Shown here piece after piece: positions 1 through 34,268 of a stretch of DNA of 34,268 nucleotides. The notes under the pieces were generated by a model. It saw only the letters and a list, made by a program, of their open reading frames with translations, ran no database searches and had not been told where the DNA came from. Source of the stretch: Acidobacteriaceae bacterium (GTDB lineage Bacteria; Acidobacteriota; Terriglobia; Terriglobales; Acidobacteriaceae); assembly GCA_003140235.1 (NCBI GenBank), contig PLJN01000098.1:1-34268 (forward strand), written 5' to 3'. Every line of letters starts with the position of its first letter. Within the stretch, counting starts at the first letter, position 1. The translations under genes were made by a program, and so were the position numbers.

Positions 1-951
1 GATTTCAGCAATCAGGTCAAAGCCCTTCTGCGCCGCGAAACGGGATACGATTCCGATTGCCGGCAGATCCGGATTCGCCTCTGCAATCCCAAACTGGCGC
101 AGCAGATCGCGTTTGCACTCCTTCTTTCCTGCCAGATTCTTACTGGAATACTGTTTGACGATGAATTGATCTTTCTCCGGGTTCCATTCGTCGTAATCCA
201 CTCCGTTCAGGATTCCAGTGAGCTGGCCGGCGCGGCTTCGCAACACGCCTTCCAGGCCAAAGCCGTATTCGCTGTTTTGAATCTCCTGGCTGTATTTCTT
301 GCTGACGGTCGTGATGTGGTCCGAAAAAACCAGCGCGCCTTTCATGAAATTCACTTTGCCCCAAAATTCCAGCTTGCCAATGGTGAACAAGTCCCACGGC
401 AGCATCAGGAGCGGCAGGATGTCCGCCGGGAAGAAGCCTTGATATCCCAGATTGTGGACCGTGAACACGGTGGCGGTCTTGCGAAATACCGGATCATCGG
501 CGTAGCTGGTCTTGAGGAGTATGGGAACCAGCGCGGACTGCCAGTCGTGACAATGGAAGATCTGCGGGACACCCAGGATCTTGGACGCTTCCAGTACGGC
601 GCGGCAATAGAGAGCGAAGCGCTCGGCGTTATCGGGATAGTCTCCCGCCGATGTGCCGTACAGACCATCGCGGTCAAAGAACGGCGGGTAATCAATAAAG
701 TAGAATTGCACACCGGAATGCTTGCCGCCATCAAGCACGGAGCAGAAGCGGTATTCATCGTCAAAAGGAATGGTGACACTGGGCAACAGGACTTTAGCGC
801 TGGCCAGTTTCGTCTGCCTGTATTTCGGGAGGTACACTGAAACCGAGTGGCCCAGTGCGACTAGGGCTTTAGGCAGCGCGCCAACCACGTCGGCCAGGCC
901 GCCGGTTTTGGAAAACGGCACACACTCGGAAGCAGCAAACACGATATTCAT
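1..951 (-). CDS. glgA: Glycogen synthase (ADP-glucose type, GT5), N-terminal part
   Basis: Transfers glucose from ADP-glucose to the non-reducing end of a growing alpha-1,4-glucan in the cytoplasm (glycogen synthesis). The reading frame is open for 317 codons from ATG at 951 to the window edge, so the C-terminal third is missing. It begins MNIVFAASE and has the ADP-glucose-binding KTGGLADV motif at residues 15-22. Further on it has the HCHDWQ segment, TVHNLGYQG and GILNGVDYDEWNP, all typical of the GT5 starch/glycogen synthase N-domain. A GGAGG ribosome site lies just upstream of the ATG. It diverges from rsmA across about 72 bp. The reading frame on the opposite strand (166-840) is a shadow. 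The family call is secure; whether ADP- or UDP-glucose is used rests on family knowledge. Confidence 0.95.
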   Translation of the reverse strand, partial: MNIVFAASECVPFSKTGGLADVVGALPKALVALGHSVSVYLPKYRQTKLASAKVLLPSVTIPFDDEYRFCSVLDGGKHSGVQFYFIDYPPFFDRDGLYGTSAGDYPDNAERFALYCRAVLEASKILGVPQIFHCHDWQSALVPILLKTSYADDPVFRKTATVFTVHNLGYQGFFPADILPLLMLPWDLFTIGKLEFWGKVNFMKGALVFSDHITTVSKKYSQEIQNSEYGFGLEGVLRSRAGQLTGILNGVDYDEWNPEKDQFIVKQYSSKNLAGKKECKRDLLRQFGIAEANPDLPAIGIVSRFAAQKGFDLIAEI

Positions 952-1023
952 GGGGCCTCCAGCAGCTGAGCGCCAAACCCGTACCAAGACCAAAGTCTAA
1001 CGGCGGAGAGAAGCAGGGTCAAT
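952..1023. promoter_or_regulatory. Divergent intergenic region between glgA and rsmA
   Basis: This 72-bp gap must hold the start signals of both glgA (leftward) and rsmA (rightward). The glgA ribosome site is visible at its left end. I see no convincing -35/-10 pair and no operator-like repeat. The call is by position only. Confidence 0.4.
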
Positions 1024-1887
1024 TTGCGCAGCACGAAAAAACCTGGTGTGAAAAAACCAAGACTCGGTCAGAATTTTTTGACTGACTCCGGAGCCGCGGA
1101 AAAGATTGTTGACGTACTCGGTGATATTTCGCAAGCGCTGGTGGTTGAAATCGGCCCCGGCAAAGGCGCGCTGACCAAGACGCTGGCCAAACGTGCCGGA
1201 CGCCTGATCGCCATTGAGCTGGACCGCATGATGGCGACCGAGTTGCGCTTTCAATACTCTGACAATCCGCGGGTTGAGGTGCTTGAAGGCAACGTGCTCA
1301 ACATTGATTTCCGCACGGTACTGCACCGCACCATTGGTCCGCTCAGCGATCTTCGTCCCCAGAAGCCGGAGCCCGCCCACGTGATTGGCAATCTACCGTA
1401 TTACATTACGTCGGACATTTTGCTGCGGCTTTTTGAATTCAACGACCAGTTCGACCTGATCGTGATCATGGTGCAACGCGAAGTGGCCGACCGGATTGCT
1501 GCTCGGCCGGGCACACGCGACTACGGATTGCTCTCCGCTACGGCACAGCTTTACGCTAAAGTGGAAAAACTGTTTACGCTCCCGCCGGAAGCGTTTGCGC
1601 CGCCACCTAAGGTCCACTCTAGCGTGCTGCGCTTGCGGATTGCGCCGCGCTTTGAAGAACTGGGAGTGCCGGCGAAAGAGTTTATCCAATTTCTCAAGAC
1701 AGCTCTTGCCATGAAGCGAAAAACTCTGGTGAACAACTTGAAGGCGAGTTATCCGGAGGAGCAGATTCGCGCCGCACTGAAGCAAGCCGGAGTCCGGCCG
1801 GACATTCGCACGGAAGCTCTGTCGCTTGAGAAGATGGCGGGATTGTTCCGGGGATTGGTTGGTTTAGCCACTGATTCACGCGGATGA
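1024..1887 (+). CDS. rsmA: 16S rRNA (adenine1518-N6/adenine1519-N6)-dimethyltransferase
   Basis: RsmA/KsgA dimethylates two adjacent adenines in the 3'-terminal hairpin of 16S rRNA using S-adenosylmethionine, late in 30S assembly. The 287-residue protein has the family opening GQNFLTD (residues 15-21), the SAM-binding motif EIGPGKGALT (42-51) and the target-adenine motif NLPYYIT (123-129). The C-terminal helical domain follows, and the length is normal. No ATG fits the N-terminus. TTG at 1024 is used here; GTG at 1048, nine codons in, is an alternative that still precedes the conserved block. The last residues (LATDSRG) are encoded by the left arm of a palindromic repeat, so the tail may be a late addition. 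The gene converges on the FecR-domain gene. Confidence 0.95.
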   Translation: MRSTKKPGVKKPRLGQNFLTDSGAAEKIVDVLGDISQALVVEIGPGKGALTKTLAKRAGRLIAIELDRMMATELRFQYSDNPRVEVLEGNVLNIDFRTVLHRTIGPLSDLRPQKPEPAHVIGNLPYYITSDILLRLFEFNDQFDLIVIMVQREVADRIAARPGTRDYGLLSATAQLYAKVEKLFTLPPEAFAPPPKVHSSVLRLRIAPRFEELGVPAKEFIQFLKTALAMKRKTLVNNLKASYPEEQIRAALKQAGVRPDIRTEALSLEKMAGLFRGLVGLATDSRG

Positions 1888-1998
1888 ACGCTGATCGGAG
1901 AGATTTCTTTTTAGATCAACGTCATACGCGTGAACCAGCCGTCGATTAGCCGCCCATTTTCGATCTGCGGCTATCTGCGAAAATCAGCGGTGATTCCC
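1867..1998. repeat. Imperfect inverted repeat between convergent rsmA and FecR gene
   Basis: The left arm starts at ACTGATTCACGCGGATGAAC (about 1869-1897). The right arm, in opposite orientation, is at about 1962-1997 and contains GCGGCTATCTGCGAAAATCA. Reverse-complementing the right arm gives roughly two-thirds identity over about 29 bp. It resembles the degenerate 'CGCGGATGAACGCGGAT' repeats scattered in many environmental bacterial genomes. It covers the rsmA stop codon and ends 2 bp before the FecR stop. It may act as a bidirectional terminator, but no long T-run is present. Confidence 0.5.
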
Positions 1999-1999
1999 T

Positions 2000-3523
2000 T
2001 CAGTGTTTCGGCTTGCCACTATCGTTGTCCGACTTCGAAGACGATTGCGCCGGCGCGGTCCGCGTCTCCTGATGTGACGGCGGCGTGGATGACTGTGCCG
2101 GCGGACTATAGCTCCTGGTCGGCGCAGGCGCAGGCGTCGGCGGTTGCGACGGGGGACTGTAACTCTTCACCGGCGCAGGTGGAGACTGCGGTGGGTCTAC
2201 CCGTCTGCGATCTTCCGGTGGCGATACTCTTCCCGGAGCAACGCGGGCGTCGGGCGGGGACTGCGGTGGGTCTACCCGCCTCCGATCTTCCGGTGGCAAC
2301 ATCCTTCCCGGAACGATGCGCGTTTCCGGTCCAGGTTGCGGAGGAGCTCCGGCGATCTTTTCCTCCGACGGCGGCATACGCCGTGGATAGCCTTTCGGGC
2401 CAGGTGTCGCTTGCGGCGGATTTCCGGCTCGCCGTTCAGGCGGCCCTAGGCGCCGCGGATATATTTTGTGGTCGGGAGGCCGCACCGGTCCAGGACCGCC
2501 CGCAATCTTGTTGGGATTGGGAGTCACACCCGGAGGCGGAACCGGCGGCTTGCGGAATCTTGGCGGTGGGTTGAACACCGGAGGAATGCGGTGCCATCCG
2601 TGCCATGAGCCGGGTTCCCAGAACCATCCGCGGCCGTTCACAAAGATCCAGCGGCCATAGCGGTACGGCATCCATCCCCAGCGATAGGCTGATACCCACG
2701 TATATCCAACTGGAGATTGGTACCAGTAACCGTTGCTGAACGGGTCCCAGTCAAGGCCCACGTTATTGGGACGCCACAGCGAACCGTAGTCCGGCACGTC
2801 GTAGTACTGGCCATCACTGTCGAGATCACTCTCGCCGTACTTATACGGAGACTTCGTATGGCTGTCATCGGCGCTGGCGTTCTTGCTCAGATAGTCGTCA
2901 CGCTGCGTGCTCCATTGGTCAAGGTCGTCCACGGCCGCGCCCTTTTCCAGATCGTAGAGGCTGGCGTCCGACGGATTGAGCACAAACGTTTCATTGTTAA
3001 AGACGGAAACCTCGTTGGCGGAATCGGGATCTTGAATGCCGACCTCGCCTTCCCAGACCACCAATTCCAGCGGATTGGAGCTATCGCTCCGCACGCGGAA
3101 TCGCCCGGACTTATTCAGAAGAATGGATTTCTTCTGGGCATTGATCTGGAACGATCCGCGTTCTTCATAAGCGATCTCAAACTCAGCTTCACCCTGGACG
3201 ACGTCCAAAGTTGTAAGGGTCGCGCCACCGTCCGAGAATTTCAATTCGGAAAAAACAATTTCGCTGTCTGGGGCCAGACGCAGCGTACTGCCATCTTCAA
3301 ACTGGACTTCCGCCCATCCGTCCTCGCGTGTGGCGAGCCGCGCGCCTTCGGTGATGGGCACATTTACGGTCGCGCTTTCGTAACCGTTGCCGGCGTCAAA
3401 TTCAACCTGGCCCTCGACATCGCTGATGCGCACGATTCGCGCGTTGGACTGCGCCCATGCCGCCGGAACCAGCATGGCCGACAAAAAAAATAAAGTGGCG
3501 TAAAACTTAAGACTGCGTGGCAT
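2000..3523 (-). CDS. Secreted FecR-domain / DUF6600 protein with proline-rich repeat tail
   Basis: Predicted exported protein of 507 residues from ATG at 3523. A GGAG site precedes that ATG, and a classical signal peptide (MPRSLKFYATLFFLSAMLVPAAWA) follows; the longer upstream frame is unlikely. Residues about 30-190 form a FecR-type beta-rich domain (GARLATREDGWAEVQFEDG, then LRLAPDSEI). This is followed by a tryptophan/tyrosine-rich segment (LWRPNNVGLDWDPFSNGYW, WGWMPYRYGRW) matching DUF6600. The C-terminal 170 residues are low-complexity Pro/Arg/Ser, including a 25-residue unit (PPEDRRRVDPPQSPP) present twice nearly identically. FecR domains elsewhere sense or bind at the envelope, but no sigma factor is adjacent, so a structural or surface role is equally possible. 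Domain assignment is firm, function unknown. Confidence 0.85.
   Translation of the reverse strand: MPRSLKFYATLFFLSAMLVPAAWAQSNARIVRISDVEGQVEFDAGNGYESATVNVPITEGARLATREDGWAEVQFEDGSTLRLAPDSEIVFSELKFSDGGATLTTLDVVQGEAEFEIAYEERGSFQINAQKKSILLNKSGRFRVRSDSSNPLELVVWEGEVGIQDPDSANEVSVFNNETFVLNPSDASLYDLEKGAAVDDLDQWSTQRDDYLSKNASADDSHTKSPYKYGESDLDSDGQYYDVPDYGSLWRPNNVGLDWDPFSNGYWYQSPVGYTWVSAYRWGWMPYRYGRWIFVNGRGWFWEPGSWHGWHRIPPVFNPPPRFRKPPVPPPGVTPNPNKIAGGPGPVRPPDHKIYPRRLGPPERRAGNPPQATPGPKGYPRRMPPSEEKIAGAPPQPGPETRIVPGRMLPPEDRRRVDPPQSPPDARVAPGRVSPPEDRRRVDPPQSPPAPVKSYSPPSQPPTPAPAPTRSYSPPAQSSTPPSHQETRTAPAQSSSKSDNDSGKPKH
2181..2320. repeat. 75-bp-period tandem repeat inside the FecR-DUF6600 gene
   Basis: Two 65-bp blocks, 2181-2245 and 2256-2320, both contain CTGCGGTGGGTCTACCCG and GATCTTCCGGTGGC. 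They are offset by 75 bp, so the frame is kept (25 codons). A third, strongly diverged block seems to follow to about 2395. The repeat encodes the PPEDRRRVDPPQSPP units of the Pro-rich tail. Confidence 0.75.
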
Positions 3524-3651
3524 GGCCGTATCTCCTTCGCTTGCTGACTTAAATGCCAGGGCCCTCAATGGGAACCATTCTAGTTACTCCAGGAGGTCAA
3601 CGCAGGATAAGAAACTTTCAGATGGGCTCAAGAAGAGTTAAGTTCGCGAGG
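3524..3651. other. Intergenic, nothing specific seen
   Basis: This is the gap between the FecR-domain gene and the upstream secreted hypothetical, both leftward. It contains the FecR gene's ribosome site (reverse complement GAAGGAGATACGG) next to 3523. No hairpin terminator or clear promoter is visible. Confidence 0.3.
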
Positions 3652-4371
3652 TTAAGAACCATTAAGCGCCAGAAGACGGCGCGCCCGTTGGCGGGCGATG
3701 TTGAGGATATTCACGTCGTTCGCGATGTTTTCCAGTGTAGGCGCAATAATCTGAATTTCCATCAGTTCATTGTCGGCGGCCATGGCTTCCATGCCTTTCA
3801 GTTCCGCTTCCAGCCCCAGCTTGTCAAAGCGGCGCAGGAACTGCAGCTTGCGACCGTGCTCAATGGTGGCAGAGATGCCTTGAAACACACGGGTAAGCCG
3901 GTCAATGGCTTTGTTCTCTGACCAGTTGTACGTGGTCTGAAAGATCTTCCCGGCGGCGGCATACGTCAGGACTTTCTTGCCGGTATCGGCCATGCGGTGA
4001 GCTTTGTAGTCATAATCGCCCTCGAAATAGTTGGCGTCTTTCGTGAGTTGAAAAATCAGCTCACGCGTAGACGGGGTGACGTCGAATTCAAGGGTAAAGT
4101 CGGGGTCTTCTTGCGAAGCGCCCTCCTTGGCGGCTGACTCCGGTTCTTTCGTTGCGTCCGCTGCGTCGGCCACTTCACGCGAGACATAGCGCCCTTTTCC
4201 GGACGAATCCACCGTGATCGTGTACTGAGGCGGAGTGGCGGCTCTCCACACACGATCAAAAGTGACGACCGCCCTGCCGGTATCCCCCAGCGCAGCGGCG
4301 TTTTGTGCGACCGCGCTTCCGGCGCAGAGCAAAAATGCAATGAGCATGCGATTTCCGAGCCAACGCTTCAT
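3652..4371 (-). CDS. Secreted hypothetical protein, translationally coupled to ruvC
   Basis: 239 residues from ATG at 4371, opening with a signal peptide (MKRWLGNRMLIAFLLCAGSAVAQ). The mature part has an acidic low-complexity stretch (about residues 70-90, DATKEPESAAKEGASQED). It is followed by a helical/beta mixed region with DFTLEFDVTPSTRELIFQLTKD and a C-terminal helix rich in Asn and Arg (NIANDVNILNIARQRARR). I do not recognise the family. Its ATG overlaps the ruvC stop as ATGA (4 bp), so it is probably translated by coupling from ruvC, although an exported protein beside a recombination nuclease makes no obvious functional sense. Coding status is supported by the signal peptide and the overlap. 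Confidence 0.75.
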   Translation of the reverse strand: MKRWLGNRMLIAFLLCAGSAVAQNAAALGDTGRAVVTFDRVWRAATPPQYTITVDSSGKGRYVSREVADAADATKEPESAAKEGASQEDPDFTLEFDVTPSTRELIFQLTKDANYFEGDYDYKAHRMADTGKKVLTYAAAGKIFQTTYNWSENKAIDRLTRVFQGISATIEHGRKLQFLRRFDKLGLEAELKGMEAMAADNELMEIQIIAPTLENIANDVNILNIARQRARRLLALNGS

Positions 4372-4868
4372 GATGTTGCCTTGTATCGTTTGAGAGTTGC
4401 CGCAGTATGAATATGGCAAATGGCGATGGCCAGCGCGTCAGCGGCGTCCGACGGTTCCGGCGCTTCCTGCAATTTCAGCAAGCGCGTGACCATCTGCTGC
4501 ACTTGGCGCTTCTCCGCCCGGCCGTAACCCACCACCGCAGATTTGATCGACAACGGAGAGTATTCCGCAACTTCCAGCCCGCAGGAAGACGCCGCCAGCA
4601 TGGCTACGCCTCTCACTTGTCCCAGCTTGAGCGCGGATTTTACGTTGATGGCGTAGAAAACATCTTCAATCGCCACAACTTCGGGCCGGTGAGCGGTGAT
4701 GATGGTGGTGAGGTCGACAAATATCCGATTCAACTTGACCGCCATGGCGTCCCGCGATTTCAGTTTGATGGCCCCAACCGCACAGCAGAGCAAATTGCGG
4801 TCTTTGTCTTCTTCGACCACGCCGTAACCGGTGTACTCGCTGCCACAATCGATGCCTAGGACCCGCAT
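4368..4868 (-). CDS. ruvC: Crossover junction endodeoxyribonuclease RuvC
   Basis: Resolves Holliday junctions together with RuvAB during homologous recombination. The 166-residue protein from ATG at 4868 starts MRVLGIDCGSEYTG. The four acidic active-site residues are placed as in the family: Asp7, Glu68 (VAIEDVFY), Asp141 and Asp144 (SDAADALAIAICH). Length is slightly below the usual 170-175. A longer in-frame extension up to 5021 exists, but it is encoded by repeat DNA and lacks conservation, so it is rejected. No good ribosome site precedes the ATG; 22 bp upstream begins an imperfect inverted repeat (4891-5001) that replaces the expected leader. ruvA and ruvB are not adjacent here. Confidence 0.95.
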   Translation of the reverse strand: MRVLGIDCGSEYTGYGVVEEDKDRNLLCCAVGAIKLKSRDAMAVKLNRIFVDLTTIITAHRPEVVAIEDVFYAINVKSALKLGQVRGVAMLAASSCGLEVAEYSPLSIKSAVVGYGRAEKRQVQQMVTRLLKLQEAPEPSDAADALAIAICHIHTAATLKRYKATS

Positions 4869-4890
4869 GGAGGAAGTGTAACGCTTTTCA

Positions 4891-5001
4891 CATTCCGAGC
4901 GTAGCGAGGAATCCCTATCAGAACCCGTGCATGATGAGGGTAACCGCTCAGGACCGAGAGGTTCGTTCTGGCGATAGGGCTCCCTCACTCCGTTCGGGAT
5001 G
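4891..5001. repeat. Short inverted-repeat element sharing the core of the GIY-YIG cassette ends
   Basis: The left arm at 4891-4924 starts CATTCCGAGCGTAGCGAGGA and continues ATCCCTATCAGAAC. The right arm at 4965-5001 ends CTCACTCCGTTCGGGATG. Reverse-complemented, the right arm aligns with the left along its whole length with a few mismatches and a small gap. The core CATTCCGAnCGnAGnGAGG is the same as in the terminal repeats of the GIY-YIG cassette at 30585 and 30945. The 40-bp centre carries no gene. It sits between ybdD-like and ruvC and could form a hairpin in RNA. Confidence 0.7.
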
Positions 5002-5011
5002 GAGAAAAATC

Positions 5012-5278
5012 TCAGCAGCACCTTGGCCTCTTAGCCATGCCCGCTTCGCGTTCACGCATGAACTCACGATAGCTCTCGACCGACCGCGCTTCCTGCGTGC
5101 GCAGCAGGAAGCGATCGTAGGCATTTTCGTCGAAGATCTCGCGCAGAGTAGTGCGAACAGTTTGGAACAAAACTGCGGACCATCGAAAGGCGGCGACACA
5201 GCCGAGGGCGGCTGTGGTCCACGATCCTTTCACAGCGACGGGCATCGATGTTCCGATCACCAGATCACGCGCGATCAC
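5012..5278 (-). CDS. YbdD/YjiX-like small protein (DUF466), CstA partner
   Basis: The C-terminal half (LREIFDENAYDRFL, SVESYREFMREREAGMAKRPRCC) matches the YbdD/YjiX family. These are about 65-residue proteins encoded directly after CstA-type carriers and thought to help their function. The RPRCC end is the form seen in acidobacterial relatives. Start choice is uncertain: GTG at 5278 lies 7 bp after the cstA stop, with GGAGG about 12 bp ahead. An internal ATG at 5245 and a GTG at 5233 are alternatives. It belongs to the cstA operon. Family assignment is good; the biochemical role is not established. Confidence 0.8.
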   Translation of the reverse strand: MIARDLVIGTSMPVAVKGSWTTAALGCVAAFRWSAVLFQTVRTTLREIFDENAYDRFLLRTQEARSVESYREFMREREAGMAKRPRCC

Positions 5279-5284
5279 CCGATC

Positions 5285-7327
5285 TCATAAAGCTTCCTCC
5301 GCATATTGCGTTGGAACAAACGGCGTTTCACTGCAAACTGCCGGCTGTTTTTTTGAAATCACTTTGATCCACTGAATCGCAGACTCGATCACAATCACTG
5401 TCACCAGCACCACCAGCAAACCGGCAACGGCGGCGTCCAGCCGATCATTGAAGATGCGGCGCTGCAAATCTGCCGTGGCTGGTCCGGCGGCGAGTTGGCG
5501 GGCGTGCGCGAAAAAGCCGATGAGCGGATTGGAATCAAATATCTTGTGCCACGATGCGGTAAAAGTCACCGCGACGATCCCGCAGAGCGGCAGCAGCGTC
5601 ACCCACATGTAGCGCGCGCGGCCCATCTTGACGATGATCGTCGTAGCCACGCACAGCGCCACGGCGGCCAGCAGTTGATTACAAATCCCAAACAGCGGCC
5701 ACAGAGAATTGATGCCGCCCAGAGGATCACGTATTCCCTGCCAGAGAAAGAATCCCCACGCGGCAACCATGATCGCGCTGCACGCCACAATGCTGGGATA
5801 CCAACTGGTGCGTCCCATGGGTTTCCAGATGTGGCCGAGAGCGTCTTGCAGCATGAAGCGCCCGACGCGTGTGCCCGCGTCGAGCACCGTCAAAATAAAC
5901 AGTGCTTCAAACATGATGGCGAAGTGGTACCAGATGGCCATCAATTTGGGCCCGCCCAGGCTATCAGAAAAAATCTTGGCCATGCCCAGCGCAAACGCGG
6001 GAGCGCCGCCGGTGCGGAAGAATAGCGTCTTCTCGCCGACCGCGTTGGAGAGCGTGTTCATCTCGTCCAACGACACGGGATAACCCCAGTCGCTGATGAC
6101 GTGCACCGCAGCCGCCGGCGTTCCGCCCACCATGCCCGGACCGCTGTTGACGGCAAGGTATTGTCCCGGCTGGAGCGTGCATGCAGCGATCATGGCCATG
6201 ATGGCGACGAATGATTCAGCCAGCATGGCGCCGTAGCCCACCATGCGCGTCTGCTTCTCGTTGGCAATCAGCTTAGGCGTAGTGCCGCTGGAGATCAGCG
6301 AGTGGAAGCCGCTGATCGCGCCGCAAGCAATCGTGATAAACGCGAATGGGAAAAGCCCTCCCGCAAACACCGGCCCAGTACCGTCAATGAATCGGGTAAG
6401 CGCCGGCATTTGCAAGTGCGGATGGACCACGATAATTCCAATCGCGAGCACGGCAATGGTCCCCAGCTTGACGAACGTGCTGAGATAATCGCGCGGCGCG
6501 AGCAGCAGCCACACCGGCAACGCGGACGCGGCGAACGAGTAAACAATAATAAGAACGGCCAGCGTGGTCGCACCCAGAGTGAAAAAGCCCGCGAGAGAAG
6601 ATGAGTGCGAGATCCACTGCCCGCCAAAGATTGCCGCCACAACCAGTAGAAATCCCAAGGCCGACACTTCGATAACTTTTCCCGGACGCAGGTAGCGCAG
6701 ATACACGCCCATCAGCAGCGCGATAGGAATCGTCATGCCGATGGTAAACGTTCCCCAGGGACTGGACTTCAATGCGTTCACAATCACCAGCGCCACCACC
6801 GCTAGCAGCACCACGATGATGCTGATCACGGCAACAAAAGCCACCACGCCGGCGGTCTTGCCGATTTCGTCACGCGCCATCTGGCCCAGCGACTTGCCGT
6901 CACGCCGCACGGAGAACAACAGGATCACGAAATCCTGAACGCACCCTCCAAAGATCGCGCCCACGATGATCCACAGTGTCCCGGGCAAATAGCCGAATTG
7001 TGCAGCGAGCACCGGACCAAGTAACGGTCCCGGACCGGCAATGGCTGCAAAGTGATGTCCAAAAACCACCCACTTGTTAGTGCGGACAAAATCCCGGCCA
7101 TTCTCCAGACGCTCCGCCGGAGTGGCGCGCATGGCGTCCAACGTGAGCACTTTGGTGGCAATGAACTTGCTGTAAAACCTGTAACCCAGGGCGTAACAGC
7201 AAAGCGCCGCAGCCACCAGCCACAATGCGCTGATGTGCTCTCCGCGCCGCAGGGCAATCGTCGCCAGCGCCAGCGCTCCCAGCACGGCAATCGCGAGCCA
7301 TAGCAGGAATTTCAAGATTCGTTTCAT
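5285..7327 (-). CDS. cstA: CstA-family carbon starvation / pyruvate or peptide transporter
   Basis: Polytopic inner-membrane protein of 680 residues from ATG at 7327 (MKRILKFLLWLAIAVLGAL). Typical CstA landmarks include FIATKVLTLDAMRATPAERLENG, a conserved stretch at VVFGHHFAAIAGPGPLLGP and IVGAIFGGCVQDF. More than a dozen hydrophobic segments follow, and a C-terminal CstA_5TM-like part ends near residue 650. E. coli relatives import pyruvate (BtsT, CstA) and possibly peptides under carbon limitation; the substrate here cannot be read from sequence. The 26 codons upstream of the chosen ATG lie partly in the RAYT left inverted repeat and are not conserved. It forms an operon with the YbdD-like gene. 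Its promoter region is interrupted or replaced by the RAYT element. Confidence 0.95.
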   Translation of the reverse strand: MKRILKFLLWLAIAVLGALALATIALRRGEHISALWLVAAALCCYALGYRFYSKFIATKVLTLDAMRATPAERLENGRDFVRTNKWVVFGHHFAAIAGPGPLLGPVLAAQFGYLPGTLWIIVGAIFGGCVQDFVILLFSVRRDGKSLGQMARDEIGKTAGVVAFVAVISIIVVLLAVVALVIVNALKSSPWGTFTIGMTIPIALLMGVYLRYLRPGKVIEVSALGFLLVVAAIFGGQWISHSSSLAGFFTLGATTLAVLIIVYSFAASALPVWLLLAPRDYLSTFVKLGTIAVLAIGIIVVHPHLQMPALTRFIDGTGPVFAGGLFPFAFITIACGAISGFHSLISSGTTPKLIANEKQTRMVGYGAMLAESFVAIMAMIAACTLQPGQYLAVNSGPGMVGGTPAAAVHVISDWGYPVSLDEMNTLSNAVGEKTLFFRTGGAPAFALGMAKIFSDSLGGPKLMAIWYHFAIMFEALFILTVLDAGTRVGRFMLQDALGHIWKPMGRTSWYPSIVACSAIMVAAWGFFLWQGIRDPLGGINSLWPLFGICNQLLAAVALCVATTIIVKMGRARYMWVTLLPLCGIVAVTFTASWHKIFDSNPLIGFFAHARQLAAGPATADLQRRIFNDRLDAAVAGLLVVLVTVIVIESAIQWIKVISKKQPAVCSETPFVPTQYAEEAL

Positions 7328-7351
7328 TCGGGGCACTCGCGTAAGTTCTTG

Positions 7352-7466
7352 TGTGCTGTCATATGTTTTCACTTCCCAGCCCATCAGTATCCACGATCCA
7401 GACAAGTATCAGGGCACGAGTTTACTCGGGCCGTAAACGCGGCCTACCCTGATCGCGGCTTTAGCC
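7352..7466. repeat. Left arm of the long inverted repeat flanking the RAYT gene
   Basis: Core TATCAGGGCACGAGTTTACT (7408-7427), with conserved flanks from about 7375 to 7434. More divergent similarity to the right arm continues out to 7352 and in to 7466. The outer end lies about 25 bp upstream of the cstA start; the inner end overlaps the RAYT stop codon. Confidence 0.85.
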
Positions 7467-7940
7467 GCTGCCTTCGTTCTTCTTCTTCCGAAAGTACGCG
7501 GAACAGTAAGGATACTCTTCGGCTGTCGGTGCAAGTCCCGCCTTTACAGGATTCTCGTAAATATACGACCTGTGGCAAAGAAAGCTCTCGCGATCATAAA
7601 TCCTGACTTCAGAAAAACCTCGCTGCCAAATTTCACCTCTATATTGCAAATCCTTTTGTGCGCGAAGGGAGAAGTTGCCCTTGATAAGCTGCACCGCTTT
7701 TTCAATTGAAATGTTCTCGTCGACGGTGAGCAAGAGATGGATATGGTTCCGCATCACGACAAAATCATGAACACGAAAGCGTCCGGCTGCTACATAGGAG
7801 CGCAGCACATCGATGAAGAGCGTTGCCATTCGCTCTGTTTGCAGCACAGCACGGCCTTGACTGGTTCGGGAACTGACGAAGAATGTGCGGGATTTGCCCG
7901 CAATCTTCGCGGCAGAAGAATTTCGTAAGGGATGCGCCAT
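7461..7940 (-). CDS. REP-associated tyrosine transposase (RAYT, Y1 transposase family)
   Basis: Single-strand DNA transposase-like protein of 159 residues from ATG at 7940. It has the HUH metal site NHIHLLL (His66, His68), the KGNFSLRAQ region and IWQRGFSEVRI. The catalytic-tyrosine segment is SYIYENPVKAG (Tyr126/Tyr128). The N-terminus is a little short compared with classical RAYTs, which begin with a strand before the first histidine block; FFVSSRTSQGR seems to supply this. RAYTs cut and join palindromic REP sequences at nearby genomic sites and usually exist as single, non-IS genes bracketed by REPs. Here the whole gene lies between two arms of a roughly 115-bp inverted repeat, and the stop codon overlaps the left arm. 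Confident at family level. Confidence 0.92.
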   Translation of the reverse strand: MAHPLRNSSAAKIAGKSRTFFVSSRTSQGRAVLQTERMATLFIDVLRSYVAAGRFRVHDFVVMRNHIHLLLTVDENISIEKAVQLIKGNFSLRAQKDLQYRGEIWQRGFSEVRIYDRESFLCHRSYIYENPVKAGLAPTAEEYPYCSAYFRKKKNEGSG

Positions 7941-7944
7941 TGCC

Positions 7945-8064
7945 CAGGGGCTAAAGCCCGATCATTGTAGGCTACTGTACGGCCCGAGTAAACTCGTGCC
8001 CTGATACTTGTATGGATCGTGGATACTGATTGGGCTGGGAAGCGAAAACATCTGAAACACACGC
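7945..8064. repeat. Right arm of the long inverted repeat flanking the RAYT gene
   Basis: AGTAAACTCGTGCCCTGATA (7987-8006) is the exact reverse complement of the left-arm core. The arm from 7978 to 8040 matches with only two or three differences, and looser similarity extends from GGCTAAAGCC near 7949 to the ACACAC near 8060. It begins 5 bp upstream of the RAYT start codon and ends 13 bp before the end of the DUF962 gene. Confidence 0.85.
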
Positions 8065-8076
8065 TAGTTGTGCGGT

Positions 8077-8397
8077 TCAAATGTTGTTCCGCTTTTCCTC
8101 CATCCGCGCCTTCAGTCTTCCCGTCGCCATCAATCCCAGCATTCGAAAATCACTGATGAACGACCAGAACGGATGTCCGAAAGTCGCCGGTTTGTTGCCT
8201 TCGATCAGATAATGTCCGGCCCAGGCAAAGCCGTAGGCCACTACCGGCCAGGCCAGCGCAAACCACGGATGTCCGATCACAAACGGCACAACGAGAGTAC
8301 AGAGTCCAAGCAGGGTACCAGTGGCGTGCATGGCCCGGTTGCGCGGATCGCTGTGCTCGCCCAGATAGAACGTAAAGAACTCTTCGTAATTGGCAAT
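8077..8397 (-). CDS. DUF962 / Mpo1-like membrane protein, probably with a non-standard ATT start
   Basis: Small protein related to DUF962 (yeast Mpo1, an iron-dependent dioxygenase of fatty-acid alpha-oxidation). The conserved start of the family is in frame upstream of the first ATG: NYEEFFTFYLGEHSDPRNRAMHATGT. Then come hydrophobic segments and HYLIEGNKPATFGHPFWSFISDFRM. The conserved histidines are present. The first ATG (8331) would remove this conserved N-terminal block. The only plausible start that keeps it is ATT at 8397, two codons after the TGA that ends the Coa1-like gene in the same frame. A CTG within the block is another option. The length, 106 residues, is near the family norm of 100-110. 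It ends next to the RAYT right repeat. Confidence 0.75.
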   Translation of the reverse strand: MANYEEFFTFYLGEHSDPRNRAMHATGTLLGLCTLVVPFVIGHPWFALAWPVVAYGFAWAGHYLIEGNKPATFGHPFWSFISDFRMLGLMATGRLKARMEEKRNNI

Positions 8398-8403
8398 TCT
8401 TCG

Positions 8404-8883
8404 TCACTTGTCTTCCGGCGCAACAGGCGTGTGATGCAGAAGGTCAATGCCGCCGGATTCCCCGTCGACCCAGAGTTGCAGCTTCTGGTATTCCCATTCG
8501 GCGCCCGATTTCTCTGCAATCACATAAAGCTTGCCGGCATGCGCGCTTCCGTGGATCGGTATTGACAGGTTCGCCTGACCTATACCGTTAGTCTCATTCG
8601 TGCTCCCGCTGACCAGCGAGCCAATTTCCACGGGTGAGCCGAGCGCCTGCAGCGCCTGGGGATCATGCGTGACCACCTGCACGGCGTGCTTGTAGGGCTC
8701 GCTCGATTTCATGACGCCAAAAACAAAAGCGACAATGCCGCCGATGAACAGTGTGAACAACAGAATCGGCGTAATCACAATGAGGGGAACGAACCATTTC
8801 CAATTCCTCGAAAACCAACCCCGAGGCGGAGGAGGAACGGAAACGGACGTAGCGGGAGAAAGCGATGGCGGTAATGTACTCAT
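8404..8883 (-). CDS. Coa1-like (cytochrome oxidase assembly factor 1 family) membrane protein
   Basis: 159 residues from ATG at 8883. The N-terminus is Pro/Ser-rich and cytoplasmic. One strong membrane segment follows (FVPLIVITPILLFTLFIGGIVAF), then an exported domain: YKHAVQVVTHDPQALQALGSP, NLSIPIHGSAHAGKLYVIAEKSG, EWEYQKLQLWV. This order matches the bacterial Coa1/DUF-type proteins related to a mitochondrial cytochrome oxidase assembly factor. No oxidase gene is near, so the respiratory role is only inherited from the family. It stops at TGA 8404-8406, and the same frame continues into the DUF962 gene after two codons. Confidence 0.75.
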   Translation of the reverse strand: MSTLPPSLSPATSVSVPPPPRGWFSRNWKWFVPLIVITPILLFTLFIGGIVAFVFGVMKSSEPYKHAVQVVTHDPQALQALGSPVEIGSLVSGSTNETNGIGQANLSIPIHGSAHAGKLYVIAEKSGAEWEYQKLQLWVDGESGGIDLLHHTPVAPEDK

Positions 8884-8963
8884 GCGGGATTGTACTACGT
8901 CACGTGACTTAACCAACGCGCATTCGGCCCACATGATGCACGAACATAAGCGGTGCGCCCCCG

Positions 8964-11900
8964 TTAGTGGCCTGCACTCTTGGAAGCGGCCGCTGGCGGC
9001 AACGCGGCAAGACGCTGCTGCGCCAGAGCGTAGGATGCCGCGGGGTAAATGGTCTTGGGCTTTTCCATGCGGTTGTACATGGCGCGAGCAGCGTCATACT
9101 CGCCGTACTGCTCGGCAATTTTTCCGAAGCCAAACCAGATCTCGGAGTCCGGCTCGTCCTCTTTGGCTGCTTCCATGGCTTTGAGCAGCAGATCGCGCGC
9201 CTGTGTCGTCTTGCCGGTTTCTGCGTCAAGGCAAGCGAGCGTGTGTAGAATCCCGTAGTTCGCGTTCTTAGTTAGTTCATTGGCGCGTTGGGCCGCTTCC
9301 ATGCTGTCCTGGTCTATAGGTCCGGGTATCAGGAGCGCATTCCACGCATAACCATTCAGGTCCTCCTCGGTGGCCTTTCCGCGGTCCATCAGGCCCTTGT
9401 ACAACTCCCTGGTTTTCGCAAACTGGCCACGGTAACCAGCCAACAGCGCTGCCGAACGAATATAGTCCGGATCGTCCGGATGCTTTTGCAGGCGTGCCTG
9501 AATCATTCTGTCCCAATCGTCAAACTTCTGCAGCCCGAGGTAAGCCTGACGAGCAAAGTCGAAACCGGTTAGCGAGTCCGGGGCTGCCTGCATGAGACTT
9601 TCGGCGACGGGCAGAAGCTCAGCCCATTTTTCCTGCGTCGCATAAGCATAGGCCAGGACCAAAATGAGCTTGGTCCGTTCCGCTTCGTTCTTGGTGTTGT
9701 CGCGTTCCAGGATGAACGTGGCAAGGCGCTGTCCGGTCAAATCTTTTGAAGGCAAGAGCACCAGCGCGGCTTTGCGGATGGCGGTCTCGTCGCCTTCCTG
9801 TCCTTTCATCCAAAAGTAAGGGAATATCTGACCGAATAGAGGATCGTCTCCGCTGTTCATGTGTATTCTTTCGCGGGCCCAGTCCAGCCACTTCCGCGCA
9901 CCAGGCAGGTCTTTTCGCTCGACGCGCGCCAGCACTTCCCAAGCCAGTTCCTCCGGCAGCTTGTTTGCGGAACTGGCGAACTCGACGATCTTGTAGTGAC
10001 CGTCCTCCCGGGTCACGAACATTTCCTGGGACGATGATCCCGGCGTCTCCAGCGTCATCTTGTATCCCAGCGCGTCGTCTCCTTCCAGAGAATAGTGCAC
10101 GTTGGAAAGGGCCATGTCGACAGCGACGGACATGGGGAGGGCTGAGCTTGCAAACAGTCTCCGCATCTCAAACATCGCACGATGCATATCCTGGTCATCC
10201 GTCTTTGAGCTGGAAGGCTCGCCGGACTTTCTGCTCATCAGGTTCTCTATTTTCTTCGGATCAAGAGGTTCGGAGAACACCGCAAGAAACAGTTCCTGCG
10301 CGACGCTGCGCGGATCGGCCGGATCAATTTTCATTTCCTCGTGCGGCTTCGTTTTCCGCAAGGTACTCGCTACCGTGGCAATCTGTGCTTCATTGCTTTG
10401 CCCGCGCGCGCCCGCTTCAAACATGGCCGCGGCCTCCGCATATTTTCGAATGCGCAGCAGTAACGCTCCCGCAGTCACCAGGACCTGGGAACGCTCTTTG
10501 TTGTCGGAAGTAATGGCCAGGGACTGTTGCAGCGCGGCATCGGCGCCGGACTGCGCTGCGGTGGTGGCCACGACAAAACTCTTGCGCACTGCGCTTTTGG
10601 AAAGAGTGCCCAGATACTCCGCCAGGGCCGGCAGCTTGTGCGCGTACCACAGGTCGTACACAACATTGTCCTGATAGCGCGCGCCAACGTCCTTGTCCAG
10701 CTTGCTGAGCTCCTGAAATTCCGTGACCGCTTCCTCAAGATGGGCATTGGAGCTGTATCTCACGCCATCCGCATCGTGTTCCAGCAGGATCGCCAGATTT
10801 ACACGGACGTCCTTGTCCTTGGAATCAAGCTGCTTGGCTTTACGATAGGCGGCCACGGCTGCTGCGTAATCAAAACCTTTCTTGAGACTTCGCCCAATCA
10901 AATCATGTTCCATGACCGAGGCGAGCGTACTGAAGGCCTGCGCGGAGTTCGGCTCCAGAACTGTGGCTTGCCTGGCGACAGCGCGGGCTTTTTCTCCCAA
11001 GCCAGCGTCCAGAAGCACCTGGGCCAGTTGGATCTTATGCAGCGCTTCCTTGGGATGCTGTGCCGACAATTGCTCGAACGCCGCCAACGCTTCTTTCACC
11101 TTACCTGCCGCCAGCAGTGCATAGCCGGTTTGATCAAAAGTGATGATGACCGGGTCCGATTTGCAGGCCTTCAGGACTGCCAGGCGCAACGTCTTCGCTT
11201 CTTCCACCGTCAAACGGGACTTGCCGCTGTCAAAACGCAGAACGGCTTCCACTTTTCCATTCTGGTCAGTCGAGTATTTCTGGGTAAAGTGCGCCGCACT
11301 GAGCCGTTCATCTTTGTCGGAAGGCAACGCGCGAAGCTGAAACCCAACCGGAGGCTTGATCACATAGCGCCACTCGGTCGCGAACGGCGTGATGCGCCAG
11401 TCCACGATGCGCGGTTTGGTGTCCGTTTTGGATGCGGCGTCCTCGCTTTCATCTGTTTCGGTTGTAAAGTAGGAAGGCAGCCGGTCAAAAAGGGACTCGA
11501 CCCTGATCGCTACGACCGCGTTGTTCAGTTCCGTATAGCCGCGGTTGCCGCTGGCAACAAAGGTGAGCAGAAACGGCTTCTCCAGATCTGCCGGATCCGT
11601 TTTGTCGATGCTCGTCAGCTTGTCGGCGAGATACATCCCCTTCACATACTTTTCGCCGTTCTCCCGGACCTCCTTCGAATCGTCGGCATAGTACGACCGG
11701 TAGTCGGCTTCCAGCGGCCCGATTTCTTCATTTTTTTCTGTTATCCTGGCCGGCCCGTACTCCAGCAAAGTGAACTCACGGGTCTCAAGGCGAACATTCT
11801 GAGCGGCCGCGAGGTCTGGAATCTTGCTGAGACTTACAGTATTCGGATCAATGATGAGCGCCCTTCGCCCGTAATCCATGTAGGGCAGATATCCCACACG

Positions 11901-13121
11901 TGAATAGTCCGCTGTGGCGTCGATCCATAGTTCGGGATCGGAGCCGGAGGCAGGAACGTACACAATTTCGTGATCGAAGCCGCCCATGCCCGGCAACTCC
12001 GGATTCACATCCAGCCCCGGATCGGAATCGAGCAAAACCAGATTTGCCGAAATACCGGCCGCGCGAAGCATCGTCGCCAGCAGCGCTGATTTGTCTTTGC
12101 AGTCGCCATACTTGCGTTTGAGAGTCTCGCTGGGAAACTGAGGAATCAAGCTGGATTCGCCGAACTCCACACCGGTATAGCGAACATTCTTGTGCAAAGC
12201 TGACACAATCTTGCGAATGGTTTCGCTACGCGAGGCGCCCTTCAGGTTGAGTTTGGCCAGCAGAGGCTGCACGTCCGCCAAGCGCAGTTTGTCATTCGAT
12301 TGGCGTGCGTACTCTACGGCCACCTGTTGCCATGAGCTTCCAGTGGCAAACTCGACTTCCGGAAACAAATACGCGTCGAAAGGCACGTGCTCGGTCTTTT
12401 CGGCATGGGCCGCCAGCGGTCCGTTCTCAATCGTGATGATTTCAGTGCCGTTTTCCGCCGTCTTCTTTACGCTGGCGTCCGGCAGCAGATGAAGCACGTA
12501 GTGCAGCGGCAACGATTCAGCATGGGAAATAACGATACGAGATTTAGCAACCGGGACGGGCCAAGACAAAATGGTCTGTGCGGAAGTCCCGCCGGAAAAG
12601 AACACTGCTGTTCCCCGCGTGATGATCTCTTCTTCCACAATGGCTCCGACCGCGATGGCTGGCAGCGGACCACCGTAAGAACGGTCATCGCTATAAACCT
12701 CCGCGTCTTCATCGTGGACCGGGACATCAGTCAGCGTTTTGTGGTCCAGCCAATGCTCCGTGCCGTCCGGACTGATGACGCGGGCCTTGATCTCGGGTTT
12801 GGCCTGATACCATGGCGCCCATTGTCCGCTACTCTGCGCCCAGCCTTTGACGCCCTCCTCGTTTTCGATCCGGTAGATCAAATGGCGAGTGTGGGTCTCG
12901 CGTCCTGTCGGGTCAAAACTAAAGCGTTCTTCGTTGAGAAGGACAGTGGCGTCCATGTCTTTCTCGGCTTTGATCACAGCCGCAGCCTGCCGCAGTTGCT
13001 CAGGACTGGCGGAAAACGCCGGACTGTCCCAAGGATCGGACGCCCAGGCGCAGGGAGCCAGGAAAAGAAATACTAAAACTAAAACTCGGATGTTAGAACG
13101 CAAGAGAAGGCGCGGGACCAT
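8964..13121 (-). CDS. Large secreted DUF3857 / transglutaminase-like / TPR protein
   Basis: 1385 residues from ATG at 13121, with GAGG about 11 bp ahead and a signal peptide (LLLRSNIRVLVLVFLFLAPCAWA) following. A TTG at 13139 is the alternative start. Residues about 60-250 match DUF3857. A transglutaminase-like core follows with catalytic Cys341 (KYGDCKDKS), His384 (FDHEIVYV) and Asp401 (WIDATADY), so the triad is intact. A beta-rich DUF3858-type region follows to about 640. Next are tetratricopeptide-like helices (about 650-900) and a second TPR region to the end (about 1100-1370). Proteins with this architecture are common in Acidobacteriota and Bacteroidota, and their substrates are unknown; peptidase or cross-linking activity at the envelope is inferred. 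The 458-codon open frame on the opposite strand (10527-11903) is a shadow. Confidence 0.9.
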   Translation of the reverse strand: MVPRLLLRSNIRVLVLVFLFLAPCAWASDPWDSPAFSASPEQLRQAAAVIKAEKDMDATVLLNEERFSFDPTGRETHTRHLIYRIENEEGVKGWAQSSGQWAPWYQAKPEIKARVISPDGTEHWLDHKTLTDVPVHDEDAEVYSDDRSYGGPLPAIAVGAIVEEEIITRGTAVFFSGGTSAQTILSWPVPVAKSRIVISHAESLPLHYVLHLLPDASVKKTAENGTEIITIENGPLAAHAEKTEHVPFDAYLFPEVEFATGSSWQQVAVEYARQSNDKLRLADVQPLLAKLNLKGASRSETIRKIVSALHKNVRYTGVEFGESSLIPQFPSETLKRKYGDCKDKSALLATMLRAAGISANLVLLDSDPGLDVNPELPGMGGFDHEIVYVPASGSDPELWIDATADYSRVGYLPYMDYGRRALIIDPNTVSLSKIPDLAAAQNVRLETREFTLLEYGPARITEKNEEIGPLEADYRSYYADDSKEVRENGEKYVKGMYLADKLTSIDKTDPADLEKPFLLTFVASGNRGYTELNNAVVAIRVESLFDRLPSYFTTETDESEDAASKTDTKPRIVDWRITPFATEWRYVIKPPVGFQLRALPSDKDERLSAAHFTQKYSTDQNGKVEAVLRFDSGKSRLTVEEAKTLRLAVLKACKSDPVIITFDQTGYALLAAGKVKEALAAFEQLSAQHPKEALHKIQLAQVLLDAGLGEKARAVARQATVLEPNSAQAFSTLASVMEHDLIGRSLKKGFDYAAAVAAYRKAKQLDSKDKDVRVNLAILLEHDADGVRYSSNAHLEEAVTEFQELSKLDKDVGARYQDNVVYDLWYAHKLPALAEYLGTLSKSAVRKSFVVATTAAQSGADAALQQSLAITSDNKERSQVLVTAGALLLRIRKYAEAAAMFEAGARGQSNEAQIATVASTLRKTKPHEEMKIDPADPRSVAQELFLAVFSEPLDPKKIENLMSRKSGEPSSSKTDDQDMHRAMFEMRRLFASSALPMSVAVDMALSNVHYSLEGDDALGYKMTLETPGSSSQEMFVTREDGHYKIVEFASSANKLPEELAWEVLARVERKDLPGARKWLDWARERIHMNSGDDPLFGQIFPYFWMKGQEGDETAIRKAALVLLPSKDLTGQRLATFILERDNTKNEAERTKLILVLAYAYATQEKWAELLPVAESLMQAAPDSLTGFDFARQAYLGLQKFDDWDRMIQARLQKHPDDPDYIRSAALLAGYRGQFAKTRELYKGLMDRGKATEEDLNGYAWNALLIPGPIDQDSMEAAQRANELTKNANYGILHTLACLDAETGKTTQARDLLLKAMEAAKEDEPDSEIWFGFGKIAEQYGEYDAARAMYNRMEKPKTIYPAASYALAQQRLAALPPAAASKSAGH

Positions 13122-13215
13122 ACAGGGTGTTGACCTCAAAGGTTTGTCGCTACGGTGCTAATGTTGTACCTGTATTGATCTTGAATCACAAGCCAGCTCT
13201 TTGACGGAGGAACCT
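13122..13215. promoter_or_regulatory. Divergent promoter region
   Basis: This region separates the leftward DUF3857-transglutaminase gene from the rightward DUF6010-like gene. It includes a clear ribosome site (ACGGAGGAACCT) for the rightward gene. A possible rightward pair is TTGTCG near 13143 with TACCTG 17 bp later, but it is weak. No terminator is visible. Confidence 0.35.
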
Positions 13216-13632
13216 ATGGCCCTGTGGATCACTGTAGGAGTAGTCGCCGCATGTCTCACCGCAGCCCTAGCCTCAAGAATGCCGGGCAGCAGGAAAAGAG
13301 ACCTGTATACCGTTTTGATGTCAGTAACCGCAGCGGTCTACGTTGGAACCGCGTTGGCGGGGAGCGACGTGAAGACCCTGGTGATCGAGACAGGCATTGC
13401 GGTGGTGCTGTTGAGCGTTACCCTGGCCGGACAATGGCGCTCGGTGAGGTACACCGCCATCGCCTTCTTCGTTCACGGAGCCTGGGACATTCTTCACTCG
13501 GCCAAAGGTATGGGCGCAAACGCTGGTTCGAGTTACCCCATTTTTTGCGTCGCTTATGACTGGGTGATTGCCTGTTTTATTTGGTATTTGGGCACTACGT
13601 CCTCGCGAAGCGGAGCAGTCCATCCAGAATAA
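13216..13632 (+). CDS. DUF6010-like four-helix membrane protein
   Basis: 138 residues from ATG at 13216, placed 6 bp after GGAGG; the TTG at 13201 lies before the ribosome site and is rejected. Four hydrophobic segments are visible: ALWITVGVVAACLTAAL, YTVLMSVTAAVYVGTALAG, LVIETGIAVVLLSVTLA, and a C-terminal CVAYDWVIACFIWYLG. The motif FFVHGAWDILHS followed by PIFCVAYDW resembles the H-x-x-WD-x-LH and FC-x-x-D features of DUF6010. No function is known for that family. It stands alone, and a dispersed repeat begins right at its stop codon. Confidence 0.7.
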   Translation: MALWITVGVVAACLTAALASRMPGSRKRDLYTVLMSVTAAVYVGTALAGSDVKTLVIETGIAVVLLSVTLAGQWRSVRYTAIAFFVHGAWDILHSAKGMGANAGSSYPIFCVAYDWVIACFIWYLGTTSSRSGAVHPE

Positions 13633-13672
13633 ATAATGCCGCGTTCAGGCTGACCCCTCTTCCCCCCTTTTT
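13633..13672 (+). repeat. Dispersed repeat, copy 1 (AATAATGCCGCGTTCAGGCT)
   Basis: AATAATGCCGCGTTCAGGCT followed by GACCCCTCTTCCCCCC. The second copy is at about 26571-26606 and has the same order with GGCCCCTTTTTCCCCC. Both lie just after or between genes. The repeat identity is direct; its nature is not known. Confidence 0.7.
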
Positions 13673-13745
13673 CTCCTTTTTCAAAAAGCATGAGCCTTGC
13701 GGGCCATTTCAAAATCGAAAACCGGGATACTCGGCGATAATTGTC

Positions 13746-14150
13746 CTATTGAATGGTCAAGAAGAAGTGACACTTCCTTCTTTTTCTTGAAGTGTCAGTG
13801 TAATGAACCTCGACGTGGTAAAAAGCCGGTTGATAGTATTGTTTGCCCAGATCGACTTGTCCGCAGTATCGTCCCAGATTGCCCGGCACAAGAGGGAACT
13901 TTCTTGGGTCCTCTCTGATTCTCCCAACCTGCTGCGCAAATTCAACGAAGACGTCTGCAACCTGTGCCGGCTCGCCGCCTTTTGTTGTGAATGAAACACA
14001 ATACTCATCCTTTGCGGACACCAGTTTGCCTGACTTACTGAGAAGAGAAATGTCGAGGTCGTGGTTGCGCTTCGAAGCGATGACGGTCTGGCCCGCACCC
14101 ACTTGAGTTGCCACGCTAAGGATCAATGCTATGCACAGGGCCGCGCTCAT
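13746..14150 (-). CDS. Small secreted hypothetical protein, possibly YtkA-like
   Basis: 134 residues from ATG at 14150. I chose this over an upstream GTG (14207) because GGGAGG stands about 9 bp ahead and the signal peptide (MSAALCIALILSVATQVGAGQ) then sits at the N-terminus. The mature domain of about 110 residues is a predicted beta sandwich: HDLDISLLSKSGKLVSAKDEYCVSF, EPAQVADVFVEF, FYHVEVHYTD, KCHFFLTIQ. It has three cysteines. The pattern of strands is like YtkA/FixH-type domains of copper and oxidase biology, but the match is weak. It lies downstream of the efflux/PAP2 cluster on the same strand. Confidence 0.6.
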   Translation of the reverse strand: MSAALCIALILSVATQVGAGQTVIASKRNHDLDISLLSKSGKLVSAKDEYCVSFTTKGGEPAQVADVFVEFAQQVGRIREDPRKFPLVPGNLGRYCGQVDLGKQYYQPAFYHVEVHYTDTSRKRRKCHFFLTIQ

Positions 14151-14162
14151 TTTTGTAAGCCT

Positions 14163-14214
14163 CCCGTTTCGAGTGCTTCGAGGTTCGCGAAATTGGTCAT
14201 TTTCCACTGCTGAA
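14163..14214. repeat. Partial duplication of the start region of the 118-aa gene
   Basis: On the minus strand this stretch reads CAGCAGTGGAAAATGACCAA followed by TCGAAGCACTCGAAACGGGAGG. The minus-strand segment 14655-14721 reads CAGCAATGGAAAATGAACAA followed by TCGAAGCCCTCGAAGAAACTCTCGAAACAGG. The shared order suggests an old local duplication spanning the gene-start area. It is too short to be certain. Confidence 0.4.
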
Positions 14215-14357
14215 AAAAATCACCGGCCAACCTGACCGGCCTATTCTGACCGCGTCAAAAGATCGAGGAAACGTCGCCAATCAAAACAGTTCCCCCCACC
14301 GCGCTTCGGGAGTCTCTAAGTGCAGAGAGACCCCCGTCTCTCCTTGACTCTTACTTA
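14215..14357. other. Intergenic region with two small hairpins
   Basis: GGCC-AACCTGACC-GGCC near 14227 and GTCTCT-AAGTGCA-GAGAGAC near 14313 can each form a short stem. The second could be a weak terminator for the leftward 118-aa gene, which ends at 14358. No gene is seen. Confidence 0.35.
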
Positions 14358-14714
14358 TCATGGATGTCCCCGGGTTTCTCGGGCGAACTCACTTTGGACG
14401 CTTTTGCATTTTGGTCTTTTTGAACTTGGGGCATCCTGCTGGTCCTGGAGACGGACAAAACGCACATATTCCTTGATCTCCCGCGTGTTTAGTATTTCGG
14501 CCATTTTGCGGGCTACCTCCATTGTGAGTTCTTTGGCCAACTCGCGAGAGCGCGTGAAGAGGCCGGGCGGAAAGGCCTTAAGAGCTTCCAAATGTTCACA
14601 CTTCAGCGTGATAATCCCGATGGCCAAATTCAACTCGTCAAGATCTTTGTAAATTTCCTGTTTCGAGAGTTTCTTCGAGGGCTTCGAAGTCTGGTGAGTT
14701 TGTTCATTTTCCAT
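14358..14714 (-). CDS. Small hypothetical helical protein
   Basis: 118 residues, starting MENEQTHQTSKPSKKLSKQE. It is predicted mostly helical and charged, with no signal peptide or membrane segment. A central helix runs through DLDELNLAIGIITLKCEHLEAL and a second through RSRELAKELTMEVARKMAEIL. I do not recognise a family. The ATG is preceded by GGAG at about 9 bp and overlaps the last 11 bp of the PAP2-Wzi gene, so it is likely the next gene of that transcript. Coding status rests on this overlap and on residue composition. Confidence 0.6.
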   Translation of the reverse strand: MENEQTHQTSKPSKKLSKQEIYKDLDELNLAIGIITLKCEHLEALKAFPPGLFTRSRELAKELTMEVARKMAEILNTREIKEYVRFVRLQDQQDAPSSKRPKCKSVQSEFARETRGHP

Positions 14715-17190
14715 TGCTGAGTCTCCAGTGAGGCCAATAGGTCAATTGGAACGAAGCTGTAAAATTGGTTTGCTTTTTCCCAAGAGTGAGCAGCGGAAAA
14801 TTCCACCACTCGTATTGCAGCATGCTCGTGAGCGACAGCGAGGGTCTGAGACGCCACTCTGAGTGCAACTCAATGTCTCTCAGATTGCCGCCCTGAAGAA
14901 ATTGTTTGTCGGCTTCCTCGTTACGGTACGAGAGTTGAATGGTTTTGTCGGGGGCCACCCAGTAGGTTGTTGAGGCACGAAAGCTGATTCCTTCCCGTCC
15001 TATCGTGTTGCCGATGATATCGCCTTTGTTGGTGTAGCCGTCCAGATAGCCGACATTCCAGTAGAAGAATCCGCCTCCAGCCGGCTGGACCAGGTTGGGA
15101 AGGGCCGTGTAACCTCCTTCAAAGCGAAAATCCAGATGGGGCAACTTGGGAATTTGCGGCATGTAGAGACCGGGGTTCTGGGCGGCGCGGCGCGGATATC
15201 CGATCGGAGAGAATTCATCCTCGGTAAACGAGTCTCCATAGACCATTAACCATTTGCGCAGGTAAGGGACATGGTAGCTCCAATAAAAGAAGGACCTCCG
15301 ATCGCCGGGATCCAGGGCGCCCGGCGTGTTGGGATTGGTGAACGTTAGCAGGGTCCTTCTGATTTCCGCCAAGTTTATGGGAACACCTACGCCGCCCCAT
15401 AGTGTCGTTACGCCAACTCCAAATTCGAAGTTGGGTGTGGGCTTGAAGCTGATCTGTTGACCGTGAATCAGCGGCTGTTTTGCCAGACTTCGGCCGATGG
15501 AAAAGGTCGTGGTCGGGCTATTTGGTGGATTTACGTAGTGTTGCCCGCTGACCTTTCCAAAGAAGAATTGAATGCGATAAGGACCCAGCAGTCCCAGAAA
15601 ACAGGGCAGTTTCCTGGGAGACGTCTGGTCCACGCGGAACATGTAAAGCGGCTCAGCATTATTGGTGAACATGAAGGGATCTCTGGTTGGACCTGTCCAC
15701 AAGCTTTGCTTGCCAAAGGAAGCCTGCCACCCTCTGAAATTGAGCGATACATAAGCTTCGATCACCTGCGGGCGGTTAAACGCAGCAATGGGCGTTGCCG
15801 GCTGGACTACAGGCTTTGCATCGGCCACTTGGATTGCGTTTTGAACGTTTTGAGACACACCCGAACCAGAAGGAGCGTGGTCAAATTCAGCACGCACATA
15901 GAATCCAAGGACGCCAGCGGAGGCGCTACTGGAAAAGCCAGCAATGTAATTCATTCCCCGCTCGTATGGCCGCCCATAGTCATAGGGAATGGTTTTGTTG
16001 AAGTGATACCCATCCGTGAGCGGAGGGCCGGAGATGGACATGGCGCGGGCATAGACAGAATCAAGCCCTATGTAATTTCCCACGTCTCCATTCAACTCAG
16101 TGGCGAACTCATGCGCCAGCGTCGCGTACAACCTGGACACCTCGTCCGATGAGTCATCGTTCGTGAGTGGGTCTGCCTCTTCCAGAAGACGGGCGCACTC
16201 TCGCCGTGTCCAGGGCCGTATTCCCAGGAATCCGCTCGGAATGGCGCCCAGGGCGGAAAGGCGTTCGAACACCGGATAAACCCAACTGTCGATCGGGACA
16301 TAGGGAGAAAACTGCGAGTCCGCAGATGGGGTTTCCAGCGGCTCATAGTGAAAGGTGCCCCATCCCCCGCCGGGAAGAGTGACGTCATGATGGGCCGCGT
16401 AGACGTGCTGTCCGATCATCCACCCCATCAGGCTGCCCACCACCACGTCGCTGGGGAAATGGTTTTTTCCGTAGACCCGGGACAGGCTTACGCCTGTGGC
16501 CAGACCGTAACTGAGCACCTGCGTGGCGATTCCAGGATATTCATGGGCCACGACGCTGGCTACCGACCACGTGATCATCGCGTGGGCGGAAGGGAAGGAA
16601 GAATTGAAAAGAGAAGTGCTGTGCCAAAACCGGCCCTGCCCAGTGCCGTCGATCGGACGCTCACGCTGGGAAACAAACTTTAAGGCCTCCGTAACAACCA
16701 GAGCGTCGGTTGCGGCCTCCAGACCGAGGATTCCTGTTTCCTGCTTATGGTCATCGCTTCTCCATCGGCCAGCCAGCCACATTGCGCCGGGTCCGCCCAG
16801 GGCCACAGCCAGCCCAACGTTCGACACGGTGCCCGAGTGTTTCCCGAGTGTGCCGGTGGTGTTGACTCGCGATGACACCTCAGCGTCAGCGTTGATGAGT
16901 CCGGCGGTCAAGCCGATCATGGGCACAAGCCACTTCATGTCCTCGATGCGGGCCTTAAAAGGGCTGGTCCAGATATCTTTCTGATCGCGAAGAAAATTCT
17001 TGAGCGCCGGTCCCGGAGCGGCACTGGCGGGATGAGTCTGATCGTCGGTACGCGGAGTTCTCTTCTTGGTTTTCTGCTTTGTACTGTCGGAGTTTTGAGG
17101 CCCCGGCGTTTGGCTATGAGCCACGCTGCACAAAGCGACGACGCTGAAAAAGAGCAGCAGGCAAGCCATCCGTACGTAAAGCCGGTTCAT
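14704..17190 (-). CDS. PAP2 phosphatase fused to a Wzi-like outer-membrane capsule-assembly barrel
   Basis: 828 residues from ATG at 17190 (GGAG ahead), with a signal peptide (MNRLYVRMACLLLFFSVVALCSVAHS). Residues about 60-275 form a PAP2 acid-phosphatase domain with all three signature blocks: KFVSQRERP (171-179), SFPSAHA (198-204, His203) and SRVYGKNHFPSD (237-248, His244). From about residue 300 onward the protein resembles the Wzi/OprD-like beta-barrel that binds capsule polysaccharide: VFERLSALGAIPSGFLGIRPW, YVSLNFRGWQASFGKQSLWTG, and a final strand ending near SNGK. A lipid-carrier phosphatase joined to a capsule-binding barrel suggests coupling of undecaprenyl-pyrophosphate recycling to polysaccharide assembly, which is inference. 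It starts 55 bp after the RND pump gene, probably in the same transcript. Confidence 0.85.
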   Translation of the reverse strand: MNRLYVRMACLLLFFSVVALCSVAHSQTPGPQNSDSTKQKTKKRTPRTDDQTHPASAAPGPALKNFLRDQKDIWTSPFKARIEDMKWLVPMIGLTAGLINADAEVSSRVNTTGTLGKHSGTVSNVGLAVALGGPGAMWLAGRWRSDDHKQETGILGLEAATDALVVTEALKFVSQRERPIDGTGQGRFWHSTSLFNSSFPSAHAMITWSVASVVAHEYPGIATQVLSYGLATGVSLSRVYGKNHFPSDVVVGSLMGWMIGQHVYAAHHDVTLPGGGWGTFHYEPLETPSADSQFSPYVPIDSWVYPVFERLSALGAIPSGFLGIRPWTRRECARLLEEADPLTNDDSSDEVSRLYATLAHEFATELNGDVGNYIGLDSVYARAMSISGPPLTDGYHFNKTIPYDYGRPYERGMNYIAGFSSSASAGVLGFYVRAEFDHAPSGSGVSQNVQNAIQVADAKPVVQPATPIAAFNRPQVIEAYVSLNFRGWQASFGKQSLWTGPTRDPFMFTNNAEPLYMFRVDQTSPRKLPCFLGLLGPYRIQFFFGKVSGQHYVNPPNSPTTTFSIGRSLAKQPLIHGQQISFKPTPNFEFGVGVTTLWGGVGVPINLAEIRRTLLTFTNPNTPGALDPGDRRSFFYWSYHVPYLRKWLMVYGDSFTEDEFSPIGYPRRAAQNPGLYMPQIPKLPHLDFRFEGGYTALPNLVQPAGGGFFYWNVGYLDGYTNKGDIIGNTIGREGISFRASTTYWVAPDKTIQLSYRNEEADKQFLQGGNLRDIELHSEWRLRPSLSLTSMLQYEWWNFPLLTLGKKQTNFTASFQLTYWPHWRLSNGK

Positions 17191-17244
17191 ACTATTGGAC
17201 TCCTTATTTCTTGGCGAAAACAAATTATCCTCGCCAGTTTTCCC

Positions 17245-20200
17245 TCACATATCCGCGATTTCCGTGTTCTCGTGCGGCTGAGGCAGTTCGACCAGTACCC
17301 GCCTTCTGGCCAGCAGGGGCAAGAGGAAAAGAATTGCCGCCGCGGTAGTCGCCATTCCTCCTACCACGACTCGTGCCAAAGGTTGCTGCGCCTGTGCTCC
17401 AATGCTGTGCGAAAGTGCCGCGGGCATGAGTCCCAGACCGGCAGCCAGGCACGCCATGAGTACGGGGCGCATCTGTTCGAGGCTGCCCGCCAGCAAGCCG
17501 CGCTCGCCGCCGGCTTCACGTTGCGCCCGCCGGACGCCGGTTAAAAAAACCACAGCGCCCAGCGTGGCCACGCCGATCAGCGACGTGAATCCTACCGCTG
17601 CTGAAATACTGAAAGGCGTACCTGCCAGGAGCAGGACCCAGACGCCGCCCGTGGCGGCAAAGGGAAGAATGGCCATGACGATCAGCGCGTCCCGCCAGCT
17701 GTGGAACTGGATGAATAGCAAAACTAGAATCACGGCCAGACTGCCGGGGACCACCAGCGCGAGACGGCGCTGCTCTTTGCGCAAGCTGTCAAATTCGCCC
17801 GCCCATTCGTAAGAATATCCAGAGGGAAGATTGACCGTGTCTTTGAGTTTTTGCCGCAGTTCCCGCATGGTGGTAGCCAGGTCGCGTCCGCGAACGCTGA
17901 ACTTCACGGGAATGTAGCGCTTGTCATTTTCTCGATAGATCATGAACGCGCCTTCCTGGAAGCCGATATCGGCCACCTGTCCCAGCGGGACCCGGGCGCC
18001 ATCGGGCGTGGTTAACAACAAGGCGCGGATGGCTTCCGGCGACTGCCTGAATTCAGGCTTGAAACGTACGGTGAGGTCAAAGTGCCGGTCTCCCTCGATG
18101 ACCTGCGTGATTGGGCTGCCTCCGATTGCCGTTTGCACAATGGCGTTCACGTCGCCCGGCATAATGCCGTAACGCGCGGCCCGGGTGCGGTCCGCGGAAA
18201 TGATCAGGTTGGGCTGTCCGTTCACGCGAAACACGCCGATATCTTCGACCCCCGTGACTTTGCCCATCACCACAGCGATCTCCTCCGCTTTTTTGGTCAG
18301 TACGTTGAAATCATCGCCAAAAAGCTTCAGGGAGTTTTCTCCCTTGACCCCGGACATGGCCTCTTCGACGTTGTCTTGAATGTTCTGGGAAAAGTTGAAG
18401 TCGATTCCAGGATACTTGTCGAGCCGTTTTTGCATCTGGTCGATGAGCGTTTCCTTGCTGATTTTTCCAGGCCACTCACCCGCGGGCTTGAGCGTAACGA
18501 ACATCTCAATGTTGTTGAAGGTACTTACGTCGGTGCCATCATCGGGGCGGCCAGTCTGGGAGACAACGTGGATTACCTCCGGGAAACTGCGCAGGTCGTT
18601 GCGAAATTGAGTGGCAAATTCGGCGGCAGCCTCAAAGGAGATGTCCTGAGGCAAGGTGGCCCGCACCCAAAGATTGCCCTCCTCCAGCGGAGGCATGAAC
18701 TCTCCGCCAACAAAAGTAAAAGCGATCACGGTGGCTGCCAGCAAAACAGCAGCTCCGCCCCAGATCATCTTGGGATGGCGAAGGACGAGACCTAGACACC
18801 GGTCGTAAGCCGCGCGCAGCACGGTACTGACGCGGGTTTCCTTGGCCGAGACTTTACCGGCCCCAAAGGAGGCAAGCACCGGAGCAAAACAGAGGGCAAA
18901 GATCAGGGCCCCCGTCAACGCGAAACAATAGGTGATGGACATGGGCGCAAAGATCTTTCCCGGCACCCCGCGCATGGTGAACAAAGGAATGAAAGCAACC
19001 AGAATGATGACGGTAGAAAACAGCACGGGCCGCGCGGCCATGGCCGTGGCGTGGGCGATGACTTCGGGAATGGATTCACCCACGATCCGGTTGGTCAAAT
19101 CGCGGTAGATCGCTTCCAGAACAATAATGGAAGCATCCACCAGAATCCCAAAATCAATCGCGCCGATGGAAATGAGATTGGCGGAGCGTCCGGTAAGAAC
19201 CATCAAGCCAAAGGCGAAGAGCACGGCCAGCGGGATAGTCAAAGCGGCAACCAAAGTGAGCCGCCAGTCGCCCAGCATGACCAACAGAAGCAGAGTCACC
19301 AGGGCGAGCCCAGCAAAGATCAAGTGCTTCACGGTGTCAGTCGTGGTATTGATCAGGTCCGTCCGGTCATAAATGGTCTTGATCTTCATGCCCGGAGGCA
19401 GAAGCGTTGTGTTGAGCAGCGCAATCTTTTTCCGCAATGCTTCCAGCGCCGGCAGTGACTCCGCTCCCCGATTCAAAAGGACGATTCCTTCCGTGACATC
19501 GTCCTGCTGGTCGCGGCCTACTTTCCCCAAACGCTGCTGGAACCCCTCATGAATGCTGCCCAGGTCCTTGAGCAACACCGGAACACCGGAGCGAGACGCC
19601 ACCACAATATTGCCAATGTCTTCCATGTTGCGGAGCAATCCCAGGCCGCGCAGATTCACGCTCTGGCGCCCCAGCGTGAGATAGTTGCCGCCCACATTGG
19701 CATTGCTGGCGGCAACAGCGGTAAACACCTGCTGTACGGGAACGTTGTATTGAAGCAGCTTTTGCTGGTCCAACTCGACTTGATATTGCCGGGTGGTGCC
19801 GCCGAAAGTGGTAACGTCAATCACGCCCGGCACTTGTTTCAATTCCCGCACCACCAGCCAGTCCTGGGTAGCCTTGATGTTGTTCAAACTGTAGCCCGGC
19901 CCGGCAGGCCCAGCGTCCAACTGATAGCGATAGATTTCTCCCACCGGAGACCAGGGAGAAAGCTGGGGCTGAAGGCTCTGGGGCAACGTGACCGTCTGCA
20001 AGCGGTTGAGCACTTCCTGGCGGTCGTGGAAATAGTCGCTGTCGAAAGTAAAGTACAGTTTGACGTCGCTGAGGCCGAAGATGCTGATCGAGCGGACGTA
20101 GTCGAGTTGCGGAGTGCCATTCAGCGCGGTCTCCAGCGGCACTGTGACCTGCTGCTCCATTTCCTCCGCCGACCAGGAAGGATTTTGGGTGATGATCTCA

Positions 20201-20337
20201 AGCAGCGGCGGTGACGGATCAGGATAGGCCTCAATATCAAGGCTCGAAAAGGCAAAGCCTCCGGCAATCAGCAGCGCCAGCAACCCAAGAATCACCAGAA
20301 CGTGATAGCGGAGAAGGGTCAGTATCAGCGACTTCAC
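17245..20337 (-). CDS. Heavy-metal-type RND efflux pump (CusA/CzcA family)
   Basis: Proton-driven inner-membrane pump of 1030 residues, the size of CusA/CzcA. GTG start at 20337 overlaps the adaptor stop (GTGA), so the two are coupled. The N-terminus MKSLILTLLRYHVLVILGLLALLIAG is the first membrane helix, followed by a porter domain with SLDIEAYPDPSPP and VTVPLETALNG. TM4 carries the proton-relay signature DFGILVDASIIVLE (Asp395, Asp401, Glu408), which separates HME-RND metal pumps from drug pumps. The duplicated second half and C-terminal helices are present. The ion exported (Cu/Ag, Co/Zn/Cd, Ni) cannot be told. Reading frames on the other strand (for example 18082-18795, 19549-20214) are shadows. 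Confidence 0.93.
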   Translation of the reverse strand: MKSLILTLLRYHVLVILGLLALLIAGGFAFSSLDIEAYPDPSPPLLEIITQNPSWSAEEMEQQVTVPLETALNGTPQLDYVRSISIFGLSDVKLYFTFDSDYFHDRQEVLNRLQTVTLPQSLQPQLSPWSPVGEIYRYQLDAGPAGPGYSLNNIKATQDWLVVRELKQVPGVIDVTTFGGTTRQYQVELDQQKLLQYNVPVQQVFTAVAASNANVGGNYLTLGRQSVNLRGLGLLRNMEDIGNIVVASRSGVPVLLKDLGSIHEGFQQRLGKVGRDQQDDVTEGIVLLNRGAESLPALEALRKKIALLNTTLLPPGMKIKTIYDRTDLINTTTDTVKHLIFAGLALVTLLLLVMLGDWRLTLVAALTIPLAVLFAFGLMVLTGRSANLISIGAIDFGILVDASIIVLEAIYRDLTNRIVGESIPEVIAHATAMAARPVLFSTVIILVAFIPLFTMRGVPGKIFAPMSITYCFALTGALIFALCFAPVLASFGAGKVSAKETRVSTVLRAAYDRCLGLVLRHPKMIWGGAAVLLAATVIAFTFVGGEFMPPLEEGNLWVRATLPQDISFEAAAEFATQFRNDLRSFPEVIHVVSQTGRPDDGTDVSTFNNIEMFVTLKPAGEWPGKISKETLIDQMQKRLDKYPGIDFNFSQNIQDNVEEAMSGVKGENSLKLFGDDFNVLTKKAEEIAVVMGKVTGVEDIGVFRVNGQPNLIISADRTRAARYGIMPGDVNAIVQTAIGGSPITQVIEGDRHFDLTVRFKPEFRQSPEAIRALLLTTPDGARVPLGQVADIGFQEGAFMIYRENDKRYIPVKFSVRGRDLATTMRELRQKLKDTVNLPSGYSYEWAGEFDSLRKEQRRLALVVPGSLAVILVLLFIQFHSWRDALIVMAILPFAATGGVWVLLLAGTPFSISAAVGFTSLIGVATLGAVVFLTGVRRAQREAGGERGLLAGSLEQMRPVLMACLAAGLGLMPAALSHSIGAQAQQPLARVVVGGMATTAAAILFLLPLLARRRVLVELPQPHENTEIADM

Positions 20338-21443
20338 TGCCCAGTCTCCTTGCGCAGCAACTCGGCGCCACTGCTGACCACCACCTCGCCGGGCGCCACA
20401 CCGGAGCGGACAAGCGTCTCCCGAGGGCCGCTTTCCTGGACATCGACCTTTCGTTTCTCGAATTTGTCTTTGGATTTCTGCACGATCACGAACGTCTCGT
20501 TGCCTTCATGCAGCAGCGCGGAAGATGGAATGACCGCCACCTGGGTCGCCGGACGGAGCACGTGGATGGCGGCAAACATGTCGGGCTTGAGTTTGCGGCC
20601 CTTGTTGTCTACGACCACGCGGAGCTTAATGGCGTGAGTTGCCGGGTCAACCACATCTGAAATGTTTGCGACTTTTCCTGGCCATTCCGCCCCTGGATAA
20701 GCGTCCACGGTAATTCGCACGGCCATGCCCACCGACACCGCCGCCAGATCTCTTTCATAAACACTGCCGACCACCCACACCGAACTCAGGTCGGCGATGG
20801 TCATCAGCGAATTCGACGCGTCGAGTGATTTTGAAAATTCTCCCGCCGCCGAGGCGGTTTCAAGGACTACTCCAGAACGCGGAGCAGGAACGGCCACCTG
20901 GTCTGAAGGCTTGTCTTCTCTCAGTCCCAGCATCTGCAGACGCTGACGAGCGCGGGCGAGGTCGCTTTTGTCCGAGGCGGCCTGCGCGCTGGCATCTTCC
21001 AGATCTTTCTGCGCGATTGCGTCATGCTGGTAGAGCAGCGTTGCCCGGCGGAGCGCACTTTCTGAGTGCTGTGCCTGCGCTTTCGCCTTTTCGAAATCGC
21101 TGCGGGCTGACGCTGCATCACTGCTCTGGATAATGGCCACGGGTTCCCCGGAGCGGACGGTGTCGCCGGGTTTAAAGCGAAGCGAGACCACACGTCCGCT
21201 TACCTGGGAGAACACATGCACTACGCTGCGCGAATCGGGCTGGACCGAAGCAGGGATGGCCAGTTCTGACGAAACGGTCCGCTGTTCTACCCGCGTTGTT
21301 TGAATGGCAAGCTCCGATTTAGCTTCGGTCGTCTGCGGCTTGTTGGAACTACATGCAGCCATCGCCAACAAGGCAGGCAGAGTCAATAAAACAGCGAATC
21401 TGGTTTTCAATGACGTCAGGATTTCGAAACTCGTCCTTCTCAT
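20334..21443 (-). CDS. RND efflux periplasmic adaptor lipoprotein (membrane-fusion protein)
   Basis: 369 residues from ATG at 21443, overlapping the TolC-like stop as ATGA. The N-terminus TRFAVLLTLPALLAMAACSSNKP is a lipoprotein signal with Cys near residue 30. Next comes a lipoyl/barrel half (VVHVFSQVSGRVVSLRFKPGDTV) and an alpha-hairpin with heptads (SARSDFEKAKAQAQHSESALRRA). The second lipoyl half is VAVPAPRSGVVLE, followed by a beta-barrel (VVGSVYERDLAAVSVGMAVRI) and a membrane-proximal domain. It links the RND pump to the outer-membrane channel. A much longer frame up to 21875 exists, but it lies inside the channel gene and is not conserved. Confidence 0.93.
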   Translation of the reverse strand: MRRTSFEILTSLKTRFAVLLTLPALLAMAACSSNKPQTTEAKSELAIQTTRVEQRTVSSELAIPASVQPDSRSVVHVFSQVSGRVVSLRFKPGDTVRSGEPVAIIQSSDAASARSDFEKAKAQAQHSESALRRATLLYQHDAIAQKDLEDASAQAASDKSDLARARQRLQMLGLREDKPSDQVAVPAPRSGVVLETASAAGEFSKSLDASNSLMTIADLSSVWVVGSVYERDLAAVSVGMAVRITVDAYPGAEWPGKVANISDVVDPATHAIKLRVVVDNKGRKLKPDMFAAIHVLRPATQVAVIPSSALLHEGNETFVIVQKSKDKFEKRKVDVQESGPRETLVRSGVAPGEVVVSSGAELLRKETGQ

Positions 21444-22783
21444 GGGACCACCTCGCGCCCTACCGCAAGATTCAATTGGTTTGCTGCGTTCAGATAGGAA
21501 GCAACCAGGTTCAAGTAGCTGACTTGTACGGCACGGTAATCGGCTTGGGCGCTTAGAAAATCGAGGAGCGATGCGGCGCCATGTTCGTAGGAAAACGCAA
21601 TCGTATCGCGCACGCGCGAGGCCTGCTGCAGATAGCGGTCCTTGTACGGCTGAAGAAGAACCACGGTGCTCGTGACTGTGGCGTAGGCGGAGTCCACATC
21701 GCTGAAGACTTGCGTCCGCGTCGCCTCTCTCAGCTTCTCGTTGCGGTCGATGTCCAACTGCGTGCGCCGCTTTTCCCCCTGATTGCGGTCGAAGATGCGC
21801 AGTGGAATGGAGACACTCGCACCGAGGGTATTGAAGTCGAATGGATTGTTGAACGACGGATTCCGCGTGTACCAAACGTTTACAACCGGGTCCGTGCTGC
21901 CGTTGGCCCAGGCGAGGCGATTGTCTGTCTTGGCCTTCTCCACCGATTGCATGGCCGCCCTGAGGTCCGGCCGCGTATCCAGAGCGGTCTGGCGAACTTC
22001 CTCGAGAGGTTCGATTTGATTTGAAAAATCGAATGGTCCGGTCACGTCGAACCGCTCGACCGGAATGCGGTCGTTCAATAACGCAAGAAGCTGTATCTTC
22101 GCCGTGCGCAGGTTTACTTCCGCCGTCTGCAAATCGGATTCATATTGGACCCGCTGCAGTTCGAGCCGGTCCAAATCCACCCGGGCAATTGCGCCGGCCT
22201 TGTACCGTTCGCGATTCACGTCCAGCAAATGGTCGTAATAGGACAAATTTTCTTTCGCCAGATTGAGGACCGCTTTTTCCTGAAGCGTCTGAACGAAGGC
22301 CGTCCTTAATGTAAAAAGGAGCGTCCGCTCCAGATCGGCATGGCCGGACACCGCGATTCTGGTCGCTTTCTGAGCGCTCTCGATCCGTAGTTCCCGCTTG
22401 CGCTGCCGTTCGATCAATTGGCTCACGCCGGGTGATTTCGTAACGCCGGCCAACGGAAGCCAATGTCCTGCAGATGGGGTCAGTTGAAGCCCGTCCGCAG
22501 TGAAAGTGAATTGGGGATTCGGCCGCAGATTGGCGGTTATTTCGTTGGCCTTCGCTTCATCAATGCTCAGGCTGCCCGCTTGAAGTGTTGGATTGTTGGC
22601 TTGGAAGCGGCCTTTGACTTTCTCCCAGGTCCACGGCTCCTGTCCGTGAGCGTTCAAACAACAGAAGATGAAGGGCAGAAAGACGATGACCAAGCGTGGG
22701 GATACCGTCGTCCCCGATATGCGGTGAGACGCATTGAGACACAAGCAGGGTTCGCGCTTAGAATTGTGACGTGTGCATGACAT
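21440..22783 (-). CDS. TolC/CusC-type outer-membrane efflux protein
   Basis: Outer-membrane channel of the tripartite pump, first gene of the operon. It shows two repeats of helical-hairpin segments typical of the OEP family: SIDEAKANEITANLRPNPQFTF and RERYKAGAIARVDLDRLEL in the first, DTRPDLRAAMQSVEKAKTDNRLA and FSYEHGAASLLDFLSAQADYRAV in the second. The start is uncertain: ATG at 22783 gives 447 residues with a signal-like stretch LVIVFLPFIFCCLNAHGQ around residues 30-48. A TTG just before that stretch, or a longer TTG start at 22840, are options. No clear ribosome site is seen at any of them. It diverges from the histidine kinase. Confidence 0.88.
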   Translation of the reverse strand: MSCTRHNSKREPCLCLNASHRISGTTVSPRLVIVFLPFIFCCLNAHGQEPWTWEKVKGRFQANNPTLQAGSLSIDEAKANEITANLRPNPQFTFTADGLQLTPSAGHWLPLAGVTKSPGVSQLIERQRKRELRIESAQKATRIAVSGHADLERTLLFTLRTAFVQTLQEKAVLNLAKENLSYYDHLLDVNRERYKAGAIARVDLDRLELQRVQYESDLQTAEVNLRTAKIQLLALLNDRIPVERFDVTGPFDFSNQIEPLEEVRQTALDTRPDLRAAMQSVEKAKTDNRLAWANGSTDPVVNVWYTRNPSFNNPFDFNTLGASVSIPLRIFDRNQGEKRRTQLDIDRNEKLREATRTQVFSDVDSAYATVTSTVVLLQPYKDRYLQQASRVRDTIAFSYEHGAASLLDFLSAQADYRAVQVSYLNLVASYLNAANQLNLAVGREVVP

Positions 22784-22984
22784 GAATGAAGGTGACCGGG
22801 GCGTGGCATCGCCCGAACGATTCAGAAATGTTCGCGGCAATTATGAAGAACCACTCGCGGGATGAGAATCCTATCTTTATGCAGGCGGAAGCTATCTTCC
22901 GAACAGGGAGGCTATCTTTTGGTCAAAACTGAAAAAGAATGCTCCTTTCGATTCTGCGCTGGGACAAAATTGGCCTGACGAGGC
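22784..22984. promoter_or_regulatory. Divergent regulatory region between efflux operon and two-component genes
   Basis: Three direct heptamers CTATCTT start at 22871, 22892 and 22912, spaced 21 and 20 bp (two helical turns). The second and third are also preceded by G (GCTATCTT). This is the pattern expected when successive regulator dimers bind on one face of DNA. The NarL/LuxR-type regulator encoded just downstream is the natural candidate. GACGAGG near 22977 is the ribosome site of the kinase. The -35/-10 elements are not clear. Confidence 0.55.
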
Positions 22985-24388
22985 ATGAAGGATTTTTTCT
23001 CCATTTACGCGTCTGCGAACCGCACGAAGCTGTTGACGGTCGCCGGGATTTTGATTGCAGCCATTGCCGTGCTTGACTGGACAACCAAGCCTTACCTCTC
23101 CATCGGCTTTCTTTATTTGTTCCCGATCATCATTGTGGGTGGTTTCCTGTCGCGGGCGCAGATTGTCGGTGCAGCGTTAGTGTGCGCATTCCTGCAAGAA
23201 GCTTTTAGCAACCTGCCGGAGAACGAGGCCTTCATTCGTCTGATTTTCAGTTCCGCCGGATTCATCGGCACCGGGTTGCTGGTCTCGGAGCTGATTCGAA
23301 ATCGACGGATCGTCCTGAAACACCTGGAAGAACTGACCAATGAAGTAAACCTGCGCCGCGATGCTGAGGACCAAATGCAGATTCTGGTGGAGAGCAGCCC
23401 TGCGGCCATCGTCACGATTGACACCACTGGGACCATTTTGCTGGCCAACCACGCAGCCCAGCAGTTGCTCGCGCCTGATGCGCTCACTCTGTGCGGGCAA
23501 AGGATCATCTCCTACCTGCCGGCACTGCAAACGGCGGTCGAGAGCCAGCCTGCAATGTCATTTCGAACAACCCTGCAATGCAAAGGGCAGCGCAGTACGG
23601 GCGAAGCTTTTCTCGCAGGAGTGTGGTTTTCCACCTACACCACAATCTCCGGTCCTCGCCTGGCCGCCGTGGTCGTGGATTTGTCCGAGGATTTGCGTGA
23701 CCGTGAGGACCTGAGCCTGGATTATTTATTGAAGAACAGCCGGATTCTTGTAAGCGCCGTGGCCCATGAGGTCCGTAATCTTTGCGGGGCTGCGCTCGTG
23801 GTGCAAAAGAACCTTTCCCGATTTGTCGAGCTGCGCGACAACAAAGATTTTCAAGCCTTGAGCACACTGATCCAAAGCCTGGAGCGAATATCGGCGCTGG
23901 GAGTGCAATCCTCGCCAACGGACACGGCAGCTTCAGTTAACCTGACATCTGTGTTGGACGAATTGCGGGTCCTGGTCGAAGGCGTTTTTCATGAATCGGG
24001 AATGGAGACCCACTGGCGGCTTCAGGCCCCCATGCCACTCGTACAGGCCGATCGCTACGGCCTCGTTCAGGTATTCTTGAATCTTGCCAGAAACAGTCGG
24101 CGGGCGATGGAGCCCGCCGAACGCAAGCAGCTCTGTGTGAGCACATCCGTCGAAGGCGAGACCGTGGTGATTCGTTTTGAAGATACCGGGACCGGCGTCT
24201 CCGCACCGGACGATTTGTTTCGCCCATTTCAGCCGGGCGCCAACTCGGCTGGTCTTGGGCTGTACGTGTCGCGAGCGATCATGCGCAGCTTTGGCGGCGA
24301 GCTTCTGTATGAACCACGGATCCGGGGATGCTGTTTCGCGGTGATTGTGCCTTCAGCAACCAGGCGTGATGGAGCCGCGAATGCCTGA
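22985..24388 (+). CDS. Membrane sensor histidine kinase with PAS domain
   Basis: 467 residues from ATG at 22985 with GACGAGG ahead. The N-terminal 105 residues contain three or four membrane helices (LLTVAGILIAAIAVLDW, IGFLYLFPIIIVGGFL, AFIRLIFSSAGFIGTGLLV), so the sensor part is within the membrane. A short coiled coil leads to a PAS domain (about 130-240: ILVESSPAAIVTIDTTGTILLANHAAQQLL). The phospho-accepting histidine is in AVAHEVRNLCGAALVV (about residue 260). The ATPase domain has the N box QVFLNLARNSRRAM and the G boxes FEDTGTGVS and AGLGLYVSRAIMRSFGG. The kinase phosphorylates its partner, the regulator gene overlapping its end. The signal is unknown; the divergent efflux pump suggests a metal or envelope stress. 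Confidence 0.92.
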   Translation: MKDFFSIYASANRTKLLTVAGILIAAIAVLDWTTKPYLSIGFLYLFPIIIVGGFLSRAQIVGAALVCAFLQEAFSNLPENEAFIRLIFSSAGFIGTGLLVSELIRNRRIVLKHLEELTNEVNLRRDAEDQMQILVESSPAAIVTIDTTGTILLANHAAQQLLAPDALTLCGQRIISYLPALQTAVESQPAMSFRTTLQCKGQRSTGEAFLAGVWFSTYTTISGPRLAAVVVDLSEDLRDREDLSLDYLLKNSRILVSAVAHEVRNLCGAALVVQKNLSRFVELRDNKDFQALSTLIQSLERISALGVQSSPTDTAASVNLTSVLDELRVLVEGVFHESGMETHWRLQAPMPLVQADRYGLVQVFLNLARNSRRAMEPAERKQLCVSTSVEGETVVIRFEDTGTGVSAPDDLFRPFQPGANSAGLGLYVSRAIMRSFGGELLYEPRIRGCCFAVIVPSATRRDGAANA

Positions 24389-25037
24389 GGGGCGCGGCCC
24401 GGCCATACGGATTGTCTTGCTCGATGACCATGCCCTGTTTCGAGAAAGTGTGGCCCGGCTTCTCGGCTCGGAGCCCGGGTTCGAAGTTGTTGCAACCTGC
24501 GGGTCCGTTCAGGAAGCCCTCACAACCCTTAGACAAGGACCTGTCGACATTGTGCTGCTGGATTTCGACCTGGGACAGAGTGACGGAATGCAATTCATGC
24601 GCTCCGCTGGAGAACAAGGTTACCAAGGCAAGGTCCTGGTCGTAACGGCCGGTGTCGGGAACGAAGAGGCGGCTGATTTGATCCGCAGCGGCGTCTCCGG
24701 GATTTTTACTAAGAGCAATTCGGCAACATTGCTCGCAGAAGGAATCCGCGACGTGATGGCGGGCAAGGTGTGGTTCGACCAGGTGCTTCTGCAGGAAGCC
24801 ATGGGTGGCGCCAGGGCCCGTCCAGAAAATCAAGCAGGCCGGTTCACCGAACGGGAACGCCTGGTGCTATCCTGCGTCTTCGAAGGCCTGGCCAACAAAG
24901 AGATTGCAGAAAAAATCAGCGTATCGGAAAGTTCGGTCAAGGCAACCCTGCAACAACTTTTCTCGAAGACGGGTGTGCGCACTCGAAGTCAGCTGGTCCG
25001 CATTGCGTTGGAGCAATACAAGAATGAAATCCAATAG
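24381..25037 (+). CDS. NarL/FixJ-type response regulator (REC + LuxR helix-turn-helix)
   Basis: 218 residues from ATG at 24381, with GGAG 6 bp ahead and an 8-bp overlap with the kinase gene; ATG at 24369 is an alternative. The receiver domain has the acidic pair in IVLLDDHALFRES and the phospho-acceptor Asp61 in DIVLLDFDLGQSDGMQ. The C-terminal DNA-binding domain reads GRFTERERLVLSCVFEGLANKEIAEKISVSESSVKATLQQLFSKTGV, a standard LuxR-type helix-turn-helix. It is the cognate partner of the kinase upstream. The probable target is the divergent TolC-adaptor-RND operon and perhaps the downstream porin. Metal RND pumps are more often controlled by OmpR-type regulators (CusR, CzcR), so this pairing is less usual. 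Confidence 0.92.
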   Translation: MPEGRGPAIRIVLLDDHALFRESVARLLGSEPGFEVVATCGSVQEALTTLRQGPVDIVLLDFDLGQSDGMQFMRSAGEQGYQGKVLVVTAGVGNEEAADLIRSGVSGIFTKSNSATLLAEGIRDVMAGKVWFDQVLLQEAMGGARARPENQAGRFTERERLVLSCVFEGLANKEIAEKISVSESSVKATLQQLFSKTGVRTRSQLVRIALEQYKNEIQ

Positions 25038-25103
25038 ACATCTTGTGTACGGCATGGCCCCGGTTTCTCGGTACTTTGTTCACCCAGCGGGAGACGGGTC
25101 CTC

Positions 25104-26339
25104 TTGAAGTTCGTTGAAAGAAGTGTGGTCACTCTCATGGTTGTTTGTTGTTTGGGAGCGAGCGCCCGTACGTTCGCCCAGAGCGCACCCGCGCCGGACA
25201 CAGCGGTTGCGGAACGAAACGAAGCGTGGTCCGCTCAGGAAGCGCCGTCCCAGCCACCGCCCACGCAGCCAGCAAAGCCCGCATGGCAATACGGCGGGTT
25301 TGCAGACATTGGCTACCTGCGCGATTTCAATGATCCAGCCAATGATCTGTTTCGCAGTCGCGGCACCACTTTTCATGTCAACGAATGGGACCTAAATATG
25401 GCTGGCGCCTATCTGCGGAAGCCGGCATCACAGCCCTCGGATTGGGGATTCGAGCTTACCGTGCAAGCCGGCAAAGACTCTGCGGTATTTGGGTTCTCAC
25501 CAACCGCGCCCAATCTGGCAGGGTCGAAATGGCTGCGCCATCTTGGGCCGACAAATGTCTCTTACGTTGCTCCGGTCGGCAAGGGCTTGACCATACAGGG
25601 CGGCATCTTCAGCAGTTTTATCGGCTACGACTCCCTCTACGCCAGGGACAACTTCAATTACACCCGGCCCTGGGGCGCCGATTTCACTCCATACCTAATG
25701 ATGGGCGTAAACGCCAGTTATTCTCTAACCAGCAAACTCACCGGAACCGCGTTTCTGGTGAACGGCTACGCGCACCTCGCTGATGCCAACAGCGTTCCCA
25801 GCATGGGAATGCAACTCGCTTACAAGTCTTCGGACCATCTGACGCTGAAAGAAACAGTGCTCTACGGCCCCCATCAGGCCGATACGTCTCTGGAGTTCTG
25901 GCGTTTCCTGTCAGACAGCACGCTGGAATGGAAGGGCAAGCGGCTGACTACAGCTTTTGAGTTTTTTGCCGGGACTGAAAAGATCGCGCCCTTGGGCGAT
26001 CCGAGGGCACTTTGGATTTCGGCTCAATTGCCGGTGCATTGGGCCATCGACCGCCACTTCAGCGTCACCATCCGCCCGGAAGTGTATTGGGACCGCGATG
26101 GCCGCACCACGGGATTCGCGCAGACGGTCAAGGCCAACACCACCACACTGGAATATCGGATCCCTTACAAGCAAGCTGCGGCTATTTTCAGGCTGGAACA
26201 CAGGATTGACGATTCCCGCGGTCCTGCTGGTGGCTTCTTCAATGGAGAAGTCCGGCCCGGAGTGCCTGGCCTGACGCCGACACAGAACCTTCTGATATTC
26301 GGGCTGATCGTGAGGTTCGATTCGCAGTTTCATCCCTAG
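25104..26339 (+). CDS. Outer-membrane beta-barrel porin (OmpL/BBP2 type)
   Basis: 411 residues starting at TTG 25104, with GGGAGACGGG ahead and a signal peptide (MKFVERSVVTLMVVCCLGASARTFAQ). ATG at 25137 would shorten the signal. After a Pro/Ala/Gln-rich linker, the barrel starts at YGGFADIGYLRDFND. It has repeated amphipathic strands, among them FHVNEWDLNMAGAYLRKP, the characteristic GPTNVSYVAPVGKGLTIQGG and SSFIGYDSLYARDNFNYTR, and ends with LIFGLIVRFDSQFHP. This order fits the BBP2/OmpL-like porin family. It follows the response regulator by 66 bp on the same strand and could belong to its regulon. Substrate unknown. Confidence 0.85.
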   Translation: MKFVERSVVTLMVVCCLGASARTFAQSAPAPDTAVAERNEAWSAQEAPSQPPPTQPAKPAWQYGGFADIGYLRDFNDPANDLFRSRGTTFHVNEWDLNMAGAYLRKPASQPSDWGFELTVQAGKDSAVFGFSPTAPNLAGSKWLRHLGPTNVSYVAPVGKGLTIQGGIFSSFIGYDSLYARDNFNYTRPWGADFTPYLMMGVNASYSLTSKLTGTAFLVNGYAHLADANSVPSMGMQLAYKSSDHLTLKETVLYGPHQADTSLEFWRFLSDSTLEWKGKRLTTAFEFFAGTEKIAPLGDPRALWISAQLPVHWAIDRHFSVTIRPEVYWDRDGRTTGFAQTVKANTTTLEYRIPYKQAAAIFRLEHRIDDSRGPAGGFFNGEVRPGVPGLTPTQNLLIFGLIVRFDSQFHP

Positions 26340-26622
26340 CCGCAGCCGACGCGCCGGTAAACGGTTCCTGTGAAATTCTGGCTGTGGTAAGACATGACAA
26401 ATTTTGTCTTGTTTGTAGCAAGTAGAAATGTCCGGTTTTTATAGCAGGTGATATATCCGGTTTCTGTTAATCACCCGCCGTCGCCGTGGCTGTGGGAAAG
26501 TGGGAATCCCGCGGTTTTCGAAAACCCGGGGACAGGAACGTGTGAGAAAATTGATTTTCGGAAAGTGACGAATAATGCCGCGTTCAGGCTGGCCCCTTTT
26601 TCCCCCGTGCTACGATGCCATC
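26340..26622. other. Repeat-rich gap after the porin gene (hairpins, IS-like remnant)
   Basis: No gene is seen. A possible weak terminator stem AAGACA...TGTCTT lies at 26389-26410. At 26423-26465 the sequence AAATGTCCGGTTTTTATAGC is followed by GGTGATATATCCGGTTT. This pair of TCCGGTTT boxes looks like the repeated terminal motif of an insertion sequence end, but no transposase is present. A perfect 14-bp palindrome GGTTTTCGAAAACC lies at 26513-26526, extended by CCCG/CGGG. The second copy of the AATAATGCCGCG repeat is at 26571. Confidence 0.5.
26571..26606 (+). repeat. Dispersed repeat, copy 2 (AATAATGCCGCGTTCAGGCT)
   Basis: The first 21 bp are identical to the copy after the DUF6010-like gene (13633), followed by a similar GCCCCTTTTTCCCCC run. 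It sits 17 bp upstream of the 36-residue peptide gene. Confidence 0.7.
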
Positions 26623-26733
26623 ATGTTCAATTTCGGCAAACCGAAAACAGTTGGCGACTGGGTCGTTCACATCGCAGGGGCAATTGTTGCAATATTACTT
26701 GTCTGGTGGATGCTGCGAGTCTATGTGCTGTAG
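26623..26733 (+). CDS. Small single-pass membrane peptide, 36 residues
   Basis: ATG at 26623 to TAG at 26733 encodes MFNFGKPKTVGDWVVHIAGA, then IVAILLVWWMLRVYVL. A short cationic, amphipathic head precedes one hydrophobic helix of about 18 residues. Composition and length fit a genuine small membrane protein. No strong ribosome site is visible (GTGCTACGATGCCATC precedes). It stands alone between the repeat copy and the SAP-domain gene. I cannot assign a family. Coding status is a prediction from the pattern alone. Confidence 0.5.
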   Translation: MFNFGKPKTVGDWVVHIAGAIVAILLVWWMLRVYVL

Positions 26734-26844
26734 TTCTCCCCCGCCATGCGCGTGATAACGAAATCAGGGGTTAGATGAACGAACGGATTCCTGGTGAAAT
26801 GGCGATTTAGCGTCAACCTTCCTTCCGGGTGTCTGTAGGGACTC

Positions 26845-27453
26845 GTGAGTAACAAGCTCTCCAAATCGATGACGCTTAGCCAGTTCGAAAACGGCTATTG
26901 GTATTCGACAGATCTCAAGGACTTTGCCGAGTCGATTGAAATTCCCGCCGCCGGTAAACTTCGAAAGGACGAGCTGGAAAAGGCGATCAGGCATTTTTTG
27001 AAGACAGGGAAGGCCGAATTACCGACCAAACGGAAGCTAAGAAAGTCAGGTGTCAAGGACTGCGAAAAACGCCTCTCGGTTAACCTTCCTGTAATTTATT
27101 ACACCAGCAATAGACAGACAAAAGATTTTATCGTGCGGGAAGCTAAAAAGATCGTCCCAGATCTAAAAGAGAAATCGGGAGTACGGTACAGGCTAAACCG
27201 TTGGCGCGAGGAACAACTTACCCAAGGCAAGAAAATCAGCTATGGCGATCTCGTAAAACAATACATCAAGCTCAATCAAGCCAGGGAGCCGTTCGCTCGA
27301 ATTCCTCACGGACGATATATCAACTTTGTAAGTGACTTCATGTCTAAAGAGAAAAACGCCACGCGGCAGGATGCCGCAAGAGCCTGGGCAAAGCTGAAGA
27401 AAATGGATATCCCGAAGGATTACAACGCTTGGGCAAAATCGGTGCGCCGGTAA
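26845..27453 (+). CDS. SAP-domain protein
   Basis: 202 residues from GTG at 26845 (AGGGA ahead); the ATG at 26869 would still retain most of the first domain. Residues about 8-60 form a SAP/HeH-like helix-extended-loop-helix (MTLSQFENGYWYSTDLKDFAESIEIPAAGKLRKDELEKAI), a fold that binds DNA or RNA. The rest is basic and helical (ISYGDLVKQYIKLNQ, then GRYINFVSDFMSKEKNATRQDAARAWAKLK). Such proteins are scattered in accessory regions of soil bacteria with no known role. AT content is higher than in neighbouring genes, consistent with transfer. The neighbours suggest no partner. Confidence 0.75.
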   Translation: MSNKLSKSMTLSQFENGYWYSTDLKDFAESIEIPAAGKLRKDELEKAIRHFLKTGKAELPTKRKLRKSGVKDCEKRLSVNLPVIYYTSNRQTKDFIVREAKKIVPDLKEKSGVRYRLNRWREEQLTQGKKISYGDLVKQYIKLNQAREPFARIPHGRYINFVSDFMSKEKNATRQDAARAWAKLKKMDIPKDYNAWAKSVRR

Positions 27454-27645
27454 AGGGGATATTTATGGCTATTTCGAAATCTGGCAGATGGGCACAGCCG
27501 CAGTCAAAGATGTGAAAGCTAGTAGCTGTTGGTATCAAAAGCTCCTTGGGCAGCGACAACCTCATATGCTTCATGTCGCCATATTTATGATGCTCATAGC
27601 ATGGGATACAATTCCCACGCCACGTCGAAACCTGAGGATACCTCC
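27454..27645. other. Intergenic, nothing clear seen
   Basis: The frame of the amine oxidase extends to TTG 27529 through this stretch, but the codons look non-coding in composition. A proper ribosome site (TGAGGATACCTCC) occurs only before ATG 27646. No promoter or repeat is recognised. Confidence 0.3.
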
Positions 27646-29496
27646 ATGCTGCAGAGGATGATCGCTCACCTCACGGTGGGTTCACGCCTGGGTTCACGCC
27701 TACGACCGGCCGTTCTCAATCTGAAGTCGTTGGTTTTAACCAGGGTTTTCACCAAGGCATTCGCTCTTCTCACTATGGTATTGGCGCTTGCCATGGCGCC
27801 TATGTACTCACAACGGGCTGAGCCGGTTACCACGCCCCGGCCGCTGGGCGAAGCGTATTGCACGCCGCCCAGCGGGCAATACCCTGGCCATAAATACGAT
27901 GTAATCATCGTCGGGGCGGGGATTGCGGGACTCAGTGCGGCGAAGGAGTTGCAGCACTTGGGTCGCTCGGTCCTGGTCCTTGAGGCGAACAATCGGATAG
28001 GAGGCCGCGCGTACGTCGGCTATATCGGCAAGGACCAGGTCCCCATCGATTACGGAGGCGCGTGGATTCACGGCGTTCCCACCAACCCGCTCACCGCGCT
28101 GGTTGACTCCATGGGCTTCAAGCGGGAGCGCACCGAACTCAATCTTCCCTACTTTGTCAACGGCAAGGAAGCCAGCGAGGAAGAGAAGAAAGTCTTTGAC
28201 CATGCCGTGGAAGAATACGAAGATGCGGTGACGCTGGCTGCCAGGTCCGTTGAGGACCAGCACGCACTGGCTGAGTTCGCGTGTAACGAATACAAAAACC
28301 ACGTCCCTGTGAAAGAGATTTGCCGCGATCTGGAGCGCAGGATTCCGTTTAGCAGGATTTCTTCTCTCAGCGATCTTTGCCGCGGGCGCGTTCGCTCTCC
28401 CCTTCCCCTTCCCAAAGACTTCTGCACCCTCGCGGACAAGGATTTGCGCGTTACCAGCGACGTGGCGAAAGACTACGCGCCTCAAGCGAAGGAGTTCAAA
28501 GACATCATTCCTTTGCTGATCGCGAATGCTGGTCCGCTGGAAAGCGCCGCTGAACTGAACAAGACCTCCGCCGTTGACGTCGCACACTTCCTGGCCGGAG
28601 AGGATGACCTCGTCGACCAGGGCATGGGCGCTTTTGTCGAGAAACTTGGAGACGGCGTGCCGGTCTGCTTGAACTCCCCGGTCACGGAGGTCGATTACTC
28701 CGGGAATGGTGTGAAAGTGAGCGCCGGGGACAGAGTCTTCGAGAGTTCGAATGTACTGGTTACAGTCTCGGTTGGCGTGCTGAAGAAAAAAAAGATTGCG
28801 TTCCAACCGGAACTGCCGCAAGAGAAACTCGAGGCCATTGACCGTTTGCAGATGGGCAACATGCAGAAGGTGATCGTCCCTCTCAATCGGGATATTTTCC
28901 CGAAAGAGCCGATGAACTCATGGGTCCTCTATGAAGGGGACCTTCCCGCGGAGGCATTGGACTTCGCAAAAAAGCAAGGTCTTCCGCTTGTAGATGGAAC
29001 GCGGGTGGTCATGGGTTTCGTGATCAAGCCGCTGAACAAGAACATCGCTATCGGCTTCTTTGGCGGAGACTGGGCGAAGGCACTCGAGAAGCGGTGCGAC
29101 GGCATGGAGCACGGTTCTGGCAAAAGCAACCAATGCGACGATCTGTCGATTGCCATCACCAAGTCTGCTCTTGCCAATATTTCGGGTAAAAGAAAGATCG
29201 ACGAGGAAATTCAGCAAGAGGGAATCCAGGTAACACGCTGGAGCCTCGATGCAACCTCCTTCGGCGCCTATTCGGTGGCCGAACCCGGAAGCTGGCGCCA
29301 GCGGGAGGTCCTCGCGGAACCGGTGGCGGACGCAAAGGGAACCAAGCGGCTGTTTTTCGCCGGAGAAGGGACCGCCCGCACCATCTATAACGGTTCGTAT
29401 CCCGGCGCCTACGAGTCAGGCTTGAAGGCAGCTAGAGATATTCATGCCACCATGCTTGAGACTGAAGAGAAGGCGAGAAAGGGCCGAAAGCTATAA
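27646..29496 (+). CDS. Secreted or membrane-anchored flavin amine oxidase
   Basis: 616 residues from ATG at 27646. The N-terminus has a hydrophobic export segment, FALLTMVLALAMAPMYSQ (about residues 39-56). The FAD-binding fold begins at YDVIIVGAGIAGLSAAKEL (GxGxxG, about residue 84 on), followed by the family's VLEANNRIGGRAY. The end carries the second FAD contact FFAGEGTARTIYNGSYPGAYESGL. The fold and length match monoamine/polyamine oxidases, which oxidise amines to imines with release of hydrogen peroxide. The substrate is unknown. The middle has an unusual insertion (about 170-300) relative to compact bacterial enzymes, including a cysteine-bearing stretch. The last 30 codons are duplicated downstream. 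Confidence 0.88.
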   Translation: MLQRMIAHLTVGSRLGSRLRPAVLNLKSLVLTRVFTKAFALLTMVLALAMAPMYSQRAEPVTTPRPLGEAYCTPPSGQYPGHKYDVIIVGAGIAGLSAAKELQHLGRSVLVLEANNRIGGRAYVGYIGKDQVPIDYGGAWIHGVPTNPLTALVDSMGFKRERTELNLPYFVNGKEASEEEKKVFDHAVEEYEDAVTLAARSVEDQHALAEFACNEYKNHVPVKEICRDLERRIPFSRISSLSDLCRGRVRSPLPLPKDFCTLADKDLRVTSDVAKDYAPQAKEFKDIIPLLIANAGPLESAAELNKTSAVDVAHFLAGEDDLVDQGMGAFVEKLGDGVPVCLNSPVTEVDYSGNGVKVSAGDRVFESSNVLVTVSVGVLKKKKIAFQPELPQEKLEAIDRLQMGNMQKVIVPLNRDIFPKEPMNSWVLYEGDLPAEALDFAKKQGLPLVDGTRVVMGFVIKPLNKNIAIGFFGGDWAKALEKRCDGMEHGSGKSNQCDDLSIAITKSALANISGKRKIDEEIQQEGIQVTRWSLDATSFGAYSVAEPGSWRQREVLAEPVADAKGTKRLFFAGEGTARTIYNGSYPGAYESGLKAARDIHATMLETEEKARKGRKL

Positions 29497-29787
29497 AGTC
29501 TCTTGGAGGCTGTTTTGAATCATACGGAATAATCGCGCGGTTTCAACGGCTAAATTATCCATGTTTTCAATGGTTTGCATGATGGTGTCCTGGGCTGGTT
29601 TGAACCCCGGCTAGCCGCGAATTTGCGCGAATGGACACGAATCGGGGGGGAACTGGAAAATGCCTGACCTCTGTCCCCAGGTTTCCCGTTGGGATTTGTC
29701 ATTCCGAGCCGCCGGTTTCGCGGCGAGGAATCTGTTTTTGGTTTTGACTCTCTGCTACTTTCTTCTTCCTTTTCTTGTGTGGCGCCG
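29497..29787. other. Repeat-containing gap after the amine oxidase gene
   Basis: No gene is seen. Near 29613-29645 there is GCGAATTTGCGCGAATGGAC, a solo copy of another widespread palindromic-repeat type distantly like the rsmA/FecR repeat. CTGTCCCCAGGTTTCCC near 29671 resembles, inverted, the CCCGGGGACAGG at 26526. A copy of the CATTCCGAG repeat follows at 29698. Confidence 0.45.
29698..29735 (+). repeat. Solo copy of the CATTCCGAnCG...GAGGAATCTG repeat
   Basis: GTCATTCCGAGC, an inserted hairpin CCGCCGGTTTCGCGG, then CGAGGAATCTG. The outer ends match the terminal repeats of the GIY-YIG cassette (30585, 30945), but the central loop is longer. It is alone, with no paired copy within 200 bp. 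Confidence 0.75.
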
Positions 29788-29883
29788 GCGTCTACGAGTC
29801 AGGCATGAAGGCAGCTAGAGATATTCATGCCACTATGCTTGAGACTGAAGAGAAAGCGAGAAAGGGCCGAAAGTTTTAGAGTC
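29788..29883 (+). pseudogene. Duplicated 3' end of the amine oxidase gene
   Basis: About 96 bp are nearly identical to 29407-29502 (the last 30 codons, stop and following bases). The frame is still intact and would read VYESGMKAARDIHATMLETEEKARKGRKF then TAG. There are about six substitutions; two of them are synonymous, and Ala/Val, Leu/Met and Leu/Phe changes are mild. It begins abruptly inside unrelated sequence and has no start or upstream domain. It is either the tail of a lost paralog or a local segmental duplication. Confidence 0.85.
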
Positions 29884-29884
29884 T

Positions 29885-30295
29885 CTACCGCCCTCGCCCT
29901 GAAAAAAGGATTAGATTACCATCGGGATCACAAACGATGAATGTGCGCGCGCCCCATGGTTCTGTCTTGAGTACCTGATGAAATACCACGCCTGCCGTCT
30001 GAACCTCAAGGAAGAGCGGCTCTGCATCATCGAGTGTGATGGATGCGGAGAGCAGATGTTCTCTGTCCCGAAGCTCCGGATCGATTGCGGGCTCGGGTAG
30101 AGATCGCAGATTCAACCTGGCTCCATCCCGGAACACTTGCGAGTAAAACGGCGGCTCACCATAAATGAAGGCCACCGTAAACCCCAGTTTTTTTGTATAG
30201 AACTCACACGAGGTTGCAATGTCGGCGACAAAGAGCTGGGGTTCGGCGGCAAGAAGTGTCGGTTTGGACAGAGTTTCAGCGTGTATATCATTCAT
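29885..30295 (-). CDS. VOC (glyoxalase/bleomycin-resistance fold) family protein
   Basis: 136 residues from ATG at 30295, with AGGAG 7 bp ahead; the frame upstream to 30355 is not needed. The two beta-alpha-beta modules of the VOC fold are visible: PQLFVADIATSCEFYTKKLGFTVAFIYGEPPFYSQVFRDG, then SASITLDDAEPLFLEVQTAGVVFHQ, and TFIVCDPDGNLILFSGRG with the usual DPDGNLI end. Such proteins are metalloenzymes or ligand-binding resistance proteins; the usual metal glutamate near the end is not obvious here. No partner gene. Family firm, function open. It converges on the amine oxidase fragment. Confidence 0.85.
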   Translation of the reverse strand: MNDIHAETLSKPTLLAAEPQLFVADIATSCEFYTKKLGFTVAFIYGEPPFYSQVFRDGARLNLRSLPEPAIDPELRDREHLLSASITLDDAEPLFLEVQTAGVVFHQVLKTEPWGARTFIVCDPDGNLILFSGRGR

Positions 30296-30584
30296 AGTAT
30301 GGACTCCTTTAAGGAGGTGGGTCGCCCGTCTCCCCGTTCTTCTGATGATCACCAATCTCCTTCTTTGTCAGGTAACCGCCAAGGAAGGACACGTGACCGA
30401 ATTCTAGCCCATGCCGCGCCAGGTTTTCGCTTTGGCTGACTGCTGAGTGCCGCCTTTTTATCGAGCCTTCGAAAAATCAAAACGAAAATTCAAAATCGAA
30501 AGCCGGGCCACCGCCCTGATCCTCTGTTCGGTTTACAATGCCGCGCATGAGTATTATTTCGAGATAGTGAAGAATGTCTAAGTT
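30296..30584. other. Intergenic region with AT-rich repeat copy A
   Basis: The left part holds the VOC ribosome site. A short leftward open frame (27 codons from a GTG near 30388) ends beside it, but I do not trust it. The repeat copy occupies 30431-30514. Nothing else is recognised. Confidence 0.4.
30431..30514 (+). repeat. AT-rich dispersed repeat, copy A
   Basis: TTTGGCTGACTGCTGAGTGC, then ATCGAGCCTTCGAAAAATCA, then TTCAAAATCGAAAGCCGGGC and CACCGCC. This consensus recurs as copies B, C and D between 31.06 and 32.91 kb. The ends GGCTTCGA and TCGAAAGCC are partly inverted, giving a weak hairpin. Confidence 0.8.
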
Positions 30585-30618
30585 CTTGTCATTCCGAACG
30601 GAGTGAGGAATCTGCTTT
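30585..30618. repeat. Left terminal inverted repeat of the GIY-YIG cassette
   Basis: 34 bp, CTTGTCATTCCGAACGGAGT then GAGGAATCTGCTTT. It matches the right repeat at 30945-30978, in reverse complement, at 33 of 34 positions. Its last bases overlap the TTG start codon of the nuclease gene. Confidence 0.9.
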
Positions 30619-30945
30619 GCGCCGCGACTGGAAATTCCACGTCTATATCATGGCCAGCAAGTCACGCCGAATTTATGTCGGCATGACAAACTCGCTATTC
30701 AGCCGAGTGATGCAGCACAAAGAAGGCCAGATCGAAGGCTTCACCAAGAGATACAAGATCAACCGGCTGGTACATTTCGAACCGTTTCAATATGTGAACA
30801 ATTGCATCGCCAGGGAAAAGCAAGTGAAAAAGGATGGGCGCGAGACAAGAAAGTTGTTCTGATCGAGCGCTTCAATCCCACGTGGGAAGACCTTGCAGCG
30901 GACTGGGGTAAGCCGCTCGATCCACCCACACCGAAAGTGAAATGA
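30617..30945 (+). pseudogene. GIY-YIG nuclease family gene, frameshifted near its 3' end
   Basis: Small single-domain GIY-YIG nuclease of the YhbQ/UvrC-N type. The first 81 codons from TTG 30617 read in frame to TGA at 30862. They contain the GIY-YIG strands as HVYIMASK...RIYVGMTN, the catalytic arginine region LFSRVMQHK, GFTKRYKINRLVHFEPF, and the glutamate helix IAREKQVK. Family members continue WxRxKKxxLIExxNPxWxDL. That continuation exists here in the next frame (WARDKKVVLIERFNPTWEDLAADWGKP), ending at TGA 30943-30945. The two frames meet at the run AAAAA (about 30826-30830); one extra A would restore a protein of about 109 residues. Causes could be a recent frameshift mutation, a sequencing error or slippage. 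The active-site residues are before the break, so a truncated product may still fold. Confidence 0.8.
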
Positions 30946-30978
30946 AAGCAGATTCCTCACTACGTTCGGAATGACAAG
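30945..30978. repeat. Right terminal inverted repeat of the GIY-YIG cassette
   Basis: AAAGCAGATTCCTCACTACG then TTCGGAATGACAAG. It is the reverse complement of the left repeat with one mismatch. It starts on the last base of the restored nuclease stop codon. Confidence 0.9.
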
Positions 30979-31063
30979 TGCTAACTGGGCGTGTGGCACG
31001 CCCTTCGTCTTTTCCCGCCGCTCTCTTGCGCATCACGATACCGCGGGTGCCCCTCGCTGTCGT

Positions 31064-31119
31064 GAGGCTTCGAAAAATCAAAACAAGAAATTCAAAATCG
31101 AAAGCCGGGCCACCCGCCC
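31064..31119 (+). repeat. AT-rich dispersed repeat, copy B
   Basis: GAGGCTTCGAAAAATCAAAA, then TTCAAAATCGAAAGCCGGGC and CACCCGCC. The TGACTGCTGAGTGC head seen in copies A and D is missing or unrecognisable. It ends 13 bp before the stop of the ChaN-like gene on the other strand. Confidence 0.8.
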
Positions 31120-31132
31120 ATTGCCGGCAATT

Positions 31133-32008
31133 TCACTGCGCGGCCCGCTCAGAGAGAAACTTGCTTCGGCAAGGTGGAAGGGGAGAAGGCTCTCCTGCCG
31201 CAGGCGCCGAAGATGTCAATGGGACGCCCAGCGAGAGGACGCCATCGACTTTTCCAAAGGGCGCGAGGCTGGGATCAAGAAATATCCCGTAAGGTCTTTT
31301 TGGGTCCTTATCCGGAACTCCGTCTTTCGACGGACCGCAGGCGCCGGTGCTGGATTGCGACCATGATTCTCCGCCCCTGTCTGTCACTTCCAGACTCAGG
31401 ATTTCTTTGGGAGGAAGGTACATAGCCGCCAGATCGTAGCCGCGTTTCGACGCTTGCATGGCGTGAAGATTCCCGGTGAGGATGAGCACCAGGTCATTGG
31501 GTTTTGCCGGACGTAGCGAAAGCAGGGCGTGTCCCATCGCTTCGTCGCGTGGAGCAGCGGCGGGCGGTCCCGCGTAGGGCGCATCGAATGCAAAAACCCG
31601 TAAGTCGGGTTGGAGTCTGCGAAGCTCTCGCAAAGAGAGCAACAGCCGCAGCATCGCTTCACTGCCTCGACCATCCAGAACATCTTTCCAGCCGGGTAGC
31701 CGGAGCAGCGCGTTCTGGGCCTTGGCCAGGTCCCTGGCTGTGAGCATGTTATCCAGAGCGGCCTGCTCGCTGGTGGGACGCTCTAACGCGACGGTGACGT
31801 GCTTTCCGTGGGCAATGGCGTCGCAGACAAGATCACGAAAAGCCGCGGGAGTTTCATTCGAACCGTGCCACTCGCCGATGAACACCCAATGAACAGAAGC
31901 CTTAGACCAAATTTCGTCTGCTCCCGGTACAGGCGAACAGGATCCGGTTGCAGCCGACGCGTTCATCGTCCATCCCATCGCCAGGAAGAAAGCAAGCACT
32001 ATCCTCAT
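31133..32008 (-). CDS. Secreted ChaN/Tiki-superfamily-like protein
   Basis: 291 residues from ATG at 32008 with signal peptide MRIVLAFFLAMGWTMNASAA. The block WVFIGEWHGSNETPAAFRDLV followed by HVTVALERPTSEQ is like the GExH...E motifs of the ChaN (haem-binding lipoprotein)/TraB/Tiki/erythromycin-esterase superfamily. LVLILTGNLHAMQASKRG would be the later conserved histidine strand. The C-terminal 70 residues (from GGESWSQSSTGACG on) are a separate Ser/Pro/Gly-rich part. No lipobox is seen, unlike ChaN. Function could be haem binding or a metal hydrolase; the sequence does not decide. It stands alone between repeat copies B and C. Confidence 0.65.
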   Translation of the reverse strand: MRIVLAFFLAMGWTMNASAATGSCSPVPGADEIWSKASVHWVFIGEWHGSNETPAAFRDLVCDAIAHGKHVTVALERPTSEQAALDNMLTARDLAKAQNALLRLPGWKDVLDGRGSEAMLRLLLSLRELRRLQPDLRVFAFDAPYAGPPAAAPRDEAMGHALLSLRPAKPNDLVLILTGNLHAMQASKRGYDLAAMYLPPKEILSLEVTDRGGESWSQSSTGACGPSKDGVPDKDPKRPYGIFLDPSLAPFGKVDGVLSLGVPLTSSAPAAGEPSPLPPCRSKFLSERAAQ

Positions 32009-32135
32009 GGGGTCAGTTTATCGTTGATTCATTCATCACACAATTCCGAACTCCACGCGTTTTGACTTTCTGTGTGATATTCTTTTCCGGCGTCGCTCCA
32101 CTCTATTCAGATGGTTTTGGTCTGACGGTTTTCGA

Positions 32136-32222
32136 TTCGGCTAACTGCCAAGAGCTGCTTTCTCGATGAGGCTTCGAAAAATCAAGAAAAGAATTCAAAA
32201 TCGAAAGCCTGTCCACCCGCCC
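32136..32222 (+). repeat. AT-rich dispersed repeat, copy C
   Basis: CGGCTAACTGCCAAGAGCTG, then GATGAGGCTTCGAAAAATCA and GAATTCAAAATCGAAAGCCT, ending GTCCACCCGCC. It is more diverged than copies A and D but in the same order and orientation. Confidence 0.75.
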
Positions 32223-32248
32223 ATCACATCCAGAGCGAAGAGGATCAA

Positions 32249-32482
32249 GAGCGCCGGAGGCGCGCTCACAGGGTAGCCCCCGGTGCAACCGGGGGTAAGC
32301 ATGGGTATGGGTTCGAAGCGCCGTAGGCGCGACACAGAAATTAAATCCACCAAAACACATATCGGGAACCCGCGTTTGGACGTAAATGCGGAACATTGTG
32401 TCGCGCCTCCGGCGCTCTAAAATCTTTACATGCTTACCCCCGGTTGCACCGGGGGCTACCCTCTAGGCGCGCCTCCGGCGCT
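32249..32482. repeat. BIME-like palindromic element of 234 bp
   Basis: The left arm (32249-32336) reads AGCGCCGGAGGCGCG, GGGTAGCCCCCGGTGCAACC, GGGGGTAAGCATG, then AGCGCCGTAGGCGCGACACA. The right arm (32397-32482) is its reverse complement over about 85 bp with a diverged patch of about 12 bp. The centre is a 60-bp AT-richer loop. Each arm itself holds three small hairpins (GCGCCGGAGGCGC twice, CCCCCGGTGCAACCGGGGG). There is no open reading frame. This is how REP doublets (BIMEs) or miniature elements look, and a RAYT gene is present at 7.5 kb, but its own repeats differ. Confidence 0.85.
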
Positions 32483-32554
32483 TGGTTCGTTGAAGCCATT
32501 CGCATGCTGTCGTCCTGAAGTGGATGCTCTGTTGGCGAAGTGAGTTAGCAGGCT

Positions 32555-32761
32555 ATGTATGCGCTCGCATCCTATCCTTATCGATGCCCTGTCGCCCCGG
32601 AGGCTCGAAGGGCGAAGGTAAAACTGCGGCACCTGCTTTACGGCAAGAAGCCTCACGTCTATCGCGTCATCTACGAAATAGATGAATTGCGACAAGCGGT
32701 TTGGGTGCTCACGATTCGCCACGGCGCACGGCGGAAGCTCAAGACCTCCGACCTTGGATAG
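32555..32761 (+). pseudogene. RelE/ParE-type toxin, N-terminally truncated
   Basis: 68 residues from ATG at 32555 match the C-terminal two-thirds of a ParE/RelE-superfamily toxin: ALASYPYRCPVAPEARRAKVKLRHLLYGKKPHVYRVIYEID, then VWVLTIRHGARRKL. Full-length relatives have about 30 more N-terminal residues (first helix pair) and an antitoxin gene just upstream. Here an in-frame TAG occurs three codons before the ATG, and the BIME-like element ends 72 bp upstream, so both the toxin start and the antitoxin are missing. Probably inactive. The missing-part statement relies on family knowledge. Confidence 0.7.
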
Positions 32762-33000
32762 AATAGACTGCGGAGATTCTAGCCCCGCCTGTAGGTACCT
32801 CGTTTCTGGATTTGGCTGACTGTTAATTGCTGAGTGCTGAGTGCTGCTTTCCATCGAGGCTTCGAAAAATCAAAAAGAATTCAAAATCGAAAGCCGGGCC
32901 ACCCGCCGATTGATTTTTCGAACAACAAATTATCGAAGCGGGGTGCCCTGGGCTTTGATCTTGGTTTTGATTTTTCGAAAGCTTGGAGTACGAGGAGACG
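32762..33000. other. Intergenic, repeat copy D and an inverted partial copy
   Basis: Copy D at 32811-32907 runs direct. 32949-32985 (GGCTTTGATC...TTTTTCGAAAGC) is a partial copy in reverse orientation. Together they form an inverted pair about 40 bp apart. No gene. The ribosome site GAGGAG for the following gene is at 32992-32997. Confidence 0.6.
32811..32907 (+). repeat. AT-rich dispersed repeat, copy D
   Basis: TTTGGCTGACTGTTAATTGC, tandem TGAGTGCTGAGTGCTG, then ATCGAGGCTTCGAAAAATCA and TTCAAAATCGAAAGCCGGGC, CACCCGCC. Together with copy A it defines the full unit; both are preceded by ATTCTAGCCC about 25-35 bp upstream. Confidence 0.8.
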
Positions 33001-33798
33001 ATGTTGGCGATGCTGAGTCCATTGAGTCGAAAGGCCTATAGAATTGACCCGCATCTTCGTGGGGTAAACAGGATGGCTGTTCAAGGTTCATATATCTCGT
33101 GGCGGATACGCCAAGCAGTTCTTCCGTTTGTCAGAGTTTACGGACAGTGGGTGGAGGAGCGCATCATCCCGCTCGTTTCCCAACTGACAGCGATGGCCGA
33201 TGCCGTAGAGAAGAAAGCCTACGATGAATTGATGTCGCAACCAGTCGGAGAGGACTACTCCGGCGATGGGTCCGAGGAAGCCGAATATGCCTTCGACGCT
33301 GGTCTTTCCTTTTACCAGAACATCACCGCCATGTATCAGGGGACTTTGAACCTGTTTGCTGCTGGATTGTTTCACGTTATCGAGCAGCAGCTTGCCGACA
33401 TCACGAGAGATGGGGCAATTGACATCAAGGGGCCAGATACCAAGTTGGAGAACGTTATCGGCTGGTACAAACAGCACTTTCACGTGGATCTCATGCACTA
33501 CCCGTCGTGGTCGTTGATTGACGAAGTGCGATTGGTTGCCAACACGACGAAGCACGCTGAAGGCCAATCTGCAACGAAGTTGCGGAGCATACACGCAGAG
33601 CTTTTCCAGAACCCGCTACTCCGGAAAGTTGATCCCCACACGCCGGTTTTCCATATGCCCGTCAATCTCCCTCTCGGTGGCGATGGACTCTACGTCACAG
33701 GAGATGATTTCCGTCGTTACCACACAGCAGCGCTAGAACTGTTCGATTGGCTGGTCGTACACTTCGAGAATCACGCCGACCAGTACTATCCTCAGTAA
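33001..33798 (+). CDS. Hypothetical protein, possibly HEPN-like
   Basis: 265 residues from ATG at 33001 (GAGG 5 bp ahead); TTG at 32983 and ATG at 33010 are possible alternatives. No signal or membrane segment. Predicted mostly helical, with LNLFAAGLFHVIEQQLADITRDG and later WSLIDEVRLVANTTKHAEGQSATKLR. The second stretch resembles the (R...N..KH.EG) helix of HEPN-fold and abortive-infection-type proteins, but the Arg-to-His spacing is 7 residues rather than the usual 4-6. I therefore do not claim ribonuclease activity. The surrounding repeats suggest an accessory island. The family is not recognised with confidence. Confidence 0.65.
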   Translation: MLAMLSPLSRKAYRIDPHLRGVNRMAVQGSYISWRIRQAVLPFVRVYGQWVEERIIPLVSQLTAMADAVEKKAYDELMSQPVGEDYSGDGSEEAEYAFDAGLSFYQNITAMYQGTLNLFAAGLFHVIEQQLADITRDGAIDIKGPDTKLENVIGWYKQHFHVDLMHYPSWSLIDEVRLVANTTKHAEGQSATKLRSIHAELFQNPLLRKVDPHTPVFHMPVNLPLGGDGLYVTGDDFRRYHTAALELFDWLVVHFENHADQYYPQ

Positions 33799-33962
33799 GC
33801 TGCAACAAGAAGCCTTGTGCAAAGAGAACTGATGGCGGTGACTGGTTGTGATCCAGCCAAGAACAACCGATGATGGCGTCTAGCCTTTTTTAAGGGCTTC
33901 ATGCAACGGCCACCCCCAGAACCTTTCCGGCCCCTCACCATGGAGCCCCGCCATGTCACGGT
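33799..33962. other. Intergenic between convergent genes, nothing firm
   Basis: AGCC-TTTTTTAAG-GGCT near 33883 makes a poor hairpin. No gene or recognisable repeat. Confidence 0.3.
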
Positions 33963-34268
33963 TTATGGCCCCGTCCACACCGGGTTATTCCCGCAATCCC
34001 GGATGGTAAGCCAGCGGTTCGGATTGTTAACGACCGATAAGCGCTTTTCAAAATCTCTTAGCGTATTGCTCACCCGAAAAAAGAACATCATCCCCCGCGC
34101 GACGAAGAGGAACGTCCTGTCTTTGTGTTTCTGATTCTCTCCCGGCGGGAAGAAGCTTATCCGGTTCAGGCTATCGGAGCACACGATCACTTGGAGCGCC
34201 GCTTTCGCCGGCACAGGCGTTTCACCCATCAGATATTTCCTGATCTCCTCGTTGTATTTTTTCCCGAG
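33963..34268 (-). CDS. Hypothetical protein, C-terminal part, runs off the right edge
   Basis: An open frame of 101 residues enters from the right edge (GKKYNEEIRKYLMGETPVPAK) and ends at TAA 33963-33965. It includes a beta-rich stretch ALQVIVCSDSLNRISFFPPGE and FLFVARGMMFFFRV, then LRDFEKRLSVVNNPNRWLTI. The internal ATG at 34229 is probably not the start, because the frame continues unbroken to the edge with a natural composition. No family is recognised. Confidence 0.5.
   Translation of the reverse strand, partial: LGKKYNEEIRKYLMGETPVPAKAALQVIVCSDSLNRISFFPPGENQKHKDRTFLFVARGMMFFFRVSNTLRDFEKRLSVVNNPNRWLTIRDCGNNPVWTGP

Follow-up and report, generated by a model that had tools for sequence, protein, structure and literature searches.

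A GIY-YIG gene between inverted hairpins

The window, by which we mean the whole 34,268-nt stretch of acidobacterial DNA analysed here, holds between positions 30585 and 30978 a small nuclease gene bracketed by two copies of one hairpin repeat. The left arm (30585–30618, plus strand) and the right arm (30945–30978, minus strand), which is the left-arm hairpin inverted, are 34 nt each, 97% complementary (33/34) and 326 nt apart, and both point a TGTC tag outward; the repeat recurs at many places in the genome. These coordinates reproduce the inverted repeat that the sequence-only reading had reported around a GIY-YIG gene. The gene itself, a stand-alone GIY-YIG nuclease gene on the plus strand (30617–30945), is frame-broken. 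Its first frame (30617–30862) encodes 81 aa, of which residues 7–76 match the Pfam GIY-YIG domain (PF01541, E = 4.2e-11); because this frame stops prematurely at 30862 and the remainder, matched at 30826–30942, lies in another frame, the window copy is broken, and as a cassette it is decayed. An intact copy lies on contig C101 of the source genome. That TTG at 30617 and TGA at 30943–30945 overlap the inner edges of the arms, as the same reading had it, is correct, but the TTG is at most a putative start codon, the intact C101 frame being open through the left arm with a codon other than TTG at that place. Likewise, the snug fit of the gene between its arms holds in this lineage but not across phyla, where the median gap between the matched coding stretch and the nearest repeat is 33 nt on the left and 39 nt on the right (57 loci). 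The repeat core does recur in the window without a gene, in the form of a variant: a solo repeat at 29696–29734 (plus strand) has the tag and basal stem of the arms and a different, longer apical hairpin. A search of the whole window against Rfam gave nothing at gathering score, and an RNA family was rejected on this ground.

Copies in the source genome

The cassette occurs four times in the source genome, in the window and on contigs C36, C101 and C192, the other copies being 92–93% identical to that of the window. With the four placed in the same orientation, similarity runs through the whole cassette, both repeats included up to their outer edges, and the surroundings are largely unrelated to one another: C101 and C192 have no clear similarity outside the repeats, and the window and C36 have about 60 nt more in common, with a gap, on the left side only. 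The gene is broken in the window, C36 and C192 copies, and one arm of the C192 cassette keeps the tag and basal stem with a different apical hairpin. Beyond the cassettes, the query found at least 31 further distinct places with the repeat, some of them partial matches (40 of 61 candidates scored), and these are mostly single copies. Inspection by eye revealed no target-site duplication around the cassettes, with no base-exact unfilled site for comparison. For the window locus no unfilled site was obtained, the flanking genes not being syntenic in the genus, and for the C192 cassette a query made from its surroundings gave only short or weak matches in three of four relatives.

PF01541 matches lie at nine places in this genome, one of them UvrC-sized (contig C99) and eight stand-alone. 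Among the eight, tagged hairpins stand on both sides of the gene in the four cassettes and on C153, where the hairpins are of a different sequence type from the cassette arms. On C63 the inverted repeat around the gene is of a third type; its two outer ends both carry the tag, but the detector passed one side only. On C55 and C85 a tagged hairpin was found on neither side, C85 being only 59 nt from its contig end.

The arms as CGTC/TGTC REPs

Read from the outside, an arm opens with (C/T)GTCA; then come a stem that closes again beyond a variable tip and, last, a short tail. The tag in the window is TGTC, not GTAG, the stem starts with ATTCC and is short and mismatched, and the tail is CTG, not CCA; stems of 8–9 bp are found in other arms, for example those of Bradyrhizobium and CGTC-1. 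Across phyla, in the best 80 of at least 493 relatives, GTC is preceded by T in 107 and by C in 62 of 185 arms, and 91 of the 185 have the CCA tail. This layout is that of a described class. Di Nocera et al. 2013 (PMC3733652) define a REP superfamily with a CGTC tag (TGTC and CCTC allowed), an 8–9 bp stem starting with AT and a CCA tail in most but not all members; they list Bradyrhizobium, S. meliloti and A. lipoferum among the carriers and equate Neisseria dRS3 and Rickettsia RPE-4 and RPE-6 with CGTC families. According to the paper the repeats "apparently lack a dedicated transposase"; no RAYT was seen flanked by them, no partner enzyme was found, and the word GIY is absent from the text. 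The window repeat belongs to this superfamily and is not private to the cassette. Tag, stem start, a CCA tail in many of the cross-phylum arms and the carriers are shared, and dispersed copies and head-out pairs are found here as well; what differs, besides the partner enzyme that the paper lacks, is the window variant itself, which does not closely fit the paper's four families because of its TGTC tag, short mismatched stem and CTG tail.

The numbers of such repeats can be large. One exact 26-nt repeat pattern was present in 10 of 16 hand-picked GIY-positive genomes, with up to 83 (41 + 42) copies and none in the reversed control, and one genome (G247) has at least 15 tag-outward pairs of it at a single constant spacing. 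N. gonorrhoeae, too, has a GIY-YIG gene bracketed by repeats; these are CGTCATTCCCGC-type, of the Neisseria CGTC (dRS3) kind.

Association of gene and hairpin across phyla

An alignment of four source-genome proteins served as query against species genomes, and the best 80 of at least 493 relatives make up the cross-phylum set, with record titles from Acidobacteria, Proteobacteria, Chloroflexi, Chlorobi, Bacteroidetes, Planctomycetes, Omnitrophota, Clostridia, candidate phyla and others. Read in one frame, 9 of the 80 matched stretches contain a stop. The main detector accepted a hairpin that had the tag, an exact four-base stem and a C in its tail, and an earlier one required a six-base stem; one locus (L115) was left out for its short flank. 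With the main detector, tag-outward hairpins stand on both sides of 58 of 79 genes and of 1 of 395 control windows, a difference with a Fisher p of about 2e-55 if the windows are treated as independent. With the six-base stem the figures are 60/79 and 6/395, and 55/74 genes when the six loci that represent one orthologous Bradyrhizobium locus are collapsed. Plain ungapped inverted repeats flank 44 of the 80 genes and 2 of 400 control windows of equal geometry from the same loci. Hence the sequence-only reading was borne out in its expectation that related GIY-YIG genes would carry such flanks. The six-base-stem detector also found an excess of inward-facing tags on both sides (15/79 vs 9/395 in controls). 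This is as expected if arms are often double; a single-pair model does not predict it. A tagged hairpin on either side in any orientation was found by the same detector in 172 of 395 control windows, and thus a tag on one side is uninformative.

Closer to home the association is looser. Among 68 genes from relatives of the source genome, a set from which lower-scoring matches were mostly left out, the main detector found outward tags on both sides in 27 as against 5 of 340 controls (26/67 without a duplicate gene), and 41 of the 68 fail this test. The six-base-stem detector, which misses the mismatched stems common in these relatives, gave 18/68 vs 10/340; flanking inverted repeats were found at 45/68 and in 6/340 control windows. 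The sets overlap: within the 68, L203 is the gene of L165 and L148 is the source-genome C101 copy, and L068/L182 and L069/L157 are the same genes in both sets. Four distant GIY-YIG genes, tested apart, had inverted repeats in 0/4 cases. At the level of whole genomes there is no clean association among 61 relatives, a GIY-YIG gene being present in 17 of 20 with a match to the cassette DNA (source genome included) vs 22 of 41 with none. Three of the matching genomes (G009, G018, G021) yielded no GIY-YIG gene of this family, and in three (G004, G007, G026) the match falls in the gene, not the repeat.

Being abundant and lying between genes, REPs might simply accumulate around dispensable genes in loose intergenic DNA, as the 172 control windows with some tagged hairpin would allow. 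Such a coincidence is very hard to credit against 58/79 vs 1/395 for outward hairpins on both sides, and against their scarcity at two other kinds of gene that are presumably as dispensable: none of 33 Y1 (RAYT-type) genes and none of 24 DUF559 genes has them (main detector; own controls 0/165 and 0/120, respectively). The corresponding counts are 0/33 vs 4/165 for Y1 genes with the six-base stem, and 1/24 for DUF559 genes with a looser detector; one of 34 Y1 loci was left out for a short flank.

The Y1 genes also bear on the notion that the GIY-YIG gene is a passenger, sitting between two REPs that a RAYT or other transposase mobilises in trans. Y1 transposase genes (PF01797) are indeed common in the same genomes (52/61), but the inverted repeats that they carry are others (25/33 loci, scored in 400-nt flanks as against 250 nt for GIY-YIG genes and with no control windows), and the absence of any RAYT flanked by CGTC repeats in PMC3733652 agrees with the 0/33 found here. 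In the source genome the five Y1_Tnp loci (RAYT-type by Pfam), one of them in the window, have inverted repeats in 5/5 cases and tagged hairpins on both sides in 0/5, and none lies between the arms of a GIY-YIG cassette. Nor would a passenger be expected to be one family kept by the repeat class across phyla with nearly invariant catalytic residues. A passenger of RAYT was consequently rejected as the main reading, and the explanation as a whole seems improbable to us; a third enzyme may be the mobiliser of the repeats.

Filled sites, unfilled sites and deleted derivatives

In A. lipoferum 4B a 510-bp element between sufB and sufC consists of a repeat pair, the GIY-YIG gene and another repeat pair; this was the sole record of 115 in which one place covered at least 80% of the query. 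In A. ramasamyi, A. oryzae and Azospirillum sp. B510, 96–97% identical around the site, and in A. thermophilum (90%), the sufB-sufC gap has neither the gene nor CGTC repeats, and that of B510 holds another palindrome. Since both are absent from the relatives, gene and repeats came or went together in A. lipoferum. The gap has diverged between Azospirillum species, so that the unfilled site is not base-exact, and no target-site duplication was seen by eye at the element, again with no base-exact unfilled site for comparison. Shinella sp. PSBB067 has a GIY-YIG gene in the same gap with a different CGTC repeat. As an aside, this gap of the suf operon (L319, L327, L326) is occupied by a different nuclease cassette in each of three genera: in Azospirillum and in Shinella the gene is GIY-YIG, in Sphingomonas it is DUF559.

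Six Bradyrhizobium genomes carry the gene at one orthologous place. Each has 62–86 accepted query matches (40 of 398–549 candidates scored), and among the matches listed many are identical to an arm over about 31 nt. In a set of 60 Bradyrhizobium genomes, 13 match the whole query and a 14th matches it up to a contig end. Nineteen other Bradyrhizobium were compared at the same spot: in one (L291) most of the gene is deleted between two repeats, four (L292–L295) have a repeat, a spacer and a repeat, and the rest have other contents. In S. meliloti Ak57 a full cassette lies beside an internally deleted derivative that keeps both ends; in Sinorhizobium sp. K101 the same spot has degenerate repeats only. 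On Rhizobium plasmids, the flanks of two cassettes yielded no clean pair of filled and unfilled sites, and at one plasmid cassette (L317) the inverted repeat is absent altogether. Sites without the gene, which the sequence-only reading expected, are therefore seen both at sufB-sufC in Azospirillum and in Bradyrhizobium; its proposal that orthologous loci would give exact insertion borders succeeded as far as finding gene-free sites and not in providing a base-exact unfilled one.

It is on these sites that the main rival has to be weighed, that of a free-standing homing nuclease. Here the gene alone would be mobile, and the abundant REPs, spread in some other way, would serve it as cutting sites and as homology. 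GIY-YIG domains do drive homing in introns and phages, and the spot of the gene in Bradyrhizobium holds a REP-spacer-REP pair in other species. However, Bradyrhizobium species with and without the gene differ in the spacer and in the sequence outside the repeats too, the relatives of A. lipoferum lack gene and CGTC repeats alike (base-exact borders are missing there), and across phyla tag and hairpin go with the gene. Homing of the gene alone is thus considered unlikely.

Conservation of the hairpin and properties of the enzyme

In the cross-phylum set (best 80 of at least 493 relatives), 185 tagged arms were counted in 160 flanks as against 0.125 per shuffled flank. Stem positions 7, 8 and 9, which lie outside the six bases used by the detector, form Watson-Crick pairs in 99/185, 143/181 and 90/181 arms, the fractions in shuffles being 0.23, 0.26 and 0.22. 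Where the left and right arms of one gene differ in the stem, 62 differences are compensated and 30 one-sided; the count is biased toward compensation, since an arm had to be paired at positions 1–6 to be detected. Clear single cases are Bradyrhizobium and L140, where the two arms differ in stem bases and pairing is kept. The sequence-only reading had proposed that repeat and nuclease be compared for co-variation, and over 55 loci enzyme distance does correlate with stem distance (Mantel r = 0.27, p = 2e-4); with GC taken into account, the partial r is again 0.27. Co-variation of enzyme and stem is real but modest.

The proteins belong to the GIY-YIG superfamily by their Pfam match, by retention of the catalytic Tyr, Tyr, Arg and Glu and by predicted fold: each of Tyr, Tyr, Arg, His and Glu is present in 79 or all 80 of the proteins (best 80 of at least 493 relatives), and an AlphaFold2 model of a Bradyrhizobium relative (pLDDT 92) matches UPF0213 protein BH0048 (E = 5e-5), then Slx1 (E = 0.009, not under 0.001), with UvrC also matched. 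UPF0213 is the nearest solved structure by sequence too. Searches of the nuclease against NCBIfam gave nothing above cut-off and against PHROGs only weak families of unknown function. A defence protein was rejected as its identity, the best PADLOC match, at E = 0.03, giving that reading no support.

The predicted nearness in fold to UPF0213 and to the structure-specific nuclease Slx1 might suggest a domesticated enzyme, one that acts for the host in processing or regulating REP hairpins, with the flanking ones serving to regulate the enzyme itself, the repeats in general spreading via replication errors; the one conserved place in several Bradyrhizobium species fits this as well. On the other side, several decayed copies in one genome, patchy presence, a deleted derivative and occurrence in one Azospirillum species only look selfish, and we regard domestication as a rather remote prospect.

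A candidate partner for CGTC/TGTC REPs

We favour the explanation that the cassette represents a mobile palindrome system in its gene-bearing form, and that the nuclease is probably to CGTC/TGTC REPs what RAYT is to GTAG REPs, their dedicated partner. Comparative sequence evidence of several kinds argues for it: the pairing of gene and hairpin and its specificity, conservation of the hairpin and of catalytic residues, multi-copy spread, filled and unfilled sites, and the deleted derivative. The compact mobile cassette of the sequence-only reading, a stand-alone GIY-YIG protein linked to the palindrome at its ends in the manner of RAYT and REP, is accordingly supported by the flank association and the gene-free sites. 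Of the two described classes of short palindromes, the CGTC/TGTC class would have in this nuclease the best candidate yet for the partner that spreads it.

In the proposed working, a small GIY-YIG gene between two tag-outward (C/T)GTC hairpin copies would be the gene-bearing form, and the gene-free repeats scattered singly or in tag-outward pairs would be its non-autonomous relatives. The enzyme would recognise the tag and basal stem as a hairpin, in single-stranded DNA at a replication fork or in an extruded cruciform, and would nick at or near the tag; the segment bounded by the repeats would then be copied or moved to a new intergenic site. GIY-YIG enzymes hydrolyse DNA, where HUH transposases hold it covalently, and we know of no GIY-YIG enzyme that does the latter. 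For this reason joining is assigned, in the proposal, to host replication and repair.

The nearest parallel is the REP/RAYT system (TnpA-REP, REPtrons, REPINs), which likewise has a small nuclease gene between inverted short tagged hairpins that are also scattered singly and in pairs. The enzyme there is an HUH tyrosine transposase and the tag is GTAG, whereas here they are a GIY-YIG nuclease and (C/T)GTC, and Y1 genes with other repeats occur in the same genomes; since neither the HUH enzyme nor the GTAG tag is found, the cassette is filed as working like REP-RAYT and not as a member. With the GIY-YIG homing endonucleases of group I introns and free-standing phage genes it shares the nuclease fold, but no intron or intein was seen here, and the genes are bracketed by tagged hairpins and encode about 100 residues. 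Enzymes of the I-TevI type have a separate DNA-binding domain, and the cassette proteins of that length have none. UPF0213/YhbQ-type proteins and Slx1 are close in solved structure, by sequence (UPF0213) and by fold (UPF0213, then Slx1), yet Slx1 is a eukaryotic branched-DNA nuclease that works with Slx4, and neither has to our knowledge been described as flanked by REPs. DDE insertion sequences and MITEs also have terminal inverted repeats and internally deleted derivatives, but here there is no DDE gene between the arms, the arms are themselves hairpins and no target duplication was seen.

In open PubMed Central papers (no preprints, few subscription papers), none of the matches listed links GIY-YIG or DUF559 to REPs. 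By term count, a 2025 paper on RepRanger has no word beginning with GIY, nuclease, RAYT or transposase, and a 2018 survey of HUH enzymes has none beginning with GIY. In the matching passages of PMC9465073, a RayT gene and a GIY-YIG gene of Moraxella catarrhalis, both specific to one clade, are in the same table with no link drawn; in those of PMC10928387 the match to 'rayt' is an author's name only. A candidate enzyme of about 95 residues makes the question of a CGTC REP partner directly testable. If the nuclease does move the repeats, mobile DNA would have a mechanism based on a hydrolytic GIY-YIG nuclease, with no transposase. Such a mechanism, if true, would account for the many repeats of Rhizobiales, Neisseria, Acidobacteriota, Bacteroidota, Chloroflexota and other groups, and would give a role to a widespread family annotated only as 'GIY-YIG nuclease family protein'.

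Other nucleases and repeats

A second kind of nuclease gene was seen beside palindromes. In a DUF559 sample made up of the best 24 of 30 loci (L304, L305 and L309 of Bradyrhizobium, L326 of Sphingomonas and L328–L351 are named as DUF559 loci), inverted palindromes flank 16/24 genes vs 5/120 controls. The arms are nearly all C-rich stems of the CCCTCTCCC, CCTTCTCCC or CCTCCCCC kind, often with GGGTGAGGG or GATGAGGGG beside them, and DUF559 genes occupy intergenic spots that elsewhere hold GIY-YIG cassettes (L305 by Pfam; L304 and L309 by eye). This is possibly a second pairing of nuclease and palindrome, parallel to that of GIY-YIG. A broader reading, to which we give about even weight for and against, is that small nucleases of unrelated kinds have each been paired with repeats: RAYT with GTAG REPs, GIY-YIG with (C/T)GTC REPs (Neisseria and Bradyrhizobium included) and DUF559 with CCCTCTCCC-type palindromes. 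For the GIY-YIG and DUF559 pairings the nuclease would be hydrolytic; it would cut the hairpins and leave host replication and repair to copy them, so that dispersed repeats would arise free of any transposase.

The window has further repeats of its own. Its Y1 gene (7557–7853, minus strand) lies between 56-nt inverted repeats (7380–7435 and 7978–8033) that are unrelated to the GIY-YIG repeats. A gene-free inverted pair at 32250–32303 and 32429–32482 is closely like the arms of the Y1 gene on contig C175 (L038), and perhaps the stretch from 32250 to 32482 is a non-autonomous relative of that element. Another repeat (TTCAAAATCGAAAGCC...) has four copies within 2.5 kb around the cassette, at 30472–30519, 31074–31121, 32177–32224 and 32863–32910. 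Finally, a 102-nt direct repeat (29402–29503 and 29785–29886, 93% identical) has one copy near the end of a long ORF (27529–29496) and the other about 380 nt further on.
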